From Argentina anserina (taxonomy: Eukaryota; Streptophyta; Magnoliopsida; Rosales; Rosaceae), in NCBI RefSeq assembly GCF_933775445.1, contig NC_065872.1, positions 7,626,001 through 7,690,000 of the forward strand: a DNA stretch of 64,000 nucleotides. The letters are read 5' to 3'. Position 1 is the stretch's first letter, and every line of letters begins with the position of its first letter. Positions 1-64,000 of this stretch are shown here, piece after piece. The notes under the pieces were generated by a model, which ran no database searches, was not told the origin of the DNA, and saw only the letters and a list, made by a program, of their open reading frames with translations. Made by a program: the position numbers and the translations under genes.

Positions 1-318
1 AGATGGAAATGCATAGGGGATTCAGGGAAGCTTCATTGAATTCTATTGTTATGGGTTTTAGAGAAACACAAGGTGTTGCCATTAAGAGGCTTCTCCTAAT
101 CTAATGGTATTAAAAGACAACCGACCTGATACCTATCACAAACACAGTACCTTCAAAACAAAGCAACCCCCCCCCCCCCCTTTTTTTTTAATATTTTCAC
201 TCGAAAAAACTAAAACACAAAACTGAGTTTTCGATTTTCAGAATCTCTGAATCTGACGGGTGAAAAGATCGCAGAGATACGGCCAAGAATGCAACAATGG
301 CTTCCTCTACACTGTGAA

Positions 319-355
<37 letters not shown>

Positions 356-1698
356 CAGTGGAACAGAAAACAATGAAACGAGAGCTATTTTCCTGTCAAT
401 TTTTCCAGAAACACAAAAGAGTCAAGAACAAGCTCACTGTGTTTTGCCTGACTTAACTTCATGCTCACGAAAAATGCTACCCCAAACCAAAAACAAAAAC
501 AAACAAAAAAACCTTTGGGGTTAGGGATCTTTCTAGATCCGAGTAAAACCAGAACCAATCTCCCAAACCGATTCTGAAAAATCCACACCAGGTTCTCATA
601 GTCACCTTATGAATAACCACAACAAGAAACCATCTCTTGTTCCAGATTTCAACACTCGATCATAACCCAAACACGAAGAAATAAAAATAAAAAACCCAAA
701 CATGACCCTCTCTCACCTTGTATATGTGAATATTGAGCTGCTACTTGATCACGGTCGACTCCTCCGCTCTCTTTCTCTCTCCCCAAACTCCATGAACACC
801 CTAAAAAAACACGAGGGCGGGCTGGGAGCGAAAATAACGACGTTTGGGAAGAGAGTGACGGAGAGCTCGTCGATTCAGGGCACTCGAGAGCTCGATCCGA
901 TCTTCGAGTTTCAGGGATCCCACAAAAAAACGAAGCCGAAAGATTTTTGTTATTTCGAAAATGGGAGAGAAAGCCAGAAATGATGAGGGAGAGAAATGAG
1001 AGGGGAGGGTTTTTACCATGGCGAACGACGTCAATTTATTTTTATGTATGCGTCGTATCGCGAGCCGTTGAAAGTATGAAGGGGCAGTGGTGGCCGTTGG
1101 ATCTTGATGGAAAAAAAAAATACTAATATGGTATTTGGCATTACTGTCCGTTTATAAGGATGCTATTCACTTATTCTGAGCAACCCCATTTAGTGCCCCC
1201 TTTCTGAGTTTCCTCTTTGTCCCTGTACTCTGTCCCCCTGCGTTTAATGCCCGATACTGCCCTCGTTTGGAAGCTTTCACTGCCTTGGCTGGCAGTGTAA
1301 GGGCGGGTGGAATGACCGAAATGGCCTTGGTTTTGTTATGGTAAATGTAAAATTTCTGTTTGTTATGGTATGTTCGTTAATGGTGGTTTTTTGATTTAAT
1401 TAGTGTGGATATGATGATGAGAAAGTCAAAGAGATGGAATTGTTTTAGTTAGGGAATCCTGGATGATAATGGTTGCTTTGTGGAATATTGTTATTAATAT
1501 TTTGGGGCCATTAATGAGGATATCAATTATGCAATTAACAAATTACATTTGTTAATTTGGATTATGGTAACTAGATAAGGTCATGATCATCTTTCCTTGA
1601 ATTAAATTATGAAGGATGAACCAGAAAACCTCAATGAATTTTGACTTTTAAAATTTAGTGTATCCTTTGTTTTGAATTCTAAAACCTTGTATCTATAT
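1..1698. other. Left-edge non-coding region
   Basis: No coding sequence could be supported. The segment has a C-run followed by a T-run near 168-190, a (GA)n tract at 322-353, and a GC-richer patch at 730-1035. On the minus strand that patch looks like a 5' leader ending in a donor-like CAAG|GTGAGAG near 718, so it could be the 5' UTR of a minus-strand gene lying left of the window. This reading is weak. Open frames here have no recognisable domain. Confidence 0.3.
322..353. repeat. (GA)n microsatellite
   Basis: An uninterrupted GA dinucleotide run of about 32 bp. Such runs are common in plant 5' leaders; here it lies in the possible leader of a minus-strand gene. Confidence 0.9.
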
Positions 1699-1846
1699 GG
1701 GTTAATCTACTATACATCAATGTATGTTATACATCCTACATCCAACGGTTGACAACGGATATTATTTTTCTGACCCCACTCACAAAACAATATCGACCGT
1801 TGAATGTGAGATGCATAGCATACATTGATGTATACTAGAATTTTCC
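1699..1846. mobile_element. Short MITE-like hairpin element, copy 1
   Basis: The two ends are inverted repeats of about 50 bp. The left arm contains TATACATCAATGTATG and the right arm contains CATACATTGATGTATAC; both continue inward to AACGGTTGA and TCGACCGTTG. The centre contains ATTATTTTTCTGA and ACAAAACAATA. A diverged relative with the same core lies at 49804-49952, so this is a repeat family and not a chance palindrome. No transposase is encoded. The superfamily is not assigned. Confidence 0.6.
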
Positions 1847-4800
1847 GTATCTATATATCCTTATTCTTTATTTCTTACTTGAAAATGGATTGTGACTAGT
1901 AATATGATTGTTATATCGACGTTACATATTCTAAATTTGCGTGGTGTATAATGTAATAATGTTTTCAACATTAGGTCCTTACTACTGAAAGAAAAGTGGG
2001 TGTGATAAATTGACCAAAATGCAATTTTTTGTTAATTTGAAAACTAAATTTTCGTGAGTTCGATAAGTATCTTTTTTTTCTCGTTTGTAAAATTTGTCGT
2101 AGCTGACACGAGAAAAATATCATTATTTACCTATTTATAGAAAATGACAATCATTTTCCTCATTGGTAGGCCTTTTTCTATTGCTTATCAATTATCAACA
2201 GCGAGTTTAAACGGTCTAATCTCCGATTCTCCAAATTTGATTAAAAAAATGTCTGATCTCCAAATTTGCTGTGGTAAAAAAAAAGGGCATTTACGTAATT
2301 AACAGTGGACCTGGCTGGCCGGTGGCCATAGTTATCCCCATTCACGGCAAACAGTACGTCCCGGATACCATGCGTGTTAAACCTCATCGTTCAAATTTAC
2401 CAAACTGCCACTCTCCCTCCCTCCTCCCACTGCGCACCCTCGCGAAATTGACAGTTGTCTCTTTCGAAAACACTCAGTCTCTCAAACCAACTAGGGGCAA
2501 AAATGTAAACCCGCCTCCCTCCCGTCCCTGCTCAGCTCATTTTTTCTCGATTCGATCATCAATGCTTCCTTCAATCCTTCTCCAAGCTTCGTTGCATCAT
2601 CGACGCACGAGTCACGAGAGACGGACAAAATATCAAAACGGGCTAATCCGTCAGGTGGGTGGTATGGGCTTGGTTCCGTTCCTCCACAGGCTATTGCCGG
2701 TCACCGCCACCACCGTCGTCCGTACCACGACTCCCCCTCGACAAGTGGTCACTATTTCGATCATTGTATTGAAGTGATCGAACCTTAAGCCTCCCCCCTA
2801 GCGACTGACGGGTTCGTGCCTCCTCAGCCGTCAGGCCATGTCCACCAGCCAGGCAGCCACCGCCTAATCACGTCACTTCACTTCACCACTCCACTGTCCA
2901 ACCGGTCAATCATGCCCCCTCTTCCTTTTTCACGTCGGAATACTTGTTTCGAATTAGTTAATTACTAACATTTTTTTGCAGGTTTATGTAATTTATGTAC
3001 TTATCTTGAGTGGTTCATTTCGCTCTAAACTTTCATAATCGATCTTAATGCGAAGTCGATTTGTGATCTAAATCATGCATACGTGAAAATTGAGGACTTC
3101 ACAATGATTACGAGATGTTCTAGGCCCCGAAATGATCATTGAGGTGCATTAGGGCATTTGTAAACGAGTCTATACAAGTTAGCGTGAGATTGGCCCCGGG
3201 TACAATAACCTGGTTGGTCTTATTTGAGCATAAACTGAGTGGCACGTGTGGCTATTGATATGGTACACCTTTGCTTGTTTGGTGAGTTTGTTTGACCTAA
3301 CTCGTCTATTTTCTAATACAATTTTGGGAAACGAGAGCGACAATTTTCACACACATAAACTATTACTCATCAATCACATTCACATTGTAATGGTATGAAC
3401 TCTAAGTACATGCTTAATCAAATGATGATTACTGATTAAACTAAAGAAAGTACCGAATGTACATATAAATAATTGATGTATAATATCAATGTTTATAAAA
3501 TCTCAACGTAAATGATCGGTTTGAGAAGTGATAAAAGAAAGTGACATCAAATCAAATTGAATCACCTACAGATAAAAAAAGATGCGATATAATTTCCTCC
3601 CTTGTCAATTATGATTGGATACAGCTAGAACAAAAGTGTGTGTGTGTGTGTGTGATTTGCGAAATCTCATTCCAACAAGTTTTTATAATTCTCAAATTTA
3701 AAGAAGATCAAATAATTACGCACACAACTAACTAGATTGGATTTGAAAGTTTGAAATTAGTGTGTGTGTGTCTTCCCCAGTCGATTTGGTGTTTTAATTT
3801 AAAAGGAACCGTGATGTTCGTTCATATTCATCAAATCATTTTCCATTATATAGGGAAATTCAAATCATCATGAGAGCTAATGATTTCATTGACAATGTCA
3901 ATCTTCTACTTTTGGCAGTGAGTATCGTTGCAAAATACTTAACAGAATAATCTGCAAATTATTTCATAACTAGCGCGATTATGATCAAAGGCAGAGCAAA
4001 TCTTCTTGCGTGTAGTTTTAATCTGTAAATCCAAATAGGAAATACCGAACTCTTTAAACTGTGAGTACTATGCTGTCATTCTTTTTCCAAGCAGTGAATA
4101 TCTTTAGAGGATATATAAGTATATAACCGATCGAAAGCATATCTTTTCAAAGGAAACGACCTATCAAATCGATCACCATGCCATATAATACAACCCGAAG
4201 AGTTTGAGTGTTTGACTCACTCAGCCAGCTTTGATCGATCGAACAGAGATCGAAATAGTGAATATCCCCAGGTGATGGAAGCTGCTTCTAGCTAGAGTCC
4301 CATGCATGCATACATACATTACATATTAGCTAAAACAGTAAAACTCAGCGTCCCACATAATCACCCTAGCTCTGTGCAAACTAACGCTGTTGCGAGAGCC
4401 CTATTGTACGTTGTGCGTAGGATCGATCACTTCGCTTTAACGGGACGACAGCTAGTCAGGGCAAACGTGTTGTCAGTCGATCGAGTGGTGGAACTGTGGA
4501 AGCGAAAACAGTAGGGCAGGCTGCGGGAGGTGAGGGGGAAGACAAAACGGAGGCTGGGAGAGGTGGCCGGTCAGTATGGGAGGTGGTGGTGGTAATGCAA
4601 ACAAAACCACATCAATGAGCTGAGATAGACTGAGATCGAGATTTGGGGGGGGGGGGGGGGGGGGGTCGTCTGCCTGAGCCTGAAGCTGAAGGTGAGGCCG
4701 AGGCATACGCCGAGAGACCAGAGGCTAGTCCGGCCCCGTCTGCCGCTCTGTTTTGGTTTGTGCAGTGATACAGTATGCCTTTGTTGGGCAATTGCGTGCA

Positions 4801-7303
4801 CAGGGTTCAATTTCAATTAATGTTTATACGTACCATCAAAGACCCATTCTGTCTCTGCTTGTCTCTTTCTGCCATTTTGTCCTTATTTCTCAGCTCCTTT
4901 TCATTGTCCATGGAATTAGAAAAGTTTGAATGACGTACAATTGTTTTGATGATTGATCATTGTAGATACTAGATAGTATAAGAAGTTTGTAGATATACGT
5001 AGTGCGATGGTATACTTTTTTGGCGCCCGCCCTTAATCCTTAATGAAATTGCGATGATATAATTTCTGATCCTCTAAATATGTTTAGGACTTTAAGGTTG
5101 ATTTGTTTTCTAATTCATGCCACACAGACGCTAGTCGATGAAGTAGTTCGTTATCAGTTTACTATGTAATTTAACCCCAGTTAATTGGTGAGAAACAATA
5201 ATACAAACTAGGGACGAAGATTGTGACATAAATTCGAAAATCGATCTCCAATATATATATAAAACATAAATGTTCGACACCTTTCATAACTCATACGTGT
5301 GTACAGCTAGGTAGGCTCATCAACTAGTGTCGATGGGAATGTGAATATATATCGATCACATGAAAACACAATAGGAACATTTCATTCAAGTTGTGTTCTA
5401 ATGTGTCAGAGATCTCCTTGCAGTAGGTGAGAGCATAAATTTCCAATGCCAGGAATCCGATGTGTTATTCTAAGAGTTTAACATATATGTAAGACATCGA
5501 TAGTGTGGTCAATCATAGAACATCTCTTGACCATCTAGCTAGTTTGAAGTGGATATGACAGTATGGAATGTACAAATAGCTACAAATGTACCAAATGGAC
5601 AAAATTATTTACTCTAGTGTAGATTAATTGGTGAATTAGTGGTACTTAGATATATGGTAGGTACAACTTTGTATCTGTGGCGTACACATTTCATTAGCAG
5701 CGACGGGTTCATGAAATAAACTCGATGGGGGCTCCCTTTCATTGAATTTGCAACAGTAAAAATAAAATGTTATTGTAGTACGAGGCATTAATTAGATAAA
5801 TTGAATTCAACGCAAGCTGTTCTTTCGTAAGTCTAACATTCCATCCGTAATAGGATTAAAAAAGGAAGAATTTTTATCTTCAAGTAGAATATTGCATTAT
5901 GCAAAAATATGCAATGACATCGACAAAACTGGATGAAAATGATGATATTTCTCCATCTCATTGTAGGTTAATAAGAATTCAAACAATTTAGGGGCAAACA
6001 CTCAACCACTTCCTAACTAAACAGTCGTAAAATCGTAAAATGACACAATGGAAACAGTATTCCATTAGCTCACTGTAGTGAAATATTTACACAATCAGGG
6101 AGTTATATATGAATACAGATACTGGGTCGACGACTCTATAATATATCGCATAATTTCTATTTAGAAGTACATTAATCAATCACCTAGATATAATTCGATT
6201 CGCTCGCAACTACTTTAACAGCATCACAATTCACAAGTTTGAGAAAACAAGAATAGTGTACACAGGTAATATATATGCTATGCACGAATGAGTTCATTGT
6301 GACGCAAATATCACATCATATAATTGATAATTTAAACGTACAATCTACTGAAGTTGCTAGCTTGAGAATATGGAACTTGACTACGTTAGGCGCCGAATTT
6401 CTAATAATCTTTCTTAATTTTTTTTTTGTATTATACAAAGTGGTTTACAAAACGTATGAGCAACTCCAAAATTAATCGCTTGTCGAAAAAAAAAACTCCA
6501 AAATTAATCCAAGTGGCAATTGCTACGGTATGCACACGAGTGAATTCTAGGATACCCATCAATCCATCATTGCGGCTAAGATTTAGTTTCTTCTTCACTT
6601 TGCCGTTTATATATATTCATTGGACGAGTAATAATTATGTGTATCTCACACATCATGTGATGTACTCAGCCAAACATATTACGTTATGGTATAATTAACA
6701 TACACGTGGTGAAAATAGTGAAAATGTCAAAAGTTTATTTACATATAAAAACCAATCAGAAATAAATCATAATAAAAAATGAATCAATAACGTTAAAGAA
6801 GTATACAACGTTAGATATGTGGCGGGTATATACAATAATTTTTCTCAGTCGACACTCTATTTGCCATGTTTTTGCAAAGTGGTTCAAAACGAGCAAATTG
6901 ACTTAGACTATACGATTCGAAAAGGTATAGAAAATTACTCCAACTGTGGATTAGGCCAGCTTGATGATCGATCGACCACCTGAATATATATTCGAATATT
7001 CAACTTCACAGTAGCTATAGTAGTATAAAATCTAGGGCAACATGGACTTTGTTGGATTTTGACCTGGCCCCTGCATGCATATCAACCAGTCTGTCGATGA
7101 TCCATCTCAAAACCTTTTTCTTTATTCTTCACCCTTTTCTCGATACTCTTATTTTCCCGATTTATATCCTTTCTGCTTCTTGACTCTCTACTAAAACTGT
7201 TTGATGAGAGTGGGTGGTAACGTGCATGGATTTGACATGGAATACCAATCAAATTGTTAAAAGTTTTCAAGAGATTGATTGGATTCAACGACCTGGAAGT
7301 GAT

Positions 7304-7338
<35 letters not shown>

Positions 7339-7577
7339 ACGAGATTCATATGCCTTAATCGTGTTCAGCAAACCAAAGCTGCTTTTTCTTCTGTTGGTTT
7401 ATGATTTTCCAAGTTATGTCTGTTTACCTTTCCTGTGTAAGATTGACCAGATTGAGAGGTCCGTCGGCAACGATGTGAATAGGAACTTTCCTTTTTGATT
7501 TTACAAATTACAACCAATTCAATTCAGCTGTCTAAGGCCGATCAGCTAAGGGTCTGCATCAGTGTGCAATGTGTTTC
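1847..7577. other. Intergenic AT-rich region
   Basis: No gene supported over about 5.7 kb. Contents seen: a TG run at about 3636-3653, a GC-rich patch at 2300-2900 without recognisable protein, a 21-nt G run at 4645-4665, and a TA run around 7307-7336. Proline-rich and mixed open frames near 2271-2777 and 4302-4816 come from low-complexity or GC-rich DNA and match no family I know. Confidence 0.4.
4645..4665. repeat. Poly-G homopolymer (21 nt)
   Basis: An uninterrupted run of 21 G on the plus strand. It creates artificial proline-rich frames on the minus strand. Length may be unreliable in assemblies, and a G-quadruplex is possible. Confidence 0.85.
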
Positions 7578-7580
7578 TAA

Positions 7581-9509
7581 GGGCATCTTCCCCAGTGGGA
7601 AAAATACCATATTGATTTAGCCTAACAAATTCAGTATATTTCTATATAGATGTTTTTTTAACCTATAGGCTAAAATCAGCATTCTCATCATAGACTAAAA
7701 ATCATAGGCCATTTGGTCAAATATTGTACAAACAGCTAGTTTGACTACTCATATATACACATATATACATATAAATATATACCCACACACATTTTATGTT
7801 GTTGTTTATGTACTTGTATTTCACTTCCTAGTACTCTTTTTTCCCACTTGAAATTTATTTTCAAGTATGGTTTTGACGAGGCTATCAATAAATTAGTCCA
7901 TTTACATGACCAATAACACATATGAGTATACATCATACAAAAAAAAAATTTAAGTACAAAATTATTAACATATCAAATATTAAACTCATATGAAACGTTA
8001 GAACGAGGTCATTACAATAAAGTAATTTTTATATTTAAAAACATTATAAATATAGAAAATTACTTAGTGGTACTAGAATAACTAGACTACATTTAAATTA
8101 ACTAAAAACTCACTTTTCATATTTCTTATACAAATTAGGATATAAGTCAAAGCCCAAAGAATAAGTAAAACAAAACTGATTGAATAATTAATGCAAAAAT
8201 ATCTAAAATACTCTTTTTTCGTGAAAATTACTAAATGTCACTTTTAGATTTAACAAAATTCTCTCTCCTTATTTTATAGTTTTTTTTTCCAGCAAATTAA
8301 CATTTTCCGGTCAAACCACCGGTAATTTAGAGGTGAGCCAATATATAAAGTCGTTCTTTATGTCATGGGCTTTCATTTAAGTACCATATTGCATATGTTT
8401 TGAAAATTTTTGAAATTTCAAATTTTGCTCACCAAAAACCACAGTAGCAGTTAGTTTCTCAGTCGACAGTAGCAGCTAGATTTATAATTGACAGTAGTAG
8501 ATACCTTCTAAGTCGATAGTACCAGTTAAATTCATAGTCGACAGTAGCATGTACCTTTCAAGTCGACAGTAACATGTGTCTTCCAAGTCGACAGTAACAG
8601 CTAGTTTTTAACTCGACAGTAGCAGTTAGTTTTTATAGTTGACAGTAGCAGATAACCTCTCCATTGATAGTAGCAAACCCCAAACACTATGGGTCAAAAG
8701 AGAGGTAAAAAAATAAAATATTTTATGACATGTGGCAACTTGTCATCATTTTGTCTTTATTTGTAAACTTTGGTTCTTATTTGCTTTATCAAATTAAGTA
8801 TTGAGTTATTTGTAAACTAAATTGTTGTGTGTTACTTTTGAGTAGTTTGTTATTATAAATAAGACATTTCTATATTTTTAAAATAGGTATTTCATAAATG
8901 TTTTAAGAAACACATTGCACAGAGAGAGATGAGAGAATTAAAAAGAGGCAGAGAAGGTGAAGTGAAATACCGGCAGAGAAGATGTAGAAGAGAGAGAATG
9001 GGGAATATGTATTCACTTTTCCTTATTATACTTAGGTTGTGATCAAGTGTGAGAAACTTCATGGTATGCATTAGATATGGAAATGATTTGGGCTCGGGTC
9101 TTAGATTTCAAGAGTTGGGTTGCACACAAGGCTCTTAAACCAAAACCCAAACCCAAAATTAATTTTCAGAAAATAATATTTAATTAGGTATATATATTAA
9201 AAAATATATTCAATTAACGTGTCCAAAACGTGTATGTGTCCAATAAAAATTTCATGTGCCGTGTCCGCGTATCAGATTATGTCTAATACGGACACTCGTG
9301 TCTGTATCTGTACTACAATGATTTTAAAGATAATATAAAAGAAAATAAAAATTTGAAAATTGATGCGGCCCATAATTTGGCCTATGAAAAACAAGAGCCA
9401 AATTTGGCTTGGGATATTAACGGAGGCAAAAAAAAAAGTTGAGAATTGTGTAATACCCTACTGGGCATCACATAAGCCATAAATGGCTTTTGAGCGGGGG
9501 GAGATGCTC
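7581..9509. mobile_element. Non-autonomous PIF/Harbinger-like element
   Basis: The left end begins GGGCATCTTCCCCAGT. The right end, read inverted, begins GAGCATCTCCCCCCGCT, giving an imperfect terminal inverted repeat. TAA flanks both ends (7578-7580 and 9510-9512), matching the 3-bp TWA target duplication of PIF/Harbinger elements. The 1.9-kb body has no transposase and includes the minisatellite at 8441-8675 and older repeat fragments. The short target site and imperfect TIR leave doubt. Confidence 0.45.
8441..8675. repeat. ~25-bp minisatellite with GTCGACAGTAGCAG core
   Basis: About ten degenerate copies of a ~25-bp unit with core GTCGACAGTAGCAG followed by a T-rich part. Copies start near 8441, 8466, 8491, 8515, 8540, 8566, 8590, 8615, 8642 and 8666. 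Several copies retain the GTCGAC palindrome. The array lies inside the Harbinger-like element. No protein is implied. Confidence 0.8.
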
Positions 9510-9512
9510 TAA

Positions 9513-10239
9513 GAGTTTAAACTAGTTATATAATATAAATGTTTCTATGGATCATACATGATCTTTCTAATGAATTATTCTAGGCCAAGAAGGAAAAATG
9601 GAATTATGGCAACATCGAGAAGGCCACATCTAATAGACAATTAGACATGTCCAAGATGCCAAGCTTATATTGAGACCAAAAGTCTTCTATAATCCACCCC
9701 AAATAAAGCGGTTTTACAAAACGAGTCATTTGTGTTTCAATTCGTCTAATACAAGATGAGCCCTTATAACTGGTTTATTTAAAGATAACGTGATCGTTAT
9801 TTGTAATCTTCATTCACACGTCATCAAACACAAGTAATTTTAAGTACTTCATAAACGATTCATTAAACTCTTTAAGTCTGCTGAATCCTAAACTATAAAC
9901 ACATGAACATGACACGACAAATTAACACATCTAAATACCTCAGGCAATAACACCAATTTGTACTTCGCTACTTCTTTCCCCCAACCTTACGCAAAAATGC
10001 CTCCATCAAAACAGATGGTTACTCAAATAATCACTCTATTTGTCACGCACTCAAGAATTGGTTCCTACATTCACATCTATTAACCCTTCAAAACTATTTC
10101 CCAAAACAAATACGAAAAAGAAAGGGCAAATTATTGTTTAATACCAAATCCAATCTTAAACTATAAAAAAGTCAATGGAAAAAATCTAATTATAAGATGA
10201 TCATCTCATTAAATTGGAAATTAGAAAAATGTCGCATTT
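9513..10239. other. Intergenic sequence left of the Copia element
   Basis: AT-rich, no gene seen. Its last part, about 10124-10222, is repeated beyond the other end of the retroelement at 17461-17571 (separate entries). Confidence 0.5.
10124..10222 (+). repeat. Flanking direct repeat, left copy
   Basis: This ~100-bp AT-rich segment starts at GGGCAAATTATTGTTTA and includes GTCAATGGAAAAAA and AATTATAAGAT. It recurs in the same orientation just outside the 3' LTR at 17461-17571. It is outside the LTR, so it is not part of the element's own terminal repeats. Confidence 0.75.
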
Positions 10240-10490
10240 TGTTCCGGGAGAGTTACTATTCTACCATTGTGTGTGTATTAGCCTAATAGGTTTCTTGTTA
10301 GGAGATAGATTAACATTTCCGTAATAGATTAGGACTCCGAATCCTACGGGATTGTAGTTTTTGTTAGGAGATAGATTAGCATCTCCGTAATAGATTATGA
10401 CTCCGAATACTACGAGATTGTGGTTTTTGTAATGCCTATATATAGGCCCCCATATCATTCAATAATATACAATTATTTCATCTTGCATCA
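10240..10490 (+). repeat. Copia 5' LTR (251 bp) with internal 66-bp duplication
   Basis: It begins TGTTCCGGGAGAG and ends CATCTTGCATCA. A TATATATA box lies at about 10437-10444. It is 66 bp longer than the 3' LTR because of a tandem duplication at 10295-10426 (units start at 10295 and 10361, both TTGTTAGGAGATAGATTA). Confidence 0.92.
10437..10444 (+). promoter_or_regulatory. TATA box of the Copia 5' LTR
   Basis: TATATATA within GCCTATATATAGGCCC, about 46 bp before the LTR end. The same sequence is present in the 3' LTR. This is the expected place for the element's promoter. Confidence 0.6.
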
Positions 10491-11190
10491 CGTTATTACG
10501 CACTTTGCCCTAAAACCCTAAACTTTTAGAGTCATAGATTTTTTTTTCTCTCCACTGCCGGCCTCTTTCGTCTCCGGCCTCCGGCATCTTCCCGTCGGCG
10601 CTCCCTGTCGGCGAGCGCTCCTGCTCGCCGCCGCTGCAGACCCCATGCAGCCTTTGCCAACCCCTGCAACCCTTCCCTGCAGCCCCCGCAACCCCTGCAC
10701 AGAGCCTCCACAACCCTTGCACGCACCCCCGCATCAAAGGATTCAAAATTGATCCTCCCGCATATTCACACAAGAAATGCGAACTTCATAAGCAAAGTCT
10801 CCGCTCAAGAGAAGCTACTCCCGTCTTCTCTAAACCTTCAAAGGTAAATTTTTCGTAAACGTTTCCACTTTTGAACGTATAAATATATTATATCGGGAGC
10901 TATTAGCCTTCTTCTTGTCTTCATTCTGGCATTTCTTACGATGTCGATGAGACTATAGAGGGATGAGTTTCCCTTCTTGGTCGATGTTTTCTATGTGACG
11001 GTCCTAGGAGAGTCACGATTGTTTTGAAAGGGAAGTTAATCGATTTTCGTGTGGTCGCCTGAGTGCACCGCTGTTTTGGGTGCGATCGTGAGTATCGCCG
11101 TTTGCATCAATTTTTCTTGTGACCATATACGTCACCCCTTCTAATTCCAATTATACTTGAATCTAATCGATTCCGTATTCGTTTTTGTAG

Positions 11191-12205
11191 ATGTCATCGC
11201 CATCTCGACCAGAATTTGGCATTCTTGATCTAGAAGGAAAAAAATACCACCGTTGGGTTCCCAACATGAAGCTCACTTTCGAGAGCCGAGGGATCGAAGG
11301 CATGTTTTCCGACCCTCCTGCTGATTTCCCACCCATGGCTAAGACTCAAACTCTCATCGTCATGAGACGTCACATCCATGCAATTCTCAAGAGGCAATAC
11401 TTGAATGTAAAAGATCCTAAAGAATTATGGGACAAACTAGGCTTACGGTACAACAACGTTCATGATAAGCTTCTCCCTGAATTGACCGTTAGATGGGATA
11501 ACATCCGTCTATTAATGGACTATAAGAGAGTGGATGATTTCAATCAGGATATGCTATGCCTGCAATCCGATCTTGGCACCGTTGGTGTCATCAAGACCGA
11601 CCTAGATCTTCTCAATAAGACATTAGACACGTTTCAAATCAACTATGAGGTTCAAGCTCATACGTACCGCACTCATGTAGGGGAAGGGAAGATCCAGTCT
11701 TTCGCCAACTTAATGGCGCTCTTGGCTAAGAAGGAGAGACATTCTGAGATCCTCCTCAACAACAACAATAGACCTGTTGGCACTAAAAATATTTCTACGT
11801 CACAGTCTAACTATGGGAAAGCTCCTAAGCAAAAGAATCAATTAAGGAACGCTCCATACCAGCACCAAAACAACAACTCTCATGGTGGGAGGCAACAAGG
11901 CCGGTCTCGGCCTAAGTCAAATACTTGGACTCGTGATGGTGGCGGCGCCGCACCCTCTGGGGGAGGCCGTCCTCATCCCAAACCTCAAGGAGGCGCACAC
12001 GCCTCCTTATGCCTTCACCTCCAGTAATGGCAAGTCTCCATGTTTCAAATGTGGCTCCTTTAAGCACTTTAATCGCTATTGTCGCGCTAGCAAAGAGATG
12101 ATCAAGGCATACTCCGCCTACAAGAAGTTTCTACAACCCGAATCGAATCATGTGGATGAGGACCCTGAGATCGAGACTCACCACATCTCCATGAAGCCCG
12201 GCTAA
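11191..12205 (+). pseudogene. Copia gag (frameshifted before the zinc knuckle)
   Basis: The frame opening at 11191 (MSSPSRPEFGILDLEGKKYH) is a typical plant Copia gag. It includes the core WDNIRLLMDYKRVDDF. It stays open to about 12027, but the natural C-terminus continues in another frame: CFKCGSFKHFNRYC is a CCHC zinc knuckle (C-x2-C-x4-H-x4-C) for RNA binding, ending at 12205. The switch lies near 11990. A single indel separates the two parts, so this copy would yield a capsid protein without its knuckle. The ATG directly follows TTTTTGTAG, which resembles a splice acceptor. Confidence 0.85.
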
Positions 12206-13205
12206 GCCTCCGGCCGCTACCATGGATACTCCCGACTTTGATTAGTCGTTTTAGTTTCTTTAGCTTTATGATTTCAAGTATTGATATGGTCGACCGCCAT
12301 TTTTATTTTCATTGACTTTGTAATAGTCTTTTTATTTTGGAATTAGAAGTTCATGTGTGATGTATTAAAGATTGACATTCAATAAAATTTCTCATTTTCT
12401 TGCTTACAAGACGATCTCTTTGAGAATTTTATTTACCTTACACTTAGCATGATGATGTGTGCAACTCACGTGGTTTTTAAATTGGACGTTTTTGGGTTAC
12501 ATGAGACCCCAATAGCACTACATTGTGAATTTGGAACTTAACATTTGGAAAACGGACCTCGGAACGTCAAAAACGACGTCATTTGGCCCTTGGACGTACC
12601 CGGTTACTGTTCCGGCGTTTCCGGAACGTTTTTCGGCGTATTGGCCGCCTTCCGGCCACTTTCCAGCATTTCCGGCACTGCCATCCGGTTCCTGTCGGCG
12701 TCCCCTGTCGGACCTGAAGCTTCGGCCTCCATATCGGCCAGCTCCGTCCGCAGCCGGCCGGTTTTCCGATAATTGGTGCTGCCGGTTTCCGGTGAGTTTT
12801 CTGACGATTTTTTCGTCGTTTCTCGTCATTTTTCTGGCATATGTCCAGCAGTCCTTGCTGCCACGTTTTCCTAGTCCAAATTTCACCCGGTTTTGAGTTC
12901 TTCTGACATGGTTTTCCGGTTAGTTTTCCAGTTTTCTCCAAGTCCGTTATATACACTCACCGGCACTGTTTGTATGTGTTTCCACACCATTTTTGGATGG
13001 TTTCTACCACCCTAGTTTACTGTTTGGTATTTCACTGCTTCAATACCATGTTTTCTAACTTTTTAGTTGAAGAATGTAGTACTATTGCCATGTGATACAT
13101 TCGATGGGATCGCATTTTGTTCTGATTCTGTTTCTTACAATATCCTACAACGTATTGTAACGAATTGTTCTTATGTCGCTGACTCTCTTAATTGTCATTT
13201 TGTAG
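12206..13205 (+). other. Gag-pol spacer of the Copia element
   Basis: About 1 kb with no conserved domain. Positions 12595-12910 are GC-rich and studded with TTCCGG/TTTCCGG words, giving open frames on both strands that match no family. A donor-like CCG|GTGAGTTTT at 12792 and an acceptor-like TTTTGTAG at 13198-13205, directly before the pol ATG, suggest a possible intron. Confidence 0.5.
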
Positions 13206-16200
13206 ATGTCCCGCGGTGAAATCGAATATCTAGCTGATTGCGGAACCACCCACATTGTCCTACGGCACATGCAGTTGTTCACAGATCTAGTGTTTTCGAC
13301 TTCTTCGATGACTACAATGATTGGCTCGAAATCGATCATTCAAGGAAGATGCACTGTTTCTTTCATGTTGCCTAATGGTATGACTCTCAACGTCGTAGAT
13401 GATCTTTATGTGCCAAAGTCTCCCCGCACCTTGCTAAGTTTTAAGGACATACGTGACAGTGGTTTTCACCTCGATACTTATGTTGAGAATGGAGAGGAAT
13501 ATCTTTGTGTTACATTTGAAAAAGCAGGCCAACGTCGCATCTTAAAGAAGATGAAGAGTCTTAGGAATGGTTTGTATCTTACTTCCATTCGAATCTTTGA
13601 ATCATATGCGGTTGAACACAACTTTTGTGATTCAGACTCTTATATGCTTTGGCATGCCCGTCTCGGGCACCCTGGACGTGATATGATGATTAGAATTTTT
13701 AAGAATTCATATGGTCATTCATTTTTCAAGTCCCGGAAGCGATTGGAGGATCACCCCACCTGTGCTCCACACGGTGAGGCAGTGCCTACCCGTGCACCGC
13801 ACGGTGTGGCCAAGCCTGCCTATCTCGGTAGCCCCACGGCTTTCATGTCGTCGGTGGTGGCATCCCCTCCTTCACAGGAGCTTGTGATGCCTCCCGTGCT
13901 TTCTAATGCATCCATGGCAATTTCTGATGCCCATCGCTCGTTTTGCAAAGCTTTTTCTCTTGCTAAATTTCAAGAAAGTCATTCTTTTGCTAAGGCTTCG
14001 ACCGAGAACATTCCATTCTTACAACGTATCCAAGGTGACATTTGTGGACCTATTCAACCAGAAGGCATACCTTTTTGATATTTTATGGTATTGGTTGATG
14101 CATCGACGCGTTGGTCACACGTCGCTTTGTTATCCACAAGGAATGCTGCATTTGCTAAGTCATTAGCTGAGATTATTAAACTTCGAGCTCACCACCCCGA
14201 CTATCCTAACAAATCCATTCGTTTGGATAATGCTGGAGAATTCACCTCTAAAACTTTTGATGATTACTGCATGTCTATTGGGATCGAAGTTGAACATCTC
14301 GTTCCTCATGTTCATTCACATAACAGTCTAGCTAAGTTATCCACAAGGAATGCTGCATTTGCTAAGTTATTAGCTGAGATCATCAAACTTCGAGCTCACC
14401 ACCCCGACTATCCTAACAAATCCATTCGTTTGGATAATGCTGGAGAATTCACATCCAAAACTTTTGATGATTACTGCATGTCTATTGGGATCGAAGTTGA
14501 ACATCTCATTCCTCATGTTCATTCACATAACAGTCTAGCAGAGGCTACCATCAAGCGTATTCAGCTTTTGCTCGGACAATGGTTTTGGGTACTAACCTGC
14601 CGGTCTCTGCGTGGAGATATGCAGTGTTGCATGCAACGACACTTATTCGTTTCAGACCCGCGGCTAACCAAGCGTTTAGTGCGTACCAGATGGTAACTAG
14701 TTACGTACCCAATATTTCACACTTACGCATTTTTGGTTGTGCCGTCTATGTGCCTATTACGCCTCCACTGCGTACTAAGATTAGTCCTTAGAGACGATTA
14801 GGTATCTATGTTGGCTATAATTCCCCAACGATTGTCCGCTACTTAGAACCAACCACCGGAGATTTCTTTATTGCAAGATCTGCATATTGTCACTTTGATG
14901 AGACATGCTTCCCGTCGTTAGGGGGAGATGAGAATGTTATCATTCCAAATGAACATCAGGAATTGACGTGGTGTGTTCCCACTATCATTATGACCCCCGC
15001 ACTGCTCAAAGCGAGTTAGAAGTGCAACGCATTATCGACCTCCAGAAAGTCGCGGATTTGATGCCTGACGGCTTTGTAGATATTGCTAAAGTGACGAGAT
15101 CAAACATACCCGCTGCAAATGTACCGACACGGTTAGATGTCCTGAAATACGGGCGTGGAAGACAAGCTCTTGGACCTAGCAACGTTGGCACCGCCCCTGA
15201 AAGTGGGACGGAGGCCGGCGGCGGCACCACTGTACGCCGTGGTGTTGCTGGTGCCCCTTGTGGCGACGATGCCGAGATGGTCCGGCAAGGAGCTGCTTCA
15301 GCCTCGGCTCCTCAAAGGAAAATGGGGAGACCGATAAACTCTAGAGATTCAAAGCCTAGAAAGAAGCGAATGACCAAGGCACATCGCGTTATCAACGATG
15401 AATCACCATCGTATGAAGTTGTCTCTGATTACAGCTATGTCCATGAATCAACTCAAGTGTTTACCGTGGGATGCTATGGAACCTTGTTTGATACTAAAGA
15501 ACAACGAAATCTCAGTTAACTACACAAGTGAGCATTCGGTCCGAAACCGAGCCACTACATGCATTGATGACGTTTTCACTTATTCCGTTGCACATGAGAT
15601 TATATCTGAAGACAACGTTGAACCTCGCTCTGTAGCTGAATGCAAACGTAGAGCAGATTGGCCGAAGTGGAAGGAAGCAATCCAGGCAGAACTCTATGGG
15701 GATCTTGACGCAGAGATATACATGAAAGCTCCACAGGGACTACCTTTACCTCCATCAAGTGCCTCCATACCACATAGTACGGGTTGAAGCAATCTGGTAG
15801 AATGTGGTACAATCGGTTGCATCGATACTTGGTGAGAATGGGTTATAAGAATGATGAACTATGCCCATGTGTGTTCATACGAAAGAGAAATTCCAGATTC
15901 TTCATCATTGCGGTCTACGTTGATGACATGAATATAATTGGTACTCTTGATGAGATTGAAGAAACCGTGTCTTATTTGAAGTTGGAATTTGAGATGAAAG
16001 ACCTAGGGAGAACGAAATTCTGCCTCGGCCTTGAGCTTGTGCATAGGGCCGACGACATCTTAGTCCATCAGTCGAATTACATGCAGAAGATGCATCGATG
16101 TTTCAATATGGATCTATGCAGTCCATTGTCTACTCCCATGGTCGTCCGAAGTCTAGATATCAAGAATGATCCATTCCGTCCTAAAGAGGATGATGAAGAA

Positions 16201-17079
16201 GTTCTTGGTCCTGAAGTTCCATACCTTAGTGCAATTGGGGCATTATTGTATCTTGCTCAATGCACTAGACCGGACATATCTTTCGCAGTGAACTTATTAG
16301 CTAGATTTAGCTCCGCGCCTACACTACGTCATTGGAATGGAATCAAGCATTTGTTTCGGTACTTGAAAGGTTCATTTGACATGGGATTGTTCTACCCCTA
16401 TTGCAGAGAGAACACCGCCACGGTATCTCCCCACACCACCGCCGTCATCGACCCCGGCCTTGCCGCCGTACGCCGCAGCAACGCCGCCGGCCGCCATGGT
16501 GTGGATACCATGCACGGTGCCGAGAGCAGCAACCGGTCTCGTGCTGCTCCTTCCCCCGATGCAAAGACTCCAAACAACTTGTTATTTGGTTATGCTGACG
16601 CAGGGTACCTCTCTAACCCTCATAAAGCTCATTCTCAAACCAGTTATGTGTTTACCATTGGGAATACAACGATATCTTGGAGATCCACGAAGCAAACTCT
16701 TGTTGCTACTTCTTCGAATCATGCGGAGATCATCGCTCTCCATGAAGCAGTTAAAGAATGTGTTTGGCTACGATCACTCGTTCGTCATATTGATGATTCT
16801 TGTGGATTAGTCTCTACAACTGATCAACCTACGTGCATTTATGAAGATAATGCTGCTTGCATAGAGTAGACAAAGTTAGGTTTCATCAAAGGAGACAACA
16901 TCAAGCATATTTCGCCCAAGTTCTTTTACAACGTTCAACAACAGAAGTTTTTGAATGTTCAGATCAATTAAGTAAGTTCAGAATCCAATGTTGCGAATTT
17001 GTTCACCAAGTCTTTGCCTAAATATACTTTTGTGAAACATGTGAAGAGCATTGACATGCGTCGTTTATCAGAACTTTAG
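13206..17079 (+). pseudogene. Copia pol (protease, integrase, RT, RNase H), inactivated
   Basis: In order: a protease-like site ADCGTTH near 13235; a GAG-pre-integrase motif LWHARLGHP near 13650; the integrase core (RLDNAGEF and a later Glu), interrupted by an in-frame TGA at 14076-14078 and containing a 207-bp in-frame duplication; frameshifts near 14575, 14970 and 15500; the RT start WPKWKEAIQAEL fused directly to YGDLDAEIYMKAPQGL, so much of the N-terminal RT is deleted; the RT catalytic YVDD near 15920; RNase H (YADAGY, IYEDNAACIE) with a stop at 16867; and a terminal NVANLFTKSLPK. It cannot encode a working polyprotein. A Pro/Ala-rich stretch lies between RT and RNase H (about 16400-16560). 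Confidence 0.9.
14130..14543 (+). repeat. 207-bp tandem duplication inside the integrase
   Basis: Two adjacent copies (14130-14336 and 14337-14543), each starting TTATCCACAAGGAATGCTGC, with few mismatches. The period of 207 bp is 69 codons, so the frame is kept. Each copy encodes LRAHHPDYPNKS and RLDNAGEFTSKTF, so the middle catalytic Asp of the DDE triad is present twice. Only the second copy continues into AEATIKR with the third acidic residue. Confidence 0.92.
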
Positions 17080-17252
17080 AGTTTGGTAGACTTCAGGGGG
17101 AGTCTACATCACATGTCAAGATCTTAAGTAGTTGGTGCGTTGTGCTTTTTTTCCTTCGATCAAGCTTTTGTTTTACCTAAGAGGTTTTTGTTTTGCTTGA
17201 CAAAGTTTTTACCGAGGCAACGTTGTGCGCCATGCAACCTAGGCATGCGACA

Positions 17253-17262
17253 CAAGGGGGAG
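17253..17262 (+). other. Copia polypurine tract
   Basis: A purine run, AAGGGGGAG, ending at the first base of the 3' LTR. This is the position and composition expected of the plus-strand primer of an LTR retroelement. Confidence 0.8.
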
Positions 17263-17447
17263 TGTTCCGAGAGAGTTACTATTCTACCATTGTGTGTGTC
17301 TTAGCCTAATAGATTTCATGTTATGAGATATATTAGCATCTCCGTAATAGATTAGGACTTCGAATCCTACGAGATTATGGTTTTTGTAATGCCTATATAT
17401 AGGCCCCCATATCATTCAATAATACATAATTATTTCATCATGCATCA
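17263..17447 (+). repeat. Copia 3' LTR (185 bp)
   Basis: It begins TGTTCCGAGAGAG and ends CATCATGCATCA. It matches the 5' LTR with roughly a dozen differences by eye, apart from the 66-bp duplication that only the 5' LTR has. The divergence points to an old insertion or to LTRs of different origin. Confidence 0.92.
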
Positions 17448-17460
17448 GCTTTCTAAATAT

Positions 17461-17571
17461 GAGCAAATTATTGTTTAGTAAAAAATCAAATCTTAAATTA
17501 TAAAAAGGTCAATGGAAAAAAAATTCAATTATAAGATAATTATCTCATTTAATTGAAAATTATGACATGTC
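17461..17571 (+). repeat. Flanking direct repeat, right copy
   Basis: It starts GAGCAAATTATTGTTTAG and matches 10124-10222 in the same orientation with substitutions and small indels. The two copies enclose the Copia element. Confidence 0.75.
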
Positions 17572-18792
17572 AACAAGCTTTAAATAAAATTAGAAAAAAT
17601 CAATTTTTAAATATATTCCGGACTATTTTTCCATTTCTCACTATTTTTCTTCTTCTTCTTCTTATTCCGGCCATAACTTGGCCATCCAATGATGGATTTG
17701 ATCGTGGTTAATACCGTTGAAAATCTCTTTTTTCTCTTTCATTTGATATCATACCCACTCCGAACCGAAAACCGTACAAAGAGCAGAAACCCTCTTAAGG
17801 GGCTGTCGTCGTCCATGCTGGTACTCTAAGCTTTTCCGGTGAAACTGGAGCCCAAGGCTCTATAAAATCTAGCTATTCTCTTGATTCTGAACACATTCAT
17901 ACCGATCTCATTTGAATTTTAATATAATTTCGCGAATTTACAAATTTCTCTCGACATGTCACACTAGGGTGTCACACTGGTAGCTATAATATCAAAATTG
18001 TGATTGCTATTATATCTGGTAGTGTGACTACTCATGTATCTGGTAGTGTGACTGCACTTGTGACTATGTTGTGATAAGAAGAAAATGTGAAGAAGAAGAA
18101 TTATAAGAAAAGAATAACTAGAAATAAAGAATCTTTGTATATTGTTATGTGAACTTAAATTTCTCAAATAAACTAATACGATCTAAATATCGATATTGAC
18201 GTTGTCACACCAATAACTACACTAGGAGTCAGTCTAGTAGTCACACCAATAGCCACACCGGTAGTCACGCAATTAGACATCACATTAGGAATTCAGACAA
18301 TTGAAGTTGAGCAAAATAATAAATAATCAGATGAACACCCATAAAACTGCTTTGGGCACCCATTCACCATCTTCTCCAACTGTGTCCGTGTGAGAGTAAT
18401 ATGGTGACTAGTAGTGTGAGTATGGGACTAATGGTGTGACGGTTGTGACTGCTACTGTGACTTTTATTGTGACATGTATGAAAAACCAAACGCTTGCTTT
18501 AGATCCTTCCGTAGAATAACCAGATGTAATGAGTAAAATGAAACTCTAAAGTAGACTTGCATTGCTCGAACACGTTCGCCTTCGGATCCCTTCCTCAGAG
18601 ACTCATGTGTAGTCTTTTTCTTCACGTCAGAAACAGTGAAGACCTCCTTGACTTGATCGGCCTCCAACTTCAGAGCTTTGGAACTCGAACCCGTCACGGC
18701 AATTAGGTTCTTCTCCTTCAGCGACTGCAGCACTCGGTGATGTTGGTGCCGCGTGGTGGAGGTTGTTTGATCCTCAGATTTGATTTGGATCT

Positions 18793-18875
<83 letters not shown>

Positions 18876-19485
18876 AAGTGGTTGACATGGACCGGATCAA
18901 AACCCAATCCCCCGAGCTTTGCTTAATGACCTCCATGGTGTACTTGACGACATGAAGTTGCAAAGATTGGTGAAGATGATGAAGCCGCTCGACGGTTTCA
19001 GGGAATTGGTCGCTCGACGGTTTGATGGTGTTTTTGTTGGTTGAGGACTCCATCGAGGACGGCGGGATCGGTGAAGATGATGAAGCCTCGGATCCTCAAT
19101 TCTTGATCGCGCCTTCATCTCCGATTGCGCCTCCGTCTTCGATCGCGCCCCCATCTCTGACCGCACCTACTTCCCAGCCTTGGGCAACTCCTCGTTGCAG
19201 CTCAGCTCCGCCGAAAGTCTTTCTCTGCTCAAAACTAGATGTGTCAAAGCGAATTTGGGAACGAAGGTGAGTGGGTGGAAGTCTTGGTGACCATTTTATA
19301 ATTTCAAAATCTTAGGCGAGTGTTTTACAATTAGATGGGTAGAAATTGATTTTTTGATGAGAACTCGAAGAAGAAACCACAACTCCCTTAGAATCAGACC
19401 CAATAATAGAGGCCCAAAAGCCCTTATACCCTTTTTGCAACGCCCACAAAACCCCTTCGAACTCTCAACAACAAACAACCCAAAA
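17572..19485. other. Intergenic region with short-motif arrays
   Basis: No gene supported. Positions 17955-18480 hold scattered GTGTGACT words in both orientations; 18797-18873 is a GA run. The segment 18900-19270 has imperfect repeats containing GATCGCGCC and a run of Pro/Ser codons in one frame, without a recognisable protein. The end is the promoter region and 5' leader of the ribosomal protein gene. Confidence 0.35.
18797..18873. repeat. (GA)n microsatellite, ~77 bp
   Basis: An uninterrupted GA run. Translated on the minus strand it gives an artificial Leu-Ser repeat. Confidence 0.95.
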
Positions 19486-21044
19486 ATGACCAGATGGTGG
19501 CGCTCAGCCGGCGGAGGCCTCCGGTCTCTTCTCTCAACCCCACTTTCCTGCCCAAACCCATCTCTCCAATCCCAAACCTCTCTCTACCACACCATCCAAG
19601 CCATCCCTAGAGAGTTCACCGGAAACCGAATCTCCGCCAAAGACAGAGCCCAGGGCCGCATCCCCGCCGTCGTCTTCGCCCAGCCGCTGCCGGAACACAG
19701 CCCCAAACCCACCGGCCGATTCATCGCCAGAAAACACCTCCTCACCACTGAACGGAAGCAGATTCAGGCCATTCTCAACTCCGTTGAGCTCCCCTACTTC
19801 TGCTCCACCACATTTCCCCTCCAGATCCGGGCCGGGTCCGGGTCTTCGGTTCTTCTTGAATCCGGGAAAGTCCTGCCCATTAAGGCAAGTTCACTCATTT
19901 TGATTCATCCCATAATGTTTTTGATTTAAGGTTTATGTTTGGTTTTTAAGGTTGTATTGTGTGAATGTGTTTGTGTAGATTCATAGGGACGATGAGAGTG
20001 GGAAGATACTGAACTTGGTGTTTGTTTGGGCCGATGAGGGTTCGGAGTTGAAGGTGGATGTTCCTGTCACTTTCAAAGGTGAAGATGTCTGCCCTGGTCT
20101 TAAAAAAGGTAATTGTTTTTTCTACTATATGTTACGTTGATCAAGAAGTTAAAGAGTGTTAGTACTTGTAGAATTGTGTTGGACATACTTGCGTGTACTT
20201 ATTGGAATTGGATTACTAAGAGATTTGTAGAATGTTGGGGGATGAAGTGATCTTTGGGTTCTGTAAACATCACTGTAGCAATTTTGATGGTCTAAGTGAC
20301 CTGTTAAGCTGATCATTGTTTGAGTTCTTAGGGTGTAGTGTAGCAAATGAGAAATAGTTAAGGGGAAGATGAGATGGCTATTGAAATTTGGAAGAATAGG
20401 CAAGAAGAAGCAGGGAGTAAATGAGATGTCTAGGATTTGAGATGAGATTGAGAGTATTAACCTGATGCTGTATTGCGCTAAGCAAGTGTGCAGTAAGTAC
20501 AAAATGTAAAACAAATGAAACTTTTTTTTATCCCTGGTTAAGTAACTAATCTAAGAACGTAAGTGTCAAGATAATCATGAAGAAAATTCATCAAGATGTG
20601 AAAGTGAGAAACATACAGGGCTGGAATATAGGCGGGTCTGTTAGTATGTGTTATGTGGATTCTGCGTTTAGTTCTTAGAATGGCCAGTGGGTTATACTTG
20701 GTTGCTACATGCATGTTGGAGAAAGCTTACATGCTACATGCAGACAACTGAAGTTTATTTTTGGATTATGACTGTATGCAACATGACACTGATAATGACT
20801 TGTTTGTGCCAAAACAGGCGGTCACCTAAACAAAATTAGAACAAGTCTAAAGTACCTTTGCCCTGCTGAACACATTCCTCCCAAAATTGAGGTGGATATC
20901 AGCAATCTAGATATAGGAGATAGGGTGTGCCTTCCGGATGTTAAGGTTCATCCATCCCTGAAGCTCTTAAGCAAGAACGACGTCATGCCTTTATGTAAGA
21001 TAGTTGCAACGAAGTTGGAAACCCCAGAACCAGCAGGAGTTTAG
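19486..21044 (+). CDS. bL25-family ribosomal protein, probably mitochondrial
   Basis: Predicted 251 residues from three exons: 19486-19884, 19979-20108 and 20818-21044. The N-terminus (MTRWWRSAGGGLRSLL) is Arg-, Ser- and Leu-rich with few acids, as in mitochondrial or plastid targeting peptides. The body contains RIPAVVFAQ, then KVLPIK, IHRDDESGKILNLVFVW, FKGEDVCPGL and YLCPAEHIPPKIEVD, matching plant proteins with the bL25 / Gln-tRNA synthetase anticodon-binding fold that bind 5S rRNA in bacteria. Exon frames join exactly. Intron 1 starts with GC (AAG|GCAAGT) instead of GT; intron 2 is GT-AG. An upstream in-frame ATG (19354) is unlikely to be used because the residues it adds do not look conserved. 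The organelle is inferred. Confidence 0.9.
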
Positions 21045-22899
21045 GCACTGATTCTTGAAAGCTTTGTAACCATATAATTTGGTAGCAAGAATCACGAGAA
21101 GTTCAAGAATAAGCCTACTAGGCTACTGATTGAGGTGGTGCTATGGAATTCTCAAGTAGGAAAGAGTTTCATATTGTTGTTTAGATCTTAAATTGTTAAT
21201 CGGACACAAGTTGGGTCCTTTTGTAGCCTTTGAATAGAATATCATTGTCTTGTTATATCATCTGCTCTCTCTGCTTGTCTTCACTCGAGTACTTTTTAGA
21301 AGTTGATATCATCATAGACGTGCAATGTTAAATTTGTTTCAATCAACTTCTGCCTATGTTATCCACTCATACTACTCTCACAGTAAATCTGTCGTATTCG
21401 TGATTTCATCAATTTTTGTAGTGTTTGGAAATGCTTATAGCCGGAGATTTCTGTTCTCGGTCAGTCTTGAGCTTAGGCCGTTAGGGAATTAGGATCCCTC
21501 CCAACAAGACTCACATAGTATACTGATAGGAAAGTAAACAAACCATAAGACAAGCAACAAGAGAACACCAAGATTAACGAGGTTTGACATAAACCTATGC
21601 TTACATCATTCGAGAGACACCATGTTCTTTATTATGAGAAATATAACAATATAAGCTACATTTAAGCTAAATCCCGTAACCCAAAACCCATAATTTATGT
21701 ACAACCACACTCATAGAATTTTCCAAGAACACACTCACACTCAAGAGTTATTCTCACCCTTGACATCTTTGCTCCCTTACACAAGAAATATACACTCCTT
21801 TGCCGATGACTGCATCCACCTTACCGGGATGGCCATGCTCTGATGACCACATCCACGAACTGAGTCATGACAACCACACCTTGGTTTACTACCTATGTCT
21901 CCCATATATAGACACACCAATTACAATCTAATTGGTCATAGGAAAACCAAAACCTTTTCATACTAGAAAAGAACCTATTCTTAAAAGGAATAAATTTTGA
22001 CATTAACCATGTCTAATTAGGAAGAGTAACCAAGTACAACTAGTACTTACTTTCCTAATCAAATTCTCATCACATCGTAGTCGTGTTATTCAAGTTGGAT
22101 GATGTATGCTGATGAGTCGTGGAATTGAAATAGCTACGGATCTATCAACAGTACCTACCTTAGCAAACCAAGTCAACACTACATTCATTTCCTTCTCATC
22201 CATATCCTGAATTATTTGTTAGAATTGATAATCAGTTCAGTTGTGTCTTCAACTCTCCATCAATACACATTCATAGGGTGCAACCCTAAGACGTCCAGAG
22301 AGAAGATTCAAGGAAAAAAGAAAGTCTGATGGCTTTGACGTGAGATGGTCAGACGGTTAGACTTAAACATCTGCCATAAAGCTTCAGAGCGACTTCCTCA
22401 AAGACTCGGTGTCTGCGCCGTAGAGAAAAATCTAGCTAGCTAATCCAACGACGTTTACAGACCCTAATCAGTCCTTGAAATTTACACCAATGTTATTACA
22501 TTTCTCATTGCGTGATTACAGTGTATCAGTGTCCGTAATGCTCAGATTAGCCATCCAATTACGACAATCACCATCCGAAAAATCGTGTCCGTACATTTGT
22601 TGAGCCACAATAACCAACCCTCTGCATGAGTAACCAACTTATTTCATTCATGCAGACCAATCCCACAGGTACTGTAAGCCTGTAACTGAAATAACGGACG
22701 TAACAAAGAAATGGGAAAACTTAAAGACACGTTAAGATGGAAGCGAACTTGACTTGGTTTGAAGAGAAGATATATTAACCTCTCAATCAACACCTTCTTC
22801 CCGATCGGCGTGGGAATAAAACCTAGACTTTTGCAGCAAACCGCGTTTTTCTCCCGCTCAAAAAAAAAAAACCAACCAAACCAAACCAAACGAACCAGA
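21045..22899. other. 3' flank of bL25 gene, LTR-like remnant, MAPKKK 5' region
   Basis: The first ~250 bp are the 3' UTR. From about 21476 to 22215 the sequence resembles a retroelement LTR remnant (AACACCAAGATTAACGAGG, a CATATATAG TATA-like word), but neither matching ends nor a target duplication could be placed, so the assignment is weak. The remainder is promoter and leader of the kinase gene. Confidence 0.3.
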
Positions 22900-23042
22900 A
22901 TGACAACACCGTCTCACGCCGTCGTCATGGCCTCGTTCTCCGAAGAAGATCCATGACGATGAGCTGGAAAATGGATCTTCTTCTCCAGGACCTCATCGTC
23001 GAGTCTTTCGTTATTACAGTCTTGTCCTCCTCCTCATGCTAG
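22900..23042 (+). promoter_or_regulatory. Two overlapping upstream ORFs before the MAPKKK start
   Basis: uORF1 (22900-22956) encodes 18 residues, MTTPSHAVVMASFSEEDP. uORF2 starts at 22953 inside the stop of uORF1 (ATGA overlap) and runs to 23042, encoding 29 residues beginning MTMSWKMDLLLQ. It ends 8 bp before the preferred kinase ATG at 23051 and overlaps the alternative in-frame ATG at 23036. This would be expected to lower initiation at the main ORF. Transcript boundaries are not known from sequence. Confidence 0.5.
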
Positions 23043-23050
23043 ACATCACC

Positions 23051-26000
23051 ATGCGTTGGTTTGCTTCGTCTTCATCATCATCTGCTCCATCGTCATCATC
23101 CTCGCCGAAGAAGAAGTCCAGGGTGGACAGCGGGTGGATGTTTCGGTCGAGGAGGAAGGCCTCGCAGCAGCAGAGGAAACTGCTCAATGTGGGGAGAGAC
23201 TATGACGGTGTAAGCAAATCTTCCAGCGCTTCGGGGTCGGAGTCTGCGCTGGCAAGCCCTCAGCCGCTTCCTTTGCCGGAGTCGGCCAACCGCCGAGGAG
23301 GAAGGTGTTCTCGCTGTAGCTCATTGGGACATGAGCAATGCTTCCCTTCCCCGGCTCCCAGGTAATGGAGAAAAAGCTTCTCATTTCTCATCAACAATGA
23401 TTGTTGAATGGCAGTTTTATATTATCACAGTTGTTTTAGAGGAAAAAAAATGGTAAAAATGGCATGTGGATTGTCATATTTGCAAGCAGCCAAGGATGTT
23501 CATATTGGTGAAATTGCATAATCGATCTCTTCTGAAGTTTTAGCTTTAGGAAGTTTCTTGATCTGTACATTCTGAGGACTAATGCTATGAGTTCGGTGTT
23601 GAAAATGTGTTTCAGTGTGTTTTCTTGCCAAGATAATCCAAAGAATAACAATCAAGTACGTGAGACAGTGTCGTCTAGGAGGAATAATCGAGATCGAAAT
23701 CGTTTACAAATTGGTGAATATGACTTCAGTCTTGATTTTCCTGTTAGAAGTGCACCGACTAGTCCATGCGCAAGTCCTAGATTGTGTGGGCACAGACCAA
23801 CTGTTGCTGATTTTGGGGCTCCTCCAGGAAATCAAGTCTGGTCTGCACCGGGGATGACTGTTAATGATATGACTCAACCCCCCCATGCCTTACCAGATGT
23901 ATTTAGTAATGAAAGTTCCCCTATAAACAGTCCCACAGGTAGAAGTCCCCTTCGACAACCACAAGGATCATCCCCACTGCATCCCCGGTTATCTGTTACC
24001 TCTGAAGTCTATCCATTGCCTCTGCCTCCAGGAGCAAGTCTCCCTTCACCTAGTGTGCCATCACCACAACCCGCACTCACACCTAAGCAAGAGTCCCAGC
24101 CAATTAAAGGGCAATGGCAAAAGGGAAAGCTTATTGGTCGCGGCACATTTGGCAGTGTGTATGTTGCTACCAATAGGTACATGCAGTTCATTCACTTCAA
24201 TGTGCATTTAATTGTAGCTTTTTCTTTGTTTGTGGCAATTTCTGATTAACTGCTTAATTTGCATCAGAGAAACTGGTGCTTTATGTGCAATGAAAGAAGT
24301 TGAACTACTTCCTGATGACCCGAAATCAGCAGAGTGTATAAAGCAGCTACAGCAGGTTATTATGCAATATCTTTCACATCTTTATGGGGATGCATGACAT
24401 GCCTTTTACCTTGTGACAAGTAGAATTGTAGGTTTAGCTTCCTGGATTTCCCTTTGACATCAGCTTTTCCTTGTATCACTTCTCAGTTTCTGGAAATTAT
24501 TGGTTTTGTGGGTTAGTAAAATCTGCATATAACTATTTAGATATAGGGATGTAGATACTAAATGAAGTTTATTCATAAATTGTATTAAGGATGTATGCTA
24601 CTAGTTTGTCATTCAATCCCTCTTTTTATCAGGAAATCAAAGTCCTCAGCCAGCTCAAGCATCCTAATATTGTGCAGTACTATGGAAGTGAAATTGTGAG
24701 TAACGTCTTTTATGGTTGGGCATCCTCATGTTTTGTGACTTTTTCATTGGAATGCCTTAAAAAAGCACCATCTACTTTTATGTATATGCAGGTTGAAGAT
24801 CGGTTTTTTATATATCTGGAGTACGTTCATCCTGGTTCTATAAACAAATATGTTCATGAACATTGTGGAGCCATGACAGAAGCTGTTGTTCGCAGTTTTA
24901 CTCGCCATATACTTTCTGGGTTGGCTTACTTGCACGGCACAAAAACAATACACAGGTACTCTCAGAATAAAGACTTTCTTCGTCTCAAACAAACGAAAAA
25001 AAAATATATATGTATAAAGACTTTCTAGACTTACTGCAATCTGAGACTAGACTTGATGAAGCAAATAAGAATGAGTAACTAATCTATGATCAATTTCTGT
25101 CATTAACTCATTCAGAAATGAGCAAGATTTATTATCGGAAAAAAGACCTATATCATTGCTCTTTGGATCTATTTATATGCATATTATTTGATTTATATCT
25201 GTTTCTCTGTATAGGGACATCAAAGGGGCTAATATGCTTGTGGATTCATTTGGGGTTGTCAAGCTAGCTGACTTTGGAATGGCAAAACATGTGAGTTCTG
25301 GTTCTTTCTTCACCAACTTCCCTAGATTCTAATTGATCACACCCCTTCTGCTCCTTGACATGTTAGCATTAAGCCATTGTATTGCTTTCTGGAATCTTGC
25401 ATTTACGTAGTTTCAATTAATTGCTGTGTAGCTTTCAGGACACGTAGGGAATCTTTCTCTAAAGGGAAGTCCATACTGGATGGCTCCAGAGGTAATATTT
25501 TCTATTCAATATGTTATTTCTACAGAGCTACGCGGCCTATGGTTTCTGATACCGATACAATTTTCATCCTACAGCTGATGCAATCTGAGATGCATAAAGA
25601 TAACAGCTCCGATTTGGCTCTTGCTGTTGATATATGGAGCTTGGGTTGTACTATAATTGAAATGTTCACCGGAAAACCACCTTGGAGTCAGTATGAAGGG
25701 GTAAGCACAAAATGTATCTCTGTTGAGCCATGAAACTATCCTTTACAGTTCGGCCTCTTGATTATTCCGATTGTTATATTCCGGTTCAAATTGCATGTGT
25801 AGTAAAGTGACTGCATGAAACCCTCTTTGAATGCTAAAGCAGCTAAACTCTTGCATATTAATGCAGGCTGCAGCCATGTTTAAAGTCATTAAGGATACTC
25901 CACCAGTTCCAGAAACATTGTCGCCTGAGGGTAAGGATTTCCTTAGGTGCTGCTTCCAAAGAAACCCTGCTGATAGGTCGACTGCTGCAATGCTATTAGA

Positions 26001-26277
26001 ACATCGTTTTGTAAAAAGCTCCCAGCCGCAGGAAGTGCCATCTACAAACTATGCTTCTACTGGGATGAATCTCATGGTAACTATTCAGGCCTTGCCACCC
26101 CACCTGTTTATAATTGTAGTCATTGACCGAAAGATTTATATTGGTAGTGTTTAACAGCCTATGTAATGTCGACAGGAAGGGGCTCAGGCTCCAACTGAAC
26201 TTGAAAGAAAACTATCAAGTTCACTGATGACTCCCAACATCGGCACACGATTAACTATGGGAAAGGCAGCTCTCTAA
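23051..26277 (+). CDS. MAPKKK5/MEKK-type MAP kinase kinase kinase
   Basis: Ten exons: 23051-23361, 23616-24176, 24268-24355, 24633-24695, 24792-24955, 25215-25290, 25432-25491, 25575-25700, 25867-26076 and 26176-26277. All join in frame and predict 586 residues (591 if the ATG at 23036 is used). The first ~275 residues are a Ser/Pro-rich regulatory region. The kinase domain follows: GRGTFGSVY glycine loop, AMKEVEL with the ATP-binding Lys, HRDIKGAN catalytic loop, [12 protein letters not shown] activation segment and [12 protein letters not shown]. Sequence and exon layout resemble Arabidopsis MAPKKK5 and MAPKKK3, which relay immune signals to MKK4/5 and MPK3/6. The C-terminal tail (~30 residues past the GMNLM segment) is shorter than usual for the family. 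It is the apparent parent of the kinase part of the gene at 30349-37820. It converges on the RRP7-like gene. Confidence 0.93.
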
Positions 26278-26978
26278 GTGGTAAGGCAGCTCTCCATTTG
26301 CATACTTCGACCACAGATGAGTGCATTCCTCATCTGGTAATTGCCAAGCCTTGCTTTTTGCCGGATCAAGCTTCATGCAAAATCTTCTCTTCGGTAACAA
26401 TTTCCTCCTGAAACTTCCAGATACGACAATGGCTAGCCCCATACTCTTCTCCTCATCCTGCCTTCATGGCCTGTCACCGAATATATCATCTAACTTGGCT
26501 TGAAAGTACCTCCTTTACTCCCTGCACATATTGTTCAAACATTGTGGAAAGGGAAAGGATTGTAGCTACGTCTCAGTCCTGAATATTACTGTAGTAGGCC
26601 CTGAATAGTAAATCAGTGCTGAAATTGATGTACTGGTAGGTGGGTAGCAGCCAGAGTATCAGTGTATCAGTGAGTGTTAGGTTCTTTTAAACATCGTTTT
26701 TGATGGTGGTAATATAGAAACAGTACCTTTTGTAACAAAAAAAAAGAATCACATAACTTGTGTAAAAAAATTCACGTGTAACAAAATACAAGGTATAGTG
26801 ATGGCAAATGAAAACGTACACAGAGTTAGCGAATTGTCAAGCATCTCAATAACACTGCTGAAAACCAGTTGAACCAACATTAGAGGCCAAAACATTTCGT
26901 TTAGTATGCCTGTATGACTAATCTCTTAACATTCAGAACAAAAACAATTCATTCTCGGCTGTTATGTATACATGGCAT
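26278..26978. other. Convergent 3' ends of the kinase and RRP7-like genes
   Basis: About 700 bp between the two stop codons. No separate gene seen; expected to be 3' UTR of both genes, which face each other. Just after the kinase stop the words AAGGCAGCTCTC are repeated within 30 bp. Confidence 0.5.
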
Positions 26979-29274
26979 TCAGTATGGTTTAAATTTCCTC
27001 GCTGCTCTGATCTGCTGTATCCGCTTTTTATCCTGCTCAAATTTGCTCTGAAGCATCATAATTTCTGCAAGGACGGACAAAATACAAGTGCTTTGTTTCA
27101 GTATCCGGATCATTTTACCAATAGAAATAGCTATATTCCTAATACATCGAAATTTTTCATAAGTGCGCGCCGTAGCATGGGATAAGCCAGATCATATACT
27201 GATCGTTTTTGTTTTATCAAATATTTATTTTCTTAACAAGACCTAAAAATGTAAATTTTGTAATCTTGGCCAGTATTCAGGTAACATAAATATATAATAG
27301 AAGTTCTAGATATAAGATTAACGTACCATTCCTCTGAGCCTCTTTCCTCTGGAACCGGTAAAAATCTAGGCCAACATCTGTATTCTTCTTCTTGGCCCTC
27401 TTGGTCTCCACGACAACCTGGGCAACAGAGCCAACTGTAATTCCATCAGCATCCTTGGTCTTCTTTCTTCCTTTATGATGCTGTACAAGTTGCCATCCCT
27501 CCTCAGCAGAGAGGGCTTCTCTATCTTTTCTTTCCTGTACATTCGATGAAAAAATGGATGAGAACTAAATGAGTCACCACAAGACACAGGAACAGAAAAT
27601 GAACAGCTTAATAAAGAACATGTAAGGATATACTTTATTAACAATACTAAAGATGTAGGTGATATCCTATGCACTGGAAAAAGGAAACGGGTTCATATAT
27701 TCACTAGTTGAACAGATGGGCGTACAGTAAGTCAGTAGCACACGATAGACCAAGATTAAGTGTTATGTGGAGTTGTGGACCAACATTAAAAAGAAGAATA
27801 AACATCAGCAAAACAACTCTTCTGTTACATGTTTAAGTGAAACAATTTAACCTAGCATGGTGCCAGTTGCATGCAAATGTGCACATTGTTGGTAGAGGTC
27901 AGGTTCCAGGGCCGTTACAGATGACAATAATCCAGCTGCATGGCACTTATAACTTGGGAGAGGAAAAATTACCTGTTCCAATTTTGCCTCATGTGCAATA
28001 ATGAACTCATCAATTCTTTCCTGCAGTACCTTCAAGCCAGGTCTATTTTGCTGGTATTCCATTATCCATTCTGTGGATCGAGAAATTCAGTGCTTGCCAT
28101 TTAACAATGTTTATAAAAAATTATCAAACATTTGACATTAGTAAGGAAAATAACTTTTGTTGGTGTCATTATATGCACAGAGCCAATTATTTTGGAATCA
28201 GTATTTCATACTTTTCATTCCTTTTGGGATGCCCTCATCCTCAGAGGAGATAAGGTAAACGTCCTCATGATTAGCTTCTTCTTTCTTTTCCAAAGACTTC
28301 TCAGAATTTGATGAATTCATATCCCTTGTTTTCTTTTTCTGAGATTTATTGGATATGCCTACATCAACAATTTTATTATGGTGAAAAAAAAAGAAGCAGT
28401 TGTCACCACGATGTGAAATCTAGAGACAGAATTTTTCAATTCAAGAATCAGACTTGTCATTTCTCTTGAGCAGTTCCCATCCACTTAAGAGAGATGGCAA
28501 GGTTCAACTAGTGTAATGCTGCGAGAAACTAAAGCTCACCATTTAATACATCAAAACCATCAGGATTAGAGGGATCACGTTGTCCATCCAATGCCCGACT
28601 GTTCTTCACCTTCTTTACTTTTCCTTTTTTTAGTTTCTTTGTCCTTTGCTTGTCATTGGCTGCTGTAGGGGCGCTATCTAGTAAAATGACAAGAGCAGAC
28701 CCCAGAAATTCATTTCGAATGCAAAGTTTCAACCATGTATATAACATGTTAACATCTAACAAAGCCAGAGTTCCAGTTACCTTCAATAGAGATGTGAACA
28801 ACTTTTCTCGAATCACCATTGTTTTCCTTATCTCTTTTTCTCTTTTTCATCTTTGAAAGGCCCGACTTTTTATCTGAAAACAGTTCAACAGAATGACACA
28901 ACATGTTTACTCTACTCATTTCTCAACATAAACAATAGAGCAAAAGTCCAAAGTGTTCTTCGTCTACAATGGAAGTCATTCATCCATTGTTTCTAGTTTT
29001 TCTTTCTAGATTCGAAACTTTTTCCCTACCATATTCACAGTAAGCATTCATCTCCAATTACAAAGCATTCATGTATTGGTTTCAGTTCAAATACATCCAC
29101 ATATACCATACCAAATAATCCCAGAACTCGACTCAAAGTCTCAAACAGCAAAACGAATCAAATATCAAAACTTGAAAACAAACGGCAAAATATTAAAAGC
29201 GACGAACCCTTTTCAACAGGCTCCAAGTCTCTCTGGGCAAGCTTCTTGGTCTTCTTCTTGTCCTTAAGTCCCAT
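26979..29274 (-). CDS. RRP7-like ribosomal RNA-processing protein
   Basis: Seven exons on the minus strand: 29274-29208, 28873-28781, 28677-28540, 28358-28212, 28070-27973, 27534-27327 and 27064-26979. Frames join and predict 278 residues. The N-terminal half is Lys-rich and low-complexity (MGLKDKKKTKKLAQRDLEP), typical of nucleolar proteins. The C-terminus is diagnostic: GWQLVQHHKGRKKTKDADG, then GLDFYRFQRKEAQRNEI, then SKFEQDKKRIQQIRAARKF and KPY at the end, the RRP7 C-terminal domain. In yeast, Rrp7 acts in the small-subunit processome and 18S rRNA maturation. No RNA-recognition domain is visible, as in other plant members. Intron 1 has a weak donor, G|GTTCGT. The start is supported by the matching frame and lack of upstream in-frame coding. 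Confidence 0.88.
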
Positions 29275-29568
29275 CTTCTCTATCTGCAAATAGCTCAACT
29301 ACAGCACTATGACTACCGTATCTTCCAATCCCCAACTCTGCTTGAAACCAATGCAAAGCAAAAGGAAGAAGAAGAGGAAGAAGACGATGGGTATCTAAAT
29401 AATAGATCAAGTTCGGAACTTGACTGAACCCAAAAGCCAAAATCGAGAAAAGGAGGCTATGGAGAAACAAGGGTTTTAGTTATGTTTCGCTGGGTTTTAG
29501 TTCGGGTGAAGCTGCTTTCTTTTCTTTTTCTGCTCGGGGGTAAATTTGTAATATCACCAGGCCTACTT

Positions 29569-29812
29569 ACCACAACCCACAATCATCACACCTAAGCAAG
29601 AGTCCCAGCCGATTTTAGGGCAATGGCAAAAGGGTAAGCTAATTGGTCGTGGCACGATTGGCAGTGTTTTATGTTGCTACCAATAGGTACATGCATCATT
29701 TCAATGTGATTGTAGGTTCTTCTTTGCTTGTGGTGATTGCTGATTGAGTGTTCACTTTGTATCAGAGAAACTGGAGCTTTATTTGCCAAAAAAGGAAGTT
29801 GAATTACTGCTA
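29569..29812 (+). pseudogene. Relic of the MAPKKK5-like gene (exon 2 end to exon 3)
   Basis: This segment matches positions about 24066-24310 of the upstream kinase gene: the words CCTAAGCAAGAGTCCCAGCC and CAATGGCAAAAGGGTAAGCT, the glycine-loop region, the intron with a shrunken interior, and the start of the next exon (AGAGAAACTGGAGCTTTAT). One extra base before GTTGCTACCAATAGG breaks the frame, and the downstream exon contains further changes. The similarity stops soon after. It lies between the RRP7-like 5' end and the RPW8-kinase fusion, so the N-lobe region occurs three times in 7 kb. Confidence 0.85.
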
Positions 29813-30348
29813 AATTGAACTGAAGCTTACAAATTTCTAACACTATAGTACCATACCATATTGTGATTTCATAAATTTGGTTAAAATGATTTCATATATA
29901 TCATTCCCAGATACATATAGAAAGTTAAGTCACAGCAATACTTGTCTCCGCTTAGCTTTTGGACTTGAATCTTATTGATGGTATTGATTGATGGGTTTGC
30001 AAAGATTGTTCCTTCTTCATATATCTCCACTCGATGCTATATGTCAAGTTGAAATAGACATGGTCAACCCCTTGTAATCAGATCGGTTCAAAAATTTGGT
30101 TGACTTGTAATTTTTCAAGTATCGACAAATGAGATTTGGAGAGCTCGGAAGCGTGTGGTATGTAGCTGCTGAGAACCTTCCCACTGAAGAATAAGTGAAT
30201 AACACCATGGTATGCAGTTTTTCTTCACCCTGAGTCCCGGACTACCATGTTTCCTTATTTCTGTTTCTTGTTTTTGTGGTAGAGTTTCGATGAGTAGAAG
30301 AGTTTGCTTCATTCATTTTATTTCAGATTTTGTTGGGAAGAATCAACA

Positions 30349-33300
30349 ATGGCTGGAGGTGAGATTGTTGCAGGGGCAGCTCTAGGACTACCGTTTAATA
30401 TCCTGTATGATGTGATCAAGGAAGTGATGACCAAGACTACAATGTTCAAACCCCTTCTCGGAGATCTTAGCTCCACCATGGAGAACTTGCATCCAGTGAT
30501 CAATGACATAGCCAAGCACAACAAGGACTTGGGACGTCCAGAGGAGGAACTACAGAGTTTCAAAAAGCAAATGGAGAATGGGGCTGAGCTTGTTCGAAAG
30601 TGCTCCAAGGTTGGTTTATGGAGAAGCTACAAGAAATATGGATATGCCAATAAGCTGATGGAGTTGGACAAATCTCTCAATAGACTATTAGCTATACTCG
30701 GCGTGCAGGGTATAAGAACCGGGATGGAAACGTTGGTGGTGGTGAAGGAAACATTGACTACAGTGAAGAGAATTGAAGACAATGGTGCTGGTACAGAAGA
30801 GAAAATTGTGGTGCATAATCTGATGGAGTTTCAGAAGGGAAAGCTTATTGGGACAGGTCCATATGGACCTCGTTATGTTGGAAGCAATAGGTATGCATAT
30901 ACAGATCTATGTGCAGTTCATCTACTTTTGGCAAATTGTGATCGATTAGGGGGAGTCTAATTTTCTCACGTGACAGGGTAACTGGAGCTTTATGTTCAAT
31001 GAAGGAAGTTGAATTATCTCCCAATGGCTCAATTTCTGCAAAACAATTAGAAATGGTAAGCCAAGGCCCTAGAGATAGCTCTCTATTTTTTCCCTTACAG
31101 AATCAGCTTCATTTAATGTGTTTAGGTAGACTGTTGCATGGTGCTAGCTTGTTCGAATGTAAAATTTGTGGATGATGCTTTATGTAATGTAATGCTGTCA
31201 CTATGCTTCTTACCTGCTGCTTCTTTTTACAGGAAATTGGAATGCTCAGCACCCTTAAGCATTCTAACATTGTGGAGTATTATGGAAGCCAAATGGTGAG
31301 TAGTGAGCTCCGGTACTCCCTTATGTTTAGGCATTTCCAAAATCATGTTTGTCTCGGAATGTAACTGAAATGAGTAGTATAAAATTTCTTGTATATGCAG
31401 GTAGACAATCAATTTTATATATATCAGGAGTATGTCCATCCTGGCTCTTTGAGCAAATATATGAATGAACGTTATGGAGTCATAACAGAATCTATTGTTC
31501 GTAATTTTACTCGCCAGATAGTGACCGGGCTGGCTTACATGCACAGCAAATACATAGCACACAGGTACTATCTCATGTATCAACTCAGCATAAAATTCAA
31601 TTATGCAGGAAAATTGGATTGTGAGGCTAGATAATGATGTTAACAGCGAGCACTTTACCTATTTAGGATGTGTCTTAATTCTTCTCCCGTTGGTGTAGGA
31701 GTATCAAAGGTGCCAATCTGCTCGTTGATACTTGTGGGGTTGTCAAGCTAGCTGATTTCGCGATGGCGCAACAGGTTAATTAGACTCATTCTTTCTCATC
31801 CCAATTCTGTTTTCTATTACTTTGACCAACAGAGATACACCCTTCACTCACAACAAAAAGTGGTGACCATGTGTTCAATGATCAAAACTGTGCTTACTCC
31901 AATATGATTTGGAACTTTTTTTTTTTTGGTAGCTTCCAGGACATGAGCGAACAATTTCTTTAGAGAGAAGTCCACACTGGATGCCTCCAGAGGTCCTTCT
32001 CTAAACACTATGCAATGTTTTCAAGACTTCTAAGGACCAAGATAGACTTGCTTTCGGATACTGATCCAATGTTATTCTCGTAGGTCATTTTTTCTGTACT
32101 ACATGACCATCTTGCTGCTGATATTTGGAGTTTGGGTTGCACAGTCATAGAAATGCTCACCGGAAGACCTCCTTGGAGCGAGCACGGAAGTGTAAGCAGA
32201 ATATTCATTCAACTATATACTACTTGTTACATTATTGTGTTTCAATAGTTGATGTTGCAATTACTGTAGTAACTGATCAGATGCTGCTCCTGCTGTAAGG
32301 GTTATATACCCCAATAGAGTTTGGTAAAATGATGCTTCTTCAGTGTAATGTATAGCTTAGTCACATTGCATTCTGGAACTGCTACCAGGACGAGTTTAGT
32401 GTAACACAGTTTGCAATACGTTTAGATGTCCCTATGTTATCTAAATGAGTAATGCTAAATGGACCACCAATTATTGAACCACCTATGGACCACCTGACGT
32501 GGCAGCTGATGTGGCATGCCTACATCAGCAAAATAGAATTTTTGGTTTTCATTATTCTTTGGTTTTTTTTATTTCGAAATTCTTTTCTATTCCACTTTTT
32601 TATTTTCCTTATTTATTCATAAAACCCTATCTCTTTATATCTTATTCATCTTTTCAAACAATACAAAATTATCTGCTTCAACAGACGTTGTTCTACACCC
32701 CATGTTCTCCTCTCAACGATTCATCCCCCCCTCCCCCCCACCCATCTTCTAGTTGATCGAATTCCCAATTTGATTTTATAATTTTAACGAATACTTTTAT
32801 CTATTCTAAAAGTTTGTTTTTTTTTTCATAACATGTTTGAACTTTAGGTTTTGACGGATCGGAACTGGAATTGAATTGGGATTTTTTTGTTTCTCAAAGG
32901 GCTAGGTTTTGAGAAACATACTCTTTACTTATTACTGTCATACTCATAGTTGTGTTTTTTCATTTCTCAAAGGCTTCGTTATGAGTATTATACTCTTAAC
33001 CTCTTCGCTTAGCTTTTATCGATCATCTCTTTCTCAGTTAATTAGTTTATGAGTTTACAAGCACTATTACAAGAATTATATCTTGTAATCAGCCAAAACT
33101 TGGTTGGGCATGTATCATATCTTTTGTGGAACCTTAATCAATTTGACTTCAAAACTTTAATCAATTTATTGCACGATTGAATGAAAATTTATCATTTAAA
33201 GACATACATATATACTCAATGATCCATAATATTCGAAGGGAAGTGGGATTAGATTAAGGACTTAAGACTGCGGAAGAGGTCACTATATAGAGTGCCTACC

Positions 33301-36300
33301 TTGAAACGGTGCAGCTAGACATGAATATAGACCATGAACTAGATATGTTTAGAGTTTTGGTTGATGACATTCTAATGTTAGCAATAAGCTCTTAGGACGT
33401 GTAGGATTTGGTACCAAAAGTCATTAGACAATATGAGTCATACAATATACACCTTGTATTGCAGCATGATCTTATTTATGCTTCTTAATTCATTTTTTGA
33501 CAGGTTGCAAACTTATTTTATTCAATGCAAAAATGCATATACATACTCAATACTCAGTGTCTCATGTTACTTACAAAATCCTTCTGTTTCATATGGCAAA
33601 AGTTGTTATGTGAATAAAAAAGACAAAAAAAACATGAAAGAAATCTCTACTACAATGTGAGACAAAAATCTTTCAACTGGGATATAAGACACAAAAGAAA
33701 ATGTAAAAAAAACATTAATTTTAGCAAGATCAATTGGAATATGTAAGCTCTGCTCCTGGTCAATGTTGTAATCAAACAAGATCACTTGGTTTACCTGCAT
33801 CAAATCAATTTCACAGCATTATATACAAAAACATTCACACAAAAATAACTTACTAAATAGAGCTTGAACACATATATACCTTCAGTCAATTTTTTTTCCA
33901 TCAAATTGTTTCCAATAGTCTTTTCGATGGTATACGAACTCTTCTGGTATTGCCACTTGTGGAGGTTGAAATGTCCTATAGAAAAACAAGGACACAATGT
34001 TTTATAAGATAAACTATTTTTTAGGCTTAGAAACTACAATCTGACACTACAAAATAAAAACTAGACATTTTACCTTCATTCTTTCTCCTTCATTATTTTG
34101 CTTTTTGCTTGCTGCAGACTTGCTCCTTCCATTTTGTTTGTTTTTGACTCCTTTCTCTTGTTCTTTCTCAAAGTCATTCTTTTCTAAGGGTCGGCGACTT
34201 GCTGTGCTTGAACTCTACAAAAACAAAATAACAATACATGATACATTATTATTCTTGGACAAACAAACTTCAACCTCTGTTTTAAAATAATAAATAAAAG
34301 AAATTAATCATTATAAGCTACATACCTTCCGTCCAGATTCCTTTAGCACCAGTCTCACCATTTTTCTTCTTTTGTTCTCTTTTTTGTTTCTTTCTTACCT
34401 CTTCCTCTACCTTAGACACCTTCCTTTTAGATGGTGGCCGACCTTTTCTCTTCTTAACCAGTGGAGTAAGTATGTGCTGACTTGGATTTGAAATACCATC
34501 AACTTCGCACCCATTAGTATTAATAGGTGACCCAGGCACTGGTTCAACACCTCCACAAGCGCCAGTGGTGTTGGACTCGTGTTTGGATAGTTCATCTTTT
34601 AGGTTGTTCAAACAAGACAAAACTATCATACACTTATCTTCAGAATCATACGCTAATTCCTTAATATCGTCAAAGTTCTTTTGCATTTTGTCAAGCCTTT
34701 GTGAGTCAGGTCTAGCATCCCATCCGCCATAACTGATTTTAACCATTGTGTGACATCTCTTCACATCCTTTCTCCATCTTCTCATGATATATTTGTCAGG
34801 AATCATGATTTTCTTATGACAAATCAAAACATATATCGCATGTCTGCATAGTATACCTCTAAACTGAAAGAGGCAACAATTACAGTGAATATCATCACTT
34901 TCTTCGTTGAATGAAACCTGAAAGTGAACAGTTTTCTTCATCTCTCCAACCTTGATATCTTTAGAAATTATGTACTCTGAAACTGAGTTATCCACTTCAA
35001 CAGAAATGAAGTCACAATACATTTTACCAGTTAATTCATCTCGAAACTCTTTAAACTTTGAAATTGTGTAAATATTGTGTGCTTGTACCTCCATGTCATA
35101 ATGAGTTGCACCAAGAAGACTATATGAGAAACACTTAAAATCTTCATGGTTTTCTTTCTCCACCTTACTTCTCAGTGCATTTTCATACTGCTCAACAAAT
35201 TGTTTCAAGGTAGTCTTAGAATTGACATGGCCATCAAAGAATGAATTCATACTTTCACTTCTTTGTGTGGTAGACATTCCTGCCCAAAAAAAATCTTTAA
35301 CAAAACTTGGAACCCAACGAGTTCTCTCCTCAAACATGACATCCAACCAATCATTTTTCTGCAACTCATACTTCTTAATCATCTCATCCCAACGTTCCTC
35401 AAACTCAATACGAGATAATGAATCATAAATTGTGTTTAACAAGGTTATCGAGATAGATTCATATTTTGCATATCCTTTTAACTTTTCAGGAAGTTTCTTT
35501 AGTATATGCCACAAGCACCAACGGTGCCTAGTATTCGGGAAGACAATCTCAATGGCGTTTCTCATAGCTCTATCTTGATCAGTAATAATTCCACCAGGAG
35601 CATTCCCAGACATGCATGCTAGCCAAGACTTGAATAACCAAACAAATGTCTTTTTTATCTTCACTTGAAATCAACCCACATCCTAGCAATATCGACTGTC
35701 CATGATGATTAACCCCCACAAATGGAGCAAAAGGCATTTCATACTTATTTGTCAAATAAGTAGTGTCAAATGTAATAACATCACCGAATTCATGGTATGC
35801 TGCCCTACTCCTTGCATCTGCCCAAAACAAATTTCTCAGTCGACCCTTTTCATTTATATCAATGGCATAGAAGAAATTAGCATTCTTGGCTTGCATATCC
35901 AAAAAGTAAGTTTGAACTGCACTAGCATCACCTTCCTTCAGCCGCAATCTCCTCATTTTTTCAATGTGATTTCGAGCATCTTTTTCTAAAAATGGTACAT
36001 TCTCATATCCCCGAGCTTCAACAACAATCAAGTTGTAACTCTTGTTTGTCCCTATTTTAGCAACATCATTCAACTCAAGCCTCCTCTTGATTGATGAACT
36101 TAATCCACGATTGACTGCGAAATAACGAGACTTTCTTGGACTCAAACCATGATTATGCTCAAGCTTTACAGAATTAATTTTCCAATTTCCATCAAGGGAT
36201 TAACCAAGTCTAATAAGTGCATTACAATCAGTCTTCACACTTGGACGAGGCTTTAGAGAGTTACTTGTTGTACTTTTAAATTTCCCGGCTCTACCACATG

Positions 36301-37820
36301 AAATAGTAACATATCTTGTACTCCCATCATCTCCCTTTCTTGATGTTCTCTTTTTGACCGGGAATCCTGATTGCTTCCCATATTTCCTATAGTATTCAAA
36401 TGCCTCGTCGATAGAATTAAAACTCATTTCAACATTGGGCTCTTGCATTATGTCTTTTCTCTCTTCTTCTTGATTATTGTCTAAGCTCTTTGATGAATCA
36501 TCTATTTCTGTTCCTAGATCATATATAAATGATTTTCACAAATGTGCCACTAAAACAAAAGACTGTATATTGATAGAAACTTTTTGGTATAGATAACATA
36601 CCTTGTTCATTAAGGAGAGGAATGTTCTCTGATTCGTCTGACAATTGTTCCATTATTTAGCACATGAAAGCAAGTAATATAATATAAACATAGTGAATAC
36701 ATACAATAACAAGTAATCATATCATGAATGATCACAAATGGACACTTTGTGCAATTATCTATGATCGGTAACTAGAGGACAAATGCATAATTTGATCAAC
36801 CCGTGTATTTCATCTTATGTGTACTTATTTACTACACTTAAATCATTCGGGTTTAATTTTTATGTTTTTCTATTGAATGTGAATATGTAGTAGGTCTTTG
36901 ATGATGGGTAAAAGTCTGATCTAATGATAGAACAAAGCAGTTGATGAAGGCAAGGGTGGAATTAAACGCAGCTATGTTTCATGTAAATAAGAAGGAACAA
37001 AACCCTAATTATTCAGATTTGAAAAAAGCAATCGCATCTATCTATGAAAATAAACGCATCATAAGAAGAAACATGGAAACCCTAACCATTCATATATGAA
37101 AAAAAAAACGCAGCTATGAGGACAAGAACAATTGAAGATGTTTACATGTATAATGAGAAACCTTGCAAGACATAAGAAAAAACATTAAAAACCCTAATTC
37201 ACTTCCACTTTTTCCCGCAAACCTAAATTTCTGACATGTTTTAATAAAAGAAAGAAAACTAACCACGTTTAGAATAGGCAAATATGCTATGAACCAGAAA
37301 GTCAAAATATTCAGATTACGAAGAATCGATGAGGAGGTGGGAGGATGAGTAAGATTGTTGCTTGAGCGGATAACAGAAAGGGTTTGAAAAAGTACGCACA
37401 TAAGAAAAAAAGATAGGGTTTTATGGATAAATAAGGAAAATAAAAAAGTGGAATAGAAAAGAATTTTGAAATAAAAAAACCAAAGAATAATGAAAACCAA
37501 AAATTCTATTTTGCTGATGTGGGCATGCCACGTCAGCTGCCACGTTAGGTGGTGCATAGGTGGTTCAATAATTGGTGGTCCATTTAGCATTACTCTATCT
37601 AAATTCTCTTCTTTGAATGCAGATGCAGGCCTTGTTAAAGATTGCTAGTGGGAATGAAATCCCGCAGTTTCCGGAGACAATGTCGCCGGAGGGCAAGAAT
37701 TTCCTAAGATGCTGCTTGCAAAGAAACCCTGCCGATAGGCCAACTGCTGCCATGTTATTAGGACATCCGTTCTTGAAAATTCCCAGCACCGTCAAACAAA
37801 TTGGGAATAGCCCAGTTTGA
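30349..37820 (+). CDS. RPW8 domain fused to MAPKKK5-like pseudokinase
   Basis: Eight exons: 30349-30890, 30977-31055, 31233-31295, 31401-31564, 31699-31774, 31933-31992, 32084-32191 and 37623-37820. All introns are GT-AG and the frame is open for 429 residues. Residues ~1-130 are an RPW8/CC-R domain of the NRG1 helper type ([47 protein letters not shown]). The kinase part begins at [18 protein letters not shown] within the same exon. Kinase exons of 63, 164, 76 and 60 nt equal those of the gene at 23051-26277. ATP-site Lys (CSMKEVE) and DIWSLG are kept, but HRD reads HRS (HRSIKGAN) and DFG reads DFA, so phosphotransfer is unlikely. The last intron contains a MULE transposon. RPW8 domains of helper NLRs form membrane pores; a decoy or guardee role for the kinase part is inference. 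Expression across the 5.4-kb intron is unproven. Confidence 0.85.
32438..32446. repeat. MULE target-site duplication, left
   Basis: TATCTAAAT, identical to 37596-37604 on the other side of the element. Nine bases is the length made by Mutator-like transposases. Confidence 0.95.
32447..32633 (+). repeat. MULE terminal inverted repeat, left
   Basis: Starts GAGTAATGCTAAATGGACCA and extends to about AAAACCCTATCT. It pairs with 37409-37595. Confidence 0.92.
34074..36653 (-). pseudogene. MULE transposase, FAR1/FHY3 family, lightly damaged
   Basis: Likely exons on the minus strand: 36653-36602 (start [12 protein letters not shown]), 36513 to about 34326, and a Lys-rich exon 34215-34074. Domains: a FAR1 DNA-binding region ([20 protein letters not shown]), a MULE transposase core ([51 protein letters not shown]), and a SWIM zinc finger ([15 protein letters not shown]). 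Two lesions are visible: an in-frame TAA at 36200-36202 after ALIRLG, and a one-base frameshift in an A run near 35650. Apart from these the frame is open over ~700 codons, so inactivation is recent or partly due to sequence error. Related domesticated proteins (FHY3, FAR1, FRS) are transcription factors; TIRs and target site show this copy is still part of a transposon. Confidence 0.88.
37409..37595 (-). repeat. MULE terminal inverted repeat, right
   Basis: Inverse of 32447-32633, ending ...GCATTACTC. The target duplication TATCTAAAT follows at 37596-37604. Confidence 0.92.
37596..37604. repeat. MULE target-site duplication, right
   Basis: TATCTAAAT, identical to 32438-32446. Confidence 0.95.
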
Positions 37821-38101
37821 TTTCTTCTTTTTTGTTAATGTAGCAAAGGCCTAAAAACAATACGAAGATGGCCCAGTTTGCTTTAAATTATGATCCATTC
37901 ACGTCTGGGCTAATCCAAATATCCATGAGGTTCCTTTTTTTTTTTATTCGGATAATTTCTCATCAATAAAACTCTCTAGCAGGATATACTTTTGGGCAAT
38001 TGCGCAATGTTAGGTTAGTCCTCTCCTTTCAATTGCGCAATGTTTATAATGTAAAGACTAATTTAATTTTCGAAGTTCTAAGAGTCTAACACCATTATGT
38101 G

Positions 38102-38425
38102 AAGACTAATTTTTTATCAAAGAGTTCGGACTGTAGTAATTAACTTTCGGTGACGATGATAGTAAATGGACAATTCTATTTATGGAAAGAAGTTCCGAGA
38201 CCATTATATCAACACTAATTTTATTGGAGAGTTTGATAATTGTAGTAAATTAACTTTCGGTGTAGATGATAAAAGATAGACAATTTTATTCGTAGAAAGA
38301 AGTTTCGAAATCATTATGTAAGGACTAATTTTTATCGCACAGTTTGATAATCATAGATATTAAACTTTCGGTGTAGATAATAGAAAAATGGATAATTGTG
38401 TTTATAGAATTATGTTCACGAAAAA
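38102..38425. repeat. Tandem repeat, ~110 bp, three copies
   Basis: Units start near 38102, 38211 and 38321, each with GACTAATTTT or CACTAATTTT, then TTAACTTTCGGTG or TAAACTTTCGGTG, then GACAATT..TTATTTATGG-like sequence and GAAGTT(C/T)CGA. A weaker partial unit precedes them at about 38045. Confidence 0.75.
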
Positions 38426-41400
38426 TAAATGATACTACTTTACATTCCCGCGAAAATTAATAAATTATACAATAAGAATGCGGAAGGTAGCGTTAATGCC
38501 ACCGGCCCAAATTAAACAAGTAGATAACCCAATTTTTATACAAAATGAAGGTGGCTACAAAACAAGGAATCAACCTCGGGAAACTTTACTCGAAAACATT
38601 GTTAATAAACATAAGAATGAAATGCAAAAGGATGAACACGAATACTAACTCTCAAATGAGGCTCCTAGCTCCAAAATTAACAATTGGACCTGCAAGACAA
38701 CTATCATAGGGGTGAGCGTCGTCCTCGCTTGCCCAGTAGGGGTCAGCCCACCCATGAGGTTTGACAACCAAAATTAAGTAAGGATAAGTTTTATAAAACG
38801 TTGAAGGTAGTTTTGAGTACTCAGAGTAAAACTATTTAATTAAAATAATGCAAGTTTGGGAATATCTTGCTAAAATAGTTTGTGGAGCTCCAAAGGTAGG
38901 GTAAGGCAAATTCAACTACAAGCAATGCTCAACCGATCCTAGCGATTAAATAGTCGGGTTCAACTATACGTTTGTTATAATAACAGAGTAGCGAGAGTGT
39001 CCATTTAAACGGAATGCCCTCAATAGTAAAGTATAGAATATGGATCCAATAATAAACAGGGCATTGCCCCTCCGGAGGTTCACGGTCATCAACACCGTAG
39101 GATTACCTAGTATGCTAGGCTCCCGTCACTCTCAGGTCAACACACGCGAGGATTCACTACTTACCCTATCTTGAATCGTGTCTAGTCTCGGGTTCTCGCA
39201 ACATTTAATGCATCATAAATCATTCAACCGAGAACTAGACTATACAATTTATTTGGCCCAAAATCAACATATGAGGGTTAGTTCCCCTTCTTGGAATAAC
39301 GTGCAGAATCTCAGCTGTTATCCAAATCCAATGTATAGCTCTTGCTGCTGCTCTAAGTCTCCGAAAGATCCTCATAACATCAACTCTGAGTTCATGAGGT
39401 ATAAAAGAGTCAACATCAAAGTCGAATATCAAAAATAAGTTGACTCAATCATTTTCCTAGTTTGACCAGGAAAGTCAACTTTTGACTTTCCGTTGACCAA
39501 GTCTTCCTGGTTTGACCAATTCTCAGAAAATCCGAAAATAATCCAACTTAAATAGTCGATCGATACCAAGCATATTTTATGGATATATAAGTTACTTAGC
39601 ATTATATCGACGACTTATTTATTATACCAATACATTTCTAAGTTAAATAGTTCTTGATTCTAGAACCGGGCGAGAATTGAAACTATCATTAGTTGTAACT
39701 AAAAGTTACGTTTCTTCGTTGACTTTTTAGTTAAAACTGGATTTTCACTAAGTTATTGTAGGTAAAAGTAAAACCGTTAAAATAATTTAGTAAATGGTAA
39801 AAGGTAACTTAGGATAAAATCATAAAAGTCAAAGTCAAACAGTAAAAGTAAATAGTAGAACTGCCAGGGGTATTTTAGTCATTTCACTTGGGTAGTAAAA
39901 TGGTAAAAAGGTAACTTGTAATGGTAAAAACAAAGGAATTCACCCCATTGTCTCCGATCGTGTTTCCGGCCACAAAAATCCTATTCTAACAATATCAAAT
40001 CGTCATGCAACTTCATCACAGCCTCCACAACAATAATACAACCCCAAATTAATAAAAACAGAACCAAATGATTGGCGTTTGCTACCTTGAAGAACTGAAA
40101 CAATGGAGCCGAGGCTGATGCTTCCTTTCGGACCCCAATCCAAGCTCCTACTTCACCAAAGTTGTTCCCAAATCATCAAGCCATTGGGAAATTGAAGGGA
40201 TAATTGGCCGAAGTGATGAATTCTAGGGTGGAAATCGAAAACAGAGAGAAGAGGAGAAAGAATTAGCTTTCTGGGTTTTAAGGAAATTGAAGTATGAACA
40301 AGGAGAATAGCTTCGGTTTACCCATATTCAAAGGCTTGGTGCTTGCCAGGGTTCCACGGCGTTGTTGATAGTGAGGAGGAGGGCGGCGGCAGACACGGTG
40401 GTGATGATGCAGAAAGAAGCAAGAAACCATGTAAGACTTCAATTCGTGAAATTGAAGACACAAATGAGTTGGGTATTCAAAGAATCGATTAAGCTTACCC
40501 AAATAAAAGATTTGGAGACTGATCGAAGTTAAAGGAATTGGCGGAATCAATGGAGATTGGAGCTCGGCTTCGTTCTCCGATTTCAGAGAGAACAAGGACA
40601 AGGCTATGACTTGTTGGTATGGTTTTGTGGAGAAGGAGGAGGAGAATTTGGTGGTGGTGATGCATGTGTTCTTCCTTGCCGTACGACGGCGCTGGACGGA
40701 GGAGAAGATGGGGCGGTCTTCGGTGGAGTTGCAGAGAAGAGAAGAAGGAAATGAGAGAGAGGACGCGAAGGAAAAGAAGGGAAGTTGGGCTCGGGCTTGG
40801 GCCTGGGTTAAAAAGAAAATGGGCTCAAAAATAAAAGGTCCAAAAAATTTAAACTTTGAAAATCGTAAAAACAAAACCGAGCGTCGGAAAAATATTCCGA
40901 AGACATTTTCGAGCTCGTGGCGACATGTAGTTTAATAACGACGTATTAAACTACGTTTTCGACACTTAATATAAATGTCGATTAATTACTCCTAAAGTGT
41001 TGGTAATCGAGATTATAAATCTCGGGTCATACAGTGAGGGGATGAAAATACCATATTCATACCAATTTTCAATTATGTCCCCGTATCCGCCTCAATTCTC
41101 GTTATAAAGTAATGGGTATTCCCCGTACCCATCCCCATTGGGGATCAATTTTTCATACCCGCCTTGATAGAGCGTTGGTTAAAACGTCTATAATAAATCT
41201 TGTAAAACATAATCGTTAGTATAGAATAAGCAGAGATCGTTCTTTCCGGAGAATTGAAGGGAACTCTAAACTTTTAGTGTTAACAAATAATAGGGGGTTT
41301 GAGATTGATTATTAACTATTAAAATAAAACCTAAATTGTTATTTACATGATCGACTTCTCTTTAACAAACTTAAACTAAATTTACCATTACACCACATAA

Positions 41401-42252
41401 TTACAAGTTCAAACCTATCATGCATTCTAATTCGACCAATTACATACTTTTTAGACACCAATACAATTAGAGCCTTAGGGGATCATCTAATCATGCAAGG
41501 TTTCAATTAACATTTAGATCGACTTAGGGTCTAATCTAAATTTGCATGCAATCGAATTCAATAACACTTAGAGTATAAATCAAACAAGATTATATTTAAG
41601 CACCAAATCTTTGTTTGAGACATGTTTCATGTGTGTCGTCACCCACCATGGTTTCACATGAAAATTTCCAGAATTTTGACCACTTTTAATCAACACAAAC
41701 CGAACCAACTTAGCGCATGATTCGATTTGTGTCAATATGGTTGATGAATCTAGCACTGAAACACAATCTTAGGGACTGTATCTAAGCACTAAATTCATAT
41801 GCACATATATGAAAATAATCTAAAAGTATGAGAAAGATGATTAGAACACAACAATAGAAATACAAACTTCAATAATTATAAGAACATAAATTCGATATAG
41901 TCTAAAATAAAATCAAATACAATCGGAAAATTCTAAAACAAATATAAAACCGATATTTCCACATAAACAACAACTTACAATCTTCATAGACAAAGAATTG
42001 TAGATTAACACAAATATACGAAGCCATGGAGATGAGTTGCGAGAATCACACATTGTAGGAACTTTAGAGGTACTGCAATAAGTAAAAATCGGTGGAGATA
42101 ATGATGGTTTTGGGGTGGATGACTTGGCTAATTTGTGAGGGAAGTATATGGTGGTGTTTTAGTAGAGTTTTGGCTCTTGAATGCGAATGAGAAGTGATTT
42201 TATTTGAGAGATGAAGTCATGTATATATAGATGAACTTTCCTCATATTATAA

Positions 42253-42373
42253 TGTCATGCTTTATACCCTTAAATCATGGCAAGTTTTATTCCCTAAAAC
42301 ATGTCATGTTTTATTCCCTAAAACATGTCATGTTTTATTCTTAAATCATGCCATGTTTTATTCCCTATGTTTT
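42253..42373. repeat. 24-bp tandem repeat (TTTTATTCCCTAAAACATGT)
   Basis: Four or five copies of a ~24-bp unit, two of them perfect (TTTTATTCCCTAAAACATGT followed by CATG), the outer ones degenerate. No coding content. Confidence 0.8.
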
Positions 42374-43328
42374 ATGTCTTTAATGATCATCTTCTATTTA
42401 ATTGTTGCATGACTTGACTCCATCTCTTTTTCTTTAATTATATCTTCAATCCAATCTGAAAATAAGAAAATAAATCATAAGTAAGAGATAATTAGTTTCA
42501 AACCCTAACAAGGATTCTTAGTCAAACTAGCACTCTAAACCAATTATGCGTTTTTAACTCATGTAAGTACAAAAATGCATCTAATACCGCCCAATGACTC
42601 AATAGTACAACAATAAGGGCAAAACAAAATACAAATTGAGGTAAAAACATGTTAAGAACGTCGCATAAAGTGCTCATATCACGCCTCAATACCAGTTAAC
42701 GATATTTTGTTATATTATATGAAAAATCAAATGAAGTATAAAAAAAAGTGAAATCTAAAATAAAAACAAAATATTATGATAAAATTAGCTTTTTACATTA
42801 ATCAAACTTAAACAAATAGAAGTCTAATTCAAAATATAACAATAACAGTAAGAAATGTTTTTATTTACATAAATATTTATTTATTTATTAATATTAAAAC
42901 ATATATAATATATATTTTATTTTTATGAAGTGAGGATGAGAATGAAGATTAAAATATCATTCATGTCCGTTACCCGATTTTATATTTCGAATATAATGAA
43001 TCTCCATACCCATTTTCCATTTTTACCAATTTCACAACCGATGAAATACCCACAAATAACCTACTCAATAATTAATATTGCCATCCTTGAAACAATCCAA
43101 GCAAAGCATTGACATACTTTTAGCTAGGGACCAAAATCAAAATGAGGAAACAACATTATTGCGAAATGCTTTTAATTTTTGGTGTCGTCACATATCTTCT
43201 CATTCTTTAAAAAGCTAGCAGCCAATCTGTGTCTTACTAGTGCTCTCTGCTTTCACGTGGTTGAACCCATCATATCATCATATCTTCTCTTCTTCTTCTT
43301 CTTGAATCCATTAGAGAGAAACAGGGAG

Positions 43329-43587
43329 ATGGATCCGCCACCAGCACAAGCCATTGAGACTTCCACCACCTACCAAGAAGATGAGCAAGACAAAGTCGTC
43401 AACGACTGGTATTTGATTTTCATTTAATTTCTTGTTTATTTTTTTATTTTATTTTTATGATTAACTTGCTGTTCTATATTGATTATACAATTCTTTTGAG
43501 TTTGTATCTGTGGCTATATGCAGTTGTTCTTGCTGTTTTGACTGCACCGAGTCCTTGCTTGATTACTTGTTCTGCGGTTTGTGTTAG
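43329..43587 (+). CDS. Small cysteine-rich protein, CYSTM-like
   Basis: Two exons, 43329-43408 and 43524-43587, joined at a GT-AG intron, predict 47 residues. The first 26 residues are hydrophilic and Glu/Asp-rich (MDPPPAQAIETSTTYQEDEQ). The C-terminal 21 residues are dense in Cys and hydrophobics (CCSCCFDCTESLLDYLFCGL), seven Cys in all. This layout, a polar N-terminus and a short Cys-rich hydrophobic tail at the extreme end encoded by its own exon, is that of plant CYSTM or related cysteine-rich membrane-module proteins linked to stress tolerance and membrane association. The Cys-rich core is shorter than in classical CYSTM members, so family membership is probable and not certain. The split Cys codon across the intron and the immediate stop support the model. 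Unspliced translation ends soon after the donor. Confidence 0.68.
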
Positions 43588-44403
43588 ACTTTGAGATTAG
43601 ATTGACTGCAAAGATAAATCTGATCCTGTTATTCATCTTTTACAGTTCATGTCATGTATCAAACTTGATGCTGCTGTGTCTTTAAATTTGAATATGATTC
43701 TTTTGTAATACCCTTTTGATCTTTATGCACTGAAATTTTCTGGGGTGTGTTTGTGGATTGGTAACAGTCCTAGATTCTGAATTCCAAGCTAGCTATTTGA
43801 TTCATTTGTGTATCACAAGCTGGAGACATACATATATCCCATCAGAATCTGAGATCATGTCATTGATGTAGTTTGTTGATGCTAGCAGTCAATTACAAGG
43901 GTCAATATCCAAAGTAACGTCTCAGTTTCTGGGGTTTAGCTCTGCTGCAGGCCTCTTGATATTGTGTGCTATGTTATAACGTAACCAGAAGATATGCTGA
44001 AATCCTAGATACAAATAAACAATGTAAATTATGAAATTTAAATGAAATGTCGGATTTATGATTTTGTTGAAAAGGAAATGAATCAAATGATCAAGTTCAG
44101 CCATCCGGAATTCAGGAAATGCATGTTGAGAAAATACGGATAAATTAGAGCACATCAAATCAGATCAATATATAATCAAGCTCAATTTAGTAAGTCAGTC
44201 TGAACATATCAAGCAAAATCCCCCTTTTAATTCTAGTTCCATATAAAGGCTCCCCTAGATTTGATTTGATTTAGTAATTCAGCAAATAAAGGCTCGTAAC
44301 AGATAATGAGTTACAATAATAAAAAGAAACTCATAGTGGAAAGAATGTTGCAATGAATTATATCCCAACTTTAGCAATCCACTCTTACTTCCCCACTTCC
44401 ATG
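43588..44403. other. 3' flank of the cysteine-rich gene
   Basis: AT-rich sequence with no coding signal. The first part is probably the 3' UTR. Confidence 0.4.
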
Positions 44404-44453
44404 CCCATATTTAGGTGTCATCATCCGGCCCTAAGCCCCGGCTCACCCTAAAG

Positions 44454-45053
44454 CTAGGAAGCACGGAAACGTGCTTATACCCACGTTTCCCGCTTCTGAA
44501 TCGGAACCACTCCAGAAACGCGACGGAAACGTTCAGAAACGCTCGGAAACCCGTCGGAAACGCCCAGAAACGTGCCGGAAACGCCCGGAAACGTGTTTTC
44601 AGAAAAATGTGTTTTGGAAACGCGGTGGAAACACGAGTTTCCGAATTGGAAACGCGAGTTTCCAAAACATAAAGGTTTTTTATGTTTTTATTTTATTTTT
44701 TAAATGAAGTGATAGACTTACATTCATCTAGTTAAATGACTTATTTCGACATATTTTTGACCTCCCGCCGAGTCGCCGACCCTCCTTCTCTCTTGTTGAT
44801 ACCTAGATCTCTCATTATATTTGTATTATTTTCGAATGTTGAACACCAAGTTATTTAAGTTATTTGAGATTTCGAGTTACTTAAACTAAAAATTTGTTAT
44901 TATATTTATTTTTTGTATAATTTATATACTTTTTTTTATTTCGACGTTTCCAAAACGTACCCGCTTCCTAAAAATTTTGAAAAACACGCTTCGCGTTTCC
45001 AAACTCTTCCACGTACCCGTACCCGTACCCGTACCCGATTCCGTGCAGCCTAG
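44454..45053. mobile_element. Inner hAT-like MITE (600 bp) nested in another hAT
   Basis: Left end CTAGGAAGCACGGAAACG and inverted right end CTAGGCTGCACGGAATCG match at 15 of 18 positions. The 8-bp sequence CCCTAAAG occurs directly on both sides (44446-44453 and 45054-45061), a perfect hAT-type target duplication. It has no transposase. Subterminal DNA is full of GGAAACG words on the left, and of TTTCC and repeated GTACCC words on the right. Confidence 0.88.
44460..44665. repeat. Subterminal GGAAACG array
   Basis: About nine copies of GGAAACG or close variants spaced 10-20 bp apart just inside the left end of the inner hAT element. Subterminal short repeats are common transposase-binding sites in hAT elements; that role here is inferred. 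Confidence 0.7.
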
Positions 45054-45817
45054 CCCTAAAGGGCCAAACCCGTCCTAATACAAGGGCCGACCCAAGTCTT
45101 TTTCGATTAGGACAGGATAAAAGTTGTGCAAATAAAGTCATGTCATACCTTACGGCCCAGTCCTATTGAGTCTTATAGGACCAAGTCCGGCCCGACCCTG
45201 CCCTAAAAACTCACGTTTTTTTTGCCATAATAATAATATTTTTTTAATTATTTTTCAAATATGTTTCTTCTATTACATATGCAATAAAACATATCTTTTT
45301 TGTTTATTGATTTTATAAGTTTTATTTCTATTTATGTTTTGTTAAATAAACCCTTAATTTTGAGTGAAAGTTCATTTAATATATGAATATAAGTACTTCT
45401 GCTTATATTTATAATTTTCTTAAGCTAAATCTATCATATATATGCATGTAAAATATGATTATAAGTTAAAAAGAAGAATATTATATTACGTGTATAATAT
45501 TATAGTTAAATATTGAGGAAAAAAATAACTTCAATATATTTATTTCAAGTTTTTTTTAAATAAGCACAATGTGATGTTTGGCCTGTTTTAGCCATATATA
45601 ACCCGATTTGGAGGGCCGGCCCGACCCGACCCTATTGACCCTTTTAGCCTTAAAAGAATAGACTTGTAGGGCAGGTCGAGGACTTACAAATTAAAACCTT
45701 AGCCCAACTTTATTTTTATTGACTCGGTCAAACCCCGACCTTGCCTTATCCTAAATTCTAAAATTTAGGGTAGGGTTAGCCAAGCCCGACTAGGCCATGA
45801 TGACCCCTATCCATATT

Positions 45818-46355
45818 GGTGATTGTGGCAAAAGTGGTTTGGCACAAATTGGGTGAATTCTAGTAGCATATATATACTTCTTCATCTTCAAAGTCCATCC
45901 TCCTTTGTTTGCCTGAGTTCATGATACACGTACTTTACCATCACACATTGTAGTGCTTGAGTATGCATATTCCACCATTGACATAACATATACGACATGC
46001 CATATTGCACATCTATAATGGCACTTCCAGCACCCCATGTCAGACTGGACATACCCAGGTAGAACTGAAATACATCATCATATCACTTAGATCAATATAA
46101 AATAGTCATAGCGATCTGTAGTGCATGTACAAGTTTCTAGTGTCTCTCCCACTCTCCCTAGAGAAATTATACAATTGAACTATTTAATACATGTGCTTAT
46201 TTAATTTAATGCACTTTAATTAATTCCTTTTGAGCCTCTAATCATCTCCCTCTGCCTATAAATAAACTACTTGTACTTGGAGACTCACATCAGTACTTGT
46301 CACACATCATTAGGCGGTGATAATATATGATCAGAGAGTTGTTCACTCTTAAGAA
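45818..46355 (+). promoter_or_regulatory. Promoter region of the intact peroxidase
   Basis: TATAAATA at 46257-46264 lies 92 bp before the start codon. The last ~100 bp resemble the region before the peroxidase pseudogene, which has its own TATAAATA at 51088-51095. Other elements were not identified. Confidence 0.55.
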
Positions 46356-47939
<1,584 letters not shown>

Positions 47940-48444
47940 AAATTTAGAATAACTATTAATTGCAGTTGTAAGATGATGATATATATATTCAGTGCGTGCT
48001 ATCATGCATGCCTTACGCTCCAAAATTGCATTCAGATATTGCTCTATAACTAATTCTAGCTCTATCATATCACAATTCGAGTTCAAATTACTCCTTTCAC
48101 TAAGTCAAGAAATCGCGTCTATATCTCATCTCCTTGGTGTGGCCAGTAGGTTAGCGACAAGTTGACGAGTTTTGGGTTGAACACACGCCCGTTTAGGCAA
48201 GTCCCTAATTTATTCTACTATAACTAAAAACTTGATGAAGCACCTATATAGTGAGGCTTCATCCGATCCCATTCTCAAAGAAATCCTTGATGGGAACAAA
48301 CTCCCATTTTCAAACTTTCGATTTCGATCGCTGGATCTGGTAGATAGAATCAATAGATGCACACCATTATAGTAACCTCATAAGCACAACATTTTGGTTT
48401 TAAAAGTTTGGCTCCAAAACTTAGCCACTTACAAGGGAATTCGA
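47940..48444. other. 3' flank of the peroxidase gene
   Basis: No coding sequence seen. Likely 3' UTR followed by intergenic DNA up to the Harbinger-like element. Confidence 0.45.
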
Positions 48445-48447
48445 TTA

Positions 48448-49384
48448 GGGTATGTTTGTTACACAGGACTGTCTATGCTCACCTTATTTTCTATGACAGT
48501 CCTGGACTCTCCTAGCTAGGCTTATGTTAACTAAGACATGACCCATGTTTGGTGACAAAAGACCAAGGATTAACAACAGAAAGAACAACAAGAACAGGCA
48601 AAGAACGCACACCTGCAGATGTTGGAAGGTTTCATCAAAAGGTCATGTAGATCACTTTGAGATATTGGAACGATGTCTCTGTCAGCAGCATCAACTACAT
48701 ACCTGCGATGTCTTCCATATCAAGCAAGAATTAGAGATGAATCATAATGAAATTCACTCAATTTGTAATAAAAAAAATCAAAATCAAAACACTCATACAT
48801 GAGAACGAATGCGAATCTGGAATTTATACTAATCAAACCTTTCTATGACTCCACATCAGAAGAATCATAACAATTCCAATCCCACCCCAAAAAAGAAAAA
48901 AGAAAAAAGAGCCACAAACACGAAATTGATCGATTCTTACCAGTTTTAAGTCACCCAGAAACCAAAATGGTCAAATTGTTAGCAAATCAGCCTACCCAGA
49001 TACCAAATCCCTCAAATAGCTGCAACCCATAGACACGAATTGCAAATCCCAGAAGATAAAGAAAAGAATAGGTAGAAGGGTTGAAGGTAAGAGTGAAAAA
49101 CAATTCATCCAAGAAGAAGAAAGAGGTCAAAGTGAGACGAAGAGGTCGAAATAACTGAGAGAGAGAGAGGTTGACGAGGTTGACGCGCGGAGAAGACGAT
49201 GAAAAACACGGGGCTTACACAAACCCATGAAATTTGGGGGGTTTGTGTAAGCCGGTATTTTGAGGACACGGGGCTTACGGAAGCTCATTAAATTGTATCC
49301 CTGAAAACCCCAAACGTAGGACAAAGACTTATTTTCTTATACAAGCAGTCCAATCCCATCCAATCCCATGTAACAAACGCCCCC
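48448..49384. mobile_element. Non-autonomous Harbinger-like element (937 bp)
   Basis: Left end GGGTATGTTTGTTACACAGG and inverted right end GGGGCGTTTGTTACATGGG form the TIR. TTA flanks both sides (48445-48447 and 49385-49387), fitting the TWA target of PIF/Harbinger. No transposase is present. It separates the two peroxidase copies. Confidence 0.65.
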
Positions 49385-49387
49385 TTA

Positions 49388-51147
49388 ATGTTATGTTATT
49401 TCAAACTTTCAATGATGTCTTGATGGCTTTGTCGTCGGATTGGTTCTCTACTCCAACCTCCAGCGATATAAAGTATAGCGTCGCTTCTTGATGGATAAGC
49501 GTTAACATCATCTGATTGGAAAAGTATTTGACTTATTCATAGGTGTGAGCCTAAGTAATGATACGTTACCTTGAGTATTTTCTTAGTATTTGGGAGTTCA
49601 AAGAGGATGATAATTAGGTTGACGACAATGACTGATCGATGGACTCTGATAGAGACACTCTATGTATATATGTAATGATATCATTGATATGGAAAATCCA
49701 TTGATTAGTGATTTTGGCGCCAAAAGCCGCCAATCGTGCATGTATGTCAGGTTTTGATTCAAATAGTGAAGTGCGTACCAAGAAAATCAATGTTTAATTT
49801 CGAGTTAATCTACTGCACACATCACACATTCGACGGTAGATAATAGATACATTTCACAACCGACGGTTGATAATAAATATTATTTTTCTGATCTCACTTA
49901 TAAAACAATAATATAAAATATATAACATACATCGATATATATTACAATTTTCCTTTAATTTCGATTCAAATCCATTGATATCGAGCTTATGTCTACGTCT
50001 CTATCTGGCTCAAACTTTCTCATCAACATTTGTGCCAAGAAATCTAATTCGACCAGTTGAAATTAACGTACGTTTAAGCTTTTATCGCTAGCTAGCCTCT
50101 CTCGGTTTCAATTATCGAATAGTTGCTCTTCAAAACCCAACGTACAATATTCTCCCTTTGTTGCTTGAGGTAGTTCATGATCTTAAGTGACCATATTTGA
50201 TATAAAAATTATAGCAGGTTAATAAATTAGCAGCCCACATTAATATAGTGCATACGTATACTTGTTCCACTACTTGACATAACATCCACCATTTGCACAT
50301 ACAAATGGCACTTTCAGCAACTTAAAACTTATCTCCAAGCTACCCAGTTAGAAATTACATCGGCCAAAAGGAGAGTGACAACATGCATTTCATTAGCAAA
50401 TATTGGCAATATCATCAACTCATTAAGTCAACTTAGAGTGACTAGTGCATGTCTTTTCTCTAAGGAAACCAGAAATACATACCGACATACCACTAAGTGC
50501 AATTAAACTAAATTCAACAATGTAAGAAAAAAAAAAAATATATATATATATGGCCCTTCCATTAAGAAATCTTTTTTTTTTGTTTAAAAAAACGATAGCT
50601 CATTAACCAAATTTTCGATTACATTTCTACATCTCCATTGTTCAATTTTTAGGGCCTAATATGTAGATCATTTCTGTAAAATTTCAATCGAAAATGGTGG
50701 CCGTTACGGTATCAGATTTGGTGAAAGCAATGAACGAGTCAAATCTATCAAACCTCAACCGTTCATGCTTTTAAGTTTAAATCTCCCCTCCTCTCAGCGC
50801 CCATGTTTGTGCCGGTCGTAGCTGCAGCGCCGGCGTGGGCCGACCGTAATCTCGAAATTTCAATTTTATGAGCACCATGCGGAGATTTCGAGATTCCAGC
50901 CGGCACAGACAGGAGCGCCGGGAGGAGGGGATTGCGGTTGTGGTGGTCGGTGCCGTCGTTGCGCGTCGCCGGTTGCCGGAATCGCCGAATCCACACCGTA
51001 CGGACGGTGCGGACGTCCGCAATTAAGAAATTTTGTATATATATATATATATATATTGTCTGCATGTGCTTAATCTCTCACTCAGACTATAAATATACTT
51101 CTTTGATCTGCTTGGGAGTTATCGGCCACTACTTGTAGGAGTCAGAA
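49388..51147. other. Spacer between peroxidase copies
   Basis: No gene. It holds the second MITE copy (49804-49952) and a GC-rich block at about 50760-51025 flanked by TA runs, which looks like inserted repeat DNA and pushes the pseudogene promoter away from older upstream sequence. TATAAATA at 51088-51095 lies 60 bp before the pseudogene ATG. Confidence 0.45.
49804..49952. mobile_element. Short MITE-like element, copy 2
   Basis: It shares GAGTTAATCTACT..., ACGGTTGATAATAAATATTA and TTTTTCTGATCTCACTTATA-type core sequence with 1699-1846, and the AATTTTCC end. Its inverted-repeat arms are more decayed than in copy 1. Confidence 0.55.
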
Positions 51148-52903
<1,756 letters not shown>

Positions 52904-54339
52904 GGAAAAATCTGTTGTGCGCAGCTGTATGCCATGCATACATTAAATTTCTGTCAAAACCTCACACACGGCCTCTCGTGCATCTCACGTTGTCCATTTT
53001 TTTTACCTGTAAAACTCTGTTGTATGTTATACAGTTATGTATTGCAGATGAACTCACGGCGAACTAGAGAGATATAACTTTTTAAATAGTTGCAAGTGCC
53101 GTTGTAACATGATGATGTTGAAAGTAACGTGTCTAGTAAGAATGTTACTTCTTTATATTAGACTCTCAGGATTTGTATGTGCAAGTTTGAATTCGTCTCA
53201 AATGACTTGAAAGGACATACTAAATTAATTATCACGGTCAACAAAAGATGATGATGAAATATTTATCTAATTCATTGGATAGTCATTTGAGTGTATGTAA
53301 TTCATGTGAGATTTTTCTCTTTATACATCTCTCCCGGCCACCATTTTTGTTAAATTTCTTATATGTCAAAGTGCATCACTGGAGATTAGATAGTTTATGC
53401 TAAGAATTCAATCAATTTATAAAAAACGTTCACTCATCTGTTGTATTAGATAATAAGACACTCATCCCTCATGAATAAGACAATTGTGGTACAAACTAAA
53501 TTTCTATTGAGGAGACTGTTAAATTATCGAACTAAATTTCGTTCTTGGACTAAAGTTGACAATTAAATTTAGATTCTCCTAGGTTAGGAGTTCGATCTCT
53601 TTTAATGTAACAATCTTAAACTTGGTCCTTAATTTTATACAAATGAATTTACCAAAAACAAAATGAATGTTGTAGGGAAAATGAAATGATCTACTCATTT
53701 AATTGATACTCCCATTTATATAGGAGTCAGAATTACAATATAAATAAATAGTAATTATAATGGTAATTAATGCTACATAATGGTGATTTGACTATAAATG
53801 TCATTAACTCATTTCGTTATTTACTTTAACAAATGCACACCAATAATATTTTTTCTTCAACGATAAAGATTTAAAAGGGACAAGAATTCTTCAACCATTA
53901 AGATATATCATCTTGAACGACCTTATTTAAAGCTGGGCCACCAAATATATTTTTGCAGACTGAATCATCTAAACGCATGCAGAAATAGTCCCTCTTCTGT
54001 TCCAAGCTCTCTCCTGGTCCAAAACCCGACCCGACCCGACCGACATCTCCCCCTCCTCTCTCTGCCACCTGGCCACAACTAAACTCCACCGTCGCCTAGG
54101 AATCAGCGTCCTCCCCCCATTCCGTACACCCGCGCCGCACCCGAACCCATCCCCCCCAACACTAACCACACTGCGCGCCTTTCGCAACCAGAAAGCGACA
54201 CTCGTCACGCCCCACCCGAAACCCGACCCACCCTCTTACCCGGCTCCGAGTCTCTCACTCGGGTCAAAAACCCCCAGCTACCTCAGTGACCCAGTTCAAA
54301 TGTTCACCTAAGCGGGATTAGGGTTTTTTTCCAACTCAG

Positions 54340-54397
<58 letters not shown>

Positions 54398-54416
54398 ATT
54401 CTCAGTCTTCTAAAAA
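52904..54416. other. Spacer and promoter of the cyclophilin gene
   Basis: No coding sequence supported. The last 400 bp are C-rich and end in a CT run (54342-54395) directly before the start codon, typical of a plant 5' leader. Minus-strand open frames at 53898-54208 lie in this C-rich DNA and match nothing. Confidence 0.45.
54342..54395 (+). repeat. (CT)n tract in cyclophilin 5' leader
   Basis: A ~54-bp CT run ending 22 bp before the ATG. Pyrimidine tracts of this kind are common in 5' leaders of housekeeping genes in plants. Confidence 0.9.
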
Positions 54417-56963
54417 ATGGTGAGACCTCGTTGCTACCTGGACATCGCCATAGGAGGCGAGCTCGAAGGAAGAATCGTCATCGAGCTCTACAATGACGTC
54501 GTCCCGAAAACCGCGGAGAATTTCCGCGCCCTCTGCACCGGTGAGAAGGGCATTTCCCCAACCACCGGCCTCCCTCTCCATTACAAGGTCCGAAAATCAC
54601 GCCGTCCCCCAATTTAATTTATAATTAAAAAAAAAACAAATTTTGCACCTTTTATCACTAATTTCATTCCAATGTTTCCCAGGGTGTTGGATTCCACCGC
54701 GTTATCAAGGCGTTTATGATCCAAGGCGGCGACATTGACGGGAGCGGCGGGGAGTCGGTTTACGGGCGGAATTTCGAGGATGAGAGCTTTGAGTTGAAGC
54801 ACGAGAGGAAGGGGACGGTGTCGATGGCGAACACCGGGCCGGACAGTAACGGCTCGCAGTTCCTCATCACGACTACCAGGACTCCGCACTTGGATGGGAA
54901 GCATGTGGTGTTTGGGAGAGTGGTGAAGGGAATGGGAGTGGCCAGGTCGATTGAGCATGTCACTACTAAAGATGATGGGGAGCATGCGCCCACTCAGGAG
55001 GTTCTGATTGCGGATTGTGGGGAGCTGGAAGAGGGGGATGACGACGGGGTGTGTAATTTCTTCAAGGATGGGGATGTGTATCCGGATTGGCCGGTTGATC
55101 TCGATGAGAAGCATGACGAGGTTTCGTGGTGGGTTGTGGCGGTGAATGCGATTAAGGCGCTTGGAAATGAGCAGTTTAAGGTCTATGCTCTCATTTGTTG
55201 AGTTTGGTGGGATGACATTCAGTTGTATGGTACTGACATTGTTTTGGTTGTTGTTATTACAGAAGCAGGACTATAAGATGGCGCTTAGGAAGTATCGCAA
55301 GGCTTTGAGGTACCTGGATGTGTGCTGGGAGCTGGAGGATATCAATGAGAGTGAGCCATTTGTTTTTATTTATATTCATTGAGAGTGTCAGTTAATTAGT
55401 TATTTTTGCTATCTGATGACTTTGTGTTTGTTACTGTACAGACAACAGCTCCTCTTTGAGGCAGACAAAGTCCCAGATATTAACTAATAGCTCTGTAAGA
55501 TACCTTCTTGAAGCTTAAATAAGTGTGCTTTGGACAAGTAAACCGATAGGATTAGTCAAGCATGTGATGGAAATAGTGCTGATATGCATTTACATCTGAA
55601 TTGTGTTCATTTAGTTGATTGTTATGTTTATCTGTTAAACTTAAGCTATTTCTGTTATGCTTTTTCTTGTGAGTTTCTCTGCCCTCTTCACCTGTTCTGT
55701 TTATGGATGAGCAATATAAGTTTGTCTTTGTTGCCTTCTTTCGGTAATCTGTGTTTTCCAATTCCTTCAAGTTTGCTTCAGGCAACATTGTATATCTCTC
55801 GAATCTTGGACCGCATATTCCACCTTCTTCCGTGTCATGGGAACTGCATGTTATAGATGAATGGCATGATTCCTGGTGGTCCGAATGAGATGACTTCTGG
55901 TGATCCACCTGATTTTGTTGCATGGTCTATCATAACACTAGTAAATCAAATGATGACATTATTGTCAACCTTTGAAGTCACCCTTATGGCATACAAGGTG
56001 TAGAAGTCTAGGGTATGATGGGTGGCCAACTTAAATATGATTATTCCTCAGTTTTTTTTTTAGAAGAATTCCTCAGCTTCTTTTAAGCCGTTAATGCTTG
56101 CTGAATATTAATATGATATTTTTCAGAAGCTTACAGTAGACACATAGCCCTTTTTCCACTTGATACACATGAATTTTTGTTTTTAGGCTTGTAGATTGAA
56201 ATTAGGAGACCTAGAAGGAGCATTGTTGGACACAGACTTTGCATTGCGTGATTGGGAGGACAATGTGAAGGCTATGTTTCGCCAAGGCCAGGTAAAATAA
56301 TCTTCAATTGACTTAACAATGCTCGCTTAGTTCTTTAAAACCTAACGCTTTTAGCATTGTGCTGGATGCAGACATATATGGCACTAAATGACATTGACTC
56401 TGCTGTTGAAAGCTTCAAGAAGGCACTGGAATTGGAACCAAATGATGGTCAGTAGTGTAGATATTTTACATGATCCCACCTCGGTTTAAAGAATTTTTTT
56501 GAAGAAGTTACCCCAAGAATTTAGGAATCTTATGTAATCCCTTCAAATTCTTTATATATTTCTTTTCAAGTTAGCTAAGTTAAGTAGTGCAAGTTTCCCA
56601 GAATCAGACCAATGTATGCTCGAAGTGATTTTGGGGACCTCTGATCAGTCTGATGGGCATTTAGGTTGCCAGCTTTTTTTTTTATTGAATAGTTTTAATT
56701 TATAAAACTCATATGCATTTATATTTAATTACAAGATTGCAGTGATCGATTATCCTCTCATCATAGTCCTTGTTGCAGGGGGAATTAAGAAAGAGCTTCA
56801 GATTGCTAAAAAGAAGGTGAGGGAGCTTCACGTGTTTTAGATCTACTCTGCTGACAGTAGTTATTACCCCCTGTGGGAGATTTGAAGGCTGAGCGTTCTT
56901 TTACAGGTTGCTGATAGGAGTGATAGAGAAAAGAAAGCCTACTCTAGAATGTTCAACCAATGA
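54417..56963 (+). CDS. CYP40: CYP40-type cyclophilin with TPR domain
   Basis: Eight exons: 54417-54587, 54683-55180, 55263-55350, 55442-55494, 56187-56291, 56372-56447, 56779-56816 and 56907-56963. They predict 361 residues, the length of Arabidopsis CYP40 (SQUINT). Residues ~1-170 are the peptidyl-prolyl isomerase domain ([45 protein letters not shown]), with catalytic Arg, Phe, Gln and His visible. Three TPR units follow ([50 protein letters not shown]), which bind the C-terminus of HSP90. In Arabidopsis CYP40 helps load ARGONAUTE1 and controls miRNA activity and phase change. The polar end [16 protein letters not shown] is conserved in the family. All introns are GT-AG. Confidence 0.96.
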
Positions 56964-58842
56964 TAGCAGTCACTAGGTGAGGTTGTTTTTTTCTTCTTAT
57001 GTCTAATTTCCATCAGTAATGATATGAAACTATCGAAACTCTGGGGCTGACCATTTGCACAAGTATCATGCATGGATGAATGGACTTTGAGTCCTTTTGC
57101 ACTTGCTTTACATAGTCAACTAGTTCTTTCTGCAGTGTTTATCAGCACTATAAAATAGCAGGTATCAATATTTGTGTTCGGTAATTAGATTATCTATGGC
57201 CGGACTTTTGTAAGCGATTCTTTATTGTAAGTCGGGGGTATTCACTTAAAATATCTTTTTTCTTATTATAGCTAACAAACTCTGAGTCTGATCGTACTCT
57301 GGTCTTTATAGTTAAGATTGTGATATAATGCAGTATGTTATACTATTTGTTGACATATGTTTTTGACCTTTAATGGAGTTTGTTTCGTTGCCGGCTTTGT
57401 AGGAAGTGCAAGGAAACAGTCAGAAGACTTGAAAGGAAAAGATCAGTAATACTCGAGCTTCAATCAAATTTTGTCCAAGTAGATTGACGTTTTGTTAGAC
57501 TAGACTGTAGCACTTAAATGCAGTTCAAATCATAATTTCTACTTTCTGAATTTATATAGAATTATCTAAACAGTATTCTATATATCGGGATTAATCTTAT
57601 TTGTTGACAAACATAGTCTCATTTTTGTCGCCAGCTTCTTGATATACTTAGCCTAGCTTTTGTCTTTTTTTCTGAACTATAGTTAGCATATTTTGTCTGG
57701 TGTTCACTTGTCCTTCCTCCGCAGTTCTAGGATCTGGTGTTCACTCTTTCCTTGTTCTTAACCGAGTTCATATCCATTAAAATTTTTTCTATAATTTCCT
57801 TTACTCTTGATTTTCTCTGAGAATGCATTTTGTCTATGGTAGTTTTGGCTTCCTCATGGAAAGTTCAGTTTTGTCTGCTGAGGTAGGGTAGTGCTCCTAT
57901 TTCTGAATGGGATGTTCTGCTGTGCTTCCTTTCCAATTCTTATTCCCTCCGAAGGATAAGTCATGGGGTTCGTAGAATCTCCTCAGACAGGACTTTTTGT
58001 TATTCATATGCCCTACAATCCACAATGTGATTAATTTCATTAATGATTAGTGCCTCAAGTTGTTCCTATTTGGTCTTTATGCGTGTGTTGATTGTCTTGA
58101 GCTGTAGTTCAAGCTGCTAGAACATGCCAGACTGGGTGAAGCCTCTCAAACTTCTTATTCAGAGGCTCAAGTAGCGATGATGAAATGCTGCAGTGCTGAT
58201 ACCCATGATTTTGGTGATGTTTTAAGTTGTAAACGTTCATTTTTCCAGAAAAAGGAAATAGTCTTCCTGTCAGATCATTCCTCTGAAGTGTTTCAGAGTG
58301 ATTTGAGCTTACTGTGGACATTTTGTTGTCCGCATACAACAAATGTTGGAGCACTAGTAAATGGCATCTGCTCCCTTTCGTATATGCTTTCTTTGTTATT
58401 TTGAATCTTTGGTTGTGTTCAAATTACCTTTTGATGAAGAGTCCATATTGTAGTCCATGTAACAAAACTGGTAACTCTTTCCCCTACAGGGTTACATATG
58501 AGCTAACATGAGGCACTAATTAAGTACGTGTGGGCATTTACAATCCTTGGTTATGGATATGGTGCAATAGTACTTGATCATTATTCATTAGCCTGGCTAA
58601 GCACTTTTTCACTGTTTTGGATTGAGTAGTATAAGATTGATTTTGTTGGAAACATTTGACATTTTCGCAGGACTCTGTTCTGTTTTCTAGGAACAATCCC
58701 AATATACTTGAGAGAGAAAATCATGATGCTAGCCCTTCAATTTTGTTCCAAGGGGCATTCACCACTACGCAGTCGCACTTTATTCCTGTTCGGAACTGGA
58801 TTTCTACTTTCAGAATTCGAATGAGATTGTCTGAACAGCTCC
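56964..58842. other. Gap between CYP40 and the WEB-family gene
   Basis: Probably the 3' UTR of CYP40 at the start, possibly with a spliced UTR exon near 57400. Short open frames at 58109-58860 give no recognisable protein. Nothing else seen. Confidence 0.35.
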
Positions 58843-59844
58843 TTACCTTCTGGGAATAAGGCAAACACCTCCAAGGAACTGCTTTAGTTGTTGCAAATAA
58901 GATGGTTTCACATTTGCTGACAGCTTCATATAGTTCTCACGTCTAATTCTCCGCTGTTGTCTTGGATGTCTTGGAGTTGGCTTCGGATATACTTTTCTTT
59001 GCTTCTCCACGGTGGTTATTTGGCCTTCATTCTCAGTTCTCGGGGTCTGTCCACCGCCATAATATTCATCTTGTTCTTCTGCTTCTTTGATCTCCCCTGC
59101 TCTTAATTTCAACTGAGAGTACAGTTCATCTAGTTTTGCAGAAGCTTTGTCACGGCTTGCCTCAGCTGTAATTTTCTGTTCTGCACATACCAATAGACGC
59201 CAATCCGAAAGAGAATTTTCATCTTGAGCTCTTTTCATCAAGCCAGGGTAGTCTTGGTGGCTGATGGTGACTGTAGAATGATCCATTTCTGAATAGTTCA
59301 TGTACTGCAGTGCTTCTGCTGCTGATGCGGCAACAGCATCCTTTTCGATTCGTACAGCTCGTAGTGTAAGATGCAACGTTCGTAGAGTCTGTCTCCTCAT
59401 CCGCATGCCTCGCATCATTCTTCCTTTTGCTTTCTGTTCTTCTTCTGTCTCCAAGTTGATGCTTACAATCTCTCGACGTGTTTGATCCAAAGCCTGATTT
59501 GTTACATCAATCATGTTCCTCGCTCTAAGTTCTTCATCCTTTTTGACCTTGATGGACTCCAGGGTTGCATCCAGCTGTGCTTTTACCTCGGACATCTTAG
59601 TATTCGGCGTGGCAGACCGGTTTTCAGCACTTGCAAGGCCGGACTTCAGCCTTTCAAGCTCATCGATGAGAGGCTTGGAGTCTAGCCATAGCTGCATGGT
59701 GCTCTCTCTTGCTTTCTTCAGCTCCTCTTTGGTTTTTATCAGTTCGGCCATCTTAGACCCAACTGGGTTGTCTTGGCTTTCATCCCACTTGCTCGGTTTG
59801 TATTTCAGGTGGGGTGATCTGGACTCATCATATGATGACTCCAT
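58843..59844 (-). CDS. WEB-family (DUF827) coiled-coil protein
   Basis: A single uninterrupted frame of 333 residues on the minus strand starting MESSYDESRSPHLKYKPSKW. The signature is KTKEELKKARESTMQLWLDS followed by KPLIDELERLKSGLASAE, the core of WEB/PMI2-like proteins. Long heptad-rich coiled coil covers about residues 30-260 with many Glu, Lys and Arg. The C-terminus is basic (RKVYPKPTPRHPRQQRRIRR). Founding members WEB1 and PMI2 act in light-driven chloroplast movement through actin; the function of short members like this one is unknown. The N-terminal motif of long WEB proteins is not seen and length fits the short subgroup. It faces CYP40 tail to tail. Confidence 0.82.
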   Translation of the reverse strand: MESSYDESRSPHLKYKPSKWDESQDNPVGSKMAELIKTKEELKKARESTMQLWLDSKPLIDELERLKSGLASAENRSATPNTKMSEVKAQLDATLESIKVKKDEELRARNMIDVTNQALDQTRREIVSINLETEEEQKAKGRMMRGMRMRRQTLRTLHLTLRAVRIEKDAVAASAAEALQYMNYSEMDHSTVTISHQDYPGLMKRAQDENSLSDWRLLVCAEQKITAEASRDKASAKLDELYSQLKLRAGEIKEAEEQDEYYGGGQTPRTENEGQITTVEKQRKVYPKPTPRHPRQQRRIRRENYMKLSANVKPSYLQQLKQFLGGVCLIPRR

Positions 59845-60340
59845 GCAATTCTTTTCTTTGCATCAGTGAAGCTTTGGGAAGTTCTGCCTTTCCTCTTCAC
59901 TGATTCTCTAATTATAGTGAAGCCACTGGATAATTTTTTCTTTAGCTAGGGTGTTGGCTTGTGCTGCATTTTAGTTGATATCGTTTTTGTTTGGTGAGAA
60001 TTCCAACCAATCCCAACTATGGCGGACAATAGTCCATATTGTGCTTTGTTGTTGACGAGCCAGTCACTGTATGTGTTCTTAGTAGTACATGAAATGATGT
60101 GCTGAAAATTGGCATCTCCTAGTTGTCTGTCTTATATTCTATGAAGTCCTTGTCTCACTTATATGGTAGTGAGTTTTGCTCTATGATTCGGGGAAAGGAA
60201 TTTGAACCGAGATCTTGTCCAACTAAGATCTACAATGTTTTTGAACATAACACTTTAGAAGTGTAACTAAACAAGACTTGGGATTGAAATGAATCAATAG
60301 AGGTATGTATTGCTTTTGAACTGGTCTATCCGAGCTTCCT
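59845..60340. other. Promoter side of WEB gene / patatin 3' flank
   Basis: No gene seen. It contains the upstream region of the WEB-family gene and the sequence after the patatin stop. Confidence 0.4.
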
Positions 60341-63300
60341 TCACTCAGAGAGCTGTCTGGCGAATTGAACTAGTGCTTCTTCATAGGTGGCTTCTCCCTC
60401 ACATTTCTCATACCTCCCTGTATCCAAATTTACTCTACAGACTGGCTTCTTCAGCAAACCGTTTCAGATTCGTCTCGGTTGCTATATCCACTGATGATAC
60501 GTCACCGCTCAATGTGTCATCCTATATTTTTCAGAACATGAAACTATTAGCCTCATGCTAGCAGCCACATATATACAAGATCTCAGACAACCTGATATCT
60601 TATGTGATCATGTTGATATATATGGACACTGTATTATGTAAGCTTAAGTGAACTCACAAGTGGTTTGATGAAAATCATGAAACTAATCAAAATGACAACA
60701 TAAATGGGTGAGACTGACAATTTCCCACTTCCATATATTAGAAAATTTCTCAGATTCACTACAGAACCAATTGGTAAGTCTTTTTATTTAAACTATTTGA
60801 GAACGTACGCAAGACTAGGCACCATTGATTCATTCTTTCTCACGTGATTTTAGGTACCTGAATTCGTAGGTAATCGTGCTTGACATTGAGGGACTGGAAG
60901 AGAGTGGAGACATGAAAGTCAACCATATCAGAACTTGCATCCCCAAATATGTCCAGCAGAGGTGTGCTCCCAGTCCCATTATCAAACATCCAATGCACCA
61001 AACCCCAGTTTGATGTCTGGACTGCACTGTACTTCTCTGCAAACTTGGCACAACCGGTGGCCAACGACAGCACTTGTAAACGAGTTGCATCCATCGGTTC
61101 TGAGTTATTCTTCAACATCTCCCTATTTATGTGACTTATGGCCATCATTGTCTATCATTCATGGAATACGCCCATTAGTTATTTAGTTGCAGCAATATGG
61201 TGAAATACTGAAAAAAATGCATCAAGCCATTAATCTAGTACCAAAAATAAAAACAATGATCCATCATGAATTCGATCATGATCATTCATTGACAGCATAA
61301 CATGTTAGAATGGTGGCGTGTACAAAGCTACATACAACTCCACCGTCAACAATGTCAAACGTGCGGATATTTCCCTGATCTTCATTGACTTCGAAGTAGT
61401 GTGTGTTAGAACACAGGTTCAGTAAGTAATGGAATCAACTTAATCAACACCAGATGTTGTATAAAATAGCCTTTGATTTATACTTCTAATTAGAGCAGTA
61501 AATTGAGTTTTAAGAACCCAATTCCAATTCTATAAATACAGTAATATTACAACTATAAAATAAATTTGAAGAACACAATTTCAATTCTATGAATACAGTA
61601 ATATCAATTTCAATTAAACTGAAATAAAAAAGATTGAAAACAAAGAAACTGACTTGTTGATTTTGATAGAGGCTTGCTTGTTGCAATCTCCTAAAACAGA
61701 AATTCGCCCCTACACTTGTGCTTGTAGTTCTTTGGACGTCTGTCTTTCAGGATACAACTATCGAATTCAATCGAAGCATTTCAATTGAATCCCTGGAAAA
61801 TTCTACTTTGTGTTTCTCATAAATATTGAGAAAAGAAGAGAGGAGAAAATTGATTCACCATCAGCTTGGGTTTGTCATCCTTATATAGAGGATTGGTGAT
61901 GTTTTGAAAGGGTATGACGAATCAGTAACAAAACTTCATTCACTTTAGTTGAAACCCAGAAGTCGTGTCCTTTCGTTCCCAAAAGACACGTTTGTTTGAT
62001 TTGTTCCATCTCCACAATTCATTTTTACCCAGAAATTCTCCAATAGTGTGGAGGGAGATAAGATGGAGCTGCAGAGGTACTGATGCAGACATCTGAAAGC
62101 TTTGCGTTCTTCAATGGAGTTTCTTTTGCCTGTACTACCATAAATTTCAGTTCTAACATATTAACACGCATATCTGCCAAGTTAGCTACATATCAGTACA
62201 TGTATCAGCAATAAATCCCAAGTCGTATATATATGAAGTGGAATGTCTTACATCTATTGTTGTGAAAACCACAGGCTGAAGGTGTTTAATATCAAAAGTT
62301 GGAATGACCACATTGGTTAAAGTCTCCCTGAGAGAGAGGTCACCAAGAAGCCCCTATTGTCATTGAGCGCAGGTGCTTCCCATCATATTTTGGCCCCTGC
62401 TTCATTGCATCAGTCATTGATGTGAAGAAGTTTCTTCGTCTGTACAGGTTTCAGATCATGCAAATTTAGTACTGCTATGCTCCCTAAAGTTGTACATTAC
62501 TTGTTATGGCACTGCTTCAATTGTTCAAAGCATTTTTTTTCCAAACAAATTTGTTGCAATACCTTATGGCATTATATATGAAGAAGGGCTACGTACTATT
62601 ACATGTGAATGTGTGATGCCAAAGCATTACAACAGTTGCTCACATGCTGTAGAAGATCAACTGACCTTTTTTGAGGAAAAATCTGTAGACTGTGTTCAAA
62701 ATAAAAGTTGTTGATCTCCTTTGCTGCATACATGGGTCGATTGTACTTGTTGGGAGCTGTAAGCATGGTGGTGACCAACCCACCGGTGCTAGTTCCGGCG
62801 ATTATGTCAAAATAATATGCAATTCTTGCATTTGTGTAAGACTAAAACTGGACAATCACATAGTTATCCTAGAGTAACTAGGAATCATCCAATGCCGAGC
62901 CAATTACAACATGGATCAGGAAAACTATCTTCCTAGATATTCAATACAAAAGTGTATTTACTATTAAATTAGGAATTCATTGTTAGGACAACAAGAATGT
63001 CCAAATATGTAATGCATTAGAAATATCTATTACATTTCTAATTCTATGAGGAATAGTCTTTATGTGAGACATCCTTATAACTAGAACTAGTATGAATGCT
63101 TGGGGTCCCTGCTATCACCACGATTTTACAAGAAATTTATTCTGTAAATTCAGAACTTAAGTTTGATTTTTCTGCATAAGACAACAACCTTGATTCATTC
63201 TCGACTATTCGTAGCAAGTAATGGCAACATCAATGGATGTCAATAGTATGTTTCTGCAACTCTGATTATCTGTATAAAGGGCATAACAAATGTCTTTTTA

Positions 63301-63527
63301 GTTTACAGTTTGCTCCAGCCAAATCCTACATTATACCAAATTAGATCATGGTAATAAGAAAACATACATGCATAATTGCATATACATGAAAGATTGAGAA
63401 TCAAGTAGTCTACCTGAAGTTTAGATTCAAGAAAGCCAAGGATGGTGCTGGGAATTATACCTCTAATGCAACCTCCATCAATGCTCAGAACGGTCACCGT
63501 CTTTCTCTTTGCCAAACCAATCGACAT
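60341..63527 (-). pseudogene. Patatin-like phospholipase gene, broken
   Basis: Exons on the minus strand: 63527-63414, 62841-62666, 62439-62252, 62129-61336 (split by a solo LTR), about 61192-60858 and 60521-60341. Recognisable patatin parts in order: [20 protein letters not shown] (oxyanion loop, normally DGGGIRG), [14 protein letters not shown] with the nucleophile Ser in [49 protein letters not shown], then HYFEVN and FDIVDGGV with the catalytic Asp, then SNWGLVHWMFDNGTGSTPLL and CRVNLDTGRYE. Lesions: Gly to Cys in the oxyanion loop, a one-base insertion after LRSMT, a 642-bp LTR in exon 4, stops where the AANNP motif should start exon 5, and a frameshift before CRVNLDTG. Intact relatives are acyl hydrolases acting on membrane lipids. 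The N-terminus is short and starts just beside an LTR. Confidence 0.88.
61404..62045 (-). mobile_element. Solo LTR (642 bp) inside patatin exon 4
   Basis: On the minus strand the insert begins TATTGGAGAATTTC and ends GTTCTAACA. GTGTG (plus strand) flanks it at 61399-61403 and 62046-62050, a perfect 5-bp target duplication. Removing the insert and one GTGTG joins the codons for LPPH and YFEVN in frame. A TATATAAGG box sits in the middle. The first dinucleotide is TA where TG is usual, so one end base has mutated. No internal retroelement genes remain, so it is a recombination remnant. Confidence 0.85.
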
Positions 63528-63539
63528 TATATACCAATT

Positions 63540-63924
63540 GAAGAAATAATGAACAAAAAGAGCATGAAGGTTTTGAGATTTTCTCTTGATTTCTTGATGA
63601 CACAAATGGTGAGAAGATACAAATATTTATGCAAAGAAAAAGAAATATGCTTTTGATATACATAATGGAGTATACAGTAGATATGATGGAGGGATGCAAC
63701 ACACGCGCAACTGTGGAGTAGATACCACCTCACAGCTCAGATTTCCATTTACAGACTAACCACCGAAAGGGAAAGTAAGATGATCACAGGTCACCAAATG
63801 TTGAAACATGATTACATATTAATGCTCACAGCTCACCGAAAGCAGCTCACCGAATGTTGAAACATGATTACATATTGATGCCCACAGCTCACCAAAAGGG
63901 GAAACATGATTATATATTTCAACA
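63540..63924 (-). mobile_element. LTR of a minus-strand retroelement entering from the right
   Basis: On the minus strand, a purine-rich AGCTTGAGGGAGGC ends at 63925 and is followed by TGTTGAAATATATAATCATG, the pattern of a polypurine tract and LTR start. The LTR reads leftwards through a ~55-bp repeat block and a TTGCATAAATATTTG TATA-like site near 63620. Its end near 63540 is not sharply defined. Body sequence lies at 63925-64000 and beyond the window. It abuts the first patatin exon. Confidence 0.55.
63795..63920. repeat. ~55-bp tandem repeat in the right-edge LTR
   Basis: Three partial copies share GAAACATGATTA(C/T)ATATT and CACAGCTCACC. They lie near the upstream (U3) end of the LTR, where enhancer-like repeats are frequent. 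Confidence 0.7.
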
Positions 63925-64000
63925 GCCTCCCTCAAGCTGGATCCAGGAGATTGATGGAGCCAAGCTTGGATAGAAGAAACAAAAAATATTGAGAGGACAA

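What the first reader, a model, noticed from the sequence alone, without database searches (positions are those of the whole stretch)
30349..37820. RPW8 (CC-R) immune domain fused to a MAPKKK5-like pseudokinase
Seen: one start codon and eight exons with clean GT-AG introns give an open frame of 429 residues, with an NRG1-type RPW8 domain in front and a copy of the neighbouring MAP3K kinase domain behind, joined within one exon. Known: RPW8/CC-R domains of ADR1 and NRG1 trigger cell death by forming calcium-permeable pores, and MAPKKK3/5 relay immune signals and are plausible pathogen targets. Inferred: the kinase part may be a decoy or sensor that controls the RPW8 part, without the NB-ARC and LRR of normal helper NLRs. 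I do not recall this architecture as a described immune receptor class.
Basis: partly seen in the sequence, partly recalled or inferred. Interest (0 to 1): 0.93.

Follow-up and report, generated by a model that had tools for sequence, protein, structure and literature searches.

The report
Plant cell-death domain fused to pseudokinase
A silverweed gene joins a membrane-attacking type of immune domain to a catalytically dead copy of the signalling kinase next door; the same joined protein is predicted in rose and, in two overlapping pieces, in bramble, so it is probably a real and unstudied immune switch rather than an annotation accident.

Summary
Eight GT-AG exons (30349-37820) give 429 residues: an NRG1-type RPW8 domain (5-140) joined inside exon 1 to a MAPKKK5-derived kinase domain (161-415); all seven introns keep the parent's phases. 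The source is Argentina anserina (Rosaceae) or a close relative: NCBI's protein for it is identical through exon 7. A full-length Rosa chinensis orthologue (79% identity) has the same join, and Rubus or Rubus-like sequences cover both sides of it. HRD is HRS in all three kinases, with beta-2 valine and gatekeeper also replaced: an inherited pseudokinase. RPW8 is well conserved (91% Argentina-Rosa), the kinase less (74%), its activation segment least in two of three pairs. Best reading: an MLKL-like switch, an RNL executioner domain whose NB-ARC-LRR gave way to a MAPKKK5-mimicking pseudokinase that may be effector bait. Transcript, cell death and trigger are untested. The architecture is not wholly new: a 2016 survey names an RPW8-Pkinase_Tyr fusion in strawberry, and plant MLKLs and wheat Pm13 have a similar layout from other families. 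In Argentina a 5.1-kb MULE sits in the last intron and NCBI's model stops before exon 8, so this copy may be truncated.

The parts
30349..30890 (+). Exon 1: RPW8/CC-R domain (residues 5-140), linker, and start of the kinase domain; the join lies at about residues 151-160
   Evidence: tblastn to the best RNL paralogue ends at residue 151 (154 and 157 in two weaker ones); kinase homology starts at E160-F161
30977..31055 (+). Exon 2 (kinase beta-3/alpha-C; VAIK lysine kept, 3-residue deletion before the alpha-C Glu shared by the three fusion kinases)
31233..31295 (+). Exon 3 (kinase)
   Evidence: DNA similarity to the parent exon
31401..31564 (+). Exon 4 (hinge with L237Q; ends in HR of HRD)
31699..31774 (+). 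Exon 5 (S284 in place of the catalytic Asp; DFA in place of DFG)
31933..31992 (+). Exon 6 (activation segment)
32084..32191 (+). Exon 7; last exon of NCBI's 382-aa model, which reads on into intron 7
37623..37820 (+). Exon 8 (end of C-lobe and stop); matches the corresponding part of the Rosa and Rubus proteins
32447..37595 (.). Mutator-like transposon (MULE) in intron 7: inverted arms of 123 nt, 97% complementary, with FAR1/MULE/SWIM-bearing ORFs on the minus strand (34318-36535) in broken frames
32438..32446 (.). Left copy of the 9-bp target-site duplication TATCTAAAT
37596..37604 (.). Right copy of the 9-bp target-site duplication TATCTAAAT
23036..26277 (+). Neighbouring MAPKKK5 gene (protein P0081, HRD intact), source family of the kinase half
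29569..29808 (+). Separate truncated duplicate of the MAPKKK5 kinase start (81% to 24063-24309)

Best explanation
The gene encodes a two-part immune switch built like MLKL. The N-terminal RPW8/CC-R domain, taken with its linker from an NRG1-like RNL gene, is the executioner (inferred: it oligomerises at the plasma membrane and lets in calcium). NB-ARC-LRR has been replaced by a duplicated MAPKKK5 kinase domain that has lost its catalytic base but keeps the kinase fold. The pseudokinase holds the executioner off and looks like MAPKKK5, so a pathogen effector that binds or modifies MAPKKK5, or an upstream kinase that phosphorylates the activation segment, changes its shape and frees the RPW8 part. 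SHOWN: the joined frame, its presence in Rosa and on both sides of the join in Rubus / Rubus-like sequence, shared loss of the catalytic Asp, unequal conservation of the halves, DNA-level origin with introns kept. INFERRED: cell-death activity, autoinhibition, effector or kinase trigger, membrane location.
For: Joined frame in Argentina, Rosa (423 aa), and Rubus: P0003 (Rubus argutus) runs from residue 126 of the RPW8 domain through the kinase, 15 of 15 residues of 126-140 equal to Argentina; P0122 (source unnamed, 53 of 55 equal to P0003 in the overlap) holds RPW8, linker and kinase start. Argentina-Rosa identity: RPW8 128/140 and fused kinase 189/254, against 263/275 for the MAPKKK5 kinase and 208/269 for the MAPKKK5 N-terminus. 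RPW8 is identical in all three sources at 120 of 140 sites and 25 of the first 30. Of 148 sites at least 95% conserved in 111 MAPKKK5 kinases (111 of the 117 non-fusion hits listed), 15 carry one and the same replacement in all three fusions, among them V175R, A188S, L237Q, H267Q and D284S. The catalytic loop is the most conserved kinase segment in all three pairs (18/21, 20/21, 19/21); the activation segment is the least in Argentina-Rosa (20/37) and Argentina-Rubus (20/38). Fusion-parent dN/dS 0.29; random substitution leaves the frame open in 0.3-3.4% of 5000 runs. Foldseek matches the kinase half to solved kinases. Five of six RPW8 ORFs in the fetched C1:7.495-7.556-Mb stretches read on into a GGCGKTTLA-type P-loop. 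CC-R/HeLo similarity and cell death by ADR1/NRG1 N-termini alone: passages of PMC9950082 and PMC10951266.
Against: No transcript, expression, cell-death or interaction data. The Argentina copy may be truncated by the MULE (NCBI's model ends in intron 7). A fast-evolving kinase is also what relaxed constraint gives, and in Rosa-Rubus the alpha-F/alpha-G segment (15/23) is slightly less conserved than the activation segment (25/37). The predicted model is poor in the RPW8 half (blocks at pLDDT 27-81; linker under 50), so no autoinhibitory interface is shown. MAPKKK5's C-terminal region, which RLCKs are reported to phosphorylate (PMC12170986 passage), is largely absent, so nothing says the known upstream kinases act on it. 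Kinases integrated in NLRs were reported to have a fully conserved active site (PMC4759884 passage), so a dead integrated kinase is not the usual pattern. No strawberry orthologue appeared.
Confidence: 0.45

Rival explanations
1. Membrane-anchored modulator of the MAPK cascade: the RPW8 part only places the protein at membranes, and the dead MAPKKK5-like kinase binds MKK4/5, 14-3-3 or MAPKKK5 itself as scaffold or dominant-negative regulator.
For: MAPKKK5-type ancestry (the three fusions are 57.9, 61.9 and 66.5% identical to Argentina MAPKKK5 against 56.2, 57.1 and 58.1% to the C2 paralogue); the kinase fold and the metal-binding Asn and Asp are kept.
Against: The kinase evolves fast, its activation segment fastest in two of three pairs, odd for a conserved docking partner; RPW8 is the constrained half, its first 30 residues included (25 of 30 identical).
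Confidence: 0.2
2. RPW8-only function with a passenger kinase: the RPW8 part is what selection keeps; the kinase tail is tolerated and drifting, possibly left out by intron-1 read-through, which would give a short RPW8 protein.
For: RPW8 91% against kinase 74%; the exon 1 frame continues into intron 1 to a stop at 30960; further motif changes in Argentina (DFA, PPE).
Against: Kinase frame open in all three genera (Rubus with one 27-residue stretch that I take for an unspliced intron in the model), catalytic loop 86-95% conserved, pairwise dN/dS 0.29, few drift runs without a stop.
Confidence: 0.2
3. In Argentina itself the gene is a recent relic: the MULE in intron 7 ends transcripts before exon 8 and the kinase is cut, while Rosa and Rubus keep the working gene. 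This can be true together with the main reading.
For: MULE with a perfect 9-bp duplication and 97% complementary arms; NCBI's model stops inside intron 7; DFG and APE changed only in Argentina.
Against: Exon 8 and its acceptor site are intact; introns of 5 kb can be spliced in plants (recalled).
Confidence: 0.3
4. Gene-model artefact: two separate genes joined by annotation.
For: No transcript evidence available; the Rubus argutus model starts at an internal Met inside exon 1 and so lacks most of RPW8.
Against: The join lies inside one exon, and the in-frame stretch across it is kept in Rosa and Rubus; P0122 carries both sides in one frame.
Confidence: 0.05

Closest known systems
Plant MLKL (HeLo/DUF1221 + pseudokinase)
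   Same: N-terminal four-helix cell-death domain followed by a kinase domain lacking catalysis
   Different: Here the helix domain is RPW8 (PF05659), with no DUF1221 match at E<=1, and the kinase is MAPKKK5-derived; found here in three Rosoideae genera, whereas plant MLKL is reported across seed plants (PMC9950082 passage)
Wheat Pm13 (MLKL_NTD-kinase fusion protein)
   Same: Kinase fusion protein with an N-terminal cell-death-type domain; mutations in N-domain, brace and kinase lose resistance (PMC10951266 passages)
   Different: Pm13's kinase is RLK-type with key catalytic residues present; its N-domain is MLKL_NTD
RNL helper NLRs (NRG1, ADR1)
   Same: Same CC-R/RPW8 domain at the N-terminus; the PDB sequence matches are At5g66900; an RNL-like cluster lies 0.1-0.16 Mb away on the same chromosome
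   Different: No NB-ARC or LRR; a pseudokinase stands in their place
Strawberry RPW8-Pkinase_Tyr of Zhong and Cheng 2016 (PMC5039405)
   Same: RPW8 and a kinase domain in one predicted protein, in another Rosoideae genus
   Different: Named only in a domain list; gene, kinase family and catalytic state are not in the passages and section that I read, and its Table S3 could not be read, so orthology is unknown
MAPKKK5 (immune MAP3K)
   Same: Source family of the kinase half, same intron phases
   Different: Long N-terminus and C-tail absent; catalytic Asp, gatekeeper and beta-2 Val replaced

Membership tests
RPW8/CC-R domain (PF05659) | Pfam score above the gathering cut-off | tested here: met
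   111.8 bits against 30.4; Rosa 112.0, Rubus-like P0122 115.4
RPW8/CC-R domain (PF05659) | Triggers cell death / makes calcium-permeable pores | not testable with these tools
   Needs transient expression
RNL helper NLR | NB-ARC and LRR after the CC-R | tested here: not met
   Only RPW8 and kinase families in the 429-aa frame at E<=0.001
MAPKKK5 / MAP3K | Kinase domain of MAPKKK5 type with shared intron phases | tested here: met
   After the fusion proteins, the hits listed that bear a descriptive name are nearly all called MAPKKK5, MAPKKK or YODA; 7 of 7 phases equal
MAPKKK5 / MAP3K | Catalytic residues (HRD Asp, DFG) | tested here: not met
   HRS in 3 of 3 fusion kinases; DFG is DFA in Argentina, kept in Rosa and Rubus
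Plant MLKL | DUF1221/HeLo N-domain by sequence | tested here: not met
   No DUF1221 among Pfam hits at E<=1 for P0001 and P0002
Plant MLKL | Four-helix bundle + regulatory pseudokinase working as a switch | tested here: inconclusive
   Four helices and a kinase fold predicted, but the RPW8 half and linker are at low confidence
Integrated decoy / kinase fusion protein | Effector binds or modifies the integrated kinase | not testable with these tools
   Needs interaction assays

The most novel reading that the evidence does not exclude
A further, independent invention of the MLKL layout: in Rosoideae an NRG1-type pore-forming domain shed NB-ARC-LRR and came under the control of a MAPKKK5-mimicking pseudokinase, making a resistance protein that reads attack on the MAPK cascade and kills the cell without an NLR.
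Probability: 0.35. Interest if true: 0.87.

Novelty: new variant of a known kind. Interest (0 to 1): 0.7.

Why it matters
If true, the executioner domain of helper NLRs can be wired to a kinase sensor without nucleotide-binding oligomerisation, and the MAPKKK5 branch of pattern immunity has a bait that reports tampering. It would link RNLs, MLKLs and kinase fusion proteins in one testable gene, predicted in rose and bramble as well as silverweed, and gives a natural minimal construct (about 430 residues) for asking how a kinase domain holds a CC-R/HeLo domain off.

Tried and rejected

Other RPW8-kinase joins in the genome: I compared by eye the coordinates of the 36 RPW8 stretches with the scored kinase stretches (145 and 144 matches; lower bounds). 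Besides this locus, one RPW8 stretch has a listed kinase within 10 kb: C2, RPW8 at 29880705 (minus) and a MAPKKK5-like gene whose matches run about 29888.7-29891.3 kb (plus). They lie on opposite strands, so not a fusion.

Age of the duplication: three trees put the fusion kinases together with 100 support, but their attachment to MAPKKK5 is unresolved (at an open fork with the Rosaceae MAPKKK5s, outside them; long branches). No dating claim.

Foldseek showed only kinases in its 50 listed rows; no MLKL or CC-R match was seen there, which says little given the RPW8 confidence.

A paper search by the Arabidopsis gene codes of MAPKKK5 and NRG1.1 gave 0 papers; that the two lie close together in Arabidopsis is recalled only and not used as evidence. 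Two papers asked for by DOI (a plant MLKL paper and a tandem kinase survey, both recalled) are not held.
Full report
WHAT IS THERE. The window lies at C1:7626001-7690000 of a 237-Mb plant genome. A protein search returned an Argentina anserina entry identical to the model through residue 364, so the source is that species (Rosaceae, Rosoideae, Potentilleae) or a very close relative. Eight exons, 30349-30890, 30977-31055, 31233-31295, 31401-31564, 31699-31774, 31933-31992, 32084-32191 and 37623-37820, give 429 residues and a stop; all seven introns are GT...AG. Pfam finds RPW8 at 5-140 (111.8 bits) and Pkinase at 161-415 (202 bits) and nothing else at E<=0.001 apart from the overlapping PF07714.

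WHERE THE HALVES COME FROM. The own-genome loci held cover 12 of the 35 other RPW8 stretches. Among these the RPW8 half matches best an ORF of the C1:7.495-7.505-Mb stretch (51% over 149 residues; 72% over 372 bp of DNA). That ORF runs on into a GGCGKTTLATKFCQD P-loop, with LRR-like ORFs downstream by eye; its NB-ARC Pfam score is below cut-off, since only 40 residues match there (17.4 bits against 23.5). In all, five of the six RPW8 ORFs in the fetched C1:7.495-7.556-Mb stretches read on into such a P-loop. A major RPW8 cluster on chromosome 1 is also reported for Fragaria vesca (PMC6778783, passages). Among solved structures the RPW8 half matches three sequences at E<=0.01, all named At5g66900 (best 7L7W, E 5.6e-6), which I know as NRG1.1. 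The kinase half is MAPKKK5-derived. It is closer to the neighbouring gene at 23036-26277 than to the C2 paralogue, and its seven intron phases equal the parent's, so the copy was made at the DNA level. A second, truncated duplicate of MAPKKK5 lies at 29569-29808 (81% to 24063-24309), which shows that this stretch duplicates locally. RPW8 similarity to the best paralogue ends at residue 151 (154 and 157 in two weaker ones) and kinase similarity starts at 160-161, so the join falls between domains, where NB-ARC would begin in an RNL.

IS IT CONSERVED? One search found 1544 proteins at E<=0.001 and listed 120; by their precomputed Pfam domains 2 of those 120 carry RPW8 with a kinase: Argentina P0001 (382 aa) and Rosa chinensis P0002 (423 aa, 79% identity, 98% coverage, 5 members in its cluster). 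Rubus argutus P0003 (327 aa) starts at an internal Met of exon 1, holds residues 126-140 of the RPW8 domain unchanged (15 of 15 against Argentina), then linker and kinase. A search with the RPW8 half scored by region gave 4 hits from 739 candidates: those three and a strawberry protein with RPW8 but no kinase domain listed. A search with the RPW8 piece alone gave one hit from 44 candidates, P0122: RPW8, linker and kinase start in one frame, then unrelated residues, as if read into an intron. It equals P0003 at 53 of 55 overlapping residues, so it is Rubus or very close, though its source is not named. The joined frame thus occurs in three genera of the subfamily. No strawberry, apple or Prunus fusion appeared in those searches; this does not prove absence, since they need shared five-residue words, limit length, and list at most 120.

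PSEUDOKINASE. Against 111 MAPKKK5 kinases (111 of the 117 non-fusion hits that one search listed; 6 dropped by my start-pattern and length filter), 148 sites are at least 95% conserved; Argentina, Rosa and Rubus differ at 33, 36 and 30 of them, and 15 carry the same replacement in all three, among them V175R in beta-2, A188S beside the VAIK lysine, L237Q, H267Q and D284S, the catalytic base. That L237 is the gatekeeper, and the roles of the other motifs, rest on recalled kinase anatomy. The lysine, the alpha-C Glu and the DFG Asp stay. DFG to DFA and APE to PPE are Argentina-only. A three-residue deletion before the alpha-C Glu is shared. Kinases integrated in NLRs were reported to keep their active site (PMC4759884, passages), so a dead one is a departure.

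RATES. Argentina-Rosa identity is 128/140 for RPW8 and 189/254 for the fused kinase, against 263/275 for the MAPKKK5 kinase domain and 208/269 for its N-terminal part. Slow RPW8 is unusual: PMC5039405 reports RPW8 domains evolving faster than NBS domains, and strawberry RPW8-type genes a median dN/dS of 0.62 (PMC6778783, passages). Within the fused kinase, cut into segments of my choosing, the catalytic loop is the most conserved in all three pairs (18/21, 20/21, 19/21); the activation segment is the least conserved in Argentina-Rosa (20/37) and Argentina-Rubus (20/38), while in Rosa-Rubus alpha-F/alpha-G (15/23) is slightly below it (25/37). Fusion against parent in Argentina: dS 0.84, dN 0.24, ratio 0.29. 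This averages both branches; since MAPKKK5 hardly changes, the fusion branch alone must be higher, perhaps around 0.5 (inference). Random substitution of half, three quarters or all of the observed changes left no stop in 3.4%, 0.7% and 0.3% of 5000 runs each (indels not modelled). So the frame has been kept, with a slow executioner and a fast, still folded, dead kinase.

THE MOBILE ELEMENT. Intron 7 holds a Mutator-like element (32447-37595): 123-nt arms, 97% complementary, a perfect 9-bp duplication TATCTAAAT, and minus-strand ORFs with FAR1, MULE and SWIM domains in broken frames. NCBI's model ends 18 residues into intron 7, before the element. Either the 5.4-kb intron is spliced and the model is short, or the Argentina transcript now ends early and the protein lacks the last 65 residues of the model. 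Rosa and Rubus proteins continue through the exon-8 part, so the ancestral gene had it.

MECHANISM. I commit to an MLKL-like switch: CC-R executioner held by a MAPKKK5-like pseudokinase, with the variable activation segment as the likely contact for an effector or an activating kinase. The passages read support the parts, not the whole: CC-R and HeLo domains are structurally similar, and ADR1/NRG1 N-termini alone kill cells (PMC9950082); Pm13 needs N-domain, brace and kinase (PMC10951266); MAPKKK5 relays chitin and flagellin signals from RLCKs (PMC12170986). Confidence 0.45. Rivals are a membrane scaffold, an RPW8 protein with a passenger tail, and an Argentina-only relic; the last can be true together with the main reading for Rosa and Rubus.

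STRUCTURE. AlphaFold2 on Rosa P0002 with 95 rows gave mean pLDDT 67, pTM 0.60. In the 14 ten-residue blocks over 1-140 pLDDT is 27-81, in the linker 35-48; in the 27 blocks from 161 on, 17 are at 81 or more and the lowest, in the activation segment, 42-58. Helices: 16-30, 40-60, 65-86, 100-118. Foldseek against the PDB listed kinases only in the 50 rows shown. This supports an intact kinase fold and is silent on how the halves touch.

PRIOR PRINT. The phrase search found one paper: Zhong and Cheng 2016 (PMC5039405; [quoted passage not shown] Its supplementary table could not be read, so whether that is the orthologue is unknown; none appeared. In the listings and passages that these searches gave me I saw no description of such a kinase as MAPKKK5-derived or dead, of its conservation across genera, or of a function; most subscription papers are not in the library.

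VERDICT. A real, conserved, unstudied RPW8-pseudokinase fusion, by what I could see: a new variant of the executioner-plus-kinase layout known from MLKL and Pm13, built from RNL and MAPKKK5 parts. Function untested.

Noticed in passing
L024:8216-9079 minus (C1 about 7.6142-7.6151 Mb, upstream of the window): One open frame of 288 aa with RPW8 (74.3 bits) followed by a CCCH zinc finger (41.1 bits): a second RPW8-non-NLR fusion candidate about 41 kb from the fusion gene, so this cluster may make fusions often.
   Followed up: partly
window 29569-29808: Truncated duplicate of the MAPKKK5 kinase start between the parent gene and the fusion.
   Followed up: partly
L026/L027 (C2:29.880-29.892 Mb): A MAPKKK5-like paralogue with an RPW8 stretch about 8 kb away on the other strand: RPW8 next to this MAP3K type occurs twice in the genome, which may hint at an old linkage.
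   Followed up: partly
window 11191-16869: Copia-type retrotransposon ORFs (gag, integrase and reverse-transcriptase-like frames, judged by eye).
   Followed up: no
window 14079-14696: A stretch of about 70 residues is repeated head to tail inside an integrase-like ORF (by eye).
   Followed up: no
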